Of a stretch of 64,000 nucleotides of DNA, positions 1 to 64,000 are shown one piece after another. Origin of the DNA: Roseofilum halophilum BLCC-M91 (GTDB taxonomy: Bacteria; Cyanobacteriota; Cyanobacteriia; Cyanobacteriales; Desertifilaceae). Position 1 is the stretch's first letter. Each line of letters opens with the position of its first letter. The DNA is taken from positions 1 through 64,000 of the forward strand of contig NZ_JAQPOK010000136.1 of the NCBI RefSeq assembly GCF_030068445.1, written 5' to 3'. The notes under the pieces were generated by a model. The model saw nothing but the letters and a program-made list of their open reading frames with translations. It ran no database searches and was not told where the DNA came from. A program made the translations under genes and the position numbers.

Positions 1-65
1 GGTAATGGGTAATGGGTAATTGGTAATGGGAAAACCATTTTTCACGCTATAATCCCCATTTTTCA
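1..65. repeat. STRR heptamers plus dispersed repeat, copy 1
   Basis: The first 35 bases are heptamers of the type GGTAATG. They run into a segment containing AATGGGAAAAC, TTTTTCACGCT and CCCCATTT. The same order of elements recurs at 62044-62103, so this is a dispersed repeat rather than a gene. It belongs to the short tandemly repeated repetitive (STRR) class known in filamentous cyanobacteria. The short open frames across it are not convincing as genes. Confidence 0.75.
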
Positions 66-180
66 GGCTTTTCATGGGACAACACTCTCAAGGAACATTT
101 CGATTACTGTACCTCATAACATCGAAAAACGCTGTATCAAATCCGGTTTCCGCAAGCAGACATGAAAATGGGTTAAACTT

Positions 181-259
181 GCGGGCAAGATGCCCGCACC
201 CTCTCAATCGATTGAGATTACTGGAGTGGGAGCATCTTGCTCCCTACATTTCTAATTAG
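181..259. repeat. Single unit of the hairpin repeat seen at 4141-4658
   Basis: It holds two hairpins: GCGGGCA-AGA-TGCCCGC, then GGGAGCA-TCT-TGCTCCC, followed by TAATTAGGGT. The same two hairpins in the same order occur at 4142-4200, where the second one is expanded into a tandem array. This is a diverged single copy. Confidence 0.7.
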
Positions 260-262
260 GGT

Positions 263-350
263 ATGTCCGCGAAGCCGAAACCACCCCCACCCATCAACCC
301 ACCAGATTGATGATCTCAACATCCGATTGGGCGGATTCATAAACCAAATC
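263..350. repeat. Dispersed direct repeat, copy A
   Basis: It begins ATGTCCGCGAAGCCGAAACC and continues through a run of CCACCCCCACCCATCAACCC. It matches 497-585 in the same orientation with scattered differences. Its end motif, TTCATGTCCGCGAAGCGG, is the reverse complement of segments at the end of ftsX (about 4048-4066) and at 4658-4710. Confidence 0.7.
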
Positions 351-360
351 CTCTTTAACC

Positions 361-436
361 GTAGGTTGGGTTGAACGAAGTGAAACCCAACGTCAACCCA
401 AATATTTGTTGGGTTTCGTTCCTCAACCCAACCTAC
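361..436. repeat. 76-bp palindromic repeat
   Basis: The ends are GTAGGTTGGGTTGA and TCAACCCAACCTAC, exact reverse complements. Further internal pairing (GAAACCCAAC with GTTGGGTTTC) would fold the segment into one long hairpin. This is the build of a small palindromic or MITE-like element of the kind widespread in cyanobacteria. No clear target duplication was seen. Confidence 0.65.
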
Positions 437-496
437 AATACTGGTAGGGGCGGGATACACCCAAATCTAGAAGACCCCCAAATCAATCCTCTATTC

Positions 497-585
497 ATGT
501 CCGCAAAGCGGAAACCACCCCCACCCATCAACCCACCGGAAATGATGGTGTCGATATTGGGTTGGGCCGATTGATAAAGCAAAGC
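497..585. repeat. Dispersed direct repeat, copy B
   Basis: Second copy of the 263-350 element, in the same orientation. It starts ATGTCCGCAAAGCGGAAACC. It lies between the palindromic repeat and the 3' end of the RTX gene. The two copies bracket the palindrome at 361-436, so the block may have grown by duplication around an insertion. Confidence 0.65.
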
Positions 586-648
586 CTTACAAGGTGGGCA
601 GGGTTGTAGAAGTTACATTATGGGTTATTATCCTGCCTACCCTACTCG

Positions 649-2877
649 CTAGATAGTTACTGTCCCATTAACATCACCAGCAACCAGGGCAGTAGTTCTC
701 GCTAAGTCACTAAAGTTACCAGTTGCAGTAAGCGCACTACCACTCAAGTTAGTAATGGCAAAGCTTCCTGCATTGGCTACTAAAGCGTTATTAGTAGCCG
801 TGACATTAGCCAAGCTACCTGTACCAGCTCGAATCGCTAAACCATTGAAGCTAGTGCTGACATTGTTGCCTGTAACATTTATGGCTGTACCAAAAGCTCC
901 ATCCCGTAAACGAATACCCCCATTATTAACATTACTAGTAGTATTCGCATTGGTAATTGTGTTATCAGAAATAGTTACATTTTGAGTGGTAAACCCTCCT
1001 ATATTATTAGCAAGCTGGATCGCATCTTCCGTCGTATTGTTAATGGTATTCCCGGAAATTGTCCCTCCAACAATGCCACTCACATTGACACCACGGTTAG
1101 TTGCGCCTGTTATATCTCTAATTTCATTATTTTGAATGTTTAGAGTAGTAACCCCTAGCAAGAAAATACCATTGGCATCAGCCCCACCTGCTGTTGTACC
1201 CGTCACATTCTGAATCAAGTTATTAGAAATGGTCAGATTAGAGGTATTCAGACCATTATTACCCGCAACTCCGTTAAAGATGCCTTGTTCGTTGGTCACA
1301 TTCTGAATGATGTTGTTGGTAATTAAACTATTCGTACCTGCACCTGTCGTTTGAATCCCAATTTGCCCATCAGGAGGATCAATCAGAAAACCATCAACAG
1401 TGACTTGGCCATCATTGGGGTTTAAAGAGCCATCATCCCACTGAATACGAGTTATATTTGCTTCAGCATTGCGGGTTCCATTGCCAGCAACCCCTGCATT
1501 CGGCCCTCTTAAATTAATAGTCCTGTTGATATTGACAATATCATCGTAATTTCCTGCACGAACTTCAACAATTCCGGGAGTAGTATTGTCACCACCAGCC
1601 GCTTGAATGGCAGGGTTAATTTTGTCAAAGGCATTGAGACCAACTACAGCTTGAGCCCCTTCAACCGTGTCACCAGCAGCAGTATAGGCATCATCAACAA
1701 AAACGGTTTCGTTGTCGTAGATAGTGGCTTGAGCGGAATTCGCCGCCGGGTCAACAACATAAAATCCACTTGCGTCTAAAGCGACATCAACTGTTCTTGC
1801 ACCATCAAAGAGAACATTATCAATGGGAGTCACGGTAATCACTGCTTGGGTTGCACCCGCAGGAATGGTTACACTACCACTAAGGGTTTGATAAGAAGTA
1901 CCGTCATTTGGCGTGCCGCTAACGGTATAGTTCACGGTTAATGCTGCCTCCGTACTTCCGCCTGCACGAGTGACAGTGAATGTAGCTGTATTGGCTGCAT
2001 CAGGTTCAAAGGCTATGCCATCATTTAACTCCAGGGTTACCGTAGAAGGGACGGGGGGGGGCGTGGGTGTAGGAGTTGGTGTAGGTGTAGGGGTTGGGGT
2101 TGGCGTGGGGCTTGGGCCTCCAGTGATAGGATTGACTAAATCTGTGGTAAAGTCATCTGTGGTAATCTGAGCTGGATTAATCCCTGGAAGAATGGCGAGG
2201 AAGTTGCCGGTTACTAGGTCTTGGATAACCGTACTACCCGCAAATTGACCAGTACCGGGTTGAATGGAGAGGTTGGTAAATTGGAGACCTTCTTGAATAC
2301 CGATGAGGTCTACCCCGTCTTGAAAGTCTGTAATGATGTCTGCATCGGTAAGCGCAGGGCCGCCTGATGTGGGGGGGCTGCCAGCAATGTTCTTGCGCGA
2401 TAGGACAAAAACATCTTTCCCGGCTCCACCGACTAGGGTATCGGGGCCGAGGTCGCCAAATAGGGTATCGTTTCCTAGGTCTCCGGAAAGGAAGTCTGCG
2501 CCTTGTCCTCCATAGAGGGTGTCTTCATTTTGTCCTCCATAGATAGTATCATTGCCCATGCCTCCGAGGAGTTGATCGTTGCCTTGGTTGCCGAGTAAGG
2601 AATCATTACCTAGGTCTCCGGATACATAGTCGTTCCCTAGATCTCCGAGGAGGGTGTCGTCGTCTTGTCCGCCAAAGAGGGTATCATCGTCCATTCCTCC
2701 TCTGAGGCTGTCGTTACCGGTGTTACCGGAGAGGAAATCGTTGCCTTGGTTGCCGGATAGGAAGTCGCCTGATTCTCTGCCTTCGAGAAAATCAGCACCT
2801 TCTAAGCCGAATATGTTGTCGGAACCGGGGGTTCCCCCTAAGATATCGTTACCAGGAGTTCCAAAGATTGTTGACAT
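649..2877 (-). CDS. RTX / Calx-beta / right-handed beta-helix surface protein
   Basis: 742 residues, probably secreted and calcium binding. Residues about 5-155 are some 15 glycine-aspartate nonapeptides (GNDxLxGG type, the RTX calcium roll). They are followed by a short capping segment with the usual DADIITDF motif near 178. A Pro-Thr linker at about 255-277 is encoded by a hexanucleotide microsatellite (2050-2115). A Calx-beta domain follows at about 278-390, then Asn/Ile-rich repeats to the C-terminus that read as a pectate-lyase-like parallel beta-helix. There is no Sec signal peptide, so export, if any, would be by a type I system. Oddly, the RTX block is N-terminal, whereas type I signals normally lie C-terminal after RTX repeats. 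A role in adhesion or matrix is inference. The start has a GAGG ribosome site upstream. Confidence 0.85.
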   Translation of the reverse strand: MSTIFGTPGNDILGGTPGSDNIFGLEGADFLEGRESGDFLSGNQGNDFLSGNTGNDSLRGGMDDDTLFGGQDDDTLLGDLGNDYVSGDLGNDSLLGNQGNDQLLGGMGNDTIYGGQNEDTLYGGQGADFLSGDLGNDTLFGDLGPDTLVGGAGKDVFVLSRKNIAGSPPTSGGPALTDADIITDFQDGVDLIGIQEGLQFTNLSIQPGTGQFAGSTVIQDLVTGNFLAILPGINPAQITTDDFTTDLVNPITGGPSPTPTPTPTPTPTPTPTPPPVPSTVTLELNDGIAFEPDAANTATFTVTRAGGSTEAALTVNYTVSGTPNDGTSYQTLSGSVTIPAGATQAVITVTPIDNVLFDGARTVDVALDASGFYVVDPAANSAQATIYDNETVFVDDAYTAAGDTVEGAQAVVGLNAFDKINPAIQAAGGDNTTPGIVEVRAGNYDDIVNINRTINLRGPNAGVAGNGTRNAEANITRIQWDDGSLNPNDGQVTVDGFLIDPPDGQIGIQTTGAGTNSLITNNIIQNVTNEQGIFNGVAGNNGLNTSNLTISNNLIQNVTGTTAGGADANGIFLLGVTTLNIQNNEIRDITGATNRGVNVSGIVGGTISGNTINNTTEDAIQLANNIGGFTTQNVTISDNTITNANTTSNVNNGGIRLRDGAFGTAINVTGNNVSTSFNGLAIRAGTGSLANVTATNNALVANAGSFAITNLSGSALTATGNFSDLARTTALVAGDVNGTVTI

Positions 2878-3131
2878 TTGTTCACTACCTCACCGTTAGG
2901 ACTTGTTTATTTTAGATGACAACTCCCAGAAAACCTAGGGGAGCGCTGTGACCTGATTCCTAATTGTATGCTTGCTTCTCCCCCATCAACACAAATTTTT
3001 TGTGGGTTTCCGGAAAACTGCTGATTTTGGGTCGTTGGGGGACGATCGCTCTTAGGTCAAATCGGGATGGTTGCTGTTTCTGGGTCACAAGATAGCAGGT
3101 TTATGATAATTTTCAAAGCGATCGCGATTTA

Positions 3132-4064
3132 ATGGGGATTTTTCTGATGGTGGTTAAGTTGGGCTATCTGTGGAGTGAGGTACAGTTGGGGTTGCGCCGT
3201 GGGGGATGGATGAATTGGGCGGCGATTAGTACGGTGACGGTGTTGTTATTTTTGTTTGGGTTAAGCTGGCAGGTGGCTTGGCAGTTAGAGGGTTTGGCGA
3301 ATCAGTTCGGCAGTCAGTTAGAGGTCTCGGTATATTTGGATGCAGATTTTCGGGGGAAGCCTTTGGTGGCAAAGGTGGCGGAGCTGCCAGGGGTGGTGCA
3401 GGTGGAGGATATTGCCAAGGAAGAGGCTTGGATGGCGTTGTTGACGGAGTTGGGGTTAAACTCTCCAGATGCGGCGACGGAAATTTTACCGAGGAATCCT
3501 TTGGTGGATGAGTTGAGGGTAAAGGCTGAGTCTCCAGAGGCGCTCCGGGGTTTGGTTCCCCAGTTAGAGCAGTTATCTGGGGTGGATGAGGTGATTTACG
3601 GAGAAGCGGCGTTAGAAATGCTCTCAACAATTAACCGAGGATTGCGAGTGTTGAGCTTGGGGATTACGATGGTATTAATGGTGAGTGCGATCGCCGTCAT
3701 GACGACTACGATTGAGTTAATTGTGGTCTCCCGTCGCCGAGAAATCGAGATTATGCACCTAGTGGGAGCCTCGCGCTGGTGGATTCGCCTACCGTTTATG
3801 GTACAAGGGGTGATTCTCGGCAGTGTGGGAGGGGCGATCGCCTGGAGCATCGTTCAAGGGTTTGAGCAGGTATCCCTGAAGCTGTTCACTCAAGAGTTAT
3901 CCCTAATTCCCATGCTCTCCCACCTTCAGGACTCCTATTGGACTATCTATACGGATACCAAAACCCTATTTATCCTGCTGCTAGTGTTTGGCGCATTGGT
4001 TGGCGGTTTAGGGGGATGGTTAGGGTTGCGTCGAGTCTCAGCGCTTTCTGCTTCGCGGACATGA
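3132..4064 (+). CDS. ftsX: Cell division ABC transporter subunit FtsX
   Basis: 310 residues, the expected length. FtsX is the membrane half of the FtsEX complex, which couples ATP hydrolysis to septal peptidoglycan hydrolase activation. A cytoplasmic N-terminus is followed by TM1 (about 30-50). The external domain (about 52-165) contains LEVSVYLD and the FtsX-typical SPEALRGL. Three more membrane segments follow (about 172-195, 220-245, 275-300), with the intracellular SRRREIEIMHLVGASRWW loop between TM2 and TM3. ftsE is not adjacent, which is common in cyanobacteria. The stop codon lies inside a dispersed repeat (TTCGCGGACATGAAT), so the last residues (SASRT) come from the repeat. An alternative ATG lies five codons in, at 3147. 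Confidence 0.92.
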   Translation: MGIFLMVVKLGYLWSEVQLGLRRGGWMNWAAISTVTVLLFLFGLSWQVAWQLEGLANQFGSQLEVSVYLDADFRGKPLVAKVAELPGVVQVEDIAKEEAWMALLTELGLNSPDAATEILPRNPLVDELRVKAESPEALRGLVPQLEQLSGVDEVIYGEAALEMLSTINRGLRVLSLGITMVLMVSAIAVMTTTIELIVVSRRREIEIMHLVGASRWWIRLPFMVQGVILGSVGGAIAWSIVQGFEQVSLKLFTQELSLIPMLSHLQDSYWTIYTDTKTLFILLLVFGALVGGLGGWLGLRRVSALSASRT

Positions 4065-4071
4065 ATGTGGT

Positions 4072-4137
4072 GGTAATGGGTAATCGGTAATGGGGTAATG
4101 GGTAATGGGGTAATGGGGTAATGGGGTAATGGGGTAT
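4072..4137. repeat. STRR array of GGTAATGG-type heptamers and octamers
   Basis: About eight imperfect copies of GGTAATGG with 7- or 8-bp period, immediately after ftsX. The same family occurs at 1-40, 55805-55845, 56690-56712 (inverted), 57794-57808 and 62044-62075. Confidence 0.85.
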
Positions 4138-4160
4138 AACTAGCGGGCAAGATGCCCGCA

Positions 4161-4658
4161 CTCCCGTTTGATATGACTGGAGTGGGAGCGTCTCGCTCCC
4201 TAGCTCCTTAATTAGGTGATTTCTCCCGTTTGATATGACTGGAGTGGGAGCGTCTCGCTCCCTAGCTCCTTAATTAGGTGATTTCTCCCGTTTGATTATG
4301 ACTGGAGTGGGAGCGTCTCGCTCCCTAGCTCCTTAATTAGGTGATTTCTCCCGTTTGATTATGACTGGAGTGGGAGCGTCTCGCTCCCTAGGGCCTTAAT
4401 TAGGGGGTTTCTCCCGTTTGATATGACTGGAGTGGGAGCGTCTCGCTCCCTAGCTCCTTAATTAGGGGGTTTCTCCCGTTTGATATGACTGGAGTGGGAG
4501 CGTCTCGCTCCCTAGCTCCTTAATTAGGGTGTTTCTCCCGTTTGATATGACTGGAGTGGGAGCGTCTCGCTCCCTAGCTCCTTAATTAGGGGATTTCTCC
4601 CGTTTGATATGACTGGAGTGGGAGCGTCTCGCTCCCTAGCTCCTTAATTAGGTGATTT
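4161..4658. repeat. Eight-copy tandem repeat, 62-63 bp period, hairpin in each unit
   Basis: Units begin CTCCCGTTTGAT at 4161, 4223, 4285, 4348, 4411, 4473, 4535 and 4597. Each carries a perfect hairpin, GGGAGCG-TCT-CGCTCCC, then CTTAATTAGG. Copies are nearly identical. They differ by TGATATG versus TGATTATG (which explains the 63-bp units) and by a few bases after TTAGG. There are no spacers, so this is not a CRISPR array. It separates ftsX and ndhH and contains no credible gene. Confidence 0.95.
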
Positions 4659-4735
4659 CCGCTTCGCGGACATGAATCCACTTCACGGACATGAATCCGC
4701 TTCGCGGACAGGTTCATGTCGGACGCAGTCCGAAA
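4659..4735. repeat. Mosaic of CGCTTCGCGGACATGAAT repeats
   Basis: Three imperfect copies of CGCTTCGCGGACATGAAT in a row, followed by an inverted, altered form (TTCATGTCGGACGCAGTCCG). The family also appears at the ftsX stop codon and in 263-350 and 497-585. The block abuts the 3' end of ndhH. Confidence 0.65.
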
Positions 4736-4754
4736 CAAGCGGATTGGAGATCAC

Positions 4755-5939
4755 TTAGCGATCGACCGATCCCATAATGATATCGATGCTACCGAGAATC
4801 GCCATAATATCGGCCACTTTCATGCCGCGCAACAAATGGGGCAGAATTTGCAGATTATTAAAATCAGCAGCGCGAATCTTAAAGCGCCAAGGAAAAATAT
4901 CATCAGATCCCTGAATAAACACGCCCAATTCTCCTTTCCCAGACTCTAGGCGAACATAATGTTCTCCAGAGGGGATTTTGAAGGTTGGCGCTAATTTTTT
5001 ACCCAAAAATTGATAATCAAAGCCACTCCACTCAGATTTTGGCCCCCCAGCCATGCGTTTGGCCTCTAGGTTCTCGTAGGGGCCACCGGGGAGTCCTTTC
5101 AAGGCTTGGCGAATAATCTTAACCGATTCTCGCATTTCCCGAATCCGCACCAGATAACGAGCAAAGCAGTCCCCAGCCGTTTCCCATTGGACTTCCCAAT
5201 CGAAGTCATCGTAGCATTCATAGTGGTCTACTTTGCGTAAGTCCCACTTCACGCCCGAACCGCGTAACATGGGGCCAGAGAGTCCCCAGTTAATGGCTTC
5301 TTCGCGGGAAATTGTACCAATGCCTTCAATCCGACGGCGGAAAATGGGGTTATTGGTAATCAACTTTTCGTATTCATCGACTTTGGGGTCAAAGTAGTCG
5401 CAGAAGTCGATGCATTTATCGACCCAACCATAGGGGAGGTCGGCGGCTACGCCACCCATGCGAAAATAGTTGTTGTTAATCAGCCGTTGTCCGGTGGCGG
5501 CTTCCCAGAGGTCATAAATGAGTTCTCGTTCGCGAAAGATGTAGAAAAAGGGCGTTTGAGCGCCCACATCAGCGAGGAAGGGGCCGAGCCACAGGAGATG
5601 GTTGGCAATGCGGTTGAGTTCGAGCATAATCACCCGAATATAGCTGGCTCGTTTGGGGACTTCGATGCCAGCTAGTTGTTCGGGAGCGTTAACGGTAATC
5701 GCTTCATTAAACATCCCTGCTGCATAGTCCCAACGGCTAACATAGGGAACAAACATGATGTTGGTGCGGCTTTCGGCGATTTTTTCCATACCCCGATGGA
5801 GATAACCGATGACTGGTTCGCAGTCAACCACGTCTTCTCCGTCGAGGGTGACGATTAACCGCAAAACTCCGTGCATGGAGGGATGATGCGGCCCCATGTT
5901 AATAACCATTGGGTCGGTTTTGGTCTCAATTCTGGTCAT
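4755..5939 (-). CDS. ndhH: NDH-1 subunit H (49-kDa subunit)
   Basis: 394 residues, full length. NdhH is a peripheral-arm subunit of the thylakoid NAD(P)H dehydrogenase-like complex (photosynthetic complex I), used in respiration, cyclic electron flow and CO2 uptake. It shows the family hallmarks: [14 protein letters not shown] near the N-terminus (quinone-site loop), [23 protein letters not shown], and the C-terminal motif DIIMGSVDR. It is transcribed alone here; other ndh genes are not adjacent, apart from ndhM 42 kb away. The divergent neighbour starts 52 bp upstream. Confidence 0.97.
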
Positions 5940-5991
5940 AGGCCTTGGTGTTAGAGGTATGGTTTGGTTACGTCTTTTTAATTCTATATGT

Positions 5992-6534
5992 ATGGTGAAG
6001 TCACGAAAGAAGAAGATTACGGTTTATTTGACGACCGAGAATGAACAGTTGCTGGATGAGTATCGCCAAAGTCAGGGCAAAATCCAGTATAGTCGGGCGG
6101 TTAATGAGATTCTGGGGGAGTATTTTGAGCAGCAGGATGGGGAGGGGGTGGAGGAGCGCTTGGGTGAGGTGGAGGAGCGTTTGTTTGAGGTGGAGGAGGA
6201 GTTGACCCACCGGAGACGTTCTCCAGATTACCGTCAGGAGATTGAGCAGTTGCGATCGCAAATCAGCGAATTGACCCAGCGATGCGATCGCCTCATGGCC
6301 ATCAATCATGAGCAAAAACAGGCCATCTTGCAAGCGCAACATCGGGAGCGTCAGTTTTGCCAACAGTTATCCCAAACCCTAGAAACGGTTCAAACCCAGG
6401 GGACACCGCCTTCTGATCCCCAAAATACGACTGAACCGGAGGATGAAGCGTTTGATATTTTAGATGCGGAACTGGTGGATAACTCGGCAGAGGATCTATT
6501 ATTCAAATTATCCCAAGAGTTGGGCTTAATTTGA
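5992..6534 (+). CDS. RHH-like N-terminus with coiled coil, unknown function
   Basis: 180 residues. The basic N-terminal 45 residues ([19 protein letters not shown], then [12 protein letters not shown]) look like a ribbon-helix-helix DNA-binding fold. A long Glu/Arg-rich coiled coil (about 50-140) and an acidic tail follow. The frame is open from 5896, but the upstream part overlaps ndhH antisense, and ATG 5992 gives the conserved-looking start MVKSRKKK. It is divergent from ndhH. A nucleoid or partition-accessory role is possible but not shown. I do not recognise a named family. Confidence 0.7.
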
Positions 6535-6664
6535 ACCCACGAGAGTACAGGGCATTTGTAGCGTATTTGGCTCTCACCTTGATTTATGAGTATAATTTAA
6601 GCATTAATTCAATTGAATCACTCATGGATTGATTTAGGGTTAACTGCAATTGCTTTGATCTATT

Positions 6665-9600
6665 ATGTCATCAAAATTTAATCAAGATCGAGAACGAATA
6701 GCTTCTCTTGAGTCTGAAAATAAAGACCTACAAGCTGCTCTCGCTCAAGTGACTCAATGTTGGCAAGACACCTTTGAGGAACTGGAAACGATTAAAGCAG
6801 ATTTAGAGCGTCTACACAGATATCATTCTGAAGCTGAAAGGTTTTTACATTTAGCTATTCACCACATTCCTGAGCCGATTTTCTGGAAAGATCGTGACTC
6901 TGTATTTTTAGGTTGTAACCAATATTTTGCTGAACTCGCGGGTTTAAGAAGTTCTTCAGAGATTATTGGTAAAACTGATTATGATTTACCTTGGAAACCG
7001 GAACAAACGGAGAAATATCGGGCTGACGATCGCCGGGTCATGGAATCCGATACGCCGGAATTACAAATGATTGAATCGATTCAACAACAAGATGGCAGCT
7101 ATTATTGGATCGAAACGAATAAAATCCCTTTGCACGATCGAGAGGGGAAGGTTATTGGTATTTTAGGAACGTTTATTAATGTTACCGATCGAGTCATTGC
7201 CGAGCAAAGACTCCAAAAGCTCAATCAAGATCTCGAACAAGAAGTTACCGACCGCACTCAAAAATTACAGGCGGCACAAGCCCGACTCCAACGGTTAGCG
7301 GATAATTTGCCTGGATTAATTTTTCAATTTCGGATGGAAACGGATGGCACGCCTTCCTTTCCCTATGTTTCTGAAGGTAGTCGAGATTTGTATGGACTCG
7401 ATCCAGAGCAGTTTATTGAATCGTTTGATTGGGTTTATCCTACAGATTTACCTTACCTACAACAAGCGATCGAAGAATCGAGAGAATCGCTAAAAGGATT
7501 TCAGCATGAACATCGGATTATTACGCCCCAGGGTGAGGTAAAATGGGTGCAAGTCATTTCCCGGCCGGAACAACAGGCCGATGGGGCAGTGGTCTGGGAT
7601 GGGATGATTATTGACATTAGCGATCGCAAGCAAACTGAGGAGCGCTTACGTCAACAGGAAGCCCAATACCGACAAATTTTTGAAACCGTTACCGATGGTT
7701 TAGGTGTTATCGATTTAGAGACTGGGAAGCTAGTAACCATGAATCGTGCCTATCACCAAATGCATGGTTATGATTACGAAGAATTTACGCAATTACTTGT
7801 GACTGACTTTATTCACCCAGAGACGCTACATTTATTTCATGAATGTGTCTCAGAGGTTAAAGCCGGACGCTCATTTACTTGTGAGGGGAAGGATATCGAT
7901 CGCCATGGTAATACGATCGATATAGAGGTTAAAGCCGTTCCTTATCCTTACCAAGACAAACTATATGGTTTAGCTATCGTTCGAGATATTAGCGATCGCA
8001 AGCGTCAAGAACGCGCTCTACAGTCCATTGTTGAAGGTACTGCCTCGCAGACGGGAGAAGCCTTTTTCCAATCTTGTGTTAAATATATTACTCTAGCTCT
8101 AGAGGTTCCCTATGCATTTATTGTGGAAGTGACTTCCCAAGATGGAGAACTGTTCGCCAATGTCCTAGCGGGTTGGGAAGGCTCAGACTGGGGGCAAACC
8201 TTTCAGTATAATCTCAGAGGGACTCCCTGTTTAAGTGTCGTTCAAAATAAGGCGATGTGTTGCTATACCCAGGATCTCCAGTCCCAATTTCCTGGCGATC
8301 GCTACTTGGTCGATATTCGGGCAGAAAGTTATGTGGGGATGCCGATCTTAAATCCCCAAGAAGAATTACTAGGCTTTATTGCCGTTTTAGATACTCAACC
8401 CATGGAAATAGATCTAGACTGGCAGTCTTCGATTCTAGAAATTTTTGCCGCACGAGCGGGAGCCGAAATAGAAAGAATGAAAGCAGAAAAACGGATTGAA
8501 AAACAAGCCCAACACTCAGAATTACTTAATCAAATTGCTAATCAAATTCGGACATCTCTGGATCTCGATCGAATTATTCACACGGCTGTATGTGAAATTC
8601 AACAGTTTCTAGAAGTCGATCGCACTCATTTTGCCTGGTATGTGGAAGAAGCCGATCGAGCCTATTGGGATATCGTTTCTGAAGTCACCATTGAAGGTCT
8701 ACCCAGTTTTGTGGGTAAACATTCTGTGGATACTTTTGGCCCCCTATCGGAGCTATTGTTATCTCGAAAAATTTTTAAACTCGATGATATCTCTACGGTT
8801 GAAGATCGGGAAGCCCAAGAGGTATTAATGGCTTTAGGCAATCGCTCTATGCTAGTTCTGCCTATTGCCACCGAATTGGAGCATTTTGGGATTATTGCCT
8901 GTATCCAGACTCAACGGGTGCGTCCTTGGCAAGATCATGAGGTCGAATTTCTGCAAGCTGTGGTGGCTCAAGTAGCGATCGCCCTTCAACAAGCTGATTT
9001 ACTCTGGCAAAGTCAAAGCCGCGCCCAAGAACTCGAAAGGCTTTTAGAGCAACTAAAATGGACGCAAACCCAGTTAATTCAAAGTGAAAAAATGTCCGGT
9101 TTAGGGCAAATGGTGGCGGGGGTAGCCCACGAAATTAATAATCCGGTTAATTTTATTCATGGCAATATTGCCCATGCCCAAACCTATAGCCGAGATTTAA
9201 TAGATTTGGTGAAGCTCTATCAAAATTACCACCCCCAACCCCATCCAGAAATTCAAAGGGAAATAGAAGAAATTGATTTAGAGTTTATTCAGGAAGATTG
9301 TGAGAAAATTTTCCATTCGATGCAAGTGGGAACCAATCGCATTCGGGAAATTGTCCAATCTTTACGCACATTTTCTCGTCTGGATGAGTCAGAACTGAAA
9401 GCGGTCGATTTGCATGAAGGCATTGATAGCACCTTGAGTATTTTAAATCCTCGTCTGCGGGCAATGAGTTGGCGGGCAGACATTGAAGTGATTAAAGATT
9501 ATGGTCAACTGCCTTTAGTGGAATGTTATGCCAGACAAATTAATCAGGTCTTTATGAATATTTTAGCTAATGCGATCGACGCTTTAGAGGACACAGAGTA

Positions 9601-9895
9601 TAGTCTGCAATCAGAGGATCGTCCTAGCAGTAAAATTTGGATTGAAACAAGGAGAGTGGGCGAAAATGTGGTAATTCGGATTACAGATAATGGATTAGGG
9701 ATGAGTGAGGAAACGCAAAGACGATTATTTGACCCGTTTTATACGACTAAACCGGTAGGTAAAGGAACAGGCTTAGGGTTATCGGTGAGCTATCAAATTG
9801 TTACAGAAAAACATCGGGGTTCTCTCTCTTGTATTTCTGCTCCGGGAAAAACAACATTTAGGATTGAAATCCCGATTGTGCATCAGCGACCATAA
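6665..9895 (+). CDS. Hybrid PAS-PAS-PAS-GAF-GAF sensor histidine kinase
   Basis: 1076 residues, no transmembrane segment, so a cytoplasmic sensor. Order: coiled coil (1-60), PAS1 (about 65-180, FWKDRDSVFLGCN), PAS2 (about 210-325), PAS3 (about 335-455), GAF1 (about 465-600), GAF2 (about 625-775), a dimerisation and phosphoacceptor region, then HATPase. The H-box is AGVAHEINNPVNF with His at 822. The ATP-lid boxes are NILANAIDAL, ITDNGLGM and GKGTGLGLS near 1035. GAF1 has several cysteines, but I do not see the canonical bilin-binding motif in either GAF, so a phytochrome chromophore is not claimed. No response regulator gene is adjacent, making it an orphan kinase. The H-box variant HEINNPVNF is common in large cyanobacterial kinases. 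Confidence 0.93.
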   Translation: MSSKFNQDRERIASLESENKDLQAALAQVTQCWQDTFEELETIKADLERLHRYHSEAERFLHLAIHHIPEPIFWKDRDSVFLGCNQYFAELAGLRSSSEIIGKTDYDLPWKPEQTEKYRADDRRVMESDTPELQMIESIQQQDGSYYWIETNKIPLHDREGKVIGILGTFINVTDRVIAEQRLQKLNQDLEQEVTDRTQKLQAAQARLQRLADNLPGLIFQFRMETDGTPSFPYVSEGSRDLYGLDPEQFIESFDWVYPTDLPYLQQAIEESRESLKGFQHEHRIITPQGEVKWVQVISRPEQQADGAVVWDGMIIDISDRKQTEERLRQQEAQYRQIFETVTDGLGVIDLETGKLVTMNRAYHQMHGYDYEEFTQLLVTDFIHPETLHLFHECVSEVKAGRSFTCEGKDIDRHGNTIDIEVKAVPYPYQDKLYGLAIVRDISDRKRQERALQSIVEGTASQTGEAFFQSCVKYITLALEVPYAFIVEVTSQDGELFANVLAGWEGSDWGQTFQYNLRGTPCLSVVQNKAMCCYTQDLQSQFPGDRYLVDIRAESYVGMPILNPQEELLGFIAVLDTQPMEIDLDWQSSILEIFAARAGAEIERMKAEKRIEKQAQHSELLNQIANQIRTSLDLDRIIHTAVCEIQQFLEVDRTHFAWYVEEADRAYWDIVSEVTIEGLPSFVGKHSVDTFGPLSELLLSRKIFKLDDISTVEDREAQEVLMALGNRSMLVLPIATELEHFGIIACIQTQRVRPWQDHEVEFLQAVVAQVAIALQQADLLWQSQSRAQELERLLEQLKWTQTQLIQSEKMSGLGQMVAGVAHEINNPVNFIHGNIAHAQTYSRDLIDLVKLYQNYHPQPHPEIQREIEEIDLEFIQEDCEKIFHSMQVGTNRIREIVQSLRTFSRLDESELKAVDLHEGIDSTLSILNPRLRAMSWRADIEVIKDYGQLPLVECYARQINQVFMNILANAIDALEDTEYSLQSEDRPSSKIWIETRRVGENVVIRITDNGLGMSEETQRRLFDPFYTTKPVGKGTGLGLSVSYQIVTEKHRGSLSCISAPGKTTFRIEIPIVHQRP

Positions 9896-9902
9896 GCCCG
9901 AT

Positions 9903-9951
9903 GGTACTCCATACTCCCAGGCTTTCATGGTTGCTGGCTTGGAGGAGTACC
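9903..9951. terminator. Weak hairpin between convergent kinase and cas6
   Basis: GGTACTCC (9903-9910) pairs exactly with GGAGTACC (9944-9951) across a long loop that contains further partial pairing. It lies just past the kinase stop, facing the convergent CRISPR operon. There is no T-run, so factor-independent termination is uncertain. The rest of 9896-10087 shows nothing coding. Confidence 0.3.
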
Positions 9952-10087
9952 CATCACGGTTTGCAAATTACGTCCGATCCTAACTTAATTAGGGTCTTCT
10001 TAGGCTAGGGAGTTGGTAGATCGGGTTTCTGGATGGGGGTTGATGTTCAGCCATCATCTTACTCGATCCTTCTGTAGAGATCTGCTC

Positions 10088-10855
10088 CTAATTAGCCTGT
10101 ACCCAATCTATACAACCCATTCCTAGTCGAGTTTTCATCCCTGTGCCTGAAAATTGAGCATACTCTAGCAATAAGTGTGCCACATTTGCCAAGAGCGGAT
10201 CGGTTCGTGCTAATACTTGTAATGTTACCTTACCTACAAATCCATTCACATAACCTTGGTTTAATGGATAGCGTTGGCTATGAATTTTGTGACGCTTGAG
10301 AGCGATCGCGCTATCAAAATAACCCACCAACTCCTGACCCCCCAGATACACAGGTGCAAACTCATTCCACCGCTCTAGCCAACTGCGAAACATGAGGGTA
10401 GGAACAGGAAGGGGTAATTGAATTCCCTGTTGCGAGAATGCTGTTGGCGTGAGAAACTCTAGCTGAAATTCGCGGACGGGTTCGGGTTCAGCCGCTACCC
10501 GTGCATGATACAGCGCTTCATAGCTAGAGATCCGATTATTGCGATCGATCGCATTAAAAGTTGTCCCCAAAAATTCGAGAGAAGGGGAGAGATCAAGGGA
10601 GGCGATCGCTTTAGATCTATTCTCTTCTAATCCCGTTAAATAAAGTTGATAAAATTCTCCCGGCTGAAACGTAATAAAATTCTGCGATGTTGTGCATTTT
10701 CCTAACAATCCCGTGCAAGTTGTTGTCGGTATTTTTTCTTGACCCATTTCTAGATTTATCCGTTTGTGCAAGATTTTGACTAATTCCAGTCCGTAGTTCC
10801 GAGGTAAAGTCATCGGTCGATCAACGGTTAATGTCCAATTGGAGCGAATCAGCAT
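10088..10855 (-). CDS. cas6: CRISPR pre-crRNA endoribonuclease Cas6
   Basis: 255 residues. Cas6 cuts CRISPR precursor RNA within the repeat to yield crRNAs with a repeat-derived 5' tag. The C-terminal glycine-rich loop AQFSGTGMKTRLGMG is the family signature, preceded by the GKVTLQVL strand of the second ferredoxin-like fold. A His-containing N-terminal fold with several basic residues is present, but I cannot assign the catalytic His with certainty. It is the last gene of the operon, 2 bp after csm5. It is the only crRNA-maturation gene seen, although no array lies in this window. Confidence 0.92.
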   Translation of the reverse strand: MLIRSNWTLTVDRPMTLPRNYGLELVKILHKRINLEMGQEKIPTTTCTGLLGKCTTSQNFITFQPGEFYQLYLTGLEENRSKAIASLDLSPSLEFLGTTFNAIDRNNRISSYEALYHARVAAEPEPVREFQLEFLTPTAFSQQGIQLPLPVPTLMFRSWLERWNEFAPVYLGGQELVGYFDSAIALKRHKIHSQRYPLNQGYVNGFVGKVTLQVLARTDPLLANVAHLLLEYAQFSGTGMKTRLGMGCIDWVQAN

Positions 10856-10857
10856 AA

Positions 10858-12135
10858 TTAAAGCACCTTAAATTTGACCCATCCAGGTACATATTTAATC
10901 TCTCCCTTAGCATCGATCACAGTCCGCCGAGATTTTGGCGCTTCAAAACCTGGCGCTTTGTTTCCACAAACATCTCTAATCTCAGCTCTTAAATCATCAT
11001 CAAGAAGAGTATTAACCGTTGTTCCAGCCATTCCACTCGCCCAGCCCACCCGTAAAGTGTATGGACATTCTTCAGGTTTGTAAAAATCTTTAATTTCACT
11101 AAAATCTAAATCTCTACCATCAGCATTATTGTTTTTAATTTCAACCCAATAGTCATGCTCAAAATCCCACTGTTCTTGAGCAAAATTTTCACATATTTCG
11201 ATCAAGTCTTCTACGGATCTAAATGGAATCTGCATATTTTGCTTATGAGAAAACCGTGACAACAATTCGCGATCGAGCATAATTGAAAATTGGGTACGGA
11301 GATTATGCACTAGCTCGGTGTATATCGGAGATCGATATTTAGCTTTATAATCTGGAAAATGACTGGATACCATGACTTCGGCAACAACCCGTCTATTTAG
11401 GATAATTTTTTTTCCTCGTTTCTCAACTTTTCTTTCTAACAAAGGTTGCGAATCAGAGACATGAACCGCTCGCATAAAGTCCGTATTGGGCCCAGTGCTA
11501 TTGTTATTCCAACTGTCCTTCAATGAGAAATTACAAAAGAGCTGATTCATGAAAGCTTCATCATCATAGAATTTAGCTTTCCGCTTTAATTCACCGGTAG
11601 TGAATGATTGACGCAGCTTTTTCTCGATCTCACTCACCCGAACCTCACTGGGGACATGGTAGCGATCGGGGTCTCGGAGCAGATGATAGGCGATCGCCGT
11701 TCTAATTGCTCCCTTAATCGATGAACCAGGAATATACAACTCCCCAAAACCATTCCGAATCATAGGACGTAAACTTGTAATTTTTTTACCTGTCCATTTG
11801 CGACTCTGTAGTTTTTTAGGAAAAATCAATTCTCCATCATCCGTTTTTAAGGTTTTCCAGTCCTCTCCAAATGCATTCCTGAGCAAAGAAATAATTTCTT
11901 GATGGTGTTCAATCCGATAAATATAATCATTCAGAAAACTCCCCCCTTTAGCCTTGAATGCTCTTGCTAAAGCCTCTTGATTGGGCTGATAAATAGACTC
12001 TCCTGTATCAACATACTCAAAAGGGTTTAATTGCGAAACCGCAGAACCAATATGCAACATCCGGCTCGTCAGTTGAATGTTCTTGGTTTCATAGACATCT
12101 GGCTTACTGATGGAATTTTCTACAGAAACTGTCAT
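10858..12135 (-). CDS. csm5: Type III-A effector subunit Csm5
   Basis: 425 residues from ATG 12135. Csm5 caps the crRNA 3' end of the Csm complex. Family features are the N-terminal RAMP strand with LHIGSAV, YIPGSSIKGAIRTA around 150-165 (the glycine-rich turn shared with Csm3), and the C-terminal LRVGWASGMAGTTVN loop. The frame is open to 12198, but the extra 21 residues lie over csm4 and would add a spurious hydrophobic segment. ATG 12135 has a GGGGGA ribosome site and follows the csm4 stop by 1 bp. Confidence 0.93.
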   Translation of the reverse strand: MTVSVENSISKPDVYETKNIQLTSRMLHIGSAVSQLNPFEYVDTGESIYQPNQEALARAFKAKGGSFLNDYIYRIEHHQEIISLLRNAFGEDWKTLKTDDGELIFPKKLQSRKWTGKKITSLRPMIRNGFGELYIPGSSIKGAIRTAIAYHLLRDPDRYHVPSEVRVSEIEKKLRQSFTTGELKRKAKFYDDEAFMNQLFCNFSLKDSWNNNSTGPNTDFMRAVHVSDSQPLLERKVEKRGKKIILNRRVVAEVMVSSHFPDYKAKYRSPIYTELVHNLRTQFSIMLDRELLSRFSHKQNMQIPFRSVEDLIEICENFAQEQWDFEHDYWVEIKNNNADGRDLDFSEIKDFYKPEECPYTLRVGWASGMAGTTVNTLLDDDLRAEIRDVCGNKAPGFEAPKSRRTVIDAKGEIKYVPGWVKFKVL

Positions 12136-12136
12136 A

Positions 12137-13234
12137 TTATTTCCCCCGTCTAATCGGTAAACTAAGAGCAAGGCCACTGCGATAAACAGAATGACCACCC
12201 CGGAACCGATCCGGTGTTACATCTGCTAAAGCACCTTGGGGCTGAAAAGAAAATACTGAACCTTCCTCAAACATTCGTATTTTCTGACGGCGTTTTTGGA
12301 TACCAGAGGGAGAAGAAGAAACCCAACCCCCACGCTCAATCACGTTATAGCTAACTGATTCTTCAGCCTCAACAATTTTTTGAATTTCTGTCGATGTTTG
12401 AGGATGATTCCAAAACAGACTGATCAAGCTATGAGAGAGGGTTTTACCTGAAAAATTAATCACCCTTTGCCAACATTCCGGTAAATCTAACCACTCATAA
12501 GTAAATCGTCCAGCACCACTCGATCGCTCTCCACCGAGTCCCTCTTCTCCCAGTAAATTTAATACAGTCTTCAGTCGATATTCTAGTTCAACATTAGTTT
12601 GAGGAAACTGGAGTAAAAAATACAGTCCAGACTGATACTGAGCATTATTTTCAAAATGAACAACACCCGTCTGATAAAAATTCGTGGCGCTGCTCATCCG
12701 ATCAATGGCTACTTTTGGCAATTTCTGGGTTTGATGAGTTTTTCCATAACTAAAAACACAACTTTTTTCTAGTCTTCCTTTAGATTTGACTGTTTTCTGA
12801 GCAGTATTTTCCAACTCCTCTGCATCTTTTTGAGGATCAAATCCTTGACCCTGATACCATCGTTGCCAAAGGGTCAAGGGTAAGTAATTGAGCTTTTTGT
12901 AAGCTTTAGTGAATTTCAAATCATCGTCAGGATATCCTTGGGGAAAGACCATCGGTTTTGGCAAGTAGTAGGTATGGTTGTTCGGATTTGACTCTGTTGT
13001 TGATCGGCGATAGATAAAAGTTGAACTATGACGAAAAGGAGGGATAGGTTTTTGAAAGTCCTGTAGTAATGACTCAATTTCTTCTGGATATAGCCGAGCA
13101 TAAATGCTGATCATGGCACTAAAAAGAGTATCCGATCGCACTCTTTCACTGGTTTCCTCTAAACCAATACCAATTTCACCAAAATGGGCTGCACTATCAT
13201 TAAAATTAAGTTTGATCAAGCGCCATTCAACCAT
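12137..13234 (-). CDS. csm4: Type III-A effector subunit Csm4
   Basis: 365 residues from ATG 13234, giving the typical start MVEWRLIKLNFNDSAAHFG. Csm4 binds the 5' tag of the crRNA and joins Cas10 to the Csm3 backbone. Also visible are SDTLFSAMISIYARLY, the KLNYLPLTLW block, the GGERSSGAGRF glycine-rich segment and the C-terminal PIRRGK. It overlaps the csm3 end by 8 bp, so translation is probably coupled. The longer form from 13273 would add 13 residues inside csm3. Confidence 0.93.
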   Translation of the reverse strand: MVEWRLIKLNFNDSAAHFGEIGIGLEETSERVRSDTLFSAMISIYARLYPEEIESLLQDFQKPIPPFRHSSTFIYRRSTTESNPNNHTYYLPKPMVFPQGYPDDDLKFTKAYKKLNYLPLTLWQRWYQGQGFDPQKDAEELENTAQKTVKSKGRLEKSCVFSYGKTHQTQKLPKVAIDRMSSATNFYQTGVVHFENNAQYQSGLYFLLQFPQTNVELEYRLKTVLNLLGEEGLGGERSSGAGRFTYEWLDLPECWQRVINFSGKTLSHSLISLFWNHPQTSTEIQKIVEAEESVSYNVIERGGWVSSSPSGIQKRRQKIRMFEEGSVFSFQPQGALADVTPDRFRGGHSVYRSGLALSLPIRRGK

Positions 13235-14198
13235 TGTTTTTATTTCCTGGCAATAAAGTCTGAACTTCTCCAATTTTTTGGAGAAAATCTGCTGTATTTT
13301 CTGCTGATTGATCTAGATCTGACAACGATACTTTTGTACCACTAGCCAAACTGCGATACTGCTCAACATCACGATAGTAAAATTGAAATTTTTTGAAACT
13401 AACTTTGCCATATCCTCGTGAACTATGCCCCCCAAGAGCATCATCTTCAAGAATAGCGAGGGCGATCGCCAGATTCTTTAAATCTTCTACAGCTTGTACT
13501 GCATCTTCAACGGTGTAGACCATTTCAAAGTGAAATTCCGATCCGGCTGGGACTCGCTCCACTTGACGGGGATTGGCCGCAGCAGTAATACGATCCAATC
13601 CATTTTCAAACTTCCACTCAGTCATATAAAGACCAGTATCAATTTTCTTAAGTTTGTCGGCTGAATTAGGACGAAGATGACTATCTCGAACAATCAGACG
13701 TGCTGGACAATTCCGCCCCTCTGTGCTGGTATATTCCTCGTCATTAATTATTTTTTTGCCCTTGTCTTTCATGTTTTGGGATTGAACTATAGATGTCTTA
13801 ATCAAAGTTTGATTTCCCCGACCAGACGGCCCACCAGTAGAACCAAAAATTCGGCTTACTGGACAAGTCCTCGCTCCTTGAAACCCAATTAATTGTCCAT
13901 CAATTTCTGAAAATCCATCTTCTAAATCATCACTCTCATAACGATAGGTTCCACTCCCTCCTGGCCGGTTAAGAGGTTTGTTTAGAAAACGCTCTAAAAT
14001 TGAGCGCAGTTTACCTTTAATGGAAGAACCAGGAAGATAAGGTTCTTGGGTAAGGGGGTCACGAATTACTGCTTTATCCAAACCACCAATCTCTAAAGTC
14101 TCACCCCCTCCACCAATATGAAGTCCTGTTTCAACAACTAATATACTAGTCAAACGAAATTTACCTAATAAAGGTTTTTGTGTGGTTGCTGCTGGCAT
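13227..14198 (-). CDS. csm3: Type III-A backbone RNase subunit Csm3
   Basis: 323 residues. Csm3 repeats form the crRNA-binding filament and cleave target RNA every six nucleotides. The N-terminal RAMP strand leads to GLHIGGGGETLEIGGLD. Asp41 of GGLD aligns with the catalytic Asp of characterised Csm3 proteins, so slicing should be intact. The glycine-rich turn PYLPGSSIKGKLRS and the C-terminal LGGHSSRGYGKV loop are present. At 323 residues it is longer than many Csm3 proteins, with an insertion of about 60 residues around 75-150 that includes basic and zinc-type residues. Confidence 0.95.
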   Translation of the reverse strand: MPAATTQKPLLGKFRLTSILVVETGLHIGGGGETLEIGGLDKAVIRDPLTQEPYLPGSSIKGKLRSILERFLNKPLNRPGGSGTYRYESDDLEDGFSEIDGQLIGFQGARTCPVSRIFGSTGGPSGRGNQTLIKTSIVQSQNMKDKGKKIINDEEYTSTEGRNCPARLIVRDSHLRPNSADKLKKIDTGLYMTEWKFENGLDRITAAANPRQVERVPAGSEFHFEMVYTVEDAVQAVEDLKNLAIALAILEDDALGGHSSRGYGKVSFKKFQFYYRDVEQYRSLASGTKVSLSDLDQSAENTADFLQKIGEVQTLLPGNKNNG

Positions 14199-14200
14199 AA

Positions 14201-14686
14201 TTATTTACCTCCTGCTGCTTTGTGATAAGCAATTATTGATTCAATTAACTGAACAAAGCGCTCAAAATCATCTGTATTGTTTACTTTGTCAATAGCGGCT
14301 GCCATGACCTTACTGAGGGGTTTAACTGCTGGTTGTCGGGCAGCAGCATAAGCCAGCTTCGGTTTGAGTAAAACAATCTCTGGCTCTATCTTGGCAAAAG
14401 AGATGCTTTCTTGAGTGCTATCTCCATGAAATTGCGTCAATTTAGATTTGATTTGATTGATGGCATCCAAAAATTTACGAATTTGATTAGTTTCCAGCCG
14501 ATTTTTTTTGAGTTCAGGGCCAAATTTTTCGGCATGATTCACTAAAACCCGAATAGGATAATCTTTCAATCCAGTCGATAATTTCTGAATTGTATCGATA
14601 ATCTCTTTAGTAATATCATGCTGCGGGCTATGTCCATGTTGATTTGGACGATCTCTTGAATTAAGAGGTTTTGGAGGTTGTGTCAT
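14201..14686 (-). CDS. csm2: Type III-A small subunit Csm2
   Basis: 161 residues from ATG 14686 (ATG 14689 is adjacent; an AAGGA lies directly upstream, favouring the second). Csm2 is the alpha-helical small subunit that lines the target strand in the Csm complex. After a disordered, Asn/His/Pro-rich N-terminus of about 25 residues comes the helical domain. It contains LVNHAEKFGPELKKNRLETN and the C-terminal LIESIIAYHKAAGG. It lies 2 bp before csm3. The frame extends to 14731 without a better start. Confidence 0.88.
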   Translation of the reverse strand: MTQPPKPLNSRDRPNQHGHSPQHDITKEIIDTIQKLSTGLKDYPIRVLVNHAEKFGPELKKNRLETNQIRKFLDAINQIKSKLTQFHGDSTQESISFAKIEPEIVLLKPKLAYAAARQPAVKPLSKVMAAAIDKVNNTDDFERFVQLIESIIAYHKAAGGK

Positions 14687-14749
14687 CATTCCTTGCCTTA
14701 AGTTAAGTGGGTTGACCGTTGTAACATACATTCAAAAGTGAGTACCCGG

Positions 14750-17035
14750 TTAGGATTCACGGTTTAATAGCTCTAGCCAAGTGGCGATCGCTCGAAAATA
14801 AGGCGAATTTCTTGGACTCATGAGCGACTGCCGAATGGGTTTAAATTCTGGATTCTCCTGAACCTGTTTGGGTAATCGAGATAATGCATAGGCAAGCTTA
14901 GGTAAATGGAGAAAATAGGAAATATCTCGTTTTTTCTCTTCTTCTGCTTCTTTAATCTTTTGTTCACGTAACTGAGCGACAATCAAAAGATTGCGAATAA
15001 AACTCTGTGAATATTCGATAGAAGGTTGATTCAGACGACGAACAAAAGGTAAGACACCTTGGAGGGGAACATTTTCTACCTTGTCTAGATAATCTCGATC
15101 TTCATGACTGAGCATAAGTTGTTCACTATTTCCTAACCAAGCATCCCATTTAAAGACTTGCCCAAATAGTCCTAAACTATCCCGTCCATTACTCTTTGCT
15201 TTTTGTTCTGCATCCCCAGAATCATCAGCCGATTGATAGAGAGGATATTTAATTGGGGCTAAACTTATTCCCGCCGATAATGTGATATCTGGATTATACC
15301 CAGTATAGCATCTAAATGCTTGATAAACATCAAAAGAAAATTCTACCACTTCATGCCATGCTCCTACCACAAACAAATCATCACCTCCAGCATAGATAAA
15401 TAATAAATGAGGCCGTTCACTATTATGCAAACATTGAATATTTTTAGGAAGGTTATCTGAACGACTCTTCGCCAAACCGTTCAGATAAGTTTTGAAAAAA
15501 TAGCTCATCTGTCTTGAAAGTCCGGCGACTCGTGGCAGTGAGTAATTATTGGTTTGTTCTAAACCTTTAGCAAAGATTTGACCTAAATTATCTACATCCA
15601 TGCGTAAATAACCGACTCTGGAAATACAGCCAGCTTTCTGGGAAATTTCTGCAAACTCACCAGCCCTCATATATCCCTCTTCACCTTGCTGAAAATAATT
15701 ACCCAATAGCCAAGGTAAAGTCTTTCCTTCAAACCGAGAAAATGAATAATCATTGATAGACCAGTTGTTAATTAATAAAACCAGTTCGGGTTGATCAATG
15801 ATCGGCTTTCTACCCTCAAATAAATGATAATAAATATAATCCTCTGGTCGATCGCCAATCTGAAAATTTATTGTATGAAGAGGTTGCGAATCTTGCAGTT
15901 TAGGATGATGCGATCGCACCAATGAGTTAATCTTAAATAATACTCCCCCCAAATTAAACATTGCTCGACAAGTTGGACAAGCCAATGATGAATCAGCTTC
16001 ATTAGGGTTCAGTAACTTCAAGTCTTCAGTATCATCTCGATGGCATACTTTACAAGGAGTATAGCTTTCTTGGATTTCAAGAAGTTGATCGAGCTGGTGG
16101 TTAAACTTCCTCTGTTTTTGAGCATTGATTTTTTTGATCGCTTGATTCCAAGATTGCTTAAAATCAGAACCCGATACCCATTCACATTGAAGGTTTTCAT
16201 AATCTAAAGCTAGAAAAACCTTACCCTGAAATTCTTTCAATAACCAACGATTCAAGCGTTCTTGCAGGTTATTTATTTTCTCTTTATTCTCTTGAAATGG
16301 AGTGAGGATATACAAATTACCACCTCCCGCATAGATTACACTGGTTCTAGGTAAATCCAAAGTATCAAGAAGTTGTTGTACGATTTCTTCTGTAACCAAC
16401 TCTAGATAAAAACTGCGAGCGCGGAGTGACTTAAGTGCCCCATCAGTAGAAATTGTGTAAATAAAACTTTGAATTCCTGATAAATCCCCAGCCACTAAGC
16501 TAAAGTATTCTGCCGATGGATTTTGGGCTAAAGCTGCTGCAACTGCCCCTGTTATTCGAGCAATATCAACAAAGGCAACATTTTCCGAGTCATAGTTTAA
16601 ACAGAATCCATATTTTTCCAGAATTAAGGAGAGTAAAGAAAGGTTTTGCCAGTTTGAACTCTGAGTATCTTTAAGATGAGGATCGAGTTTTTCCCGAACT
16701 CTCTTTTTATAGGCTGTTGGATCAGGTGGATATCCATCTTGAAGTGGATAAGGAACCATGGGATCGCTGTCAGGTATTTCCTGCATTTGGCACCAATGTT
16801 TAACCCTATTTTGATTCCTGTCATGACGAAGCTTGACCTCATCAAAGAGTAATTGTAATGCTCCAATTTTAGAAGATTGAGCATCAAAACTTAAAAGCTT
16901 TTTGGCTCTTTCTGTACAATCTGAATCTGAAATATATTCAGTAAAGTTTATGGGGCTTTCTGCCCATCTGAGCAGTGTAGCTACTGCCTCCTGTGCAATT
17001 CTTAGTGCGGCTTTTTCTGAGTTTGATGTTTGCAT
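14750..17035 (-). CDS. cas10: Type III-A Cas10/Csm1, cyclase intact, HD signature absent
   Basis: 761 residues. Cas10 is the large subunit that makes cyclic oligoadenylates when target RNA is bound. Palm 1 has the degenerate IYAGGGNLYILTP near 235. A zinc finger uses Cys328, Cys331, Cys353 and Cys356. Palm 2 carries LRMDVDNLGQIF near 478 and the cyclase motif IYAGGDDLF with GGDD at 550-553. The N-terminal about 170 residues occupy the place of the HD nuclease, but no LHDxGK-type signature is present. The chance His71-Asp72 is not in that context. ssDNA cleavage is therefore not expected. The gap to csm2 is about 60 bp, the largest within the operon. Confidence 0.95.
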   Translation of the reverse strand: MQTSNSEKAALRIAQEAVATLLRWAESPINFTEYISDSDCTERAKKLLSFDAQSSKIGALQLLFDEVKLRHDRNQNRVKHWCQMQEIPDSDPMVPYPLQDGYPPDPTAYKKRVREKLDPHLKDTQSSNWQNLSLLSLILEKYGFCLNYDSENVAFVDIARITGAVAAALAQNPSAEYFSLVAGDLSGIQSFIYTISTDGALKSLRARSFYLELVTEEIVQQLLDTLDLPRTSVIYAGGGNLYILTPFQENKEKINNLQERLNRWLLKEFQGKVFLALDYENLQCEWVSGSDFKQSWNQAIKKINAQKQRKFNHQLDQLLEIQESYTPCKVCHRDDTEDLKLLNPNEADSSLACPTCRAMFNLGGVLFKINSLVRSHHPKLQDSQPLHTINFQIGDRPEDYIYYHLFEGRKPIIDQPELVLLINNWSINDYSFSRFEGKTLPWLLGNYFQQGEEGYMRAGEFAEISQKAGCISRVGYLRMDVDNLGQIFAKGLEQTNNYSLPRVAGLSRQMSYFFKTYLNGLAKSRSDNLPKNIQCLHNSERPHLLFIYAGGDDLFVVGAWHEVVEFSFDVYQAFRCYTGYNPDITLSAGISLAPIKYPLYQSADDSGDAEQKAKSNGRDSLGLFGQVFKWDAWLGNSEQLMLSHEDRDYLDKVENVPLQGVLPFVRRLNQPSIEYSQSFIRNLLIVAQLREQKIKEAEEEKKRDISYFLHLPKLAYALSRLPKQVQENPEFKPIRQSLMSPRNSPYFRAIATWLELLNRES

Positions 17036-17063
17036 AATTTTACTTGCAAATAGATTAGAGTGA

Positions 17064-18311
17064 TTATAATTTTTCTGTCTTGAAAATTTGCTTTGTTTCC
17101 TTTAGATAACTATCTAAATCTTGAATTGCCTTTGAATAAGATGATCGCTTTTTATCAAATGAAGCGTGGGCGATAGCATTCCGAATTGGATTAATCTTAA
17201 CGTATATTTTCGATAAAGAGAAATCCCGATGAGTTTTGGTTAATATCTTTTTCATGTCTTCACGATCATCTTTGTTTTTAAAATCTTTACTGTTAATTTC
17301 GCAAACATAAGTAATGATTGCTTCAGCCAAAGTAATATAGGCCGTAGCATAGCGCTTGTTTTTACAGTACCAACTCGCTAATTTTAATTGAAAGTTACTC
17401 TCTGGATTCACCATTTTAGATTGAGGGGAAAGTTGTTCAATAAAATCTCCCAGGATATTCTTTAAATACTTGAATGGACTAGATTGATCGGATTGAATAC
17501 TTTTTTTGAGAGTAGTAGCTTGCTGTTGGATTGTTGGTACATAATTGATATTAATCGCATCAGATAGCTTACGAATACCTTCCGCCAACTGATCGTTTCC
17601 TTGCTGTTCCAGGAGTGTGGAAATCAGATATCCATTACCAAAGTTTTTCAAACTATAAGCCCCTTTAATCCACTGAGTTAAATCAAATAATGATTTGAGA
17701 TTGACTATAGGAGCATACTCGAATTCTCGACAAACATCTAGCATCCCATAATAAATACCTGCGATTTTAATATTACGATCTGCCTTCAAGTCGTTAACAA
17801 ATATCAAAACTAAAAATAGAAACAGAGATAGAGAACGAAATGAGTGAGTGATATCGATATAAATTTCATCTCCATCTTCAAGATAATCGACAATCTGGAT
17901 GATTTTATCTAAATTTTCTTGCAGCTCTGAGTCTTGAATTCCATATTTTATCAAAATGCATTTGGATTGTTCTCCTAAAACCGCCTCCAGTTTGCTCAAA
18001 TCAATAGAGTCAAGAGGACTCTGATAATTTAAGTTATCTATTGTATCACTCAATTTCACATAATAATCTTCATCTACTGTCAATCCCTTCTCTAGACAAA
18101 ATGATTCGTAAGCTTCTTCCCACATGGATTTGACTGTGCCCAAGAAAATCATTCCGTCTAGTTGTAAATGTTCATAGAGAACTGAAGCAATAAAGCTTCT
18201 TTCGTAGGACTGGCCATCAATTTTGTAAACTGCTGTTCGATACTGACGCTTAGATGTATTGTTAGGATTTAAAGATCCTGTTCCTAAAGAAGAAATGAGA
18301 ATTTTAGCCAT
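17064..18311 (-). CDS. csx2: CARF-HEPN RNase, Csx2 / TM1812 (DxTHG) family
   Basis: 415 residues. The N-terminus MAKILISSLGTG and the motif DITHSFRS (Asp153-Ser160) mark the CARF domain of the DxTHG family, which binds cyclic oligoadenylate. The C-terminal helical HEPN domain has RNAIAH (Arg377-His382), the R-X4-H active site for metal-independent RNA cleavage. By family knowledge this would be the collateral RNase triggered by Cas10. It sits directly upstream of cas10 (28-bp gap), as effectors often do. Ligand ring size (cA4 or cA6) cannot be told from sequence. Confidence 0.88.
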   Translation of the reverse strand: MAKILISSLGTGSLNPNNTSKRQYRTAVYKIDGQSYERSFIASVLYEHLQLDGMIFLGTVKSMWEEAYESFCLEKGLTVDEDYYVKLSDTIDNLNYQSPLDSIDLSKLEAVLGEQSKCILIKYGIQDSELQENLDKIIQIVDYLEDGDEIYIDITHSFRSLSLFLFLVLIFVNDLKADRNIKIAGIYYGMLDVCREFEYAPIVNLKSLFDLTQWIKGAYSLKNFGNGYLISTLLEQQGNDQLAEGIRKLSDAININYVPTIQQQATTLKKSIQSDQSSPFKYLKNILGDFIEQLSPQSKMVNPESNFQLKLASWYCKNKRYATAYITLAEAIITYVCEINSKDFKNKDDREDMKKILTKTHRDFSLSKIYVKINPIRNAIAHASFDKKRSSYSKAIQDLDSYLKETKQIFKTEKL

Positions 18312-18335
18312 AATTTGTACTCCTTAAATTTTCGG

Positions 18336-19250
18336 TTACTTCACAATTCTAGAAATAGCCTGTAATAGAACATCTGGAACACTGGGCATAGTATCCCGAT
18401 GCCACTTTCCAGCGATGAGTTCTAGATAGGGTTGGGTATGCAATACTTCGACTTTCTCCTCTAAAACACTGTGAATGACGGCGACTGGGGTTAAACCGTG
18501 ACAGAGCTTGTGCCAAATGGGGATTTGATCCGGTTGACTGCTGATGATGATGTAGTGGGTACATTGCTCAATGATGGGTAGCTTTACTGGATCGGGTTTG
18601 CCTCCTACATCCACAAGGGCTAAATTAACTACGTTGCGAATATGGTGAGTATTCTTAGCTTGATCCTCAAAATACTGTATTAAAAGTTTTTCTGCATCAG
18701 GATGTTTACAAATTGGAACTTTATTTTTTTGCTTCAAACGCTGGGATAGCTCTCTGTCTGGGGTTTCGTAGGTGTGATTGCCTTCACCGTCCCAGTTGGC
18801 TCGATGTAAGTAACTGCTCACATAAGGTAAGGTTTGGGACAAGTGTACCCGAAGTGTATTAGATAGGACACTTTTGCCGCTATTGGGGGGGCCGACAATT
18901 AGGAGTGCGGGGGACAAATTGTTACTAAACTCAAGGGGAATGGTATCTCCTATGGTGATGTCAGAAGAGTGACTGATGACGACGATCGCCGCTTGTTCTT
19001 GAATGTTAAAAAAGGCTACCCAAGGAAAGGAGGAAAATTTTTCTCCTAAATAGGTATATAACCAGACAGGAGCGCGACCAAATAGAAGTAAGGGTTGATG
19101 GGGGTCTAAATCTGGAGGAAATTGGAGGTTGAGTAAGGCTTGAGTGGAGATGAGTTCTGAGGGTTTGAGCAGGTTGATGGCTAAGGTTTGAATTAAGCTA
19201 TTAACGGGTGCTTTTGCCTTGAGAAAAATGCGCTGTAATTCGACTTCCAT
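18336..19250 (-). CDS. Csx3-like domain fused to P-loop ATPase
   Basis: 304 residues. Residues about 1-108 align with Csx3: LLLFGRAPVWLYTYLG matches the Csx3 core and VVISHSS matches its last strand. In Archaeoglobus Csx3 the metal and ring-cleavage residues are His60 and Asp69. Here those columns are Ser73 and Asn82, so this copy should not cleave cyclic oligoadenylate by the known mechanism. Residues about 112-304 are a P-loop NTPase with Walker A GPPNSGKS (120-127) and a Walker-B-like LALVDVGG (210-217). Csx3 fusions to ATPase domains have been noted in type III loci, but their role is unknown to me. It lies 19 bp after csx3 and 24 bp before csx2. A sensor or sequestering role is inference. 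Confidence 0.85.
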   Translation of the reverse strand: MEVELQRIFLKAKAPVNSLIQTLAINLLKPSELISTQALLNLQFPPDLDPHQPLLLFGRAPVWLYTYLGEKFSSFPWVAFFNIQEQAAIVVISHSSDITIGDTIPLEFSNNLSPALLIVGPPNSGKSVLSNTLRVHLSQTLPYVSSYLHRANWDGEGNHTYETPDRELSQRLKQKNKVPICKHPDAEKLLIQYFEDQAKNTHHIRNVVNLALVDVGGKPDPVKLPIIEQCTHYIIISSQPDQIPIWHKLCHGLTPVAVIHSVLEEKVEVLHTQPYLELIAGKWHRDTMPSVPDVLLQAISRIVK

Positions 19251-19269
19251 GATGATAAAATAAGGCTGA

Positions 19270-19599
19270 TTAGGAGAAGGTGGGTAAGTCTAAAGGTAAT
19301 ACTTGACTGACGTTAATGGTTGGGGAATGGGTGGCGACGACAACACCGCCTAAACGGGTGTCGTAGCAAGCAACCCAGGCTGCCGGATGGCATTCATGAA
19401 CGAGATAGCCATAGAGCCAAATGGGAGCTTTGCCTTCAAGAATTACGCCTTGGGAATAGTCGAGTTTTGGCAGTTTTAACCCCTTGAGATCTTGGGGGAC
19501 AATGACACCGTTTTCGGAGAGAATTTCGATGTGAAGATGTTGATAGTTAAGTCCCGATCGCGTTTGATGGGGAATGACGGTTAGTTCTACTGAACTCAT
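19270..19599 (-). CDS. csx3: Csx3 ring nuclease (Crn3 family)
   Basis: 109 residues, normal for stand-alone Csx3. It degrades cyclic tetra-adenylate and so ends type III signalling. GKAPIWLYGYLVHECH leads to His71, and VACYDTRLGGVVVATH contains Asp80. These match the two metal-binding catalytic residues of characterised Csx3 (His60 and Asp69 in Archaeoglobus), so this copy looks active. It is the first gene of the nine-gene operon, 77 bp from the divergent WYL regulator. The next gene carries a second, degenerate Csx3 domain. Confidence 0.9.
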   Translation of the reverse strand: MSSVELTVIPHQTRSGLNYQHLHIEILSENGVIVPQDLKGLKLPKLDYSQGVILEGKAPIWLYGYLVHECHPAAWVACYDTRLGGVVVATHSPTINVSQVLPLDLPTFS

Positions 19600-19628
19600 A
19601 ACTGGCTCCTCAAGGTTGATTTACGGGT

Positions 19629-19660
19629 ATTATAGTCCTAGCTGGAAATAGATGCTTCCA
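19629..19660 (-). promoter_or_regulatory. Probable cas operon promoter with candidate operator
   Basis: On the minus strand TATAAT lies at 19634-19629, 30 bp before the csx3 start, a fitting -10 element; no clear -35 is seen. Just upstream, 19643-19660 is an imperfect 18-bp palindrome, TGGAA-N8-TTCCA. It is in the 77-bp divergent gap shared with the WYL gene, so it is a reasonable operator candidate. Inference only. Confidence 0.4.
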
Positions 19661-19676
19661 ATACTCCGGTAACCTT

Positions 19677-20984
19677 ATGGATATTGACTTCAGTTCCCTT
19701 CCCACCGTGATCTTGCTCAAATATTTAGCCAGGGCTGCTTTGCGGCAAAAATCAGCATTCCTACAGGCGATTCGTCTCTGGGTTATCTTGCGGGTTTTAT
19801 ATGAAGAGTCTTCTATCGAAGATCCCTTTACCTTTCCCGAATGGCGAGAGTTTTGGTTTACTGCTTCTCACCCGAAAAGCGATCGCCTCCCAGACAACCA
19901 CGATCGCACCTGTCCTTGTAGTAAAACGACCCAAGACTGGCTATTACAAGCCTTGAGTCCATCGGAAATCACCCCATGGTGCGAGCAATTCGTCCAACAG
20001 GAACAATGCTCTTTAAGCCAGATCCAAGACTATTTACAACAGCGTCCCTTTCAGGTCACCCGCCGATCCTTGCAAAGTGATTTTTATCGCCTCCGGGATC
20101 TGGGGTGGCTCACTTGTCGCGATCGCCACTACTCCCGCGTTAGCCAACCTCCCCTCGGCTATCCCATCAGCAAAAGCGCTTCCCCCCTTTGCACCCTACC
20201 CTTACTCAATCCCGATTTAGAACTCACCGTGCAAACCCTCTTACAACCCTTGGGAGGTCATCCACGATTTTTCCTCTATCTCGATTATGTCGTCCATCAG
20301 AGTCAACAAGACCGCGTAGAAGACTGGCAAAATTTACTCAAAGAAGCCTGGACACAAACCCCCATCCCTCCCCTAGAACTGAGCTATAACAGCGCCAAAT
20401 TGGGAAAAATTTGCACGGTCATCATTTACCCAGTCAGTATCTACTATGTGCGTCGCGCTCTCTACCTGTGCGGTTTTGGAGCAACCCCCCAGGGGACTGG
20501 AGAATGGTACAATTATCGCCTAGAACGGATAGAAAAGATGACCGTGCGATCTTGGGAAGATGCAGATATTCCGACTCTATTGGGCGATCGCCATCAGCAG
20601 CAAACCTTACCCACACCAGAATATATTGAAACCGAACTCGATCGCGTTTGGGGCTTTGACTTCTGGGAGCCTCAGCAACTCCTTTTATACCGATTTGACC
20701 GCCCCTTTCATGACCGCTACATTCAAGGAACCCATCGCCATGCCACCTTTAAACCCATCCCTTATGAAACTGTGCGATCCCATCTTCAAAAATACCATTA
20801 CTTATCCATCCTCAACCACAAATCCCCCCAAGATGCCTATTATCAAGCCGACTATCGAGACAACGATATCAACGTCATTCAAAGACTCAGAGCCTGGCGA
20901 CCCTTTGGCGAAGTCCTCTGGCCTTTACCCTTGCGAGAGCGCATGAGAGCAGAAGTCAATCAAGAACAACTTGTCTATAAGTGA
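19677..20984 (+). CDS. WYL-type CRISPR-associated regulator (TIGR03985-like)
   Basis: 435 residues, divergent from the cas operon. It resembles the cyanobacterial TIGR03985 CRISPR-associated family. An N-terminal helical region (1-60) and a winged-helix part around 125-150 (RRSLQSDFYRLRDLGWLT) are followed by a WYL domain from about 190. That domain has an IYPVSIYYVRRALYLCGF core and a C-terminal WYL extension. WYL domains bind ligands or nucleic acid in several defence regulators, and repression of the neighbouring operon is the usual expectation. The start ATG at 19677 is taken as given. No cas1 or cas2 follows. Confidence 0.78.
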   Translation: MDIDFSSLPTVILLKYLARAALRQKSAFLQAIRLWVILRVLYEESSIEDPFTFPEWREFWFTASHPKSDRLPDNHDRTCPCSKTTQDWLLQALSPSEITPWCEQFVQQEQCSLSQIQDYLQQRPFQVTRRSLQSDFYRLRDLGWLTCRDRHYSRVSQPPLGYPISKSASPLCTLPLLNPDLELTVQTLLQPLGGHPRFFLYLDYVVHQSQQDRVEDWQNLLKEAWTQTPIPPLELSYNSAKLGKICTVIIYPVSIYYVRRALYLCGFGATPQGTGEWYNYRLERIEKMTVRSWEDADIPTLLGDRHQQQTLPTPEYIETELDRVWGFDFWEPQQLLLYRFDRPFHDRYIQGTHRHATFKPIPYETVRSHLQKYHYLSILNHKSPQDAYYQADYRDNDINVIQRLRAWRPFGEVLWPLPLRERMRAEVNQEQLVYK

Positions 20985-21038
20985 ACTACTCACACTGACT
21001 AGGGCGGTACAGTGTAGGTAGAGCTGTATCGCAAAAAA

Positions 21039-22772
21039 TCAGGTAGAGTGTGGGTACTTCACCATCGATTCCTCAATTACAAACTCCAACATTTGCCCTT
21101 GGGAACTGCCAAACTTAATTTTTTCCCCTGATTTTAAGGGAATTTCTTGCTGGTGAATTTTTTGCCAATTGCCCGATCGCAGCACCAAAGTTCCAAAGCG
21201 GGAAAAATCCCGTAACCAATAAGTCGGTTTTCCCTCCAACGGTTCTCGGCGAATAATTTCCGCGTGCCGTTGAGACACCCATCGTTCGCTAATGACAATA
21301 TCATTTTCTTCACGCCGTCCCACGCGCATCAGTCCCCCATGAATTTGCCAAACCTGTGTCGTTTCTTCTACCGAACGCAAGGAGGCAATGGTGCGGGTTT
21401 GTTGATGCAAATTGACGGCTGTATCTGGGAGTTCCGTAATTCCTTCCGGGGCAGGGACTAATAACTGGCCATTAAAATTGGGATGCATATATAACACCGG
21501 CAATGTCCAAGCCGGTTGATTATATTTATAGAGCGTAATTAACCGTTGGCGAGCGATCGCCGTTGCTTCATCGATAGGTAAACGCTTGGCCAACGCTTCA
21601 GCAAAGGCTTCAATAAAACTCAACGCTTCCCGATCGGCGATCGCCTCTCGCATCCCCAAAACCGCCGGAATTCCGTGATGGAGTAGCACTTCCGCAAAAC
21701 TACTACGAGGCAAGGAACGATAGGATTGGGCATCCGTAGGGCGATCGGCCTGGGTATCCCCCTTCGCACTCCAACAGGTATTCAACACCGCTAAAGTCAC
21801 CTGTCCGCGCACCAAAACATTAGCAAATTCCGTACCACTGAGCGTCGTTTCTGGCTGTAAATACAACCGTCCTCCATCCGGAGACGGCACACCGTGACCC
21901 CCATAAAACACAATATTATAAGTCTTCATCTCCAACGCCGCCATTAACTCAGCAGCAGTCGGTTGAATCAACCGATCCACATGGCAAGGAACCGATGCAG
22001 CCATTAAACTGGGCAGAGTTTGATCCGGATGGCTACAATTGACCAAAATTTTAGCTAACGTCTCCGCTTCCGCCTCCAATTGCAGATCGCCAGCCGTACC
22101 ATCCAACCCTTGAGAACCCATAGCCCCCGCCTCCACCGTTGCCCCAAAAACCAATAAAATATTCAGTTCCTGATCCGTCCGTTGGGGGGGAAGGGGATCA
22201 ACATCACTAGTCGTCCGGCTAAACAACAGAGTCGGAGAGACCGAAATCGCCTGTTTTCCTGCTTGAGATTGCATAATTTCCCAAGGTAAAGGAATTAAAT
22301 CCGGGTCTCGGATATCCAAACGAACTCGTAAAGGTTGATTTTTTCCGAGGGCAATACCTTGACTGTGGGATAAACAACTTTGAATCGGGCCATCAAACAC
22401 CCATTGCCACAAACCCATCCCCAATTGCTGCATCAAGCGACTACTATAAGACCCTTTTTCCTCTGGAGAAAAGGGCAACGTCTCCATTTCCGGTAGCTTA
22501 GACTCCACAGCAGGAATAGACAGAGAATAGGGAGGTTGGGAGGGAATTTGAAATAAATCTTGCCATCCTTCCCAAGTAAGGCTCAGAGTGTAGGGCCAAA
22601 CTCGGTCATGATGAACATATCCGCCCGGATAGGAAGCCCGAATCACCCAAATAGCAAAATGAGCGGAGTGGTTTCCATCAGGAGTATGATACTGACCACT
22701 GACCTCTGGAGGTGGACAACCGACCAAGCGGGCAATGGCAATACTGAGACAAGGACAGTCAATTGAAGACAT
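21039..22772 (-). CDS. CHAT-domain protease fused to FHA domain
   Basis: 577 residues. Residues about 1-190 are an uncharacterised N-terminal region. A caspase-like CHAT domain follows (about 200-440), with the predicted catalytic pair His293 in FYGGHGVP and Cys333 in VLNTCWSAKGD. The C-terminal FHA domain (about 483-565) has LMRVGRREENDIVIS and SQRHAEI, which bind phosphothreonine. The PP2C gene upstream (82-bp gap, same strand) could remove the phosphate the FHA reads, so the pair looks like one phospho-signalling unit. It is next to the type III CRISPR locus but separated from it by the WYL gene. No TPR region or gRAMP is present, so it is not the type III-E TPR-CHAT. Confidence 0.88.
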   Translation of the reverse strand: MSSIDCPCLSIAIARLVGCPPPEVSGQYHTPDGNHSAHFAIWVIRASYPGGYVHHDRVWPYTLSLTWEGWQDLFQIPSQPPYSLSIPAVESKLPEMETLPFSPEEKGSYSSRLMQQLGMGLWQWVFDGPIQSCLSHSQGIALGKNQPLRVRLDIRDPDLIPLPWEIMQSQAGKQAISVSPTLLFSRTTSDVDPLPPQRTDQELNILLVFGATVEAGAMGSQGLDGTAGDLQLEAEAETLAKILVNCSHPDQTLPSLMAASVPCHVDRLIQPTAAELMAALEMKTYNIVFYGGHGVPSPDGGRLYLQPETTLSGTEFANVLVRGQVTLAVLNTCWSAKGDTQADRPTDAQSYRSLPRSSFAEVLLHHGIPAVLGMREAIADREALSFIEAFAEALAKRLPIDEATAIARQRLITLYKYNQPAWTLPVLYMHPNFNGQLLVPAPEGITELPDTAVNLHQQTRTIASLRSVEETTQVWQIHGGLMRVGRREENDIVISERWVSQRHAEIIRREPLEGKPTYWLRDFSRFGTLVLRSGNWQKIHQQEIPLKSGEKIKFGSSQGQMLEFVIEESMVKYPHST

Positions 22773-22854
22773 TTAAAAGCCTTGATATCACTGGTTGAGT
22801 GTATCCCATTTCTTCTAGTTTATCGGATTGCTGGGACAGATGGGGGGATTCCCA

Positions 22855-24816
22855 TTACCCATTAGTATTCATGGGACTGGGGGAAGGGAGGACAGGTGGT
22901 GCTGGAGAGGTTTGGGGAGGTGGAGATTCTATCCAGAAGTCCCTAAAGACATATAACATCCCTCCCCCTAAAACCAATAAGACGGTAATTCCCATTAATA
23001 ACCCTGGAATCGAAACTCTTCTGGTGGCTGTTGTTGCGGTTGCAGTTGAGCTAGGTTGAACTTCAGGAGCGCCAACGGTTACCAGTTGGGTCTTCATGGA
23101 TGCCTTAACTGACGGTTTATGGGGCCGATCGCCCTGAGTCACCGGATCGAACAATTGGGTTAAGGGTTCAAGGGTGACTTCCTGGGGCTGTACTTGATAA
23201 TGGATCAGGCCAATGGTCACGTTATCATGACCATTTAGAGTATTCGCTAATTCTACTAACTTAGAAGTCGCACTGGCCACATCCAACTGGCCCGCTAAAA
23301 TCGGTAACAGTTGGCTTTCCCAATGGTGTTCTACGCGATCGCCATCACTGAGACCATCAGAGCAAAGCAACACAATCCCATCTTCATCTAAAATCAATCG
23401 TCCTACAGTAGGATGTAATAAGTCAGACTCACTCATTCCCAAAGCCTGTACCAACGCTCCCGCCGCCCGATGTTGTAGCGCTTCACGATATAAGCGATAC
23501 CCCAAGCGCACTTCGCGAGAGGCTAAATCATCATCTAAGGTCACCTGATGGCATCCCTGTTGGGTGACCCAATAGATCCGGGAATCCCCCACATGGGCAA
23601 TATAAAGTTCATGGGCCCGATCCACAGGAGGGGGAACGACAGCCATCACCAGGGTCGTTCCCATCCGTTGCCGCTCGTGACGATGTTCTTGGTCATTGCG
23701 ATCGCTAATCACTGTATTAGCATCACGGATGAGCCGATCGAGCAAACTGGTGATCTCGTAGACCTGCTCCGAGGGACTGGGGTCAGGGGAAATCTTATCC
23801 CAGGTGAAAGAATCTAAAATAGTTTCGATCGCCTGTTGAGAAGCCACTTCTCCCCCATCATGACCACCAATTCCATCACAGACGATCGCCGCAAGCGGCT
23901 CAGATGGGTCAGTGGAGGAAACCGTTTTTCCTGGAGGGGGTTGCAGGGGATAACAAGCATCTTCATTATGGGAGCGACTGGGGCCCTTATCCGTAGCCGT
24001 GCAGAGAGTAAAGTGGGTCGTTTGGGACTCGCTACAATAGCGTAGGGCCCGATCGAGTTCAGCGATCGCCCGATCCATGGCTAAAATATGACCATCCATT
24101 AATCCTTGAGCTAAATGTTGTAAAAACCGACTGATGAGAGGGTTAGCACTTTTAGCCAAGGGTAACCACATTTTGCCTAACTGAGATAACTCCAGACCCG
24201 ATTCGGGATCGTTTCGCAATTCCAGAACCCGCAGCACCGGCCCTTCAACCCGCAAAAATTGATGATCCAGCAAGGAATTAGCCACCCCTAAAACCCTGAA
24301 CGGTTGCCACAGATGGGCAATTTGCCACAACCAATGCAGTTGGCGCATGGCAGGGGCTACTTGCCATTCTTCTTTGAACCGAGGCATCAGGGGAGGTTTT
24401 TGGGGAGCTGTGGGCACAAGGGAGGAATTAATGGGCGCTCCCTCTAGCAGCAACACAGGCGGTAGAGTTGGCTGAAGGGTTAAGAGTTCGTAGGGTTGAG
24501 GCAGATGGAGTCGATAGGGAAATAATTTCAGATAGGTTTGCATCGACGCTGAAATTTCGGAGGGGATATGGGGGGGAACCCCTGGTTTCAGATCGAGAAA
24601 AATATGATTACCTTTATAGAGATAGCGATCGCCGATCCGCTCTCCCGGTTGCAGAAAGTCTAAGGCCTGGCCCAGGGGACGCAGGTCTGGGGAAGTCGCC
24701 CACAGATACCGTTTAATTAACCGAGTGCCGCAACGTTGGCAACATTGAATCTCTTCTGAGTTGACTGTCTGGCAAGTGGGATGGGGACAGTTAAGGAATG
24801 CGGTTTCGGTTGGCAT
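22855..24816 (-). CDS. Membrane-anchored PP2C-type Ser/Thr phosphatase
   Basis: 653 residues. The N-terminal zinc ribbon (CPHPTC near 10-15, CQRCG near 26-30) is followed by a linker domain of about 240 residues. The PP2C catalytic domain runs about 285-530, with metal-binding motifs SRSHNEDA, VCDGIGGHDGGE and HVGDSRIYW, and SDGLSDG. A single C-terminal membrane segment (about 607-627) leaves a short proline-rich tail. It would dephosphorylate Ser/Thr on cytoplasmic or membrane proteins. It is co-directional with, and 82 bp upstream of, the CHAT-FHA gene, a likely partner. Confidence 0.92.
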   Translation of the reverse strand: MPTETAFLNCPHPTCQTVNSEEIQCCQRCGTRLIKRYLWATSPDLRPLGQALDFLQPGERIGDRYLYKGNHIFLDLKPGVPPHIPSEISASMQTYLKLFPYRLHLPQPYELLTLQPTLPPVLLLEGAPINSSLVPTAPQKPPLMPRFKEEWQVAPAMRQLHWLWQIAHLWQPFRVLGVANSLLDHQFLRVEGPVLRVLELRNDPESGLELSQLGKMWLPLAKSANPLISRFLQHLAQGLMDGHILAMDRAIAELDRALRYCSESQTTHFTLCTATDKGPSRSHNEDACYPLQPPPGKTVSSTDPSEPLAAIVCDGIGGHDGGEVASQQAIETILDSFTWDKISPDPSPSEQVYEITSLLDRLIRDANTVISDRNDQEHRHERQRMGTTLVMAVVPPPVDRAHELYIAHVGDSRIYWVTQQGCHQVTLDDDLASREVRLGYRLYREALQHRAAGALVQALGMSESDLLHPTVGRLILDEDGIVLLCSDGLSDGDRVEHHWESQLLPILAGQLDVASATSKLVELANTLNGHDNVTIGLIHYQVQPQEVTLEPLTQLFDPVTQGDRPHKPSVKASMKTQLVTVGAPEVQPSSTATATTATRRVSIPGLLMGITVLLVLGGGMLYVFRDFWIESPPPQTSPAPPVLPSPSPMNTNG

Positions 24817-25070
24817 AGGAAATCCTCGCGCCTGTAAATGGAAAGACAGTATAGCTATCCACGCTTGTTTCTGGCGAAATCAAGTGGCTCAGAACAGAGA
24901 GCCGATCGGCTAGAGCAAAAGCGTTATTCAATACTGCCCGATCGGAAAGCATATAAGTTTAGTTTAAAGAAAGCACCCTGGGTAATTGCTATTCAAAGAG
25001 ATAGCTGGCAAGAAAAGTCGATTTGACTTATATTTTGCCCATATTATCTCGTAGCCTTTTCCCAAATTAT

Positions 25071-25994
25071 ATGATTATTTCTGCGACTCCAATGGCCGAT
25101 TATCCGGCCGATCCGGTAGAGTCTCTGACTTGGAACTGGCGTGGGTTTCCCATCCGCTATCAGGTGAGGGGTCAAACGGGGCCAACCCTGTTGCTGATCC
25201 ATGGATTTGGGGGATCGGTGGATCATTGGCGCAAAAATCTCCCGATTCTGGGTCAATCCTGTCGCTGTTATGCCTTAGATTTAATTGGCTTTGGCGGTTC
25301 GGCGAAACCGACTCCGGGAGTAGAGATTGAGTATACCTTTGAAACCTGGAGCGAGCAAATCATCCAGTTTTGTCAAGAGGTGATTGGTGAGCCGACGGTA
25401 TTGGTGGGTAATTCCATTGGCTGTATTGCCGTCATGCAAGCTGCTGTGGATGCTCCAGAGTGGGTCAAGTCTGTGGTGTTGCTGAATTGTTCTTTGCGGT
25501 TACTCCACGATCGCCGCCGGGAGGCTTTACCGTTTTATAAGCGTTATGGTGCGCCCCTGGTACAGGATATGCTCAAGATTAAGGCGATCGGCCATTGGTT
25601 TTTTGCCCAAATTGCCCAACCCAAAGTCGTTAAACAAATTTTACAACAAGCTTATGGGCGATCGCAGGCCGTCACCGATGAGCTAGTCGATTTACTCATA
25701 GCTCCAGCCCTCGATACCGGTGCAGCCGATGTCTTTATCGCCTTTACCCGCTATTCCCAAGGCCCCCTACCCGAAGACCTCTTAGCCACCCTCCCCTGTC
25801 CAGCACTCATGCTCTGGGGAACCGAAGACCCCTGGGAACCCATCGACCAAGGACAAAAATTAGGCGAATTTCCAGCCGTCAAGCAATTTATTCCCCTCCA
25901 AGGAGTCGGTCACTGTCCCCAAGACGAAGCCCCAGAATTAGTCAATCCCCTCATCCTCGATTGGGTATTAGATCGGGGAGACCAGTTAAACTGA
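25071..25994 (+). CDS. Alpha/beta hydrolase
   Basis: 307 residues from ATG 25071. The oxyanion motif is LIHGFGG, the nucleophile elbow VGNSIGC, the acid probably in WGTEDPWEP, and the histidine in GVGHCPQDE, a complete Ser-Asp-His triad. It belongs to the cyanobacterial and plastid hydrolase set related to haloalkane dehalogenase and pheophytinase-like enzymes. Substrate is not predictable. The frame opens with TTG at 25023, and ATG 25092 (MADYPADP) is also plausible as the start. Confidence 0.87.
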   Translation: MIISATPMADYPADPVESLTWNWRGFPIRYQVRGQTGPTLLLIHGFGGSVDHWRKNLPILGQSCRCYALDLIGFGGSAKPTPGVEIEYTFETWSEQIIQFCQEVIGEPTVLVGNSIGCIAVMQAAVDAPEWVKSVVLLNCSLRLLHDRRREALPFYKRYGAPLVQDMLKIKAIGHWFFAQIAQPKVVKQILQQAYGRSQAVTDELVDLLIAPALDTGAADVFIAFTRYSQGPLPEDLLATLPCPALMLWGTEDPWEPIDQGQKLGEFPAVKQFIPLQGVGHCPQDEAPELVNPLILDWVLDRGDQLN

Positions 25995-26045
25995 AAAGGC
26001 AATAAATCAGAACAATGTCAAAACATAGCAATAGCACAGGGGTAT

Positions 26046-26645
26046 ATGTATCGCGTTTACGGAGATAGGCTCTCAGGTAACTGCTACAAGGTGAAGTTAC
26101 TGATGAATCATCTAGAGATAGCTCATGAATGGATAGAGATCGATATCTTACAGGGAGAAACGAAAACCGATCCATTTCTGAGCAAAAATCCCAATGGGAA
26201 AATTCCTCTTCTGGAACTACCATCGGGGCAATATCTTTCTGAATCTAATGCAATTCTCAACTATTTAGCTCATGGAACGAACTATTTATCAGATGACCCT
26301 TGGCAGCGAGCAAATATTTTGCAATGGCAGTTTTTTGAACAATATAGTCATGAGCCATATATTGCTGTAGCACGGTTTATCGCCAAGTATCTGGGACTAC
26401 CAGAAGAGAGACGAGGAGAATATGAAGCGAAACAAGAAGGGGGGTATAAGGCGCTCTCCGTTATGGAGCAGCAATTGTCAAAAACCGATTTTCTAGTCAA
26501 TGGTTCTCTAACGATCGCAGATATTTCGTTATACGCTTATACCCATGTAGCTGATGAAGGAGGATTCGAGCTTTCTGAATATCCTGCTATTCGAGCATGG
26601 CTTGATCGAGTATCGAGCCATCCCCATCATCTTACCATGTCCTAA
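26046..26645 (+). CDS. Glutathione S-transferase family protein
   Basis: 199 residues. The N-terminal thioredoxin-like domain has SGNCYKVKLLM, the cis-proline region NPNGKIPLLEL and the glutathione-binding ES pair in LSESNAILNYL. A helical C-terminal domain (about 85-199) has LTIADISLYAY. It is probably a cytosolic glutathione-conjugating or thiol-transfer enzyme. No operon partner is evident. Confidence 0.9.
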   Translation: MYRVYGDRLSGNCYKVKLLMNHLEIAHEWIEIDILQGETKTDPFLSKNPNGKIPLLELPSGQYLSESNAILNYLAHGTNYLSDDPWQRANILQWQFFEQYSHEPYIAVARFIAKYLGLPEERRGEYEAKQEGGYKALSVMEQQLSKTDFLVNGSLTIADISLYAYTHVADEGGFELSEYPAIRAWLDRVSSHPHHLTMS

Positions 26646-26750
26646 CCGTTTCTATAGAAGGGAAAAGTAGCGATCGCGGATGATGACATCTATCTATAAT
26701 TGCATGGAAAGCCCAAAAATCAACCTTAAAATTGGCACAATTGATGCACC

Positions 26751-28805
26751 ATGTATAGTCGTCAGCTCAATTTATTTGACCACTTAACCTTTCCAGATCA
26801 TCCATCCTGGTTATCTTGGCTCCATCATCAATTACCGAAACCACAAAAGCAACCTGATGGCCCAATTGTCTTAGACTTATTTGCCGGTTGTGGAGGATTA
26901 GCCTTGGGATTTGAAGCCCAAGGATTTCGCACCTACGGGTTTGAAATCAAACCCCACGCTGTAGCCAGTTATCACATCAATTTAGCCGGTCAATGTGTAG
27001 AAACTTGTCTATCCGTGGGTTTACCAGAAGCCCAAGCAGACATCATTATAGGTGGCCCACCTTGTCAACCCTTTAGCCAGATCGGTTATCAGCGTGGTAA
27101 ACGAGATATTAGAGATGGTTTTCCGATTTTTCTGGATGCTGTCTATCGAATACAACCTAAAATTGCCATTCTGGAAAATGTTAGAGGTTTACTCTATCGA
27201 AATAAAAGCTATTTGAGACAAGTTCTAGCAGAATTAGAACGCTTTGGCTATCAAGTCGATGTGAAACTTTTGAATGCTCTTGACTATGGGGTTCCCCAAA
27301 AACGTCAGAGAGTGGTAATTGTGGCTTCTTATGTGGGTTGGTCTTGGCCCGAACCCTTTACCACACAACCAGTAACCGCAGGCATGGCTTTAGGTTCATT
27401 AGCCCTAGAATTTAATCCTGAAAGCCGTTTTTTAACCGAAAGTATGGATCGCTATATTGCCGAATATGAAGCAAAAAGTCGGTGTGTTCGCCCCAGGGAT
27501 TTACACTTAGATCGACCCTCAAGGACAGTTACTTGTCGCAATTTAGGGGGAGCAACGGCCGATATGTTACGGATCAGATTACCCGGCGATCGCCGTCGAA
27601 TGCTTACCGTTCGAGAAGGGGCAAGACTCCAAAGTTTCCCCGATTGGTTTCAATTTCAAGGCACTTTTTATGAACAGTGCGAACAAGTGGGTAATGCTGT
27701 ACCTCCTTTGATGGCTTTAGCTTTAGCGCAACAAGTCAAAAAGGTTCTAGATTCTGAAGTGAATCTCAGTAATTTAAAAATTAGTCCCCTTTCTGACATG
27801 GAGAAGAGAAAATTGGTTAACCCAGATCCCATTGAGACGAAAAAAGAACAAGCCTTAGAAATTGTCAAGAGTATTGGTATCCCCGTCAGAGAAATGACTA
27901 AACGTCGCCGCGAACGGTTGGCATTAGCTCTTTTAGCCGTGGCTCGGATAACGCCTGAAATGTCTTGGAAGGAAGCCAAAAGTTATTTTACCGGTGGTAT
28001 TCATCCCATAACCACTAGAGAAATTATTAAGTTTTGGAATACACACTATGGAGAAAAAATAGCGGATTCATCTTATGATGATGTGCGCCGAAAAGATTTA
28101 ATTTATTTGGTTGAAGCTGGATTAGTGGAAAAGAGTGCAGCCAATCCGACGGCTAATACGAATGATGGTACGCGAGGCTATGCAGTTGGACAAGATGGAC
28201 TGCGACTCTTGCAGGCTTATGATACCGATGATTGGGAAGATGCTTTACTTCATTTTCGCGATCAAAAGGGTGTTTTGGGCGATCGCCTCAGCAAAGCACG
28301 AGAATTCCAGAAAGTTCCAGTTACTTTACCCAACGGTGCGATCGTTAAACTCTCTCCAGGCTCACATAACCGCATTCAAAAAGCTGTGGTAGAAGAATTC
28401 TTACCTCGATTTGCTCAGGGTAAAATTGAGTTACTGTATTTGGGAGATACAGAAAAAAAGATCTTATGCCTTGAGAATGACAAGCTTCTGAGTTTGGGAA
28501 TCTCCACACTAGAGCGGGAGATGCTTCCCGATATTCTCGCCTATGAGGAAGAGCGGAACTGGCTGTTTACCATTGAAGCAGTTCATTCTTCTAACCCAAT
28601 TAATTCTATGCGTCATATGAAACTCAAAGAATTCATGAGAAATTCTACGGCAGGTGTGATTTATGTGAGCGCCTTTGAAAGCATGAAAACATTTGCCAAG
28701 TTTGCCAAGGATATTAGTTGGGAAACTGAAGTTTGGGTGGCGGATAACCCAGATCATATGATTCATTTTGATGGCGATCGGTTTCTTGGCCCTTATCAGC
28801 AGTAA
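26751..28805 (+). CDS. C5-cytosine methyltransferase fused to BsuBI/PstI-type endonuclease
   Basis: 684 residues. Residues about 38-335 form a complete m5C methyltransferase: motif I DLFAGCGGLALGFE, motif IV GGPPCQPFS with catalytic Cys105, motif VI ENVRGL, motif VIII QKRQRV, motif IX ARLQSFP and motif X QVGNAVPP. After a linker, residues about 375-495 resemble the helical N-terminal domain of BsuBI/PstI enzymes. Residues about 510-684 are the nuclease: VKLSPGSHNRIQKAVVEEF, PDILAY (Asp594), FTIEAVHSS (Glu609) and the terminal HFDGDRFLGPY. This is a restriction-modification system on one chain. Stand-alone BsuBI and PstI partner with adenine methyltransferases, so fusion to a cytosine-C5 enzyme is unexpected. 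No separate specificity subunit is near. Confidence 0.9.
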   Translation: MYSRQLNLFDHLTFPDHPSWLSWLHHQLPKPQKQPDGPIVLDLFAGCGGLALGFEAQGFRTYGFEIKPHAVASYHINLAGQCVETCLSVGLPEAQADIIIGGPPCQPFSQIGYQRGKRDIRDGFPIFLDAVYRIQPKIAILENVRGLLYRNKSYLRQVLAELERFGYQVDVKLLNALDYGVPQKRQRVVIVASYVGWSWPEPFTTQPVTAGMALGSLALEFNPESRFLTESMDRYIAEYEAKSRCVRPRDLHLDRPSRTVTCRNLGGATADMLRIRLPGDRRRMLTVREGARLQSFPDWFQFQGTFYEQCEQVGNAVPPLMALALAQQVKKVLDSEVNLSNLKISPLSDMEKRKLVNPDPIETKKEQALEIVKSIGIPVREMTKRRRERLALALLAVARITPEMSWKEAKSYFTGGIHPITTREIIKFWNTHYGEKIADSSYDDVRRKDLIYLVEAGLVEKSAANPTANTNDGTRGYAVGQDGLRLLQAYDTDDWEDALLHFRDQKGVLGDRLSKAREFQKVPVTLPNGAIVKLSPGSHNRIQKAVVEEFLPRFAQGKIELLYLGDTEKKILCLENDKLLSLGISTLEREMLPDILAYEEERNWLFTIEAVHSSNPINSMRHMKLKEFMRNSTAGVIYVSAFESMKTFAKFAKDISWETEVWVADNPDHMIHFDGDRFLGPYQQ

Positions 28806-28877
28806 GCTTTACTTGAATTTCAAACATAGCGCAAAGAATTATTGCCTAGTGGCAAACAAGCTATTACACAACCTTTT

Positions 28878-29516
28878 CTAAATTTGCTCCCTAACCCAAG
28901 CCCGAAATGCTTTCATGGTTTTATTCCTACCTTCAACTTTACTCCGTTGCAGATATTCAGGAATAATTTTTGTTAAAGACAGTCCAGGAAAATGAGGACT
29001 TTCATCAGATTGAATATAAACACCATTTTGTAGTACATTAATTTCTAAACTTGTACCGTTAAATCGCCAGAGTTCCCCGACTCCCAAGGCTTCATAATTG
29101 TTTAACCGAGTCCGAGATGTCAGATCAATTTCAATGGCCAAATCTGGGGGCGGGTCTATACTTAAATCTATTCGCTGTTGACCGCGAACTGCTGCCTCAT
29201 TTTCGATATAGAAACATTGGTCAGCTTCAAGTCCTTGTTTCATGGTTTGACTTTTAAATGTCGTCGAGGCTAAATTTCTGAACTCAATCTCAAGCTCTTC
29301 TAACAAAATCTCCACTAGATTACCAATAATTACTTTATTGTCTTCGTGTTCTGGTAATGGCACCATAATCTCTAAGATTCCTTGACTGTAATGAATTCGA
29401 GACCCGCGTTTTTCTCCCAAATCCTCTAGCAATTCTTCGTACATCTGCCAACTAATATCTTTCATTAAAAGTTGCCGACCGGGAGGAATGACTAATTGTT
29501 CAAGAGTTACTTGCAT
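28878..29516 (-). CDS. Uma2 family (DUF820) putative endonuclease
   Basis: 212 residues from ATG 29516 (MQVTLEQLVIPPG). The fold is PD-(D/E)XK-like: IHYSQGILEIMVP, then PDLAIEIDLTSRT, with the conserved Asp and Glu of the predicted active site, and LGVGELWRF. Uma2 genes are highly multiplied in cyanobacteria and are of unknown function. The frame extends to 29612, but the added residues are not family-like. Confidence 0.9.
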   Translation of the reverse strand: MQVTLEQLVIPPGRQLLMKDISWQMYEELLEDLGEKRGSRIHYSQGILEIMVPLPEHEDNKVIIGNLVEILLEELEIEFRNLASTTFKSQTMKQGLEADQCFYIENEAAVRGQQRIDLSIDPPPDLAIEIDLTSRTRLNNYEALGVGELWRFNGTSLEINVLQNGVYIQSDESPHFPGLSLTKIIPEYLQRSKVEGRNKTMKAFRAWVREQI

Positions 29517-29664
29517 AGGGTTGACCTTTGTATGGATTGATTGTTGGAATGCCGGAATTATGTAGTGAAGTTTTAGGAAATCGCCTGATTCTATGGCATT
29601 CATTATTCTCATAATAGCGCTTCATTGAATCTCAATCTAGAATGAAGCGCTATCATTTTTTAGC

Positions 29665-30594
29665 CTAAATGGAGCCGCTTACTTGATCCGATGAAGTCCA
29701 TTCTAGGGTGTCGCCAATTTGTTCGCCGGTGTGGTAAGCAGCAAGGAGAATTTCTGATGTTTTTCCCCAGGCAATTTGACCGGTTTTGTCAATTCCGATC
29801 GCCCCTAAATCCCGTTGATTGGCTTTGGATTCGGTCATGGTTTTCTCAAAGGCAGCCCCTAAGGACATGCCATCGGTGACGCGGACGACGATGCGAGCGG
29901 CGATGCATTCGTTGATGATATCTTCGCCAATACCGGTACAGCTAATTCCAGCAGCAGAGGTGGCGTAATTTCCGGCAGGCATGGCGGAGTCGCTGACGCG
30001 CCCAATATATTCAAATCCTTTGCCTCCGGTGGAGGTTCCGGCGGCAATTTTACCTTGGTTGTCGAGAGCAACGACACCAATAGTTCCGGTTCCAGGAGCG
30101 GGACTAGCCAGTACATTAGCCATACTGCGTCTAAAGTTGTCTTTGCGGTCTTCTAACCACTCATTTAAGCGCAAATCGGTTAGAGGATTATGAATGGGGA
30201 GTTGCAGTTCTCGCACCAGTTCCATGGCTCCCACATCGGAGAGAATGCGATCGCTCTTTGCTTGCAGAACTTTAGCTAAATCAATGGGATTTTTCACCCG
30301 CGAAACATTGATTACACCGCTAAAGGTTTGCGTCTCTCCATTCATCAGAGAGGCACTCATGCGAATTTGACCATCAGATTGCAAAACGGAACCGGTTCCA
30401 GCATTGTAGCGGGGATCGTCTTCGAGTAAATGGCAGCCTTGAATCACCGCTTCTAAGGCAGGTGTTCCCGCTTCTAAACGGGCATAAACTTGTTTGAGAA
30501 TCTCATACAGGGATTGGCGGACGGCTTCAACGCCTCCTTTACCTTGTAGGGAGCTGCCTGCACCGCCATGAATGATGAGTTTGGGTTGAGTCAT
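29665..30594 (-). CDS. Isoaspartyl peptidase / L-asparaginase (Ntn hydrolase)
   Basis: 309 residues from ATG 30594 (MTQPKLIIHGGAG). Plant-type asparaginase that autocleaves before a threonine to expose the nucleophile, here in GTGTIGVVALD. Other family motifs are DPRYNAGTGSVL, MSASLMNG and NYATSAAGISCTGIGE. It hydrolyses isoaspartyl dipeptides and asparagine. The frame is open upstream to 30648, but that part is encoded by GGGGAATGGG-type repeats and is unlikely to be translated. Confidence 0.93.
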   Translation of the reverse strand: MTQPKLIIHGGAGSSLQGKGGVEAVRQSLYEILKQVYARLEAGTPALEAVIQGCHLLEDDPRYNAGTGSVLQSDGQIRMSASLMNGETQTFSGVINVSRVKNPIDLAKVLQAKSDRILSDVGAMELVRELQLPIHNPLTDLRLNEWLEDRKDNFRRSMANVLASPAPGTGTIGVVALDNQGKIAAGTSTGGKGFEYIGRVSDSAMPAGNYATSAAGISCTGIGEDIINECIAARIVVRVTDGMSLGAAFEKTMTESKANQRDLGAIGIDKTGQIAWGKTSEILLAAYHTGEQIGDTLEWTSSDQVSGSI

Positions 30595-30671
30595 AGGTAA
30601 TGGGGATAGGGGGATAGGGGAATGGGGGAATGATTCAGAATTTCCCAATTGTTACTCTACCGCGTATAGCT

Positions 30672-30812
30672 TTAGCGATCGCGGCGACAGCGTTCAGAAC
30701 AGTATTTTACCTGATCCCAACATTTAGCCCATTTCTTGCGCCAGGTAAAGGGGCGATGACAAACAGGACAGATTTTGGTGGGCAAATCGGATTTTAATCG
30801 CTGGCGAGCCAT
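30672..30812 (-). CDS. Small zinc-ribbon-like protein, DUF2256 family
   Basis: 46 residues, starting MARQRLKSDLPTKICPVC. Four cysteines in CPVC and CSERC plus a WRKKWAKCW core match DUF2256, a short conserved protein found in cyanobacteria and proteobacteria and of unknown function. It sits alone between the asparaginase gene and the divergent methyltransferase gene. The start has GGTTATCC-type context with no strong ribosome site. Confidence 0.85.
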   Translation of the reverse strand: MARQRLKSDLPTKICPVCHRPFTWRKKWAKCWDQVKYCSERCRRDR

Positions 30813-30875
30813 GGTAAGTTAGCGGTAAGGTTTTTTGATTCATTGTAGGGATAACCTACTCTGCTACACCAACAG

Positions 30876-31637
30876 ATGAACGATCGCCCCCATCTATCAG
30901 CGATTAAAATCGTTTTAGTCGAGCCATCTGGCCCCTTAAATGTGGGATCGATCGCCCGTATCATGAAAAATATGGGCTTAAGTCAATTGGTCTTAGTCAA
31001 TCCTCAATGCGATCGCCAAAGTCCAGAAGCGAGACAAATGGCCGTTCATGCTCAGGAAATCTTGACTTGTGCCCAAGTGGTAGAGAGCCTACCAGAAGCC
31101 TTACAGGGTTGCCAAAAAGTGGCAGCCACCATGGGACGCACCATCAGTTTACCAACGGCACTGGAAACCCCCCATACCTTGCTCCCTTGGCTTCTCAGTG
31201 GTGAAAGTGCCCTAGTCTTTGGGCGCGAAGACCGAGGATTAACCAATGACGAACTGAATTTAGCCCAACGCTTTGTGCAAATTCCCAGTCATCCCATCTA
31301 TCCTTCCCTGAATCTAGCCCAATCGGTGGCCATTTGCTGCTATGAACTCTATCGGTGTACCCTAGAAACGCAGACAGAGAAGATTGACCATCAAGGCTCC
31401 GATCTCGCCTCAAGGCAGGTTCTAGAAGCCTATTACGATCATTTAGAATCTCTGTTATTACAGATTGGCTATCTTTATCCCCATACAGCTCACCGAAGGA
31501 TGGAAAAGCTCAAACGGTTTTATAATCGTGCTTATCCCACAGAGCCAGAAGTTGCAATGCTCCGGGGAATCCTCTCTCAGGTAGAATGGGCGATCGCCAA
31601 CCGTTCCCCATCCAAGGGTTCATCAGGAGATACTTAA
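30876..31637 (+). CDS. trmJ: SPOUT tRNA/rRNA methyltransferase, TrmJ-like
   Basis: 253 residues. Predicted 2'-O-ribose methyltransferase of the SpoU/TrmJ group. TrmJ modifies position 32 of tRNA. Motifs are PLNVGSIARIMKNMG near the N-terminus, LVFGREDRGLTNDEL, and the knot motif YPSLNLAQSVAICCYEL. The C-terminal helical extension with LLLQIGYL and RMEKLKRFYNRA is typical of TrmJ. The symbol is by similarity; the exact RNA target is not proved. Confidence 0.85.
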   Translation: MNDRPHLSAIKIVLVEPSGPLNVGSIARIMKNMGLSQLVLVNPQCDRQSPEARQMAVHAQEILTCAQVVESLPEALQGCQKVAATMGRTISLPTALETPHTLLPWLLSGESALVFGREDRGLTNDELNLAQRFVQIPSHPIYPSLNLAQSVAICCYELYRCTLETQTEKIDHQGSDLASRQVLEAYYDHLESLLLQIGYLYPHTAHRRMEKLKRFYNRAYPTEPEVAMLRGILSQVEWAIANRSPSKGSSGDT

Positions 31638-31867
31638 CCGTAGCTCTCCAGGATGGGTTTAAAGAGAATCGCAGACAACGTAGAATAATCGAGGTTTGCT
31701 ATTTTGGATGACCAGGGTAGCTCCAATCGGGCTAATTCCTGCGATCGGGGGCGAAAATACCAAACCCTATTCTAGGTCTGAAGCAGTAAAATCAGCAACA
31801 ATGTAATGGATACTTTGACCGTGGTGGGTTCATTTACAGTTATGATCTGTGTGATAAGGAGTCGTTG

Positions 31868-33529
31868 ATGGCGAAATCAGGAGCAAGAAAAGGAGTAGAC
31901 CGCACTCAACGTCTCGGATCTGCTCAAGGGATAACTCATTTACCAAAACAGGGATCGAGTCGGCATCAAGGGGGGATGTCTTTGCCTAAACAAGGGAAAC
32001 CGACGTGGAAACGCAAGCGGCGATCGCCTTTACAACGGGCGGTTTTATCGGTTTTGGATAAAATTTTACCCGGGGGTAAGAGTGATTTGACCCCCCAAGT
32101 GAATAGAGGGCGATCGCCGCGATCGCACCCTGCATCACCGATCCCACCCTTGAAAGTCGAAAACGATCCCTTAAGATCCCCTGTGCGTTTGGGTTCCCGG
32201 AAACCGCAACGGAAATCGCCCCTGAGAAAGGGAGATTTATCTTCAGTGGCGATCCCCAAGACTCTTTCTCGTCAGCGTTCATCCGATCGCACTCGTCAGG
32301 ATTTGAGTAAGATTAAGAGTCAGCAGAAGGAACAGCTTGAGAAGGATAAGGTGCGATCGCCGCGCAACCGTCGAGATCGACCCTTAAACCGCCCGGAACC
32401 CACTCCCGTATCGCCTTTGATGTATGCAACGCGATTTTTGATTATGGGTGTAGGTATCTGCGCGATCGCCGGAACACTCCTCTCAGCCTCCGATCCCGAA
32501 AGTATGACCTTTTTGGGACTTAAGTTAGCCTCCACGGATAGCCTCTCGAATCAAGTGAATGAAACCCCCGATCCCAGCACCAGTGAAACCACAGATGCCC
32601 TATTACGGGAAAGGGTTGCCAGCCAAAATCCCTGGTTAACAGCTCCCCATCCCCTCCATTTAGAAACTGATTTGCAAGAGCTGAAAAACAACATACAAGC
32701 CTTAGCCAGTCAGACTCCTCGGTTTAAACCCGGAGTGTTTGTTTTAGATTTAGATACTTCGAGCTATGTCGATGTCGAGGGAACAACGGTTTTTTCGGCC
32801 GCCAGTACGATTAAATTACCGATCTTATTAGCCTTTTTTCAAGCCGTCGATGCCGGTCAAATTCGCCTCGATGAAACCTTAACCCTCAAAGAAGAGCATC
32901 TCGCGGGAGGATCGGGGAGTCTCCAATACGATCCCGTAGGCAGTGAATATACAGCCCTAGAAGTCGCCACTTGGATGATGACCATTAGCGACAATACAGC
33001 CACGAACATGATTATCGAGCGATTAGGCGGCATGTCCCAGGTCAATCAGAGCTTTAGCCGTTGGGGACTAAAGCAAACCGTGATTCGGGATTGGTTGCCG
33101 GATCTAGAGGGTAAAAATACCACATCACCCCGTGAATTGGCCCAGGTGATGGCCATGATTCATCAGGGTGATGTGGTATCTCTGAAATCCCGCGATCGCA
33201 TGATTAACATTATGCGCCAAACCGAAACCAGCGTTCTCCTCGAACAAGGCTTAGGATCGGGAGCGACTATTGCCCATAAAACCGGCGACATTGGTAAACT
33301 CTTAGGCGATGTCGCTCTCATCGATCTCCCCAGTGGCAAACGGTACATTGCCGCCGTTTTAGTCGAACGCCCCCATAATGATTATGGTGCAGCCGATCTC
33401 ATTGGTGACATTTCCCGCCTCACCTACGAACAAATGCAAGCGCCCCCCGTAACCCCCAGTGTTACCCCCGGCACATTAGAAGAACTTCCCGTGGACTTTC
33501 CCGAAGCCACTGCTCGGCGCTATCGATGA
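31868..33529 (+). CDS. Beta-lactamase-like serine hydrolase with long basic N-terminus
   Basis: 553 residues from ATG 31868. The first about 180 residues are very basic and Ser/Pro-rich (many RSP, RKP and RRSP) and would be cytoplasmic. A membrane anchor follows (about 187-207). The C-terminal domain is class A beta-lactamase-like: SxxK as AASTIKLP with Ser313 and Lys316, SDN as ISDNTATN, and KTG as AHKTGDIG. I do not see the class A glutamate in its usual context, so a peptidase or penicillin-binding role is as likely as beta-lactamase activity. Several RSP triplets arise because the HIP1 octamer is read as CGA TCG CC. Confidence 0.85.
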   Translation: MAKSGARKGVDRTQRLGSAQGITHLPKQGSSRHQGGMSLPKQGKPTWKRKRRSPLQRAVLSVLDKILPGGKSDLTPQVNRGRSPRSHPASPIPPLKVENDPLRSPVRLGSRKPQRKSPLRKGDLSSVAIPKTLSRQRSSDRTRQDLSKIKSQQKEQLEKDKVRSPRNRRDRPLNRPEPTPVSPLMYATRFLIMGVGICAIAGTLLSASDPESMTFLGLKLASTDSLSNQVNETPDPSTSETTDALLRERVASQNPWLTAPHPLHLETDLQELKNNIQALASQTPRFKPGVFVLDLDTSSYVDVEGTTVFSAASTIKLPILLAFFQAVDAGQIRLDETLTLKEEHLAGGSGSLQYDPVGSEYTALEVATWMMTISDNTATNMIIERLGGMSQVNQSFSRWGLKQTVIRDWLPDLEGKNTTSPRELAQVMAMIHQGDVVSLKSRDRMINIMRQTETSVLLEQGLGSGATIAHKTGDIGKLLGDVALIDLPSGKRYIAAVLVERPHNDYGAADLIGDISRLTYEQMQAPPVTPSVTPGTLEELPVDFPEATARRYR

Positions 33530-33538
33530 TCTGGCTAC

Positions 33539-33655
33539 TGCCATGACACAGCTAAAATAGTGCCTTAGCGTAGGGTGGGTTAGGCGGCTAAAACCTAGAC
33601 TCTGACAGCAATCTATCAATCCGCCGTAACCCACCATTTTAGGGTTGTCACAGCA
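33539..33655 (-). mobile_element. 117-bp MITE, copy 1
   Basis: The element has imperfect terminal inverted repeats (TGCCATGACACAGCTAAAAT at one end, TGCTGTGACAACCCTAAAAT read inward from the other). It is flanked by a 4-bp direct repeat, CTAC, at 33535-33538 and 33656-33659. It is inverted relative to, and about 95% identical with, the copy at 33911-34027. It encodes no transposase and would need one in trans. It lies 9 bp after the beta-lactamase-like gene. Confidence 0.88.
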
Positions 33656-33822
33656 CTACGGTGTTGTCAAAAGTAACATTTTTACGAAAAGGTGGGCAAA
33701 GTATGCTAGTATAATTTCAATTGTTTGACTCATGCTCTTGCCCAGCCTACGATGAGTTGTAATCATAGTCAATCGGGCTTGATATGATCTTAGAGTGAGT
33801 ACCAAAATATCTACAACGTCCT

Positions 33823-34456
33823 ATGAAAAAAAATACAACTCAACGCCTCCTGAGCCTAGTTACTGTATTAACCTTCACCCTTGTATTACCCACCCAGGTT
33901 CACGCCCTAGTGCCGTGACAACCCTAAAATGGTGGGTTACGGCGGATTGATAGATTGCTGTCAGATTCTAGGTTTTAGCCGCCTAACCCACCCTACGCTA
34001 ATGCACATTTTTAGCTGTGTCACGGCACTAGATTGCAGTGACTTAGGCGCTCTAGCAGAATTTGATTCTCGCTGTGCCCAAGGTTCCAGTGCTGCTACTG
34101 GTTCCGCTCCCTCCACGGAGCAGGGTATCCAACTTTTGCAACAGGCTTTTCAGAATCAACAAAGCGATGTTCAAGCTAGAGCAGTCGGTGAAGTCATTCG
34201 TGTTCTTTCCGACGATCGCCAAGGGAGTCAACATCAACGATTTATTGTTAGACTTTCTTCCGGTCAAACCCTATTAATTGCCCATAATATTGACTTAGCA
34301 CCTAGGGTAAATTCCCTATCCGTTGGCGATCGCGTCGAATTTTACGGCGAATATGAATGGAATCCTCAAGGTGGAGTCATTCACTGGACACATCACGATC
34401 CGGCCGGTCGCCATGTCGGTGGATGGATTCGGCATAATGGGCAAGTTTATCAGTAA
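33823..34456 (+). pseudogene. DUF3465 secreted protein split by a MITE
   Basis: ATG 33823 begins a signal peptide (MKKNTTQRLLSLVTVL, ending in a VHA cleavage site). It runs into the MITE at 33911 and hits a stop at 33916-33918. After the element, the frame resumes at the second target copy with LDCSDLGALAEFDSRCAQG and continues through a full DUF3465 domain (HQRFIVRLSSGQTLLIAHNID, GEYEWN, IHWTHHDPAGRH). Removing the 117-bp element and one CTAG restores one continuous frame. The downstream part is still open from an ATG in the MITE (33929) to 34456, so a product without a signal peptide could be made. DUF3465 function is unknown. Confidence 0.9.
33911..34027 (+). mobile_element. 117-bp MITE, copy 2, inside the DUF3465 gene
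   Basis: Same length as copy 1. Terminal inverted repeats are TGCCGTGACAACCCTAAAAT and TGCCGTGACACAGCTAAAAA. The flanking 4-bp direct repeat is CTAG (33907-33910 and 34028-34031). Both insertions chose a CTA-beginning tetranucleotide. Four-base duplications of this kind fit some IS5-family transposases, but the parent element is not identified. Confidence 0.9.
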
Positions 34457-34469
34457 AATGGGTCTAAAA

Positions 34470-34499
34470 CCGTGTCCTTCTAGGACGGCTTTTCTTGTT
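34470..34499 (+). terminator. Hairpin with T-rich tail after DUF3465
   Basis: CCGTGTCCT-TCT-AGGACGG forms a stem with a small bulge, followed by CTTTTCTTGTTCT. It lies 14 bp past the DUF3465 stop, ahead of the MHS transporter. Confidence 0.45.
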
Positions 34500-34593
34500 C
34501 TCTTAGGACGGTGAGTATGTCAACAGTAACTCTCTTCATGGTTTTAGATCGATTGAGCTAAAGTATATATGAAGCCGTTAACTAAAGATCCGA

Positions 34594-35913
34594 GTGACAC
34601 CACTATCTAAAATTGAAGCAGTCAGCGATCGGGCAGCTCACCAGACAAGCCACAGCGAAAACAACACCAAGACGGTTATTCTCGCTGGTGTGGTGGGAAA
34701 TGTGATCGAATGGTATGACTTTGCCCTCTATGGCTATCTAGCTCCCGTTATTTCTCTGCTATTTTTCCCCCATAATAATGAACTGGTCTCCCTGTTACAA
34801 ACCTATGGTGTGTTTGCAGCCGGGTTTATCATGCGACCTCTGGGGGCAGGGATTTTCGGTTATATTGGCGATCGCGTCAGTCGCCGCACAGAACTCTTTA
34901 TTTCCGTCATCCTAATGGCAATTCCCACATTCCTGCTAGGTCTCTTGCCTACCTATAAACAAATTGGGATTGCCGCACCAATGATATTAATATTACTCAG
35001 ATTAGTCCAGGGATTATCCGTCGGCGGTGAATTCACCGGATCGGTCACCTATGTCGCTGAAACCGCACCTCAAACTCGGCGCGGCTTCACCACTAGCTTC
35101 GTCAATGTGGGGTCTACCATCGGCTTATTGTTAGGCTTAGGGATTGTTACCCTCCTCACCCATCTGCTCTCCGATGCCGACCTACAAAATTGGGGCTGGC
35201 GCTTACCCTTCTTATTTGGCGGTATATTAGGATTGACTGGACTCTACATTCGTACAAATCTCCCCGATTCAGAAGTCTTTGAAGAACACCAGCAAGAAAG
35301 GCAAGTTCCCCTACTCAAGGCCCTAAGACAATCTCTAGTCCCTATGCTACAAGCAATGTTTTATGCCGGGGCCTATAGTGCTACCTATTACATTATTATG
35401 GTCTATATTCCGACTTACTTAGATCGGTTCAGCGATATACCCCGTGGCAGCGTTTTAGGAGTCAATGTAGTTGCCCTAGTGATCCAGATCGGGCTACTTC
35501 CCCTCTTCGGTTGGTTATCCGATAGTACCCTACGTCGTAAACCCTTGTTGTTGCTGGCAACCCTGATTGTGGGGCTATTGAGTTTTCCTGGATTCTGGCT
35601 ATTGTTGCAACCGCATAATTACGAGGTCTGGTTGGCTCAAATCCTATTGGCAGTCTCGATTGTACCCTTGTTAGCCACTTCTCCAGTGATGATGGTGGAA
35701 CTGTTCCCCACAGAGACTCGCCTAACAGCCTATTCTCTCTCCTTCAACCTGGGAGCAAGTATTATGGGGGGAACGTCTCTATTGGTCTGTACTTGGCTAA
35801 TTGATATCAGTGGTAATGTTTATGCCCCTGCCATTTATTTAGCGATCGGTGCTTTGATCAGTGCCATAACTTTGGGATTTATGAGCGATCGCAGCCGCGA
35901 ACCCCTACGGTAG
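34594..35913 (+). CDS. MFS transporter, metabolite:H+ symporter (MHS) type
   Basis: 439 residues, GTG start. About 12 membrane segments. The MHS/ProP-type signature is NVIEWYDFALYGYLAP in TM1, with GYIGDRVSRR in the loop 2-3 position and LRLVQGLSVGGEF in TM4. It would take up an organic acid, betaine or proline-like solute with protons; the substrate cannot be read from sequence. It is a lone gene. Confidence 0.9.
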   Translation: MTPLSKIEAVSDRAAHQTSHSENNTKTVILAGVVGNVIEWYDFALYGYLAPVISLLFFPHNNELVSLLQTYGVFAAGFIMRPLGAGIFGYIGDRVSRRTELFISVILMAIPTFLLGLLPTYKQIGIAAPMILILLRLVQGLSVGGEFTGSVTYVAETAPQTRRGFTTSFVNVGSTIGLLLGLGIVTLLTHLLSDADLQNWGWRLPFLFGGILGLTGLYIRTNLPDSEVFEEHQQERQVPLLKALRQSLVPMLQAMFYAGAYSATYYIIMVYIPTYLDRFSDIPRGSVLGVNVVALVIQIGLLPLFGWLSDSTLRRKPLLLLATLIVGLLSFPGFWLLLQPHNYEVWLAQILLAVSIVPLLATSPVMMVELFPTETRLTAYSLSFNLGASIMGGTSLLVCTWLIDISGNVYAPAIYLAIGALISAITLGFMSDRSREPLR

Positions 35914-36041
35914 AGAAACTCTGTTTATATTCCACTCGCTCACCCTAGCGATCGCCACACCGTGTAGAAAGGGCTGATTCTCGCAGAAAGCTTAATTCCA
36001 AAAAAATATCCCCAACTGCCGATTAAAGTGCTATCCTAGAG

Positions 36042-36143
36042 TGCAGACCCGGACTTATGCGATTACAACGCCCAAACCTTGTCAGGACCGGAAGGTAGCA
36101 GCAATACGGGATGCTTGTAATAGGCGTAAACTCCGGGTCGCCC
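36042..36143 (+). ncRNA. ffs: Signal recognition particle RNA (4.5S type)
   Basis: The conserved apical loop and asymmetric loop of SRP helix 8 are present: TTGTCAGGACCGGAAGGTAGC followed by AGCAATACGGGA. The outer arms GACCCGG (36046-36052) and CCGGGTC (36133-36139) pair, giving the usual hairpin of about 100 nt. It guides the Ffh protein to signal sequences. Exact ends are estimated. The following gene begins 22 bp later. Confidence 0.93.
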
Positions 36144-36164
36144 TGTGTCAGAAGAGGTTGGAAG

Positions 36165-36548
36165 ATGCCAGGTTTAGGAGATTTCGTCAAGAAAGCATTC
36201 TATATGGGAGTTGGGGTGGCATCCTATGCAGGGGAAAAGGCCGGAACGGCGATCTCTGATTTGCGCCCCCAAGCACAAAAACTGGCCAACGAAATGGTAG
36301 AGCGGGGAGAAATAACTGCCGAAGAAGCTCGACGAATGGTCGAAGAAATCGTTAACCGCGCCCAACAACAGGTTAATGAACAAGCTGAAGAAGCCAATGC
36401 AGAGGATAAACCCAAAGAACCTCGCCGGATTGAGATTTTAGATGATGACGATCCCGATCTGCCCACAGAGGAAGAGGCTCAAGTGAATGATTTACGGGAT
36501 CAGGTGAATCAACTCAAAGAAGAATTGAAGCAACTCCAACAAGATTAA
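36165..36548 (+). CDS. Phasin-like small helical protein
   Basis: 127 residues from ATG 36165 (MPGLGDFVKKAFYMGVGVAS). The N-terminal amphipathic region, the AQKLANEMVERGEITAEEAR helix and the C-terminal Glu/Gln coiled coil resemble cyanobacterial phasin-family proteins, some of which coat polyhydroxyalkanoate granules. It is not proven that this one does. The frame opens at 36111 inside the SRP RNA, but that start is rejected. It is 6 bp upstream of the next gene, a likely operon. Confidence 0.75.
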   Translation: MPGLGDFVKKAFYMGVGVASYAGEKAGTAISDLRPQAQKLANEMVERGEITAEEARRMVEEIVNRAQQQVNEQAEEANAEDKPKEPRRIEILDDDDPDLPTEEEAQVNDLRDQVNQLKEELKQLQQD

Positions 36549-36554
36549 GTGGTT

Positions 36555-36974
36555 ATGGAAGATTGGGAAAAAGACTGGCAGAATTTCTGTGAAAGCTTCA
36601 CTGCTGGAGTTGAGGAGTTGTTTCGGGAAGTCGAGGAAGAGTTAGGAGAGTGGGTGGGAGAGATCGCGGAACTCACCATCGAGATTGCTGAAACTCTCGA
36701 CGATTTGCTCTTTTCAGATTTAGACGCTTTTTTCAATGAATACATAGAACCCCTTGAGGACTCCAATCCAGATTCAAGGGAAGATGAGCCATTTTACCAC
36801 CCCTTTGCCGATGTCGATCGCCCTTCAAGTCATCAACCTCAAACTTGTGTGGGATGTCGTCATTACCATGGGCAAGTTTATGGGGGAAACCTGTTCGTCT
36901 GTGGGATGCATCCCTATGGGCCAGAAGATTCCTTTTGTCGCGACTGGGAAGGGATGGGGAATGGACAAAACTGA
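36555..36974 (+). CDS. Acidic protein with C-terminal Cys/His cluster
   Basis: 139 residues from ATG 36555. Residues 1-75 are an acidic amphipathic helix region (EELFREVEEELGEWVGEI). The C-terminus has CVGCRHYHG, then FVCGMHPYGP and FCRDWE, four cysteines and several histidines suited to a metal site. This is a recognisable cyanobacterial hypothetical family, with no function known to me. It directly follows the phasin-like gene. Confidence 0.82.
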   Translation: MEDWEKDWQNFCESFTAGVEELFREVEEELGEWVGEIAELTIEIAETLDDLLFSDLDAFFNEYIEPLEDSNPDSREDEPFYHPFADVDRPSSHQPQTCVGCRHYHGQVYGGNLFVCGMHPYGPEDSFCRDWEGMGNGQN

Positions 36975-37087
36975 GAGTTTGATGACCCTAACCCCTTAAC
37001 CGGACTTGAGGTGATGAGGTCGATTGGGAGTCTGGGGTTGATTTAATCAACAAGTTACGTTATACTACAAATGAAGTCGATCCAAGG

Positions 37088-37120
37088 TTGAGAACAGTTT
37101 GAGAACAGTTTGAGAACTGT
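37088..37120. promoter_or_regulatory. Three phased 11-bp direct repeats
   Basis: TTGAGAACAGT, TTGAGAACAGT and TTGAGAACTGT follow each other without gap (37088, 37099, 37110). The last two units also form the inverted repeat AACAGTT-TGAG-AACTGTT. An 11-bp direct repeat places sites on one face of the helix, as in OmpR/PhoB-type operators. The cognate protein is unknown. Confidence 0.5.
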
Positions 37121-37566
37121 TACTGTGGGATATCAGGAACTCCAGGGGCAAAAATTCGTCATCTCAACTTAGACCCATAGACAAAGGTTCGGCAATCTCG
37201 ATGGTGAACCGAACTGACACATTCTGGAAAATATTCGATCCTAGATCTTAGGAAAGGAGATGAGTTTTTGGAAGCTAACTCGGTACAAATACTTAATCTA
37301 ATTTGCGTAAGACAATTAAACTTCAAATTCACCTGAAAGGAGGAGGTATTTAACCAGAAGTTTAGTTTATTTTAGAGACAAAGCAAGTTAGACGACAACC
37401 CGAAATCCCCCATCCTGGTAAAGATTAAGTTGAAGTTAGGGAATGTCCCAACGGAACCAGGGGCCAAAAGGTGGATGAGCTGATTGCTCTAGTCCGAGTT
37501 GTCAAGATTTGGCGACAAATCGGGAACCCTAGAAATAGATATCTCCAATACTAGATGTCCGGGAAA

Positions 37567-37595
37567 CGTCTACGAAATCAAGTAGGCGATTTTTG
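37567..37595 (+). terminator. Attenuator-like hairpin ahead of the sigma gene
   Basis: CGTCTAC pairs with GTAGGCG (one G-T pair) around an 8-nt loop, then ATTTTTGG. It is placed 51 bp upstream of the sigma factor start and in the same direction, so it could end a leader RNA. Confidence 0.45.
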
Positions 37596-37645
37596 GCTCT
37601 CAAGTTTTTCTGCATTAACCCCGATCATTACGACTACCTAATCCT

Positions 37646-38629
37646 ATGCCTAAGACCATGACTAAGACCCAAACTAAGCCTCCTACCTATACGGCAGATA
37701 TGGTAAGGACATATCTACATGAAATCGGTCGTATTCCTCTGTTAACCCACGAGCAAGAGATTGTATTGGGTAAACAGGTTCAGCATATGATGCAGTTGAT
37801 GGAAGTTAAAGAGGAGCAAGAAGCCGAACTCGATCGCCCCATTAGCGACCAGGAATGGGCAGATCGAGTGGAGTTAGATCCTCAAGAGTTGGATCGCATT
37901 GTCAAGCAAGGTCAAAGAGCTAAACAAAAAATGATTGAAGCGAACTTGCGTCTGGTGGTGGCGATCGCCAAAAAATACCAGAAACGAAATATGGAGTTTC
38001 TGGACTTAATCCAAGAAGGAACCCTGGGCTTAGAACGGGGAGTCGAAAAATTTGACCCCATGAGGGGTTATAAATTTTCAACCTATGCCTATTGGTGGAT
38101 TCGCCAAGCCATTACGAGGGCGATCGCCCAACAAGGTCGCACCATTCGCCTGCCGATCCACATTACGGAGAAACTCAACAAAATCAAAAAAATACAACGA
38201 GAACTCTCCCAACAGCTCGGTCGCAGTGCAACTCCCACAGAAATTGGCCAAGCTTTAGACCTCAAACCAGCTCAAATCCGTGAATACCTTACCCTCTCCC
38301 GTCAACCGGTCTCCCTAGACCTACGGGTAGGAGATAACCAAGACACGGAACTCCAAGAACTCTTGGAAGACGATGGTATTTCTCCAGAACACTATGCCAC
38401 TCAAGAACTCCTGCGCCAAGATCTACACCATCTCATTGCTGACCTAACCCCTCAACAACAAGAGGTGTTGAACTTACGCTTTGGACTCACCGACGGTCAT
38501 GAGTTATCCCTGTCTCAAGTGGGTCAGCGCATGAGTTTAAGTCGGGAACGAGTCCGTCAACTCGAAAGACAAGCCTTAACCTACTTACGTCGCCATCGGG
38601 GTTTGGTTCGTGAGTATTTGGCCAGCTAA
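37646..38629 (+). CDS. Group 2 (sigma-70 family) RNA polymerase sigma factor
   Basis: 327 residues, the size of non-essential group 2 sigma factors, without the long N-terminal region of SigA. Region 1.2 is MVRTYLHEIGRIPLLT. Region 2 has NLRLVVAIAKKYQ, EFLDLIQEGTLGL and FSTYAYWWIRQAITRAI. Region 3 has IRLPIHITEKLNKIKK. Region 4.2 has LSLSQVGQRMSLSRERVRQLE. It directs polymerase to stress or dark/nutrient promoters. SigB, SigC, SigD and SigE types are not separable here. The unusually long upstream region suggests elaborate control. Confidence 0.93.
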   Translation: MPKTMTKTQTKPPTYTADMVRTYLHEIGRIPLLTHEQEIVLGKQVQHMMQLMEVKEEQEAELDRPISDQEWADRVELDPQELDRIVKQGQRAKQKMIEANLRLVVAIAKKYQKRNMEFLDLIQEGTLGLERGVEKFDPMRGYKFSTYAYWWIRQAITRAIAQQGRTIRLPIHITEKLNKIKKIQRELSQQLGRSATPTEIGQALDLKPAQIREYLTLSRQPVSLDLRVGDNQDTELQELLEDDGISPEHYATQELLRQDLHHLIADLTPQQQEVLNLRFGLTDGHELSLSQVGQRMSLSRERVRQLERQALTYLRRHRGLVREYLAS

Positions 38630-38651
38630 GGAGAGGGATTTCGTTCCCCTC

Positions 38652-38696
38652 CAGAAGCACCCATATACGACCCCAAATACTCCATGGGTGCTTCTG
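38652..38696. terminator. 13-bp perfect hairpin after the sigma gene
   Basis: CAGAAGCACCCAT (38652-38664) and ATGGGTGCTTCTG (38684-38696) are exact reverse complements with a 19-nt loop. It lies 22 bp after the sigma stop and contains the tempting ATG 38684, which is not a believable start. There is no T-run. Confidence 0.55.
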
Positions 38697-38755
38697 AATG
38701 TATGCATAACACGCTCATTGATCGATCCATAAAATCATTCAAGGAGGAGACCAGG

Positions 38756-39277
38756 GTGTTTCAATTTTTTTCATCTCAGATACAACGCTTGACTACAAGG
38801 TTAGCTCACTCTTCATCCCTGCTAACGCCTCTGGTGTTTGCCCTAGTAGTCTCCTTGGGAAATAGCGCTCCGTCCCTGGCTGAAACGGTTGCACAGTCGG
38901 AAACAGTTCCCCACTTTCCGGATGGGGTTTATTTTTATGGAGAATCACCCCAACGGGATCAACTCGGTCAAGGCTATATGGTGTTTGAAGCTCGCGAGCA
39001 AAAGCTGTTAGGAGCCTTTTATCTTCCCCGTTCGTCTTTTGATTGTTTCTATGGACAGGTGACTTCTAACGAGTTAGCCATGACTGTGATTCATAGTTAC
39101 GATCGCACTGCCCATGCCTATCAAATGGGGTTGGAACCGGTGGCGATCGCCTCTAGTGAGACTCTAGATACCCAAGACCTCCAGTTTAAGCCCCAAGGCT
39201 TTCACCGCATTCCAGAACTGAGCGATTTAGAGCATGAGATCCTAGAAACCTGTCGCCAAGATCTGCAAGACCATTAG
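38756..39277 (+). CDS. Secreted hypothetical protein
   Basis: 173 residues from GTG 38756, chosen because AGGAGGAG ends 6 bp before it. ATG starts at 38684 and 38702 lie in or next to a hairpin and lack a ribosome site. A signal peptide spans about 1-41 (hydrophobic LLTPLVFALVVSL, then SAPSLA). The mature part has FPDGVYFYGESPQRDQLGQG and YMVFEAREQKLLGAFYLP. This looks like a conserved cyanobacterial exported family with no known role. Confidence 0.75.
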   Translation: MFQFFSSQIQRLTTRLAHSSSLLTPLVFALVVSLGNSAPSLAETVAQSETVPHFPDGVYFYGESPQRDQLGQGYMVFEAREQKLLGAFYLPRSSFDCFYGQVTSNELAMTVIHSYDRTAHAYQMGLEPVAIASSETLDTQDLQFKPQGFHRIPELSDLEHEILETCRQDLQDH

Positions 39278-39292
39278 ATTGGAGAAGAATTA

Positions 39293-39323
39293 GAGTCAAC
39301 AACGGGATCGTCATTGTTGGCTC
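39293..39323. terminator. Hairpin between convergent genes
   Basis: GAGTCAACAA pairs with TTGTTGGCTC (one G-T pair) around an 11-nt loop. It stands between the secreted protein gene and the convergent acyltransferase gene and could end both transcripts. Confidence 0.4.
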
Positions 39324-39364
39324 AGTTTACCACTTCAATTCAATCGTATTGACTATTGACTGCT

Positions 39365-40465
39365 TTATCCTTTGATCCACTTTCTGAGTTGACGATCGCA
39401 AAACACAAATAAACCAGTATATCCCCATAAGAGCATAGCGATACTTAGCATCAAAAACAATATTTTTGGATAAGTGGATATACTAACATATTTATTAAGT
39501 TGACGAAAGGCAACGAAAAATAAGGGTTGATGAATTAGGTAAATTTGATACGAATATAGACCTAACAAAGAAAGGAAACTTAACAGCCAAACAACAGGTT
39601 TTATTCTTTTTCTTTTGTCCAACCATACAAACATACTCTGAAGTGCGACAAAAAACAACGGAGTAAACAGCATGTCAAAACCGAGCATATAGCGAAAATC
39701 AAAGCCTGATTTTCCTAAGTAAATATAAACAATAAATCCCAGCAAAAAGACAAGTAAAGTCCACCAGTAATCTATCTTTCTAAATCCATCATGGTAGAAA
39801 TAGATAATCCCCCAATACAATCCCAAGCCAAATTGAAAAATATAACTTCCCAGAAAATCATTCTGCAATAAGTACCAATACAGATCTGAGCTTGTATCTG
39901 TATTAAAACACAGCACTTTAGTTACCACTCCTAAAAATAGAGTTACAATCAGAAGTATTATCGGTTTACTCTGAGAAATGCGGAAAATAAGTGGCGTAAC
40001 TAAGTAGGCTTGTAAAATAACCGTAAAAAACCAAAATCCAGGATTAATAGATTGGAAGGTATAACCGGCTAAACCCGCTACACTGAGCAAAAAATCTGGG
40101 AAAATATATTTTTGAGGATAGGACAGAAGAAAATATAACACTAAACTAAAAATAACAGCCAATAAATAGGTGGGATAAAGACGATTTAAGCGCTTGATTA
40201 GCCACGATCTCCAGTCAAAATGAATCGTAGGAAGTAAATTTTTCCTGGCCATGACATAAGTAATATTAAATCCAGCCATGACAAAAAAGATATCAACAGC
40301 AGCAAAACCCACTTTAGCACCTAGTTGGTCAAGGGTGACAACTAAGGGGATACGCTCAGGATAATTCTGGAAAAAATGAAAAAGTAAAATACCGAAAATT
40401 GCTAGACCTTTAATTTGGTCAATCCAATTGATTCGCTGTCCTGTTTGATTAGGTTGATTAGCCAT
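39365..40465 (-). CDS. Membrane acyltransferase, family 3 (OafA-like)
   Basis: 366 residues with about ten membrane segments. The N-terminal catalytic region has WIDQIKGLAIFGILLFHFF (conserved His) and FAAVDIFFVMAGF, typical of acyltransferase-3 enzymes that put acetyl or other acyl groups on polysaccharides. It is the last gene of the exopolysaccharide operon, 23 bp after the deacetylase. Confidence 0.9.
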   Translation of the reverse strand: MANQPNQTGQRINWIDQIKGLAIFGILLFHFFQNYPERIPLVVTLDQLGAKVGFAAVDIFFVMAGFNITYVMARKNLLPTIHFDWRSWLIKRLNRLYPTYLLAVIFSLVLYFLLSYPQKYIFPDFLLSVAGLAGYTFQSINPGFWFFTVILQAYLVTPLIFRISQSKPIILLIVTLFLGVVTKVLCFNTDTSSDLYWYLLQNDFLGSYIFQFGLGLYWGIIYFYHDGFRKIDYWWTLLVFLLGFIVYIYLGKSGFDFRYMLGFDMLFTPLFFVALQSMFVWLDKRKRIKPVVWLLSFLSLLGLYSYQIYLIHQPLFFVAFRQLNKYVSISTYPKILFLMLSIAMLLWGYTGLFVFCDRQLRKWIKG

Positions 40466-40488
40466 AAGAATTCCATTAAAACTTAATG

Positions 40489-41388
40489 TTACAAAAAATC
40501 AGCAAAAATATTAAAAAACATCCTTCCTGTATAAGATTGAGGATTTTGAGTAAGTTCAGAAGAAAATTCTGCAATTTTTATTAAATCCTCTGGCGTATCT
40601 TTTTGAGTTACTCGAACTCTTGGTAGAGTATACGGATTTTGATTATAACCTAACTTAAAAATTTGGTGATTGTATAGATATCCTGATTGATAATATCTGG
40701 CTACAGAATTTTGGATCGAAGGATTGAAGTCATTATAAGCGTAAGCAATATGAGATACAGTCTTGGAATAATGGGAATTAGCTTGATCGTCAAGACAGGA
40801 TCTTAAAATGCTTTGACCTTTGGATAACTCTATGGTTAATTGATCGGGATCTAAGTGTGTTAATCTTCGATGTCTCCATCCATGAGATTGAATATCAAAA
40901 AAATCACTTTCTATTCCTTGTTTTAGTTCTTCGCAAGTTGCATACTTTTTTGATTTTTCATGAGTCATAAACCTTGAATTTACAAATAGAGTTACTGTTA
41001 ATTGCTTATGATATTTTTGAGAAAGTTTTCTGAGTAAAGGGAGGACTTGAGTATACATGCTTTTGTATCCATCATCAAATGAGATAAGAACTGCCTTTTT
41101 ACCGATATATTTTTGCGGAATTTTTTGTGACCGTTCTAAAAAATAGGCTTTAAGATCATCGGTAGATAAAAACCAATAATCATTTTTACACAGATATTCT
41201 AAGAATTTTTCTAACTTTTTAGTTTCGTAATCTAACCCATAATTCGTGGAAGATTCGACAACATCATGAAATCCAAACAGGGGGATTCTTGTGGTCTCTA
41301 GATTAAGCATAAGCCAGGGTTCTACACTTAAGGTGCTAGAGATCAAAAATATCAATATAATCACTAAATTCAAAAACCATCTAAGCAT
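40489..41388 (-). CDS. NodB-type polysaccharide deacetylase
   Basis: 299 residues. One N-terminal membrane segment or signal (about 5-22), then a NodB homology domain with LISFDDGYKSMY (metal-binding and catalytic Asp pair) and DIQSHGWRHRRLT (metal histidine). It would remove N-acetyl groups from an extracellular polysaccharide. It lies 11 bp after hpsP. Paired with the following acyltransferase, it suggests tailoring of the same polymer. Confidence 0.9.
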   Translation of the reverse strand: MLRWFLNLVIILIFLISSTLSVEPWLMLNLETTRIPLFGFHDVVESSTNYGLDYETKKLEKFLEYLCKNDYWFLSTDDLKAYFLERSQKIPQKYIGKKAVLISFDDGYKSMYTQVLPLLRKLSQKYHKQLTVTLFVNSRFMTHEKSKKYATCEELKQGIESDFFDIQSHGWRHRRLTHLDPDQLTIELSKGQSILRSCLDDQANSHYSKTVSHIAYAYNDFNPSIQNSVARYYQSGYLYNHQIFKLGYNQNPYTLPRVRVTQKDTPEDLIKIAEFSSELTQNPQSYTGRMFFNIFADFL

Positions 41389-41399
41389 GGAAACTTATC

Positions 41400-42569
41400 T
41401 TAAAGAAATTGTTGGTAAACCTCGATCATTTGTTGGGCGATCGCCGGCCAGCTATAGTGAGTGTTTGCATAGTCTGCGCCTGCTGCTCCCCGTTTGAGTC
41501 GTTCTTGGCGATCGCTCAAAGCCAGTCGTAAACTACCGGTTAAGGAATCGACATCACAACCACACACCCATCCAGCCGCCGATTTTTGGATATCTTCCCA
41601 AATATAAACCCCTGTGGAGATGACGACAGGGGTTCCGGAGGCGATCGCCTCCGCTACAGCAATGCCAAAATTCTCATAGTAGGACGGCAACACAAACAGA
41701 TCCGCATCGCGCAACAGTGCCCCTTTCTCCTCACCCCGGACAAACCCCGGAAACTGGGTACAGGGGGCTAAGGGAGAGGATTTGATCTGCTGTTTAATTT
41801 GCTCCACATAGGCAGTATTTTGGGGGTTTCCACCCGCTAAAACCAATTCAAAGTCAAATTTTTCATTCACCAGGGTTTCCAGGGCAGGAAGGAGCAAATC
41901 CAAGCCCTTTTTCGGGTCAATTCTCGACATATAGAGAATCAGGGGTTTATCGGCAGGGATATTCAGGTTGGCTCTAGCCTTTCCCGGTTCTGGCAGTTGG
42001 GGCAGTTGTACGCCCAAGGGAACTACTACGCTAGGGGTTTGGGTTCCGAAGCGATCGGAAATTTTCGCTTCAATGCTACTGGTAAAATGGATGGCGGCTG
42101 CTCCAGCGATATTGGGTTTTTCCCACAAAGCAGTATAGATGCGTTTAAGCTGTCGTTTTTTGCGTAAGTCCGCCGGATCTAAGGTTCCCAGAGGACGCAT
42201 AATATAAGGTAGTCCTTTCTGGCGGGCGATCGTTGCAGCAGCCGAACTAACCGGAGAAAACAGGGCATGAATATGGGCAATATCATACTCCGAGGCATGT
42301 TCAGACAACCAGTTTAATAAATCTAGGGAAAACTTGTAGCGTCGGAACGGAGAACAGCGAAAGTAACGAATAGAATAACCATTTTCCTCCACAGGGCGGT
42401 CTAGGGGCACATCTAAGGGCGCTTCCCCCGTATCCCCATTGGAATCTGTAGTTAAGATCGTCACCTCCATATCCGGCTCATGACTCAAGGCCGCAGATAA
42501 CCCTTTAACCATCTGACTGGGGCCACCATAAACAAGAGAAATGGAAGGAACAATTTGTAAAACACGCAT
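41400..42569 (-). CDS. hpsP: GT4 glycosyltransferase, HpsP-like
   Basis: 389 residues, GT-B fold. N-terminal MRVLQIVPSISLVYGGPS, the central nucleotide-sugar site LYMSRIDPKKGLDLLL, and the C-terminal ENFGIAVAEAIASGTPVV (EX7E motif). The order hpsL-hpsN-hpsO-this gene matches my recollection of the Nostoc punctiforme hormogonium polysaccharide cluster, hence the symbol. The exact name is less certain than the enzyme class. Confidence 0.75.
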   Translation of the reverse strand: MRVLQIVPSISLVYGGPSQMVKGLSAALSHEPDMEVTILTTDSNGDTGEAPLDVPLDRPVEENGYSIRYFRCSPFRRYKFSLDLLNWLSEHASEYDIAHIHALFSPVSSAAATIARQKGLPYIMRPLGTLDPADLRKKRQLKRIYTALWEKPNIAGAAAIHFTSSIEAKISDRFGTQTPSVVVPLGVQLPQLPEPGKARANLNIPADKPLILYMSRIDPKKGLDLLLPALETLVNEKFDFELVLAGGNPQNTAYVEQIKQQIKSSPLAPCTQFPGFVRGEEKGALLRDADLFVLPSYYENFGIAVAEAIASGTPVVISTGVYIWEDIQKSAAGWVCGCDVDSLTGSLRLALSDRQERLKRGAAGADYANTHYSWPAIAQQMIEVYQQFL

Positions 42570-42613
42570 TATGGTTAAGAAGATAGAATTTTTATAGCAG
42601 ATGTACAGAATTT

Positions 42614-42720
42614 CCCCTCATCCCCCAGCCCCTGCTCCCGCAGGCGCTGTCCTGAGCGAAGTCGAAGGGAGAAGGGGAGAAAAGTCCCTCTCCCTTGGGA
42701 GAGGGATATAGGGAGAGGGC
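42614..42720. repeat. Dispersed CCCTCATCCCC repeat, copy 1
   Basis: This element begins CCCCTCATCCCCCAGCCCC, includes an inverted GGAGAAGGGGAGAAAAGTCC block, and ends GAGGGATATAGGGAGAGGGC. It matches 55877-55959, with an extra GCGCTGTCCTGAGCGAAGTC insert here. It fills the hpsO-hpsP gap. Confidence 0.75.
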
Positions 42721-42738
42721 AAGATATCCGCTAAAAAT

Positions 42739-43908
42739 TTAGACCAACAACTGTTCATAAAAAGATAATTGTTCTTTAGCCAAAGCCGTATTTGTATAGT
42801 GAAGCATCGCCCGTTCATAACCTTTTTGGGCCAAATCTTGCCGGAATGGTTGATTCTCCATCAGTTGATGTAAACAGTTTCGCAAAGCGTCCACATTTGC
42901 TTCCGGAAATACCAATCCCGCTTCATCAATGACGTGAGGAATTTCCCCCGAATCAGAACCAATTACCGGCACTTTACAAGACATCGCTTCAATTAGAACA
43001 TGGCCAAATTGTTCTTTCCAACCGGCTGCCGTTAAGGTCTTAAACTTATAGGTGGTCTCAGAGGGCAAAACCAAGACATCCATCAAATTAATATAGCGAT
43101 AAACCCGATCGTGGGGGACACTTTCCACAAAAATAACCCGGTCTCGTAAGCCAAATTCTGAAGCCTTGTTTAAGATCTCTTGCTTCAAATCTCCGCGACC
43201 GAGCAACACCCATTTCCAGGGATAATCTGTAATTCCTTTTAAGGCTTTGAATAGGGTTAATAGTCCCTTTTCTTCGACAAATCGACCCACAAACCCGACA
43301 ACAAATTCATCCGGTTTAATGCCCAAAGATATCCTTAACTCTGGTTGCTCTTGAGGCGAAAATAACTGCTCATCGACTCCCAGTTGGGGCATGACTTTAA
43401 TCGGGCCTTCATACCCATGATCCCGCAGGACATCGGCTCCGTCTTGGTTTCCCGATATAATCCCGTGGGAATATTTGAGATTAAACCCCTCTAAAACAGA
43501 AATGGGAAATTTGACTTCATAGGGTAAATTCCACCAAGTAAAGAATACATTTTTTGCTTTTAAGTTCAGTTGTTTATTCAGGGTAATTAATTCTGCATGG
43601 CTGAAGGCTTTTGCCCCTTGTTCCGTCTGCAATATATTGGGTTGGAAGGTTTTGAGCAATTGCACTAAATCCAGACCAAAAGTTAATAAGCCTTGGTTGT
43701 TTTTACTAAAGTTAGAGAGGGGCACAACTCGAAAATTTCCCTCATCGATGGGTTGGGTTTCAATGATTTTGTTTTGTACCCCTCCCGGTCGCCATCGTTT
43801 GGGCACAACAACAGTTACTTGTACCCTGGGATCGAGTTGGGCTAGTTTTCTCAATTTCTCGCGATTGAGATCGACAATGTAGGTGTGGCTGGCGATTAAA
43901 ATTTTCAT
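42739..43908 (-). CDS. hpsO: GT4 glycosyltransferase, HpsO-like
   Basis: 389 residues, GT-B fold. N-terminal MKILIASHTYIVDLNREKL, the sugar-nucleotide site VGFVGRFVEEKGLLTLF, and the C-terminal FGHVLIEAMSCKVPVIGSDSG (EX7E-like). It probably adds one sugar to the repeat unit of the exopolysaccharide. The gap to hpsP is enlarged to 169 bp by a dispersed repeat. Confidence 0.75.
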   Translation of the reverse strand: MKILIASHTYIVDLNREKLRKLAQLDPRVQVTVVVPKRWRPGGVQNKIIETQPIDEGNFRVVPLSNFSKNNQGLLTFGLDLVQLLKTFQPNILQTEQGAKAFSHAELITLNKQLNLKAKNVFFTWWNLPYEVKFPISVLEGFNLKYSHGIISGNQDGADVLRDHGYEGPIKVMPQLGVDEQLFSPQEQPELRISLGIKPDEFVVGFVGRFVEEKGLLTLFKALKGITDYPWKWVLLGRGDLKQEILNKASEFGLRDRVIFVESVPHDRVYRYINLMDVLVLPSETTYKFKTLTAAGWKEQFGHVLIEAMSCKVPVIGSDSGEIPHVIDEAGLVFPEANVDALRNCLHQLMENQPFRQDLAQKGYERAMLHYTNTALAKEQLSFYEQLLV

Positions 43909-43943
43909 GATGGTCTAGAACCCAATAACACCATTAAACGGAT

Positions 43944-44927
43944 TTAGAAGTTTGCCATTTTTTCGTCTTGCTGGCTATACATTTGCCCCGTTTTCCATAG
44001 GGTTTTGAGCCGAGTTTGCCAAGCACTCAAGTAACCCATGGTGTAGAACCCTGCACGACTAATAATTTTGATGGGGGAGCCACTTTTGTTGCAGGGAGGA
44101 TGACCTAAAACGTGACAGTCAAATAACTTGCTAAAGAACCGGACTTGTTGACCGACGGTCAAATTTTTGAGTCCCATGAGAAAGTGGTTATGGTAGAAGG
44201 TAATCTGATATTCTAGCGATCGCGTAGAAATATCGTGACATCCTCCCGTTTCTTCCCCTAAATGTACCAAATTGGCTTCTGGATCGTACCAAATTTTGTA
44301 TCCGGTCTGGCGCAAGCGCAAGCAAAAATCGGACTCTTCCCGCACCGCACTTCCGCGAAACCGCTCGTCAAATTCTAAGCCATACTTGCTAAAAATATTA
44401 CTACGAAAAGACATATTACACCCACGAGCCGAAATCACTTCCTGGGCTTTAGTCGTATGCACCAAATCAATGTGATACCAAGCGATTCCGGGGTCAAAGG
44501 CTTGGGGCGGTAAATCTTCAATGGTATAACTATTCTGAGACTCGCCCAATTTCATGCGGTCAAAAACGCGACCAGCTACAGCACCGATTTCTGGGCGATC
44601 GTAATTGCGAGCATGGGCCATCAAATACCCATCCGGTAACACCACATCATCATCAATAAACAGCACCACATCCCCACTAGAGCGCCTTATCGCATAATTT
44701 CGCGCCCCCGGCAAACTGGCCCAGCTCACCCGAAACAGCTTAATTTTACCCAAATTAACCATCTCATCCAAGAACGCTTGCACTTCCGGTTTATGCTCGG
44801 CCGTTTGATCGACGACTAGCACCTCAAAATGGGGATAGTCCTGCTTGAGGACATCCTGAATACTATCGCGTAAGGGTTCCTCTCGCCCATAGGTGGGAAT
44901 GATTACAGAAAGAAAAGGTAAATTCAT
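43944..44927 (-). CDS. hpsN: GT2 glycosyltransferase, HpsN-like
   Basis: 327 residues, GT-A fold. The N-terminus is FLSVIIPTYGREEPLRDS. The metal-binding DXD region is VVLFIDDDVVLPDG, and a later acidic motif is AVREESDFCLRLRQTG. It transfers a sugar at the cytoplasmic membrane face. It is 27 bp downstream of hpsL. The name follows the hps cluster order. Confidence 0.78.
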   Translation of the reverse strand: MNLPFLSVIIPTYGREEPLRDSIQDVLKQDYPHFEVLVVDQTAEHKPEVQAFLDEMVNLGKIKLFRVSWASLPGARNYAIRRSSGDVVLFIDDDVVLPDGYLMAHARNYDRPEIGAVAGRVFDRMKLGESQNSYTIEDLPPQAFDPGIAWYHIDLVHTTKAQEVISARGCNMSFRSNIFSKYGLEFDERFRGSAVREESDFCLRLRQTGYKIWYDPEANLVHLGEETGGCHDISTRSLEYQITFYHNHFLMGLKNLTVGQQVRFFSKLFDCHVLGHPPCNKSGSPIKIISRAGFYTMGYLSAWQTRLKTLWKTGQMYSQQDEKMANF

Positions 44928-44954
44928 CGTTAATTACTCTATAGTATAGGGATT

Positions 44955-46652
44955 CTATCTCCTCTTTTTACTCGATTTACGCCCTTTTTTGCCAGATTTA
45001 GCCGATTTAGATTTGGATTTAGACTTTTTCGCTTTTTTGGGATCGGCTTGTGCTTCCAATAGGGCTTGCAACTCTTCCTTTTTCTTCTGCTCCTCCTTAT
45101 CAATGGCTGGTAGTTTTAACGTAATGCCCGCAAATAACCAATAGTAGACACACACCGGATCGGTATCTAAGGGATACCAGTAAGTTTGGTAACTAATCAC
45201 CAAAATAAACACCCAAAAGCAAGCGCCAAAGTTTCGTAAGCTTTTATCTTTCACCGAACGATAAGATTTAAAAGTTTCCCAAGTGAGAACCGTAACCATC
45301 AACAAAAATAACGCTAACCCAGGTTTGCCAATTTCATAAATAATTTTCGGGAACCAGGTTTCAATCAAAGCTACCCTGCCAAAAATTCTAGCCGAATTAG
45401 TCGCTCTTCCCACGCCTTTACCAAACAATCCCGCTTTACCCACCGAGTGTTCTGCTTGTTCAGCAATAAAATCGGCTGGGTTAGAGGCATCTAATCGACC
45501 CATCAAGCTATCTAATCTCTCTTGGACAACATCCGGGAAGGCGATGGCTGCCCCTCCAATCAGCAAGGTTAATCCCACAGCAATGGGAATAAACCGTTTC
45601 AGGTTAGTCACTTGACCCGTGAGAACTAATAACATTACCGTGAAAACGGGCACAAGTAAGGTGGCAATTCGTTGCCCTGAAATAACCGAACACACAAAGT
45701 TTAAAGCCATGCCAGCAAATCCAGCCAGTTGCCATGGAAGAGAAGGATCGCAAAAGGCAGTGGCAAAGGTAAAAAAGGCACTACAAATCATATACCAACC
45801 CCAGTGCCAAGGGGAAGGTAAGGTACTCGGTAGACGAATTTGATTTTGTGATGGACTGAAGGTTAAAGAGCCTCCGACTAAACATTTTGCCTCGACACTT
45901 GCTTTAAATAGAGCATCTCCTGATGCCCCCCGTGTTCCCTGGCATGTCCCTGATGAAAGCATTTGATACTGCATTAAACAGAGAACACAAGTGATAATGG
46001 CCAGAACTGTGGTAATTCGGGTAATCCAGAGCAGTTCTTTTTTTCCGCGAATCATATAAAATCCGCAACTGATTAAGGGGATATACCCCATGAAGACTTT
46101 TAAGCCTAAAATCCCTAACAGAATTGGTTTATCGCCGCCTCTAGAGGTTTGGGGATTAATAATTAGGATGACAAATATGCAATAGCCTAAGAGTAAAAAC
46201 AGGGAGGGAAGAAAGGCTTTGGGAACCAGAAAGGGGAGACGATATCGTTTACAATATTGATAGATTCCCATGAGTCCGGGAATGTAAAAAGCATCTTTGG
46301 CTAAGTGGAAAATAGCGTTTCCACCACCAGCCCAATAAACGACTGTTCCGCTAAAGGGCATATAGATATAGAATGCCCAGAGAGCTTGAATGGGATATTT
46401 CAGACAGGTTAAGAGAACGGTCATGCCCAATAAACCGCCGAGGAAGGCTTTTGGGTCGCCTGTGACGGCAATGCCAATGATGCCGAAAACGGAGCCAAAT
46501 CCAAGGGATTGACCTAAGACTCCTATAAATTTTTTGCGAGCGTTGGCGGCTTCGCGTTTTTTGGCAGCTAGTTCTTCTTTTGTCGGCGGCGGTTTTTCTA
46601 GGGTGGCTGGGGTTTGTGCTTTTCCTTTGGATTTGAGTTTAGTTTTGGCCAT
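44955..46652 (-). CDS. hpsL: Polytopic exopolysaccharide protein, HpsL-like
   Basis: 565 residues. Basic cytoplasmic N-terminus (about 1-40), ten or so membrane segments (about 45-505) including an O-antigen ligase/polymerase-like layout with a large external loop, then a Lys/Ser tail (KKSKSKSKSAKSGKK). It is the first gene of the operon. HpsL is required for hormogonium polysaccharide in Nostoc, and a polymerase role is plausible but unproved. It is divergent from ndhM across a 119-bp gap. Confidence 0.78.
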   Translation of the reverse strand: MAKTKLKSKGKAQTPATLEKPPPTKEELAAKKREAANARKKFIGVLGQSLGFGSVFGIIGIAVTGDPKAFLGGLLGMTVLLTCLKYPIQALWAFYIYMPFSGTVVYWAGGGNAIFHLAKDAFYIPGLMGIYQYCKRYRLPFLVPKAFLPSLFLLLGYCIFVILIINPQTSRGGDKPILLGILGLKVFMGYIPLISCGFYMIRGKKELLWITRITTVLAIITCVLCLMQYQMLSSGTCQGTRGASGDALFKASVEAKCLVGGSLTFSPSQNQIRLPSTLPSPWHWGWYMICSAFFTFATAFCDPSLPWQLAGFAGMALNFVCSVISGQRIATLLVPVFTVMLLVLTGQVTNLKRFIPIAVGLTLLIGGAAIAFPDVVQERLDSLMGRLDASNPADFIAEQAEHSVGKAGLFGKGVGRATNSARIFGRVALIETWFPKIIYEIGKPGLALFLLMVTVLTWETFKSYRSVKDKSLRNFGACFWVFILVISYQTYWYPLDTDPVCVYYWLFAGITLKLPAIDKEEQKKKEELQALLEAQADPKKAKKSKSKSKSAKSGKKGRKSSKKRR

Positions 46653-46771
46653 GGGGGATTTGTTCTGGGAGATCCATCAATTGCACCCTTGCCTAAGATA
46701 GCTTAGAGATTGCTTCCTTTGCCTAGCAATGACAGAATACCTGTAGGCTGTTTTTTTTATTGACTATTATT

Positions 46772-47110
46772 ATGCTACTGAAGTCTACGACTCGCCATAT
46801 CCGCATTTTTACGGCGGTTATTGAGAAAGGGGAACTCAACCCATCTGAAAATATGCTGACTCTGGATGTCGATCCGGATAATGAGTTGAATTGGACAGAT
46901 TCGTCGCTGAAAGCGGTCTATGGGAAGTTTGAGGAGTTGGTGGCGGCTTATGAGGGCCAGGATTTGACGGAGTATAATCTGCGTCGAATTGGCTCGGATT
47001 TGGAGCATTTTGTGCGATCGCTCCTGCAAAAGGGAGAACTGAGCTATAACCTGGAAAGCCGGGCAGTCAATTACAGCATGGGCTTACCTCAAGTCGCCGT
47101 CGATCAATAA
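46772..47110 (+). CDS. ndhM: NDH-1 subunit M
   Basis: 112 residues from ATG 46772. NdhM is an oxygenic-phototroph-specific subunit of the peripheral arm of the photosynthetic NDH-1 complex. Typical sequence includes [29 protein letters not shown] and [18 protein letters not shown]. The frame is open from a TTG at 46760, but ATG 46772 gives the family start [10 protein letters not shown]. Confidence 0.93.
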
Positions 47111-47120
47111 TCTTTGCCCC

Positions 47121-47405
47121 CTAAAATCTCCCAAAGGGATTCGGCGGTTCAGGATGAGGACGATCGCCCCCTGCTAACTCGGAAGGCGGTCGTTCATCGC
47201 TCCAACCCCACCAGGCTTGGCCACATTCACAGAGATAGAATTCTTGCCATTTGCGGCGACGACCTTCAATATAAACAGGCGATCGCCGATTTAACCAGAC
47301 CCGCTCGGCTTCCCTCGAAGTCGCCCCACAGCGAGGACAACAAAACTTAAACGCATGGGTGGCTTGCTCTGTCCAAGCCGGTGGATTAAGATCAAACGCT
47401 TCCAT
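47121..47405 (-). CDS. Small zinc-ribbon protein
   Basis: 94 residues. CPRCGATSREAE and YLCECGQAWWGW give a CXXC...CXC zinc-ribbon pattern, with a proline-rich tail. This is a conserved cyanobacterial hypothetical protein as far as I recall. It is convergent with ndhM, 10 bp apart. Confidence 0.75.
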   Translation of the reverse strand: MEAFDLNPPAWTEQATHAFKFCCPRCGATSREAERVWLNRRSPVYIEGRRRKWQEFYLCECGQAWWGWSDERPPSELAGGDRPHPEPPNPFGRF

Positions 47406-47499
47406 AAATCTTCAAATTCTCCCTAAACCAACGGGGTGCTTATATCCTAAGCTTAAACCCCTGAACATCAATTTTTCATGGATTAGGGTCATTATGGAC

Positions 47500-47528
47500 T
47501 TGACATCGGTGTAATTCCGGAGTCTGAT
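47500..47528 (+). promoter_or_regulatory. Possible promoter of the nucleoside transporter
   Basis: TTGACA at 47500-47505 is followed 17 bp later by TCTGAT (four of six matches to TATAAT). The gene starts about 60 bp downstream. Position and -35 fit are good; the -10 is weak. Confidence 0.35.
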
Positions 47529-47589
47529 AAGAATCAACTTGGTGTGACATCACCGGATTGGCTGGCTACTGTAAGGAAGCACTCTGCCC

Positions 47590-48999
47590 ATGAACCCCAT
47601 CTTAAACCTGATCTCTGCCCTCGGAATCGTTGTCCTCTGTCTGATCGCTTGGGTTGGTTCCGAAAACCGCAAAGTCATCCCCTGGAAAACTATCATCTTT
47701 GGCATTAGTTTACAACTGATTATTGGACTCTTAGTTTTCGTTCTGCCCACCCGCGACCTCATCGCCCAACTGAATAACCTCCTCAATGCCCTCTTAGATG
47801 CTTCAGAAGCGGGCGCTCGCTTCCTCTTTGGTGGAGATACTTCTGCCTTTGTCCCCGATCCTAACCGAGTGGTGGGCCCGGGGCCAGCCGGACGGTGGAT
47901 TATGCGGGCAGTGGGTCAACCCTATGTAGCCGTTCCGGGAGATACCCTGGGTTCGGATAATCTCAATCCCGGTTATATCTTCGCTTTTCGTTCCCTACCC
48001 CAAGTGGTCTTCTTTTCAGCATTGGTTGCCCTGCTTTATCGATTGAATATTATTCAGCCGATTGTGAAGGTCTTCGCCCAAATTTTCCAGAAAACCATGA
48101 AAATTAGCGGGGCAGAGTCCTTATCGGGAGCTGCGAATATTTTTGTGGGCATTGAATCGGCGATCGCCGTTAAACCCTTCCTCGCTAAAATGACCCGTAG
48201 CGAAATCTGTGCCATTCTCACCAGTTGTTTTGGCTCCATCGCTTCCTCCGTTCTCGGACTCTATGCCGGATTTTTGCGCCCCGTCTTTCCCTCCATTGCC
48301 GGTCACTTGGTCTCCGCCTCCATTATGACCATTCCCGCGTGCTTCGTGATTGCTAAAATCCTGGTTCCCGAAACTGGAGAACCCGAAACCCTGGGCAAAA
48401 TTCCCGAAGAACCCGAAGAAGACCCCGAAAAACGCCCCAACCCCATGGACAGCCTGATTATGGGAGCCTTAGATGGGGTAAAAATGGCCGTCGGTATTGC
48501 TGCCGTGATTATCGCCATTCTAGGTTTAGTGGCCCTAATCAATATGGGATTTGATAGCCTATCGGGATTACCAGCACCAGTCGGCACTGTATTTCAAGTG
48601 GTCACCCTGCAAAATATCATGGGCTTCCTATTCTTCCCCCTGACAATGCTTACGGGGGTGTCCCTAGATATTAATGAAATTTGGCAAGCTTCCGTGATTA
48701 TCGGTCGTCGAGTCTTTGAAACCAATGTACCGCCCTACATTACCCTAGCGAATCTTAGCCGTGCAGAAGCCATTAGCGATCGCGCCATGCTCATCGTTAG
48801 TTACGTTCTCTGCGGGTTTACCCACTTTGCCTCCTATGGTATTTTTGTCGGCGGACTCTCTTCCCTGATTCCCGAACGGCGCTCTGAAGTCTCCTCCCTC
48901 GGCTTCAAAGCCCTCTGGGCCGCAACTTTGGCCACCCTAATGACCGGTTGTATCGCCGGACTCTTCGACTTGGGTAACCCTGCTACCCTAGGACGGTAA
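47590..48999 (+). CDS. Concentrative nucleoside transporter (NupC/CNT family)
   Basis: 469 residues, multiple membrane segments. CNT hallmarks are IQPIVKVFAQIFQKTMK, GAESLSGAANIFVGIESA, SCFGSIASSVLGLY and the C-terminal YVLCGFTHFASYGIFVGGLSSLIPER. It takes up nucleosides with Na+ or H+. At 469 residues it is longer than the usual 400 because of an insertion near 80-120 (external loop) and an acidic Glu/Pro loop near 265-285. Single gene. Confidence 0.93.
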   Translation: MNPILNLISALGIVVLCLIAWVGSENRKVIPWKTIIFGISLQLIIGLLVFVLPTRDLIAQLNNLLNALLDASEAGARFLFGGDTSAFVPDPNRVVGPGPAGRWIMRAVGQPYVAVPGDTLGSDNLNPGYIFAFRSLPQVVFFSALVALLYRLNIIQPIVKVFAQIFQKTMKISGAESLSGAANIFVGIESAIAVKPFLAKMTRSEICAILTSCFGSIASSVLGLYAGFLRPVFPSIAGHLVSASIMTIPACFVIAKILVPETGEPETLGKIPEEPEEDPEKRPNPMDSLIMGALDGVKMAVGIAAVIIAILGLVALINMGFDSLSGLPAPVGTVFQVVTLQNIMGFLFFPLTMLTGVSLDINEIWQASVIIGRRVFETNVPPYITLANLSRAEAISDRAMLIVSYVLCGFTHFASYGIFVGGLSSLIPERRSEVSSLGFKALWAATLATLMTGCIAGLFDLGNPATLGR

Positions 49000-49052
49000 A
49001 CAGAGTTACTCAAATGCTGGATAACGACGACAATCCTTGACTTGCGTCGGTC

Positions 49053-49919
49053 ATGGCATTAATTTATGATGACAAAATCCTAGGGGACTTGAACACCAAG
49101 CTTAACGCTCTAAGTCCCATGCTCAAATTACGTCCCATGCTTAAACTCAAACCCCATCGACTTTGGCTTCTTGGTTTAATGGCGATCACTGCCCTAGGGT
49201 TAATCCTGGGTAATCCCTATCTGTCGGATTCTCAGGGACAACTGGCTCTAGAACAACCGGCTCAGGCGCAAGTCCCCTCCCCTCCTAGCCCTGATGCTAC
49301 CCCTGAAACCCTACCAGAACCGCCCTCAACACCGTCTCCAGAAGCGTCTCCTTCTGAACCTCCTCGTCCTCCAGCTCCCACTCCCCTAGCATCTCCTTCT
49401 CCCTTACCTCCGCCTCCCACTCCTCCCACCCCAGAACCGACTCCCCCAGTTGAAGAGCCAACTGCCCCCCCATTAGAGGTCGGTGGTATTTACGAAGATG
49501 CCGATGGGTTTTATCAAATCGCGATTGTTCAAGACTATAAAGTGAGTTCAACGGGCAAAGATCCTCTGTTTGAATCCCCAGATGGTCAAGTGGCTTATAG
49601 CGTTTTGCGCTTACCTCGGCTGACCAAACAACGCCTTACCCATGGGATTTTGGCCCAAATTGCGGTTGAGGAATTGCAACGAGGAGAAGGCTTTGTGGCT
49701 CAAAGCTATATCCCCCTAGATGAAAGGGTGGTACAAGTGCCTTGGACAGGAACCTTAACCCAAGGACGCAATAGCCAACCGATGAGCGGTACGCTGATTT
49801 CCACTCAACCGGAACAGGATGTGTTTTTGGTGTTAATTGCTGCTACGGAAGCGGGAGCAGATCGAGTGCCCAATCTGGTTGCTACTTTGGTTGATGGTTT
49901 GGAGGTTACACCGAAATAA
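49053..49919 (+). CDS. Membrane-anchored proline-rich protein
   Basis: 288 residues. A basic cytoplasmic end, one membrane anchor (about 34-53), a Pro/Ser/Glu-rich stalk (about 72-148), and a folded C-terminal domain with LEVGGIYEDADGFYQIAIVQ. No recognised enzyme motif. The stop overlaps the next start (TAATG), so it is translationally coupled to the DUF3318 protein, and the two probably act together. Confidence 0.78.
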   Translation: MALIYDDKILGDLNTKLNALSPMLKLRPMLKLKPHRLWLLGLMAITALGLILGNPYLSDSQGQLALEQPAQAQVPSPPSPDATPETLPEPPSTPSPEASPSEPPRPPAPTPLASPSPLPPPPTPPTPEPTPPVEEPTAPPLEVGGIYEDADGFYQIAIVQDYKVSSTGKDPLFESPDGQVAYSVLRLPRLTKQRLTHGILAQIAVEELQRGEGFVAQSYIPLDERVVQVPWTGTLTQGRNSQPMSGTLISTQPEQDVFLVLIAATEAGADRVPNLVATLVDGLEVTPK

Positions 49920-50500
49920 TGTATCGCGATCGCGACCCCGAACTGTCTCGGCTAATCGAATTAATGCCAGCTTCCGGGCGCATGTTTGTGCAATTGATTG
50001 CTAAACCGGAACAACCCCAGGTGATTGATGCCCCTTTTCCTTTGCCCTGGAAGCGATCGCGGCCGGTTTATATCAATTTTGACCTTTTGCGCCAACTCCC
50101 CCTGCCAGAGCAAGATTTAGCGGTGCTACAGGCCGTTTGTTGGGTCTGTGAGGTGGAATGGTTTAAGCCCAATCTCTATCAAGGGTTAGTGGTTGTAGGA
50201 TTACTGGGAACTGCGATCGAAATGATGCAAGCGGATGCTGTGGGAATGGTGGCCGGTGGTGGGCTAACGGCCATGGCTGTGATGCAAATTAGACGGAAAA
50301 ACCGGCAACGGGATGTGATGATAGAAGGGGACAAAGCGGCAGTGCGGGTGGCAAGTCGGCGCGGATATAGCCCAGAAGAAGCGGCTGAACACTTGTTAAA
50401 GGCGATCGAGCATATCGCTCAAATTGAAGGCAGGAATGGCTTATCGGTCGTCGAGTTACTCCGGTGTCAGAATTTGCGGGTGATGTTGAAGAATGGATAA
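49919..50500 (+). CDS. DUF3318 membrane protein
   Basis: 193 residues. LSRLIELMPASGRMFVQLI at the N-terminus and the cluster PYINFDLLRQLPLPEQDL-like sequence identify DUF3318. One or two membrane segments occur at about 84-118 (YQGLVVVGLLGTAIEM and VGMVAGGGLTAMAVM). The C-terminus is soluble with YSPEEAAEHLLKAIEHIAQIE. Function unknown; conserved in cyanobacteria. Start codon shared with the upstream stop. Confidence 0.85.
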   Translation: MYRDRDPELSRLIELMPASGRMFVQLIAKPEQPQVIDAPFPLPWKRSRPVYINFDLLRQLPLPEQDLAVLQAVCWVCEVEWFKPNLYQGLVVVGLLGTAIEMMQADAVGMVAGGGLTAMAVMQIRRKNRQRDVMIEGDKAAVRVASRRGYSPEEAAEHLLKAIEHIAQIEGRNGLSVVELLRCQNLRVMLKNG

Positions 50501-50574
50501 GCCTGTGTAGAGGCGATCCTGCCAGATTTTTCCTATTCTATCACTGCCAGCTAGAACCGTAGATTCTCGCTCTT

Positions 50575-52125
50575 TTACCAAAGGACGAGATAGGGGTCAT
50601 CTAAGGTTTGGGAAGAAGTGGCGAGAACTTGCTCAAATCCATCGCTTACCTTTGTTTTATGCTCTGGATTGAGAGCATAAAATCCGGTTTCTTGAGGAAT
50701 AAATAAGGATTGATTGAACTTGAAATCCCTGGATTTTTGTGGGGAACGTAATCCAGGGGGAAGATAGCCCGATAATAGTTGGTGGAGACGATCGCCACAA
50801 ACGGCTGTATTAATCCCCCGTTGTTCTAATAACTGGAAAAGTTGCGTTTCGGCGATCGCCCCATCGGGCATCACCCGCAACAATTCTAACAACAGAAAAT
50901 AATCGCTATATTGATGACGCACGGAATTCAATACTTGGGGATAGAGCGGTAAATTAGCCAAGCCATAAGCCACCCGACTACATTTAGGGGGTTGACCCTG
51001 TGGGGTACGGTCTTGAATAATCGCCGCACTGGGCAGTTTTTGCCGTAACCAACGGGCGATCGCCGGTAAGGACGCACTGCCTCCAGTACATAACATCTGA
51101 CGTACCGCCTGGGGAGCCACCCCTGTGCGGGTAAATAAGCGATTAATTTCCCGATTTAGACCCCGTAAAAAGGGCACAAACACCTTGATTTCTAAATCTC
51201 GACGGCGAATCGTCCATTGTTGCCGATCCAGGCGAACGGCGATCTGGGTTTCGATCTGGAGTCTGTGCTTAATCTCTCTGGCGATCTCCAATAACTTCTC
51301 TCCCCAATCTGCACCGTTCAAATACTCACTCAACCGATGACGGGCTGTAACATCCACTTCTCCCGGTTGAGGAAACTTGATTCTTTTTTCTAGAGGAGAT
51401 GAAGAGGGTAACAACCCATTCTCGGAACTCAACAATAACTGACAGATAATATCCTGATCGATCGCATCTCCTCCATAAGCCAAAGAAGCCACATGGAAAT
51501 GCTCATACTTCAGTTGCGATCGCTTTAAGGGCAGATCGACCAAAGCAAACTCCGTGGAAGTCGCTCCCGAATCCAAAATCAACGTTGCTCCTTGCCATTG
51601 GTTTCCCTGAGCTGTATCTCGCAACTCTGAGATTACCAAAGCGATCGCCTCCTCCAAAAACATAATTTGGTGAGCCTGATTCACCCAACCCGCCCTCAAA
51701 ATCGCCTCCCGTAGATTAAACCGATAGGCATCACTCCAATGGGCTGGACAACCAACAATTACCCCACTCAACTGACTCCAAAGCTCTTGATAGCAGCTAT
51801 TCTTCTCCACCATCTCCCTCAACTGACCCACCATCTGCACAAGGCTTTCCTCGATCGATTGACCCAAAGGAGCCAAGCCTTTAACAACCCATTCCCCCTC
51901 CACCCCAGGCAAACCCCAATCTAACCAAGGCTTTAGAGAGACCCCAGCCTTAACGGGTTGAGGGGATAAAGGCTCCAAGGGATAAAAGCAGCGCCTAGAG
52001 GAATCGAGTAACACTGCTGAAATTTTGGTGGTTCCCCAATCGATTCCCAAATACCATAGGTGATTGTGCCCTTCCGAATGGTTCTGTCCCGATGAGTGAT
52101 ATGTCACACTTTTTTCCTCTCTCAC
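50575..52125 (-). CDS. Hsp70-like actin-fold ATPase without substrate-binding domain
   Basis: 516 residues. Phosphate-1 loop LGIDWGTTKISAVLL (about 25-40), phosphate-2 LILDSGATSTEFALVDL and adenosine motif MLCTGGSASLPAIARWL show the DnaK/actin ATPase fold. After about 400 the sequence does not look like a DnaK substrate-binding domain. Motor-like or chaperone-like assembly is inference. It starts 10 bp after the large acidic protein, so the two are co-translated partners. Confidence 0.85.
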   Translation of the reverse strand: MREEKSVTYHSSGQNHSEGHNHLWYLGIDWGTTKISAVLLDSSRRCFYPLEPLSPQPVKAGVSLKPWLDWGLPGVEGEWVVKGLAPLGQSIEESLVQMVGQLREMVEKNSCYQELWSQLSGVIVGCPAHWSDAYRFNLREAILRAGWVNQAHQIMFLEEAIALVISELRDTAQGNQWQGATLILDSGATSTEFALVDLPLKRSQLKYEHFHVASLAYGGDAIDQDIICQLLLSSENGLLPSSSPLEKRIKFPQPGEVDVTARHRLSEYLNGADWGEKLLEIAREIKHRLQIETQIAVRLDRQQWTIRRRDLEIKVFVPFLRGLNREINRLFTRTGVAPQAVRQMLCTGGSASLPAIARWLRQKLPSAAIIQDRTPQGQPPKCSRVAYGLANLPLYPQVLNSVRHQYSDYFLLLELLRVMPDGAIAETQLFQLLEQRGINTAVCGDRLHQLLSGYLPPGLRSPQKSRDFKFNQSLFIPQETGFYALNPEHKTKVSDGFEQVLATSSQTLDDPYLVLW

Positions 52126-52135
52126 ATCCTCAGAA

Positions 52136-54739
52136 TTAATTTTTATTCAAAGAATTCAAGGGTGGATCGGGATCGTCTTCTCCAAACCCTTCAAAGACAT
52201 CATCAACGCTAAACGATTCTTCAGAGGTGGTGCTAGGGGTTGGACTCGATGGAGGTTGATCGAGATCTAAGTCTGATACCTCTCCTCGCAAAAAGCCATC
52301 AAACATATTTTCTATGGTTGATGTTCCCCCCTGCTTAGATGGATCGATTTTGCTTTGATCTCCTGGTGTTTCTTCCTCAAACATATTATCTAGGGTTATA
52401 GAGCTGGGTTCTTCGGCTTCTACAGTTCCAGACTCCTGCTCAAATACCGTATCGATGGTTAAAGATTCGGGCCAATCCATCGGATTCTCTGATGTTTCTT
52501 CCTCCGAGGCGATCGCCGGTGAGTCTGATAATTCTGAAGATTCTGGTGCTTCGGCAAATCCCTCAAATAAGCTATCGGCGGTCACGGAGGGTTCTGAACC
52601 TCCTCCATTTTCGAGGGTTTCCGGCTCTGGGGGACTTGGCTCCGGAGCATCTAAAATTTCATCGAGGAAATTTTCCGTTTTGGGGCTTGCCTCTTCTTCT
52701 GGCTCATCGAGAGCAGAACTAGCCGCCTCTAAGCTTCCAAATATATCCTCTTGTGCTTCTGGTGTCTGAGCTGGTTCTTCTGGCTCGTCGAGAGCAGAAC
52801 TAGCCGCCTCTAAACTTCCAAATATATCCTCTGCGCTCTCTTCTGGAACTGGTGAAGGAACCGGAGGTTCATCCCCTTCTAAGCTAAATAAATCTTGACT
52901 TAACTGTTCTAAGACTTCGCCCTGCAAATTTAACTGACTCAGTTCCTCCGGTTCTTCAGTGTCTGTGGGTAATAAAACTTCATCCGGGGAAGCCGGAATA
53001 TAAACATCCTCTGTAGACTCTAAAAGATTGCCCGTATCCCAAGTGGTTTCTAGGCTCTCTGAGGAGATCGGGGTTGGCTCATTTTCTTCACCGAATAATT
53101 CCATGAAGGTTTCCAGGGATACGGGATCTTCCACTTGGGAGGGAGGAGGAGCGCCTTCAAATAGATTGGACTCTACCACTGAATCAGTGGAGGACACATC
53201 TTCCGGTTCTGGGGGGACTTCTTCGCCTTCTGTTGAGGCGATCGCCTCTTCTGGCGTTTCCTCATCCCCTAACCCTTCAAATAGATCGGATTCCAGGGTG
53301 TCGGCGATCGCCTCTTCTGGAGGTTCCGGTTCCGGTTCCTGGGCGATCGCCTCTTCTGGCGTTTCCTGGGTCAACTCTTGTAAGGGATCGTCCGATTCCC
53401 CTGGCTGTAAAATTTCACCGGTTGTAAAGCGATCGGAACCAAAGAGGGCATCATATAATTCATCCCCTTGCATCGAATCATCTGAAGTGGATTCGCCAGA
53501 GGATCGATCCCTAGTTTCCTCCTCTACTTCCGTAATCTCAACCGCCTCTTCTAGATCTTCAAATTGTTCAAAGAATTCCGAAGCTATCTCCTCATCAAGG
53601 ATATCCTCAGCCTCTTGTGCATCTAGCGATTCTTGGTTTTCCGATTCCTCCATCTCTTGAGCTAAATCAACCGACTCCAAAAGATCCTCAGCATCATTTG
53701 GAGCTATCACTGAGGGTTCTTCAGGAGCTGGAGTGGGAGCTTTCTCCTCAGCTCGATCCACCCGATCCTCAATTTCCGAAGGATTCAGAGATTTACCCCC
53801 ACTCGTATTTTCCAACGCCCCTCCAGCCGAATCCTCCGGTCGCGTTTGCATGTAGGAAGACGCTTCTCGCCCTAACTGAGACGCTAACCGGTTCACCAAG
53901 GCATTAAACATCACTTCGCCCTGTTGACCCAAGCTATACATATGCTCAATGCCGTTTGTCATCGACTCACTATAGCTTTGGAGATTACTTTGTAGGGTCT
54001 CAAACACCACATTAATCGAGGCATCTAGGGTTTTGAGCAGCTTATCCGATTGGCTCTGTAGCGCCCTCAGTTGATCTAATCTTTCCTGGGGAGTGAGCAA
54101 ACTCGGATCGGCATTACTATCGGGAGCCAAAATCGGATCGTGGGGTTCAGGGGGCCGATATTGGAGTAACTCCACTTGCAAATCGGCTAAATTTTGCGCC
54201 ACCTGTTGGGTTAAACTTTCCGCACAGCGATCGATGAGGGTTTGGAAAAACTCGGTCATCATTTTCTGAGATTGACCGGACATAGCATTATTGCGCCGTT
54301 GCTGATCCAGATATTGTAGTTCTTGGCGCATCTGTTCCCGTTGGTTTTGTAGGTCTGCAATCTCCGCCTGTAGGGGAATCAGAATACTGTTTCGCAAATC
54401 CTGTACCACCGCTTGTACGATTTGTTGGTTAGCCGAATTCTCTGGAGTGGGTGCAGGTTGGCTCTGTTGGGACAGATCTGCCCCCAGTAAGGACATACGA
54501 CGGCGACTTGGAGGAGTCTGACGGGTTGCAGGGGGCAGTTGACCTTGACGAGAGGCCCCCGGAGTGGGGGAAGTTGGTACACTGGCCAAATATTCCCGAA
54601 CCCGCCTTAAAACCCGACGTTGTTGGCTCACCTCTCCCGCCATCACCCAGGGCAGGCGAGACTGGGTTTTGGATAGCACACTATCGATTTCTGTTATCAG
54701 TGCTTGACGCTGGTCAGTCTGAGGTGTCACAATCGTCAT
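52136..54739 (-). CDS. Long acidic coiled-coil protein with repeated F-G motifs
   Basis: 867 residues from ATG 54739 (MTIVTPQTDQRQALITEID). Residues about 1-80 form a conserved-looking helical head (LSKTQSRLPWVMAGEVSQQRR), about 130-330 a coiled-coil region, and about 340-867 a disordered, Glu/Asp/Ser/Pro-rich tail. The tail carries about eleven short motifs of the form [LMVI]F[EDG] (DLFEGLG, NLFEGA, SLFEGF, VFEGFG, MFDGF, IFGSLEAA twice and similar), plus a duplicated block of about 25 residues. EEAIA peptides in the tail are encoded by HIP1 octamers. It lies 10 bp before the Hsp70-like gene. Function unknown. Confidence 0.82.
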   Translation of the reverse strand: MTIVTPQTDQRQALITEIDSVLSKTQSRLPWVMAGEVSQQRRVLRRVREYLASVPTSPTPGASRQGQLPPATRQTPPSRRRMSLLGADLSQQSQPAPTPENSANQQIVQAVVQDLRNSILIPLQAEIADLQNQREQMRQELQYLDQQRRNNAMSGQSQKMMTEFFQTLIDRCAESLTQQVAQNLADLQVELLQYRPPEPHDPILAPDSNADPSLLTPQERLDQLRALQSQSDKLLKTLDASINVVFETLQSNLQSYSESMTNGIEHMYSLGQQGEVMFNALVNRLASQLGREASSYMQTRPEDSAGGALENTSGGKSLNPSEIEDRVDRAEEKAPTPAPEEPSVIAPNDAEDLLESVDLAQEMEESENQESLDAQEAEDILDEEIASEFFEQFEDLEEAVEITEVEEETRDRSSGESTSDDSMQGDELYDALFGSDRFTTGEILQPGESDDPLQELTQETPEEAIAQEPEPEPPEEAIADTLESDLFEGLGDEETPEEAIASTEGEEVPPEPEDVSSTDSVVESNLFEGAPPPSQVEDPVSLETFMELFGEENEPTPISSESLETTWDTGNLLESTEDVYIPASPDEVLLPTDTEEPEELSQLNLQGEVLEQLSQDLFSLEGDEPPVPSPVPEESAEDIFGSLEAASSALDEPEEPAQTPEAQEDIFGSLEAASSALDEPEEEASPKTENFLDEILDAPEPSPPEPETLENGGGSEPSVTADSLFEGFAEAPESSELSDSPAIASEEETSENPMDWPESLTIDTVFEQESGTVEAEEPSSITLDNMFEEETPGDQSKIDPSKQGGTSTIENMFDGFLRGEVSDLDLDQPPSSPTPSTTSEESFSVDDVFEGFGEDDPDPPLNSLNKN

Positions 54740-55085
54740 CCCTAAGTAGAAGTTCCGTCGGTTCTGCTGAAGGTAGGCATACTGCAAGCAGTGTAAGTCA
54801 AAATTGGACGGCAAGGGTGGATTTGATGAGAAAATTAACTTTATGGGTTCTGGCCATGGAGGGCGATCGCCGATGGCTGACCCGTTAATCTGTATAGTTA
54901 GGGAGGTTTCACCCGATGGCGATCGACCGGTGGTGGGGGCGATCGCCCCTATTGATAGTCGAATCTTGTAGATTTTGAAGCACTTTACGTTATGATTGCC
55001 TTATTGTTTAGGTGTAAACCCATGGCCTGCCCTCAGCCGTCGCTATGAGAGCTTTTTCGTCTTTTGAATCTCGCACATTACCCTT
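54740..55085. other. 346-bp divergent intergenic region
   Basis: This stretch separates the acidic-protein gene and the CRP-family gene. It contains two HIP1 octamers and several GATCG cores but no convincing gene or RNA. It must hold the promoters of both flanking genes. No clear -35/-10 pair or CRP-type palindrome is seen. Confidence 0.5.
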
Positions 55086-55793
55086 ATGGTAGAACGACAC
55101 AAGTCCCGTGGTGAATTAAATCAGCGTGAACTCATTAAATCAGCTCCCTTTTTTGAAGGCTTACCGGAGGAGATTGTTGAACGGACGACGGCGCAAGTAG
55201 TGGTGCGAGAACATCCTTCTAACCAAGTCATCCTCTTGGAAAATGATTGGGGTAGCTCCGTTTATTTTATTTTGGAAGGATGGGTTAAAATTCGTACTTA
55301 TAATTTAGATGGTAAGGAAGTGACTCTTAATATTATCGGTAAGGGGGAGTTGTTCGGGGAAATGGCTCCCTTAGAAGAGGTTCCCCGCTCTACTGATGTG
55401 ATTACCTTAGCGCCCACGACGATTGGTAATATGCCCGCTAATGATTTTGTCCATCTGATCCATACGGAACCGAAGGCCGGTATCCGGTTGGCCCAATTGA
55501 TGGCTCGACGTTTACGGCAAGTGAACCGACGCTTACGACTGCGAGAGTCGGATAGTACCTCCCGTGTGGCAGATATTCTTTTATTTTTGGCCGATGGTCA
55601 AGGAACGAAAACGGCTGAGGGCGTGGAAATTCCTAATTTACCCCATCGAGAATTAAGCTCTTTAAGTGGATTGGCTCGTGAAACGGTGACTAGGGTTCTG
55701 AGTAAATTGGAAAAGAAAAAGTTGATTGTGCGCCCCGATCGCGATACTCTCTGTATTCCGGATTTGGGTGCTTTGGAGCGCTTGATGGTATAG
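55086..55793 (+). CDS. CRP/FNR-family transcription regulator
   Basis: 235 residues. The cyclic-nucleotide-binding-like beta-roll (about 20-140) has VYFILEGWVKIRTYNLDGKE and GELFGEMAPLEEVPRSTDV. A dimer helix follows (about 145-165), then a winged helix with LSSLSGLARETVTRVLSKLEKKKLI as recognition region. The cAMP-contact Arg-Ser pair is in the right place (VPRSTD), so cAMP binding is possible. It is not NtcA: length and N-terminus differ. Confidence 0.9.
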   Translation: MVERHKSRGELNQRELIKSAPFFEGLPEEIVERTTAQVVVREHPSNQVILLENDWGSSVYFILEGWVKIRTYNLDGKEVTLNIIGKGELFGEMAPLEEVPRSTDVITLAPTTIGNMPANDFVHLIHTEPKAGIRLAQLMARRLRQVNRRLRLRESDSTSRVADILLFLADGQGTKTAEGVEIPNLPHRELSSLSGLARETVTRVLSKLEKKKLIVRPDRDTLCIPDLGALERLMV

Positions 55794-55804
55794 CGCTGTG
55801 CGCT

Positions 55805-55845
55805 GGTAATGGGTAATGGGTAATGGGTAATGGGTAATGGGTAAT
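55805..55845. repeat. STRR: six GGTAATG heptamers
   Basis: Six direct copies of GGTAATG, exact 7-bp period, ending TAATATCG. The array starts 12 bp after the CRP-family stop. Confidence 0.9.
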
Positions 55846-55876
55846 ATCGCGTTTTCAAATGAGTTATCAATGGTTG

Positions 55877-55959
55877 CCCCTCATCCCCCAACCCCTTCTC
55901 CCACGGGAGAAGGGGAGAAAAGTCCCTCTCGGAGTGGGAGAGGGATTGAGGGAGAGGGC
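55877..55959. repeat. Dispersed CCCTCATCCCC repeat, copy 2
   Basis: Shares CCCCTCATCCCCCAACCCC, GGAGAAGGGGAGAAAAGTCC and GGGAGAGGGC with 42614-42720. It contains the inverted pairs CTTCTCCC/GGGAGAAG and CCCTCTC/GAGAGGG. Confidence 0.75.
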
Positions 55960-55996
55960 TTTTCAAGTAGACATCTCATTAAAAACACTATAGGTA

Positions 55997-56647
55997 ATGG
56001 GAATGGGTAATCAAAAGCCGGAGAGTCAGGTGAATCTGACGTTACCTCTAGTGGAATCGGCATTTTTAGCGAGTACCTCTAGTCTAATTTGGCTGGTGAA
56101 TTATTACTTTCCACCGGGGCCATTATTGCGGATTTTTTTTCCCGTGCCGATCGCCTTGGCCTATTTGCGCTGGGGAAATCGTAATGCTTGGATGACAATG
56201 ACGGTAACGGGGTTGCTGTTAACCGTGTTAATGGGGCCAACCCGCAGTATCCTGTTTTTGATTCCCTTTGGACTGTTGGGAGTGCAGTTGGGGATGATGT
56301 GGAAACGGGGAGCGAGTTGGTGTCTGTCTATTGGTTTGGGGACGCTTTTGGGGGCGATCGGATTTTTCTTTAAGATTTGGTTGGTGTCCATTCTCCTCGG
56401 TGAAGACCTATGGCTGTATCTGATGGCACAGGTTACCGGGTTGGTAGATTGGATGTTCCTGAAGTTGGGATTGTTGGCCGAGCCGGATATTATGGTGGTA
56501 CAGGCGATCGCCGTAGTTATGGTTTTAATCAATAATTTTATCTATCTGTTCGTCGTCCATTTGGTTTCTAGTTTGCTCCTGGAAAAGCTCGGTAACCCCA
56601 TTCCCTTGCCTCCCGCTTGGGTAGAAGTTTTGTTGGATCGGGAGTAG
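55997..56647 (+). CDS. DUF2232 polytopic membrane protein
   Basis: 216 residues, about six membrane segments. LPLVESAFLASTSSLIWL, FFPVPIALAYLRWGNR and TVTGLLLTVLMGPTRSILF match DUF2232, a family with ECF-transporter-like membrane topology and of unknown function. The start lies inside a GGTAATGGGAATGGGTAAT repeat: ATG 55997 or ATG 56003 can serve, and the first residues (MGMGN) are repeat-encoded. It is 66 bp upstream of cobT and co-directional. Confidence 0.85.
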   Translation: MGMGNQKPESQVNLTLPLVESAFLASTSSLIWLVNYYFPPGPLLRIFFPVPIALAYLRWGNRNAWMTMTVTGLLLTVLMGPTRSILFLIPFGLLGVQLGMMWKRGASWCLSIGLGTLLGAIGFFFKIWLVSILLGEDLWLYLMAQVTGLVDWMFLKLGLLAEPDIMVVQAIAVVMVLINNFIYLFVVHLVSSLLLEKLGNPIPLPPAWVEVLLDRE

Positions 56648-56712
56648 ATGGTGTGGGGGAATGGGGGGATGGGGAGATAGGAAAGAACCCATTACCAATT
56701 ACCAATTACCAA
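56648..56712. repeat. G-rich repeat and inverted STRR before cobT
   Basis: GGGGGAATGGGGGGATGGGGAGATA (same wording as 63333-63360) is followed by ACCCATTACCAATTACCAATTACC, the heptamer family in reverse orientation. It ends 1 bp before the cobT start. Confidence 0.7.
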
Positions 56713-56713
56713 A

Positions 56714-57805
56714 ATGATCAATGTTTATACGGAGATAAATCGGGGAGAAACTTGGTTAAAGAAGTATCGGGGGAGGCGGGCTGAGTTTGCTTGTATTCTC
56801 GGTTTTACCGAAACAGCTTTAATTCCGGGAATCTCGGCGGCGGGGGCAACACCGGAAGACCGGCGCTATACTTGTTTGGCGGATGCTGAATTTTTATACA
56901 AAGGGGTGGCTCCGACATATGTTTATCCCTTACCACCTTTACAGGCGGGGGTTTCTCCGGTGTTTATCTCCCGTGCCATTTGTGAAGCGCTTCAGATTCC
57001 CATAACCCTGTTTAATGCGGGATTACCCGATCGCCCTCCGGTAGAGGCAGTAGATTTAGGAGGAACTCCTGCCTTCTGTGTCAGTAGCGGACAAGCTTTA
57101 GATCTAGAGGTGGTGCGTCATCTGTTTAACCAAGGGAAAGCATGGGGAGGGCAGTTGGCACAAAAAACCGATTATCTGATTATTGGTGAATGTGTGGTGG
57201 GGGGAACAACCACCGCATTGGCGATTTTAACGGGGTTGGGATTGTCAGCATCGGGTAAAGTTAATAGTAGTCATCCCACCTGTAACCACGATCAGAAGAT
57301 TGAGGTGGTGAAGCGGGGGTTAGAGCGTGCGAGATGGTTTGAGCAACCGAGATCGGTGTGGGAGTTAATGGCAGCAGTAGGCGATCCCATGCAACCGGTA
57401 GCTGCTGGCATGGCGATCGCCGCCAGTCAACACTGTGGCGTACTCTTGGCTGGCGGCACTCAGATGTTAGCAGTGTATGGTTTAATCCGAGCGATTGCTG
57501 AGGAAGAAAACTGGATTTGGGATACGTCTGAAGTCGTCGTGGGGACGACGCGATGGGTGGCGGAAGATCCCACTGGAGATACGGTGGGTTTGGCGAAACT
57601 CTTACCTCCAGTTCCTCTGATGGCAACCCAACTGAGTTTTGCCCAGTCTAAGTATGGCCAACTTCAAATGTATGAACAAGGGTTTGTCAAAGAAGGGGTG
57701 GGGGCGGGGGGTTGCGCGATCGCCGCTACCCTTGGTCAAAATTGGAGACAAGAAACTCTGCTTAAGGCGATCGAAACCTTAATTGATCGCTATCCTAATG
57801 GGTAA
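56714..57805 (+). CDS. cobT: CobT-type nicotinate-nucleotide phosphoribosyltransferase (UPF0284)
   Basis: 363 residues. The cyanobacterial and archaeal CobT variant, which activates the lower-ligand base for cobamide (B12-type) synthesis. Motifs are FTETALIPGISAAGATPE, YPLPPLQAGVSPVFISR, IIGECVVGGTTTALAILTGLG, SSHPTCNHDQK and QHCGVLLAGGTQM. The last codons and stop (PNG-stop) are in a TAATGGGTAATGGG repeat. The preceding gene is DUF2232, with no other cob genes in view. Confidence 0.87.
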   Translation: MINVYTEINRGETWLKKYRGRRAEFACILGFTETALIPGISAAGATPEDRRYTCLADAEFLYKGVAPTYVYPLPPLQAGVSPVFISRAICEALQIPITLFNAGLPDRPPVEAVDLGGTPAFCVSSGQALDLEVVRHLFNQGKAWGGQLAQKTDYLIIGECVVGGTTTALAILTGLGLSASGKVNSSHPTCNHDQKIEVVKRGLERARWFEQPRSVWELMAAVGDPMQPVAAGMAIAASQHCGVLLAGGTQMLAVYGLIRAIAEEENWIWDTSEVVVGTTRWVAEDPTGDTVGLAKLLPPVPLMATQLSFAQSKYGQLQMYEQGFVKEGVGAGGCAIAATLGQNWRQETLLKAIETLIDRYPNG

Positions 57806-57847
57806 TGGGTCAATCGTTTTTCCCTATCTCTTCCCTAGCGCCTACCG

Positions 57848-58234
57848 CTATAGGTGAATCCGCTTCGAGAGTAATTGCTCTTCTAGAGCGGCAATGCGAT
57901 TATAAGCCGCCGTCAGTTGTGCGGTTAAGCGCTGCACTTGCAGTTCAGGGGACAAATACGCATCTGAGCGGGATTCAGAGATATCGCGATGATTCTCATA
58001 ATCATCATCGACTAACACATCTTTATGATCCCAAATGGGCAGATCCGATAAGTCCTGGGTATAGGAGTGGCTAGTGACAGCCCGTTCTGGCAGGTGAGTC
58101 GCTTCTTCTGTAGAATGGCTGGCGCTAGGTTGCGATTCGAGTACCGAGAATTTAGAATTAAGCCGTTCAATGGCATGGGACATGCTCTCTATTTTTTCCA
58201 TGAGCATCATAATTTGGGTTTCTAAGATTTCCAT
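57848..58234 (-). CDS. Coiled-coil hypothetical protein
   Basis: 128 residues. The N-terminal helix MEILETQIMMLMEKIESM and a C-terminal coiled coil LQVQRLTAQLTAAYNRIAALEEQ flank a polar, acidic middle. It is convergent with cobT. No family recognised. A divergent position and clean composition support it as a gene over the antisense frame. Confidence 0.62.
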   Translation of the reverse strand: MEILETQIMMLMEKIESMSHAIERLNSKFSVLESQPSASHSTEEATHLPERAVTSHSYTQDLSDLPIWDHKDVLVDDDYENHRDISESRSDAYLSPELQVQRLTAQLTAAYNRIAALEEQLLSKRIHL

Positions 58235-58368
58235 AGGAAACTCCGTGGTGTGAAGATTTAGATTGTTCTATACGATTTTAGATAGGCTTTGACAAGATTC
58301 TTGATTTATTTTTGGATCATTTAACTTTTAGTAAAAACTGTAAATAAATACTTAATCTTTTCTCAGTT

Positions 58369-59523
58369 ATGGATCGTCGAAGATTTTTGTCTGGAAGCCT
58401 GAAAACGGCAGGGTTAGCGCTCACGAGCGTCTGTGGGGCATCGGTTTTAATGACTGGATGTAGTGCCTCGACTAACTTAAAGATTTATATCTTAAAGGGG
58501 TCAATTCCGGCGACGCTGATTAATGAACTCAAAAAAGCTCTACCGGAGAGTGCGGGTTTAGAGGTGATCCCGGTGAGTCAACTCGATCGCCTATTCCAAT
58601 CTCTGGAACCCGAACCCAAGGATTCTGAGAATTCCCTATTCAAGAATTTAGCTTTTTGGCGCACTTCTCCCTCTCCTCCAGATCTGGTTACCCTGGGGGA
58701 TGCTTGGTTAAGAGAGGCGATCGCCAATCAACTGATCCAACCCCTCGATACCTCTTTGCTCTCTTGGGAGCAATTGCCTAAAGGTTGGCAAGCGTTAGTG
58801 AGGCGCGATCGCCAAGGGCATCTCGATCCCAATGGAGAAGTTTGGGGGGTTCCCTACAGTTGGGGAACCACGGCGATCGTTTATCGACCGGATAAATTTA
58901 AATCCCTCGGTTGGGAACCTACCGATTGGTCAGATTTATGGCGAGAAGAATTACACTCGTCAATTTCCCTGCTCGATCAACCCAGAGAAGTCATTGGTTT
59001 AACCCTAAAATCCCTCGGTTATTCCTATAATCATCCCGATTTAGAAACCATTCCCGAACTCCTCCCCACCCTAAAAAGACTGAATCAACAAGTTAAATTT
59101 TATAGCTCTGACCAATACCTAAAGCCTCTGATTGAAGGGGATTCTTGGTTAGCTCTGGGATGGTCAACGGATATTTTACCGGTTTTAAATCGGTATAAAC
59201 TTAAAGCCATCATTCCCCAATCTGGAACCGCACTTTGGGCAAATCTCTGGGTGAGTCCGACCCAAAGTCCCAATCATTTGGGTATTCAGGAATGGATCGA
59301 CCAGTTTTTAGATCCGGATTTAGCCCTCAAACTTTCCCAATTTACCGATACCGTTTCACCGTTATTAATCACCGCTAACCGGGAGAAGCTCACCCCATCT
59401 ATTCTGAACTCTGGGATCAAATTTCCCGATCCTACGGTTTTATCCAAGAGTGAATTTCTCTTACCTCTATCGGAGCAAACTCAGCAGGGTTATACCCAAC
59501 TGTGGCAAGAGATGCGGAGTTGA
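58369..59523 (+). CDS. Extracellular solute-binding lipoprotein
   Basis: 384 residues. The twin-arginine-like start MDRRRFLSGSLKTAG leads to the lipobox LMTGCSA (Cys near 31). The mature domain is a type 2 periplasmic binding fold (DLVTLGDAWLREAIANQLIQPL, GVPYSWGTTAIVYRPDKF) akin to PotD and iron/polyamine-binding proteins. No permease or ATPase gene adjoins, so the partner transporter is elsewhere. Ligand not predictable. Confidence 0.87.
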   Translation: MDRRRFLSGSLKTAGLALTSVCGASVLMTGCSASTNLKIYILKGSIPATLINELKKALPESAGLEVIPVSQLDRLFQSLEPEPKDSENSLFKNLAFWRTSPSPPDLVTLGDAWLREAIANQLIQPLDTSLLSWEQLPKGWQALVRRDRQGHLDPNGEVWGVPYSWGTTAIVYRPDKFKSLGWEPTDWSDLWREELHSSISLLDQPREVIGLTLKSLGYSYNHPDLETIPELLPTLKRLNQQVKFYSSDQYLKPLIEGDSWLALGWSTDILPVLNRYKLKAIIPQSGTALWANLWVSPTQSPNHLGIQEWIDQFLDPDLALKLSQFTDTVSPLLITANREKLTPSILNSGIKFPDPTVLSKSEFLLPLSEQTQQGYTQLWQEMRS

Positions 59524-59572
59524 ACCTGAAAAGGTCAAAGGGGAAAATCTAGTTTTTCCTCTTCTGTGTTCC

Positions 59573-60301
59573 CTATTGCTGAACTGAAAACAGAGTTTCT
59601 AATACTTCGTCTGGAGAATGATAGCCCAAACCATAACAAGCACGGTTGCGCCAGATAATTGCTGGAAGATGTCCCATGGGTGCAGAGAGGGAAAACTTGA
59701 GTTCATCGGTGCTTAACCATTTGGACTGAATGCGCCAGCCCACGCGATCGCAGAATCGGTCATAATGGCGATCGCACTCTTGCCAAATCCATTCCTGCAC
59801 CCCAAATCCAAACCGACCCTCACTATACTCATACCACAGCCGATCTAAGGTTTCTATATCGGTCTTCGGTAGCGCTTCTATCTCCTCCAGAGCCAGATCG
59901 TCCCCCTCCTCATATCCAGCCAGCGCCAACACTAATAGCCAGGTATACTCATTCGCCTGTTGCCAACTCCCAGCCGCCAGTAAATCCACCAAATGACTAT
60001 AATCCATCCCTACCTCAGACGGCCAAGGATTTGGGGCTTCAGCCCCCTTTAACTGTCGTAATTCTAACAAAACTTCATATAAAAGGTTTCTTAACTCTTT
60101 CCGCTCCTGAGACGCAATTTCTAGCTGCTCTTTTAACCAATCTCGCTCTGGTAACAGCATAGACTCATCAATCCAAATCGAACCATTCTCCAACTGCTCC
60201 CCCATCAGCCTGCCCTGTTTCCACCAGCGCCAAGCTGTTTTATAGGAGACCCCTACCTGTTGGGCATAATTTGATAATGTGATTCGCCCTTGTTCTTCCA
60301 C
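59573..60301 (-). CDS. HTH DNA-binding domain fused to GUN4 domain
   Basis: 242 residues. Residues 1-50 (ITLSNYAQQVGVSYKTAWRW and the following wing-like SIWIDES) look like the MerR/IS607-resolvase-type helix-turn-helix. Residues about 52-86 are a coiled coil, and residues about 100-215 a GUN4 domain: YSHLVDLLAAGSWQQAN, LDRLWYEYSEGRFGFGVQ, DRVGWR, and LKFSLSAPMGHLPA. GUN4 binds protoporphyrin IX and Mg-protoporphyrin and stimulates Mg-chelatase. A DNA-binding domain on a GUN4 fold suggests a tetrapyrrole-responsive regulator, but this is inference. It lies downstream of petC-petA on the same strand, past a hairpin. Confidence 0.85.
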   Translation of the reverse strand: MEEQGRITLSNYAQQVGVSYKTAWRWWKQGRLMGEQLENGSIWIDESMLLPERDWLKEQLEIASQERKELRNLLYEVLLELRQLKGAEAPNPWPSEVGMDYSHLVDLLAAGSWQQANEYTWLLVLALAGYEEGDDLALEEIEALPKTDIETLDRLWYEYSEGRFGFGVQEWIWQECDRHYDRFCDRVGWRIQSKWLSTDELKFSLSAPMGHLPAIIWRNRACYGLGYHSPDEVLETLFSVQQ

Positions 60302-60334
60302 AACTGTTTTAAGCGCTTGAAGTCATCATCTATG

Positions 60335-60367
60335 AGAAACCGGGTCTCTTGAAGAAACCCGGTTTCT
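60335..60367 (-). terminator. Hairpin after petA
   Basis: AGAAACCGGGT and ACCCGGTTTCT are exact 11-bp reverse complements with an 11-nt loop. It stands between the petA stop (60391) and the HTH-GUN4 start (60301). The AAACCGGGTTTC core is a common dispersed palindrome in cyanobacteria. No strong T-run. Confidence 0.5.
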
Positions 60368-60390
60368 GTCTTGCGAGAGTATCCCAAGGT

Positions 60391-61359
60391 TTAGAAATTC
60401 ATTTCTGCTGCTTGGACTTTCTCCACTTGTTTCTTCTTCAGAACGAGGAAGATTTGAGTGATCATAATCAGCACTAAGAAAGCAATCATCCCTTGAATGC
60501 GAGTGGCATTTTGGAGAACGATTTCCGTATCCACTTGACCAAAACCGCCCACATTGGGATTGTTGGTTAAAGCTTGTCCGGCTTCTACTTCGTCCCCTTC
60601 AGAAACGATTAATTCGGGGCCAGCAGGAATACTGTCAACAACAGCATCTCCATCGGCTGGTTGAATGGTGACTTCATAGCCGCCATATTCGAGTTCATTA
60701 ATGCTGGCGATCGCTCCAGCTACAGAAGCAGGAACAACGGTATTGTTGGTATTGTTTCCGGCGGGATAGACTTGACCGCGACCTCGGTTTCCGCCCACAT
60801 GAACGGCATATTTACCATAGTTGATGGATTTATCCGTTTTGGGGTCAGGAGAGAGAATGGGGAAGACAATTTCTTGATGGTCTTCACCCGGAATAGGGCC
60901 AATCAGGACTACATTTTCTTGGTCTGCGGTATAGGTTTGATAATAAAGGCCTTCGGTTTCTTCTTTGAGTTCTTCAGAGATGCGATCTTCGGGCGCAAGC
61001 TTAAATCCTTCCGGCAGCATCAGGACTGCACCGACATTGAGATCCCCTTTACTACCATCACCTAAGACTTGTTGTACGCTGGTGTCGTAGGGAATTTTAA
61101 CGACGGCTTTGAATACAGTGTCGGGGAGGACGGAGTGGGGCACTTCCACTTCAGTGGGTTTGGCTCCGAGGTGGCAGTTGGCGCAGACAATGCGGCCGGT
61201 AGCTTCACGGGGGGTTATGGGAGCGGTTTCTTGGGCCCAAAAGGGGTAGGCTGCTGCGGGTTGGGGGTTAATGAGATCGGAGGCGGCAAAGATAGAGATG
61301 GCCGCGATCGCCACTAACACCAACCTGCGCCATGTTGCTAAAACAGAACAGTATTTCAT
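60391..61359 (-). CDS. petA: Cytochrome f precursor
   Basis: 322 residues. Haem-bearing subunit of the cytochrome b6f complex, passing electrons from the Rieske protein to plastocyanin or cytochrome c6. A signal peptide spans about 1-37; the mature N-terminus is YPFWAQE, whose Tyr is the unusual axial haem ligand. The c-type haem site is CANCH. A small domain follows, then a C-terminal membrane anchor (about 287-306, [17 protein letters not shown]). It is 51 bp downstream of petC, the usual petCA operon. Confidence 0.97.
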
Positions 61360-61410
61360 CAGTTATGAACAGGATGTAGACTTTATAAATTCAGCGCTTA
61401 AAGTGGGGAT

Positions 61411-61950
61411 TTAAGTCCACCAGGGGTCTTCGTTGGTGCGGAAGTCAGTTTCTTCCCAGTTGCTGAGAATCACTTTATCATCGGTTACGTCAGCATGGGC
61501 CAGAGCTAAGGATAGGGGAGCAGGCCCGCGAACGACTTTACCTTCCGCATTGTACTGGGAGCCATGACAAGGGCAGATAAATTTGTTTTCACTCTGATTC
61601 CAAGGCACAACGCAACCCAAGTGAGTACATACGGCGTTGAGTCCGTAGCTGGCTAAGGTTTTGTCTTGTTTAACGACTAAATAGGTGGGGTCGCCTTTGA
61701 GTCCTTGGACAAGGGAGCGATCGCCTGCGGGATGACTGGCTAAATACTCACTAGCCACCACATCATTACCGGCCGCATCCTTAGCTGTCGTCCCGCCTCC
61801 AGCACCACCAACGGAGGGAGGAATAAAATACTTGACCACCGGATAAAGTGCGCCTAAAGCCACTCCGGTTGCGGAACCAAAGGTTAAGAGGTTCATAAAT
61901 TGCCGCCGTCCCATGTTGGGGACATCTGCCGATCCAGAAGCTTGAGTCAT
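61411..61950 (-). CDS. petC: Rieske iron-sulfur protein of cytochrome b6f
   Basis: 179 residues. One N-terminal membrane helix (about 18-42, [19 protein letters not shown]), a Gly-rich hinge (GGAGGG), and a soluble Rieske domain with 2Fe-2S ligands in [10 protein letters not shown] and [12 protein letters not shown]. It accepts electrons from plastoquinol and hands them to cytochrome f, encoded next. Confidence 0.97.
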
Positions 61951-62277
61951 CTGTCGTTTTCTTAATCAATTAACTTTTTTTAGGTGTCTGTAGGAGGCAA
62001 AGTGTGCCCCTACTCAAAGATGACCACTTACAGCGCTTCGCGCGGTAATTGGTCATGGGTAATCGGTAATGGGAAAACGTTTTTCACGCTGTCCCCATTT
62101 CTAAAATCCGCCCTTTCTGCCGACAGGCAGGGGGCTTACCTCATCAAGCGCGAAAATGGCTGTAAATTTTGGCCAATCCTCAGTTTACACTTTGTATGAG
62201 AGCATTATTACATTTTTTAACACCCGTTTGCGGTGAGTTTTGAAGAATTTTGCACTTTGAGGATCGGGAGCAGAAAA
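61951..62277. other. 327-bp divergent region with dispersed repeat
   Basis: Separates petC and the DUF3067 gene. It contains the 62044-62103 repeat, an inverted CTGCCGACAGGCAG hairpin near 62120, and AT-rich flanks that must hold promoters for both sides. No gene or RNA seen. Confidence 0.5.
62044..62103. repeat. STRR plus dispersed repeat, copy 2
   Basis: GGTAATTGGTCATGGGTAAT, then AATGGGAAAACG, TTTTTCACGCT and CCCCATTT, matching the order found at 1-65. Confidence 0.75.
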
Positions 62278-62595
62278 ATGACCGGAGAAGAGTTACAACA
62301 ATTGTTACGCAATAAATGGGGACGCTCTTACGATATGCAAATCCGTAGGAGCCAGGGGAAAATCCTGGTGCAAATTATGTGGAAATATTTGGAGCAAGCG
62401 TCTTTCCCTTGGTCTCCAGATGAATATCTGGCCCATCTGAGCCGCATTGCCCTCTATCTGCAAGACTGGGGAGCAACGGAACAATTGCGGTCTTATATTG
62501 AACAAACCAGCGATCGCCCCCGGTTGGGAAAGGCCTTGACATTGATCCTGGATTTGGGGGATCGCTCTTCTGAATGGATTTTGGAGGATTCCTAG
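62278..62595 (+). CDS. DUF3067 family protein
   Basis: 105 residues from ATG 62278. MTGEELQQLLRNKWGRSYDM, ILVQIMWKYLEQASFPWS and RPRLGKALTLILDLG match DUF3067, a small soluble protein conserved in cyanobacteria and chloroplast-bearing eukaryotes. Function unknown. The frame opens from GTG 62233, but that extension is not family-like. Confidence 0.85.
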   Translation: MTGEELQQLLRNKWGRSYDMQIRRSQGKILVQIMWKYLEQASFPWSPDEYLAHLSRIALYLQDWGATEQLRSYIEQTSDRPRLGKALTLILDLGDRSSEWILEDS

Positions 62596-62720
62596 ACCCT
62601 TGCAGCAATTTTAGAGAACTTTTGTAATGTTGTGTGAAGTTTTACGGATTAATTGCTCTAAGGCATCCTGAATCACAATACAACAGGGTAAGAGAGTTAT
62701 ATTAACCTGACTTTAAGAAG

Positions 62721-63332
62721 ATGACCATAACAACTTCTACCCCGAAACCGGAAACCCAAACCCGAACTCGCATTCTCGAAGCTGCCCAACATTTGTTTGC
62801 TCGCAAAGGCTATGATGGCACAACCACGAGGGATCTAGCTCAAGCGGCGGGGGTGGCGGAAGGGACTCTATTTCGGCATTTTAGTAATAAGAAGGCGATT
62901 TTGTTGGAAATTGCTACCCAAGGCTGGATTGATATTTTGACGGATCTGCTCACGGAGTTAAGCGAAATGGGCAGTTATCGCGATATTCCCCAGGTGATGC
63001 GACGGCGAATGATGAGTTTGCATCGCAATGGGGATCGCATGAGAGTCTGTTTTATGGAAGCTCAGTTTCATCCAGAGTTGCGCGATCGCATTCAAGGGGA
63101 TGTGATCGATAAAATGACGGATGTGGCCGAAGCATTCTTTCAAACAGCGATGGATCGGGGCGTTTATCGCCAGATGAATCCTAAAATTGTCGCCCAGGTA
63201 TTTTTGGGCATGTTTGTGATTGCCGGATTTAGCGATACAACCATTATTGAACCGGACGCTTCTCCCCAGTCCATGCGCGAAATGGCTGAAGGAATGGCGG
63301 ATATTTTTCTCCATGGTGTGTTGACGAAGTAG
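62721..63332 (+). CDS. TetR-family transcriptional regulator
   Basis: 203 residues. HTH at about 18-60 (ILEAAQHLFARKGYDGTTTR, LAQAAGVAEGTLFRHFSNK). The C-terminal ligand and dimer domain is diverse. It is convergent with the MFS transporter after a G-rich repeat; regulation of that transporter is possible but unproved. Confidence 0.9.
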   Translation: MTITTSTPKPETQTRTRILEAAQHLFARKGYDGTTTRDLAQAAGVAEGTLFRHFSNKKAILLEIATQGWIDILTDLLTELSEMGSYRDIPQVMRRRMMSLHRNGDRMRVCFMEAQFHPELRDRIQGDVIDKMTDVAEAFFQTAMDRGVYRQMNPKIVAQVFLGMFVIAGFSDTTIIEPDASPQSMREMAEGMADIFLHGVLTK

Positions 63333-63498
63333 GGGGGAATGGGGGGATGGGGAGACACGGGGACACGGAGACGCGGGGATGGGGGGATGGGGGGACACGG
63401 AGACGCGGGGATGGGGGGATGGGGGGACACGGAGACGCGGGGATGGGGGGATGGGGGGATGGGGGGACACGGAGACGCGGAGACACGGAGACACGGGG
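63333..63498. repeat. G-rich modular repeat array
   Basis: Modules of ACACGGAGACGCGG followed by two or three GGGATGG-type units repeat three to four times; the strand is almost free of C and T. Several G-runs of four to six could form quadruplexes. Long open frames in both directions are low-complexity artefacts. It separates the convergent tetR and MFS genes. Confidence 0.85.
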
Positions 63499-63519
63499 AA
63501 ATTACCTTTTGCCTATTCC

Positions 63520-64000
63520 CTACTCCCTATTCCCAAGAGAGCGCAAGATCCAGATACCGAGGAGAGTGCTGAAGGCGATCGCCAGCCAAAACCCATCGAT
63601 GATGATCCGAGACTGGTCTAAAACCCATCCTCCCAAAGGGGGGCCGATCAGATAGCCAATGGCCCAACATTGGGCATTAATAGCTAAATAGGTTCCCCTT
63701 AAGTCTTCTGGAGCGAAATCGACTACCAGCGCCGAGGCGGAAGGGGTATATAGGGCTGTGGCAACAGCGACCCCTGCTAAAGCACTAATGGCCCAAAATA
63801 AGGCCCCTTGAGAAACTCCACCGGTAATCCACACCAGGAGGAAACTGCCGCTCCAAACCGATAGGGATAGCATTAACCCTTGGGGACGACTCCAACGGTT
63901 TAAGGTGCGAGCGATGGGGAGCTGACAGAGGGCTAAAAAGGCAATTTGCCCGGTAAATAAGCCGCTAATGATGGCGGGAGAAAAGCCCCCGGAGGCTAAA
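63520..64000 (-). CDS. MFS transporter, 5' end beyond the window
   Basis: The C-terminal about 160 residues of a major facilitator permease. The frame continues through position 64000 without a stop (upstream residues read LASGGFSPAIISGLFTGQ), so the start is outside. Visible membrane segments include FLLVWITGGVSQG and an NAQCWAIGYLIGPPLGGW helix. The motif DFAPEDLRGTYLAINAQ fits drug-exporter-type MFS proteins. Substrate unknown. Confidence 0.85.
   Translation of the reverse strand, partial: LASGGFSPAIISGLFTGQIAFLALCQLPIARTLNRWSRPQGLMLSLSVWSGSFLLVWITGGVSQGALFWAISALAGVAVATALYTPSASALVVDFAPEDLRGTYLAINAQCWAIGYLIGPPLGGWVLDQSRIIIDGFWLAIAFSTLLGIWILRSLGNRE

Follow-up and report, generated by a model that had tools for sequence, protein, structure and literature searches.

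An intact Csx3 paired with a degenerate Csx3-NTPase fusion in a type III-A CRISPR operon of Roseofilum and in other cyanobacteria

The stretch of Roseofilum halophilum BLCC-M91 DNA analysed here ('the window'; 64,000 nucleotides) contains a type III-A CRISPR operon in which two adjacent minus-strand genes, csx3 (crn3; positions 19270–19599) and a gene encoding a Csx3 domain fused to a P-loop NTPase domain (18336–19250), are separated by 19 nt and lie upstream of a CARF-HEPN gene, cas10/csm1, csm2 to csm5, and cas6. The stand-alone Csx3 comprises 109 aa; the fusion comprises 304 aa, with a Csx3 domain at residues 1–109 (18924–19250) followed by the P-loop domain at residues 110–304 (18336–18923). 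The genes that follow are likewise on the minus strand. The CARF-HEPN protein (17064–18311; TIGR02221, PADLOC CARF2--CARF_HEPN), with an RNAIAH motif at aa 377, is a probable cOA-activated RNase. Cas10/Csm1 (14750–17035) has the cyclase motif GGDD at aa 550; its match to the Csm1 profile begins only at model position 48, and its N-terminal HD domain therefore appears incomplete. Profile matches identify csm2 (14201–14731), csm3 (13227–14198), csm4 (12137–13273), and csm5 (10858–12198), and cas6 (10088–10855) scores above the cut-off for PF10040 and slightly below that for TIGR01877. A gene for a WYL-type CRISPR-associated regulator (TIGR03985; 19677–20984, plus strand) is divergent from csx3. 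Scans for promoters and terminators found no sites. A second genome, that of R. acuticapitatum BLCC-M154, contains an intact csx3 and a fusion 92–93% identical to the one described here; a genome search found no match to the fusion in four other Roseofilum genomes, indicating that the fusion is an accessory module.

Other features of the window are recorded here for completeness. Beyond the WYL gene lie genes for a CHAT-FHA protein and a PP2C-type phosphatase (21039–24816, both on the minus strand). A 62-nt tandem repeat that includes a short palindrome (GGGAGCGTCTCGCTCCC) is present in eight copies at positions 4161–4659, between an FtsX-like gene and a gene of the NADH dehydrogenase 49-kDa type; this array was considered as a CRISPR array and rejected, variable spacers being absent. 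Tandem repeats of the GGTAATG type are present at three sites (1–30, 4072–4136, and 55805–55845).

The stand-alone protein has the properties expected of the Crn3/Csx3 family (AfCsx3; PDB 3WZG, 6VJG, 6YUD). It matches PF09620 (E = 1.8e-31) and AfCsx3 (E = 2.8e-15), scores above the curated cut-off of TIGR02579 (96.3 bits; cut-off 55.4), and retains all five catalytic columns: that is, H68, H71, D80, R82, and H91 occupy the positions of AfCsx3 H57, H60, D69, R71, and H80, in a numbering anchored on the H60A chain of 6yud, in which alanine replaces the first H of the HH pair. A preliminary description of this DNA had named two of these residues, His71 and Asp80, and was right in doing so; the H57, R71, and H80 columns are intact as well. 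In AfCsx3, neighbouring dimers share the active site for cleavage of cA4, one contributing its H60 face and the other its D69 face, and the D69 face supplies most contacts to cA4; the H60A and D69A mutants are each inactive, mixing the two restores activity, and R71A and H80A are weak (PMC7371418). On the strength of the conserved residues, we predict that the stand-alone Csx3 is a ring nuclease that destroys the CRISPR alarm molecule.

The Csx3 domain of the fusion (hereafter Csx3*) resembles Crn3/Csx3 in its predicted fold but differs from it in lacking H57, H60, D69, and R71. Csx3* scores 60.4 bits against PF09620, above the cut-off, and 46.1 bits against TIGR02579, below the cut-off of 55.4. 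E70 and S73 stand in the columns of H57 and H60, N82 and Q84 stand in those of D69 and R71, H80 is the sole AfCsx3 catalytic column that is kept (as H94), and F57 occupies the column of S44. The preliminary description had reported two adjacent genes with a Csx3 core, and its coordinates, strand, and residues are correct, PF09620 being found in both; it had correctly placed Ser73 and Asn82 in the fusion, and had made no mention of the losses at H57 and R71 or of the retained H80. Its picture of an intact copy beside a catalytically degenerate one is borne out: one copy is intact and the other is dead on the H face, and the type III locus that holds them also encodes a CARF-HEPN effector and a Cas10 with the cyclase motif. 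The two Csx3 domains are 34% identical over 107 aa (E = 1e-14), too close a match for the columns to have been paired by chance; misalignment of the columns was rejected on this identity together with the agreement of two independent alignments and the fold. An AlphaFold2 model of the whole fusion chain is confident (pLDDT 91.8, pTM 0.88), and in the model Csx3* retains the Csx3 fold (against 6yud, VIA-align gives Z 14.3 with an rmsd of 1.9 across 96 aa). A comparison of the two Roseofilum genomes that carry the module gives dN/dS values of 0.085 for csx3, 0.185 for Csx3*, and 0.205 for the NTPase domain, and in other close pairs Csx3* gives 0.10–0.34. A pseudogene or sequencing artefact was rejected on the basis of dN/dS values of 0.19–0.23 and the near-identical copy in the second genome. 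We conclude that the dead Csx3 domain is under purifying selection and is a maintained component.

The C-terminal domain of the fusion contains a complete set of P-loop NTPase motifs: the P-loop GPPNSGKS (Walker A, G120 to K126 and S127), D154 of WDGEGN, and the Walker B sequence LALVDVGG (D214-V-G-G). The preliminary description had noted both GPPNSGKS and LALVDVGG and had called the domain an ATPase, a term that is probably right in the sense that the motifs are those of a P-loop NTPase; in its predicted fold the domain looks like a SIMIBI NTPase. The motifs are nearly all invariant in 65 relatives, with D214, G216, and G217 invariant, and Walker A, D154, and the DVGG of Walker B are conserved across paired, unpaired, and divergent members (see below). 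The fold of the model matches MinD (Z 14.1 over 176 aa) and ParF, Soj, ApbC, and HypB (Z 12–14), and its Foldseek matches include FtsY/SRP54. The likeness to SIMIBI NTPases (MinD, Soj/ParA, ParF, ApbC, HypB, FtsY/SRP54) thus comprises a predicted fold with Z 12–14 over 150–180 aa, an hhhDxGG Walker B, and a conserved Asp after strand 2, D154, whose position suggests the role of the catalytic Asp of the SIMIBI type; the fusion differs in lacking the deviant Walker A of the MinD/ParA type and in having only ~7–14% sequence identity to these proteins. Two hallmarks of AAA+ proteins are missing: Walker B ends in LVDVGG instead of DE, and the model has no C-terminal helical lid, the elements after Walker B (H221–227, E232–237, H240–249, E254–262, E266–271, E276–281, and H293–303) including no helical bundle. 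SIMIBI proteins filled the fold lists and no AAA+ protein was among the entries, an absence that by itself excludes nothing, and some family members give weak Pfam hits to AAA_16 or AAA_18. According to the model, the domain probably belongs to the SIMIBI switch NTPases and not, as databases label it, to AAA+; 'AAA' in the PADLOC name Csx3-AAA (PDLC01045), a profile that the fusion matches at full length (219.8 bits, residues 4–302 on positions 7–283 of 286, Csx3 then P-loop), is probably a misnomer. Judged from its motifs, the domain would hydrolyse NTP.

Fusions of this architecture are not new: a Csx3-P-loop fusion ("Csx3'") was described in 2020, and no function was assigned to it there (PMC7371418, Figure 1). 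The Roseofilum fusion shares with Csx3' and Csx3-AAA (PMC7371418; PADLOC PDLC01045; Slr7080) the order Csx3 then P-loop, a cyanobacterial host, and a type III CRISPR context; the published descriptions that we found differ in that they do not divide intact unpaired fusions from dead paired ones. We assembled loci from genome searches and a contig search in sampled cyanobacteria, scored the domains with custom-built profiles, and defined as 'paired' a fusion with a solo csx3 directly upstream (n = 23; gaps −22 to 225 bp; order always the same). The results indicate that loss of the catalytic His residues goes with pairing. Paired fusions retain H57 in 0/23 cases, H60 in 1/23, and H80 in 2/23, and their solo partners are fully intact in 22/23; unpaired fusions retain H57 in 37/39, H60 in 38/39, D or E at position 69 in 39/39, and R71 in 38/39. 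The preliminary description had raised the question whether the His/Asp loss is general and always accompanied by an intact Csx3. The His loss is indeed near-uniform for fusions behind a solo Csx3 (H57 lost in 23/23, H60 in 22/23), but not for fusions at large, and loss on the Asp side is less clean, with D69 kept in 14/23 paired fusions, R71 in 11/23, and both in 9/23. That all Csx3-NTPase fusions are dead was accordingly rejected as a general rule, the 39 unpaired ones being nearly all intact. The S44 column is aromatic (F, Y, or W) in 22/23 paired and 0/39 unpaired fusions: that is, the aromatic residue is a conserved specialisation and not random decay. Relatives of the fusion differ freely from one another in the residues of the dead columns. 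The cyanobacterial rule of a dead fusion with a live solo Csx3 is new here; the literature that we searched, with incomplete coverage and with absence being no proof, yielded no account of an intact copy accompanied by a dead fused one.

Two loci are exceptions to the rule: L155, whose fusion is degenerate although no solo Csx3 lies beside it, and L114, a paired fusion that is intact. L073 and L145 were considered as pairs and rejected; in these, the solo gene lies downstream and the fusion nests among intact, unpaired ones. Three further loci deserve description in their own right. At L038 (5938–6297 and 6376–7293), home of the single main-family paired fusion with H60, the solo protein has Y at H60, and the fused copy keeps H60 and lacks H57, D69, and R71, possibly a swap of roles between the solo and fused copies. 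At L157 (5224–7929), a paired locus with an intact csx3, the fusion gene lies in two reading frames ~0.8 kb apart within the NTPase domain, possibly owing to a recent insertion. At L161 (3164–4126), Csx3 occurs in a setting other than the usual fusion: an EAD8 (effector-associated domain 8) protein has a C-terminal Csx3 domain with H57 kept, H60 replaced by A, and R71 replaced by N; Csx3 domains in EAD-type systems have been mentioned (PMC7159879). A search for viral relatives found none.

A divergent, Slr7080-like family gives weak matches to the query NTPase (roughly 26–36% identity) and repeats the pattern. Both H57 and H60 survive in 1/9 paired versus 7/8 unpaired fusions, a count that hinges on how MAFFT aligned these short and diverged domains; homology of these domains to Csx3 is supported by profile-profile comparison (hhalign probability 93). 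D69 and K71 are kept in 9/9 paired fusions, and the solo Csx3 proteins read H, H, D, K, H in 16/16. The one unpaired exception is Slr7080 itself (L139:7728–8660; Synechocystis PCC 6803 plasmid pSYSA), which has Q, P, D, K, and R at H57, H60, D69, R71, and H80. The literature cites Slr7080 as a putative Crn3 ring nuclease; its residues make that listing doubtful and suggest that it is probably not one. No other Csx3 was found on pSYSA.

The pairing statistics are weaker than the counts, for the tree of NTPase domains contains only ~3–4 independent transitions. With both families pooled, fusions are intact in 45/49 unpaired versus 1/32 paired cases (Fisher's p = 7e-17 with descent ignored). On the NTPase tree, three well-supported independent pairs give a mean of 2.5 in the expected direction and 0.0 in the other (sign test, p = 0.25), and within the main family one change explains both the paired and the single states. 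We conclude that the association of pairing with loss is consistent yet statistically modest, and that shared descent explains much of the counts.

Single-chain Csx3-Csx3-NTPase proteins provide a second view of the arrangement. Two such proteins, L039 and L153, belong to the main family, and 17, essentially one clade, belong to the divergent family. In the divergent single chains, domain 1 keeps H57 and H60 in 16/17 each and H80 in 0/17, and domain 2 keeps H60 in 16/17, D69 in 17/17, K or R at position 71 in 17/17, H80 in 16/17, and H57 in only 1/17; these losses are complementary, as would be expected of two halves of one dimer. In L039 (model pTM 0.86) and L153, H57 and H60 are gone from both Csx3 domains and, by the AfCsx3 mutants, neither protein should be a ring nuclease. 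The second domain of L039 keeps D69 and R71, and no other Csx3 was found in its genome; with H57 and H60 gone from both domains, the L039 module cannot be a ring nuclease. In L153, both domains are degraded on both faces. In seven further loci, an NTPase with no Csx3 domain lies directly behind a solo Csx3, indicating that Csx3 plus this NTPase is the common unit.

The effectors that neighbour the pair differ while the pair stays, which argues that the pair is not tied to one effector. CARF-HEPN and CARF-PD-DExK proteins are found beside the pair, and a CARF-RelE protein is found beside single-chain L153; the 86 flanking proteins scanned around the pairs and the single chains include 18 WYL proteins of the TIGR03985 family as well as Cas10 proteins of several subtypes.

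We regard the dead copy as probably a functional partner in regulation and not as junk. As the best explanation, which we hold tentatively and at a little short of an even chance, we propose that it acts as a pseudo-subunit, associating with intact Csx3 and linking cA4 turnover to an NTPase switch. According to this proposal, csx3 and the fusion would encode the co-expressed halves of one cA4 signalling regulator. The stand-alone Csx3 would be the ring nuclease. Csx3* would assemble with it, the likeliest form being an asymmetric Csx3:Csx3* dimer and the alternative a stack with cA4 between the two, and would supply no metal-binding H60 half-site, bringing instead a SIMIBI-type NTPase into the complex; binding or hydrolysis of NTP would then set the lifetime of the ring-nuclease assembly. 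We infer the physical Csx3:Csx3* assembly, the hydrolysis of NTP, and the coupling to cA4 cleavage; that the fused copy may bind cA4 or the active Csx3 and couple this to ATP hydrolysis had been suggested in the preliminary description, whose reading we find supported in part. The sequence comparisons that speak for the proposal are the pairing rule, its repetition in the divergent family, the single chains with complementary losses, the recurrence of Csx3 with NTPase as a unit, the low dN/dS of Csx3*, and the conserved aromatic residue at the S44 column; the variety of effectors is in keeping with a regulator of the signal in general. The regular company of a live copy and the existence of one-chain proteins point to a joint complex, and the presence of the NTPase points to a switch or timer. 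Against the proposal stand the small number of transitions on the tree, the losses in L039 and L153, and the exceptions L155 and L114; NTP hydrolysis is a prediction from the motifs.

The main rival, which we consider rather unlikely, is that Csx3* is a dedicated, non-cleaving cA4 receptor like Cat1, in which case cA4 would glue stacked dimers together and switch on the NTPase as an effector or output of the signal, and the intact Csx3 would be the off-switch. There is a published precedent: Cat1 sandwiches cA4 between dimers with no detectable ring nuclease activity, and the cA4-glued Cat1 filaments switch on a TIR domain without cleaving cA4 (PMC12162218). The cA4 sensor of Cat1 (PDB 9mud), named CARF in its paper, resembles the Csx3 domains of the fusions weakly in sequence and fold: a profile of paired Csx3* domains matches it (E = 1.6e-4 over 55 positions), a profile of intact solo Csx3 does not find it at E ≤ 10, and Cat1 appears at Foldseek rank 49 for the fusion model. 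Cat1 thus lends support, by analogy, to the possibility that a Csx3-like domain may serve as a pure receptor. Consistent with reception, the cA4-facing D69 and R71 are retained together in the nine paired fusions noted above, as are D69 and K71 in all nine divergent ones, and the second domain of L039 keeps the same face in a protein that is dead on its H faces and whose genome showed no other Csx3; some members of Csx15, another ring-nuclease family, bind cA4 without acting as enzymes (PMC13148439). Dead copies have no special claim to the resemblance, though, since a profile built from intact and dead fusions together matches Cat1 just as well (E = 1.7e-4). D69 and R71 are N82 and Q84 in the Roseofilum locus, CARF effectors are already present in the loci, and the same NTPase is also found on intact unpaired fusions. 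The Cat1 effector is a TIR NADase whereas the fusion has a P-loop NTPase and no TIR domain, and an intact Csx3 partner is not part of Cat1.

It is improbable, in our estimate, that Csx3* does no more than help the NTPase to fold or dimerise, as the remnant of an ancestral fusion that was once intact, and makes no contact with Csx3 or cA4, catalysis having been taken over by a second copy. Degradation of both faces in the Roseofilum locus and in both domains of L153, and free variation at the dead columns while the fold is kept, are what a scaffold would exhibit; strict gene order and adjacency, the conserved aromatic residue, and the complementary losses in single chains are not, and the NTPase needs no Csx3 domain in order to exist, as the seven loci without one attest. 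We give very little weight to Csx3* as a sponge, which would sequester cA4 and so reduce its free level, the NTPase releasing it again: non-enzymatic Csx15 members do sequester cA4, but the large messenger output of type III systems limits sponging (PMC13148439), and the D69 face, the source of most AfCsx3 cA4 contacts (PMC7371418), is altered in the Roseofilum fusion.

The proposal that Csx3* is a pseudo-subunit of a complex with intact Csx3 may be taken one step further, to a two-protein, NTP-gated cA4 switch in which Csx3* would sense cA4 or cA4-loaded Csx3 and the SIMIBI NTPase would create a timed on/off state, a version that we regard as possible though doubtful. If true, this would be, to our knowledge, the first case of a SIMIBI NTPase driving a type III CRISPR signalling module, and would constitute an obligate asymmetric assembly of a pseudo-ring-nuclease with its live twin. 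The dead fusion branch with its intact Csx3, the repeat of the pattern in a divergent branch, and the probable SIMIBI assignment make the function of the fused P-loop domain a matter that well-defined biochemistry on two proteins can address. If the proposal is right, control of the type III CRISPR alarm would gain pseudo-enzyme partners and NTP-dependent timing.

Follow-up and report, generated by a model that had tools for sequence, protein, structure and literature searches.

A GUN4 paralogue of Roseofilum with an IS607 transposase-type helix-turn-helix: a candidate one-component regulator

Locus and protein architecture

The window analyzed here is a stretch of 64,000 nucleotides from Roseofilum halophilum BLCC-M91. 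It contains a gene for a protein in which a helix-turn-helix (HTH) is joined by a coiled coil to a GUN4 domain (Table 1). Directly upstream on the same strand, with a gap of 89 bp, lie petA and petC. Elsewhere in the window, positions 63160 to 63660 hold a stretch of short repeats that is open in several frames on both strands, with ORFs of the GGMGGWGDTETR or SPHPPIPASP type, and that looks like a low-complexity repeat array.

Table 1. Positions of the HTH-GUN4 gene, its protein domains and its upstream neighbors in the window
Feature	Position	Strand	Basis or remark
HTH-coiled coil-GUN4 gene	59573..60301	-	putative GTG start; 242 codons plus stop
Winged helix-turn-helix, residues 6-46	60164..60286	-	IS607 TnpA DNA-binding domain homologue; TnpA profile, AlphaFold2, BldC Z, dN/dS
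Coiled-coil helix, residues 54-85	60047..60142	-	AlphaFold2; least conserved part of the protein
GUN4 domain, residues 95-215	59657..60019	-	PF05419 and structure comparison with 7e2t/4xkb
Family tail W217-R-N-R-A-C-Y-G-L-G226, at the ligand-loop position, LxNxLR replaced	59624..59653	-	tally of 99 tails; alignment with Synechocystis GUN4
Inverted repeat in the petA/HTH-GUN4 gap	60335..60367	.	member of a dispersed repeat, not locus specific
petA (cytochrome f), upstream neighbor	60391..61359	-	named from sequence; context only
petC (Rieske protein)	61411..61950	-	named from sequence; context only

An earlier note on this DNA had proposed that an HTH is joined by a coiled coil to a GUN4 domain. 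This architecture is real: all genomes of the genus keep it, purifying selection acts on it, and the AlphaFold2 model and the TnpA profile described below agree on it. The protein is a member of the GUN4 domain family PF05419, with a Pfam match over residues 95 to 215 (E 5.7e-38) that scores 130.7 bits against a curated cut-off of 29.2. In a structure comparison (VIA-align), residues 91 to 242 superimposed on Synechocystis GUN4 with a Z of 22.2, at 1.5 A over 142 residues and 30% identity. The N terminus was less readily classified by profile models. Pfam HTH_23 matched below threshold (E 0.023), the NCBIfam IS607 transposase model NF033518 matched the first 60 amino acids at E 6.3e-4, below its cut-off, and no MerR HTH model was found among the Pfam matches up to E 10. 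The serine-recombinase catalytic domain PF00239 gave no Pfam match, nor did Pfam find any other catalytic domain.

Structure prediction bore out both domains, with a winged HTH that is predicted to fold and an intact GUN4 fold. The AlphaFold2 model (mean pLDDT, 86.6) was based on an alignment of 45 rows, A1, among which were seven TnpA HTH pieces. It consists of a winged HTH (strand 6 to 8, helices 9 to 16 and 20 to 28, strands 34 to 36 and 42 to 45), the helix of residues 54 to 85 that makes up the coiled coil, and then the GUN4 fold. Residues 1 to 54 matched BldC with a Z of 7.7 and SoxR, MtaN, and CarH with Z values of 5.2 to 5.5 (VIA-align). Because values below 8 often arise by chance according to the tool, the HTH assignment rests on sequence.

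Genomic neighborhood and upstream repeats

The gene does follow petC and petA in the window, as the earlier note had pointed out, but the link is not conserved: among nine genomes, the adjacency is common only to the window and G386, whose protein is 96% identical. The seven remaining family genomes that have the gene carry petA on a different contig, although the contigs are short. The petCA link as a conserved context was rejected on account of its absence from these seven genomes. The suggestion that the gene might stay near petCA or tetrapyrrole genes elsewhere was not borne out either, as no tetrapyrrole enzyme was found by Pfam among the neighbors sampled, namely, nine at other family loci and one in the window, which are part of all neighbors. 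These ten comprised a subtilase, an MscS channel, an enoyl-CoA hydratase, a DUF5615 protein, two Uma2 proteins, MoeA, a DUF445 protein, a solute-binding protein, and one matchless protein.

A gene for a TIGR04096-type putative methyltransferase, phosphorothioation associated, was observed divergent near the HTH-GUN4 gene in four of the nine gene-bearing family genomes, covering three genera (L075:4492-6555, L076:5234-7417, L077:5090-7360, and L078:8439-10532; genomes G387, G008, G390, and G391). The TIGR04096 assignment was confirmed for L075, and the others were grouped with it by clustering. In G387, a Uma2 gene lies between the two genes.

The hairpin in the gap between petA and the HTH-GUN4 gene was considered as a specific operator and rejected, since it belongs to a dispersed repeat. 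Its 15-mer, AGAAACCCGGTTTCT, has 60 copies in the genome, 30 per strand, and the reversed control has none. The copies often form opposed pairs about 48 bases apart and are clustered on some contigs (C79, C118, and C121). A simple scan of 8 upstream stretches found no shared inverted repeat beyond the hairpin of the window and G386, and a promoter and terminator scan gave results at or below chance. A tandem repeat precedes the gene in G390 (L066, L077), but G391, a close relative of that genome, lacks it.

Homology of the HTH to the IS607 transposase TnpA

By sequence homology, the HTH is identified as the DNA-binding domain of the IS607-family transposase TnpA. Its earlier description as resolvase/MerR-like was correct and could be sharpened to the IS607 serine transposase. 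When contigs were scanned with peptides of the window protein, IS607 TnpA serine recombinases of several phyla with the same HTH were obtained. This first panel was partly biased, most of its members having been found via the window peptide pattern. Because such selection had to be avoided, TnpAs were collected again with L069, the TnpA of the same genome, as the query, and the test was repeated. The resulting profile of 18 IS607 TnpA DNA-binding domains matched the window protein at 66.5 bits (E 1.6e-19), while the best of 2,420 shuffled sequences reached 13.6 bits. All eight intact HTH-GUN4 rows scored between 63.8 and 87.2 bits, and L153, a relative discussed below, scored 53.2 bits. No zinc-ribbon-only row rose above the shuffled controls, and no other natural row was among the best 16 matches listed. 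Both the shuffled sequences and the lack of any score for the zinc-ribbon relatives with the TnpA profile ruled out a generic HTH arising by chance.

The similarity is close at the level of residues. The window HTH and the nearest TnpAs agree at 24 of 39 positions; for the HTHs of G390 and G008, compared with intact cyanobacterial TnpAs, identity reaches 31 of 39 (79%). L069 itself is intact, with an HTH of the same subtype as the window's and a catalytic domain that Pfam finds. The core HTH residues G17, T22, R25, G30, and G40 are the same as in TnpA, and the recognition helix, SYKTAWRWWKQG, is nearly unchanged. The wing reads GEQLENG in the window versus GYQLPSG in many TnpAs, with a gain of acidic residues, and the window HTH carries a net charge of +1, compared with +3 to +6 across 17 TnpAs. 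As described in two reports (PMC4058570, PMC6188088), the DNA-binding domain of TnpA is an N-terminal MerR-like winged helix whose targets are direct repeats near the IS607 transposon's left end; the latter report describes binding of repeated sites by a TnpA dimer (PMC6188088).

Between the window and four orthologues, the dN/dS of the HTH was 0.077, 0.089, 0.039, and 0.179, and there were zero changes relative to the fifth, G386; therefore, strong purifying selection acts on the HTH, which is maintained. The corresponding values were 0.06 to 0.37 for the linker and coiled coil (four pairs, the fifth not being computable) and 0.12 to 0.24 for the GUN4 domain. The identity of the coiled coil was below that of the HTH in all five pairs.

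A family of GUN4 paralogues with a CYG tail

On the basis of its tail, the window protein is assigned to a large GUN4 paralogue family with the near-invariant tail WRxRACYGxG, named here CYG-GUN4; the residues after GHLP, GHLPAIIWRNRACYGLG, fit this signature. The best matches outside the window's family have a coiled coil, GUN4, and the tail GHLPxxxWRxRACYGxG, mostly with a zinc ribbon of the form CPxC...CxxCGWDL at the start. Among 99 related ORFs, which were picked by similarity to the window so that the tallies describe this set and not GUN4 proteins at large, 76 had a zinc ribbon by Cys pattern (L153, one of these, bears an HTH too), 8 had an HTH, and 15 had neither by the patterns used. 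In this last group, L067 has an HTH ahead of an in-frame TAG, L098 and L168, being without the CYG tail, fall outside the family, and the remaining starts are basic, membrane-like, short, or truncated. L098 and L168 (GUN4 without the CYG tail) and L067 (internal stop) were excluded before tallies and trees; L164, L166, and L129 were also left out of the tree, and L130 and L166 were left out of the tail tally. L207 and L153 are one locus. The zinc ribbon of the relative L012 was modeled with a pLDDT of about 90 (model A3; mean pLDDT, 84.0).

Orthologues of the full HTH-coiled coil-GUN4 protein were present in all six genomes of the genus Roseofilum. Nine of ten family genomes had a match, each with the HTH and none with the zinc ribbon; the sole exception was G392, with no HTH-GUN4 match at E 1e-36. 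The form with an HTH but no zinc ribbon was seen only in Roseofilum and the other members of the window's family. The G391 copy (L067/L078) has an in-frame TAG between the coiled coil and GUN4, in a genome with 7% contamination, and is a pseudogene or an assembly error.

A tree was built from 103 rows; in it, the eight HTH rows grouped as a single clade (100/95), apart from L153. In L153 (2-100; genome G534, family f2), a TnpA-type HTH stands directly ahead of a zinc-ribbon GUN4; the ORF is cut by the contig end, and the source genome is 61% complete. The HTH form was absent in the other 13 genomes of G534's family. L153 is possibly an intermediate or a second capture. The tree suggests two independent captures of the HTH, but the AU test did not reject a single origin (p 0.144, and 0.129 when the HTH alone was used).

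Replacement of the canonical ligand contacts

The GUN4 domain had been described as well kept. This stands for the fold, but the peptides GRFGFGVQ, DRVGWR, and SAPMGHLPA, on which the description relied, are general fold signatures common to paralogues and not evidence for the pocket. In a profile alignment with Synechocystis GUN4, the equivalents of porphyrin contacts are replaced (W192 by T198 and F196 by L201), and none of the four residues of the LxNxLR motif is kept (L209 to A214, N211 to I216, L213 to R218, and R214 to N219). Of 101 family tails, 99 were counted, and Asn at 211 was present in none. Other tail residues were kept almost throughout: Trp212 in 98, Arg213 in 94, Arg215 in 99, Cys217 in 98, Tyr218 in 98, and Gly219 in 98. 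The near-invariant Cys-Tyr-Gly of these tails (98 of 99), including that of the window, occupies the ligand-holding loop of canonical GUN4.

In the parts of PMC10156173 relevant here, the LxNxLR motif is tied to bilin binding, and the N219G change at the bilin-binding Asn of Chlamydomonas GUN4 abolished bilin binding and left porphyrin binding. The same parts report that the motif is incomplete in cyanobacterial GUN4 paralogues and propose that motif-less paralogues do not bind bilin (PMC10156173). For Arabidopsis GUN4, F191A and R211A/E, equivalent to F196 and R214, are described in a section of PMC8967248 as lowering porphyrin affinity 2- to 12-fold. As we read these data, pocket changes in the GUN4s tested make binding weaker but do not in every case remove it.

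Because the known porphyrin and bilin residues are replaced, porphyrin binding by the window GUN4 is possible but not implied. The earlier note had staked its idea of porphyrin sensing on the pocket residues, and their replacement speaks in part against it. The loop signature WRxRACYGxG suggests a different ligand or partner that is shared by the family. Since the canonical contacts are absent and this signature, with its near-invariant Cys, stands instead, the ligand may be a tetrapyrrole bound otherwise or something else.

A separate canonical GUN4, L001, is encoded in the same genome (216 bits to Pfam GUN4), with GHLPLTNQLRG and thus the full LxNxLR. The genome has ten GUN4 loci, L001 included. 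Besides that of the window protein, the nine GUN4 loci of this genome (G000) are on C41, C137, C14, C16, C50, C12, C27, C168, and C79; kinase-GUN4 ORFs are apparent by eye at some of them (L002, L007), and those on C168 and C79 are near dispersed hairpin repeats.

Proposed mechanism and alternatives

We consider the chances slightly better than even that the protein binds DNA as a coiled-coil dimer and is modulated by its GUN4 part, being a one-component regulator made by domain capture. The mechanism is proposed because the predicted layout of winged HTH, long helix, and small-molecule domain is that of MerR-type regulators. In the ancestor of the window's family, a zinc-ribbon GUN4 paralogue would have acquired the DNA-binding domain of an IS607 transposase, and the zinc ribbon would have been lost in all family members with the HTH form. 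The long helix would form a dimer coiled coil, the dimer would bind two DNA half-sites via the TnpA-type HTH, and the occupancy or conformation of the GUN4 pocket may alter DNA binding and with it transcription. The low positive charge of the HTH, the altered wing, the lack of a shared operator in a simple scan of upstream stretches, and the loss of canonical pocket residues argue against a regulator, and the neighbors are too little conserved to name a target.

A tetrapyrrole as the signal can be proposed only tentatively. In this special case of a one-component regulator, a porphyrin, haem, or bilin at the GUN4 domain would directly control DNA binding, which we regard as possible, with chances clearly below even. 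The GUN4 fold is intact, Chlamydomonas N219G kept porphyrin binding (as given in part of PMC10156173), and other authors ascribe tetrapyrrole sensing, by inference, to the GUN4 domains of fusions with kinases, caspases, and TIR domains (PMC7159879). However, the equivalents of W192, F196, N211, and R214 are all replaced, with Asn in 0 of 99 tails, the F196- and R214-equivalent mutants of Arabidopsis bind 2- to 12-fold more weakly (a section of PMC8967248), and motif-less paralogues are proposed not to bind bilin (part of PMC10156173). It is improbable, though conceivable, that the capture yielded a tetrapyrrole- or light-gated transcription factor in which the Cys of WRxRACYG is a thiolate ligand or a site of covalent haem or bilin attachment. 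The HTH might instead no longer bind DNA and serve as a protein-interaction or spacer head, while GUN4 acts on a partner; the zinc-ribbon relatives may work in this way too. The zinc ribbon, membrane-like, or basic heads of the relatives suggest that the head may be exchangeable, and the net charge of the window HTH is low, but a mere spacer would need neither the TnpA residues G17, T22, R25, G30, and G40 nor strong purifying selection, and we hold this explanation to be rather unlikely.

A domesticated antagonist of IS607, whose captured HTH still recognizes the repeats at IS607 ends and either prevents transposition or reads sites derived from the IS, would account for the barely changed recognition helix (SYKTAWRWWKQG) and would find an IS607 TnpA of the same subtype, L069, in its own genome. 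However, five of the six gene-bearing Roseofilum genomes and G008 are without an L069-like TnpA at E 1e-30, and only the window genome has one; because such a TnpA is missing from these genomes, the selective upkeep of the HTH would be hard to see. The wing residues have also drifted, and an antagonist is quite improbable. A canonical Mg-chelatase cofactor with an incidental N-terminal extension has the GUN4 fold in common with the window protein, but is extremely improbable, as L001 with its full LxNxLR is a separate protein of the same genome and all four motif residues are lost from the window protein.

If the one-component regulator outlined above does bind DNA, it would be a clear case of a bacterial transcription regulator that arose when a transposase DNA-binding domain was captured, and the participants are in hand: IS607 TnpA as the donor, the zinc-ribbon GUN4 as the recipient, and the HTH-zinc ribbon-GUN4 form as a possible intermediate. 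Among the papers listed by full-text searches of the open-licence PMC literature, none was seen to deal with an HTH-GUN4 protein, and none with IS607-derived regulators. In plants, GUN signaling is indirect, and the role of the GUN4 family in plastid-to-nucleus signaling has long been argued over. If the GUN4 domain also binds a tetrapyrrole, the protein would link tetrapyrrole sensing to transcription in a single step and offer a simple system in which to test the role of this family. A Cys-ligated haem or bilin switch, if true, would give cyanobacteria a direct tetrapyrrole-to-gene switch, in contrast to the indirect signaling of plants.

Comparison with known systems

The window protein has the N-terminal winged HTH of IS607 TnpA, in the order strand-helix-helix-wing, but is without the resolvase catalytic domain that L069 has. 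With the zinc-ribbon CYG-GUN4 paralogues, it has the coiled coil, GUN4, and the tail in common, and the tree unites them in one family; it differs in having the HTH in place of their N-terminal zinc ribbon. Compared with the GUN4/Ycf53-like Mg-chelatase cofactor of Synechocystis (sll0558; 1y6i, 4xkb, 7e2t), the fold is the same, whereas LxNxLR, W192, and F196 are missing, the tail is WRxRACYGxG, and an HTH and a coiled coil stand in front.

MerR-type one-component sensors are known. The predicted order of HTH, helix, and small-molecule domain is that of the MerR family, and the structural matches to SoxR, MtaN, and CarH are weak on their own. Unlike this family, and unlike CarH with its MerR HTH and cobalamin-binding domain, the window protein has no Pfam MerR match and carries an unrelated effector domain. 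Fusions of GUN4 to kinases, caspases, TIR, and other domains have already been described, in parts of PMC7159879, with GUN4 as an accessory and probably sensory domain. GUN4 may play the same role here, but the output of the HTH-GUN4 protein would be DNA binding and not an enzyme.
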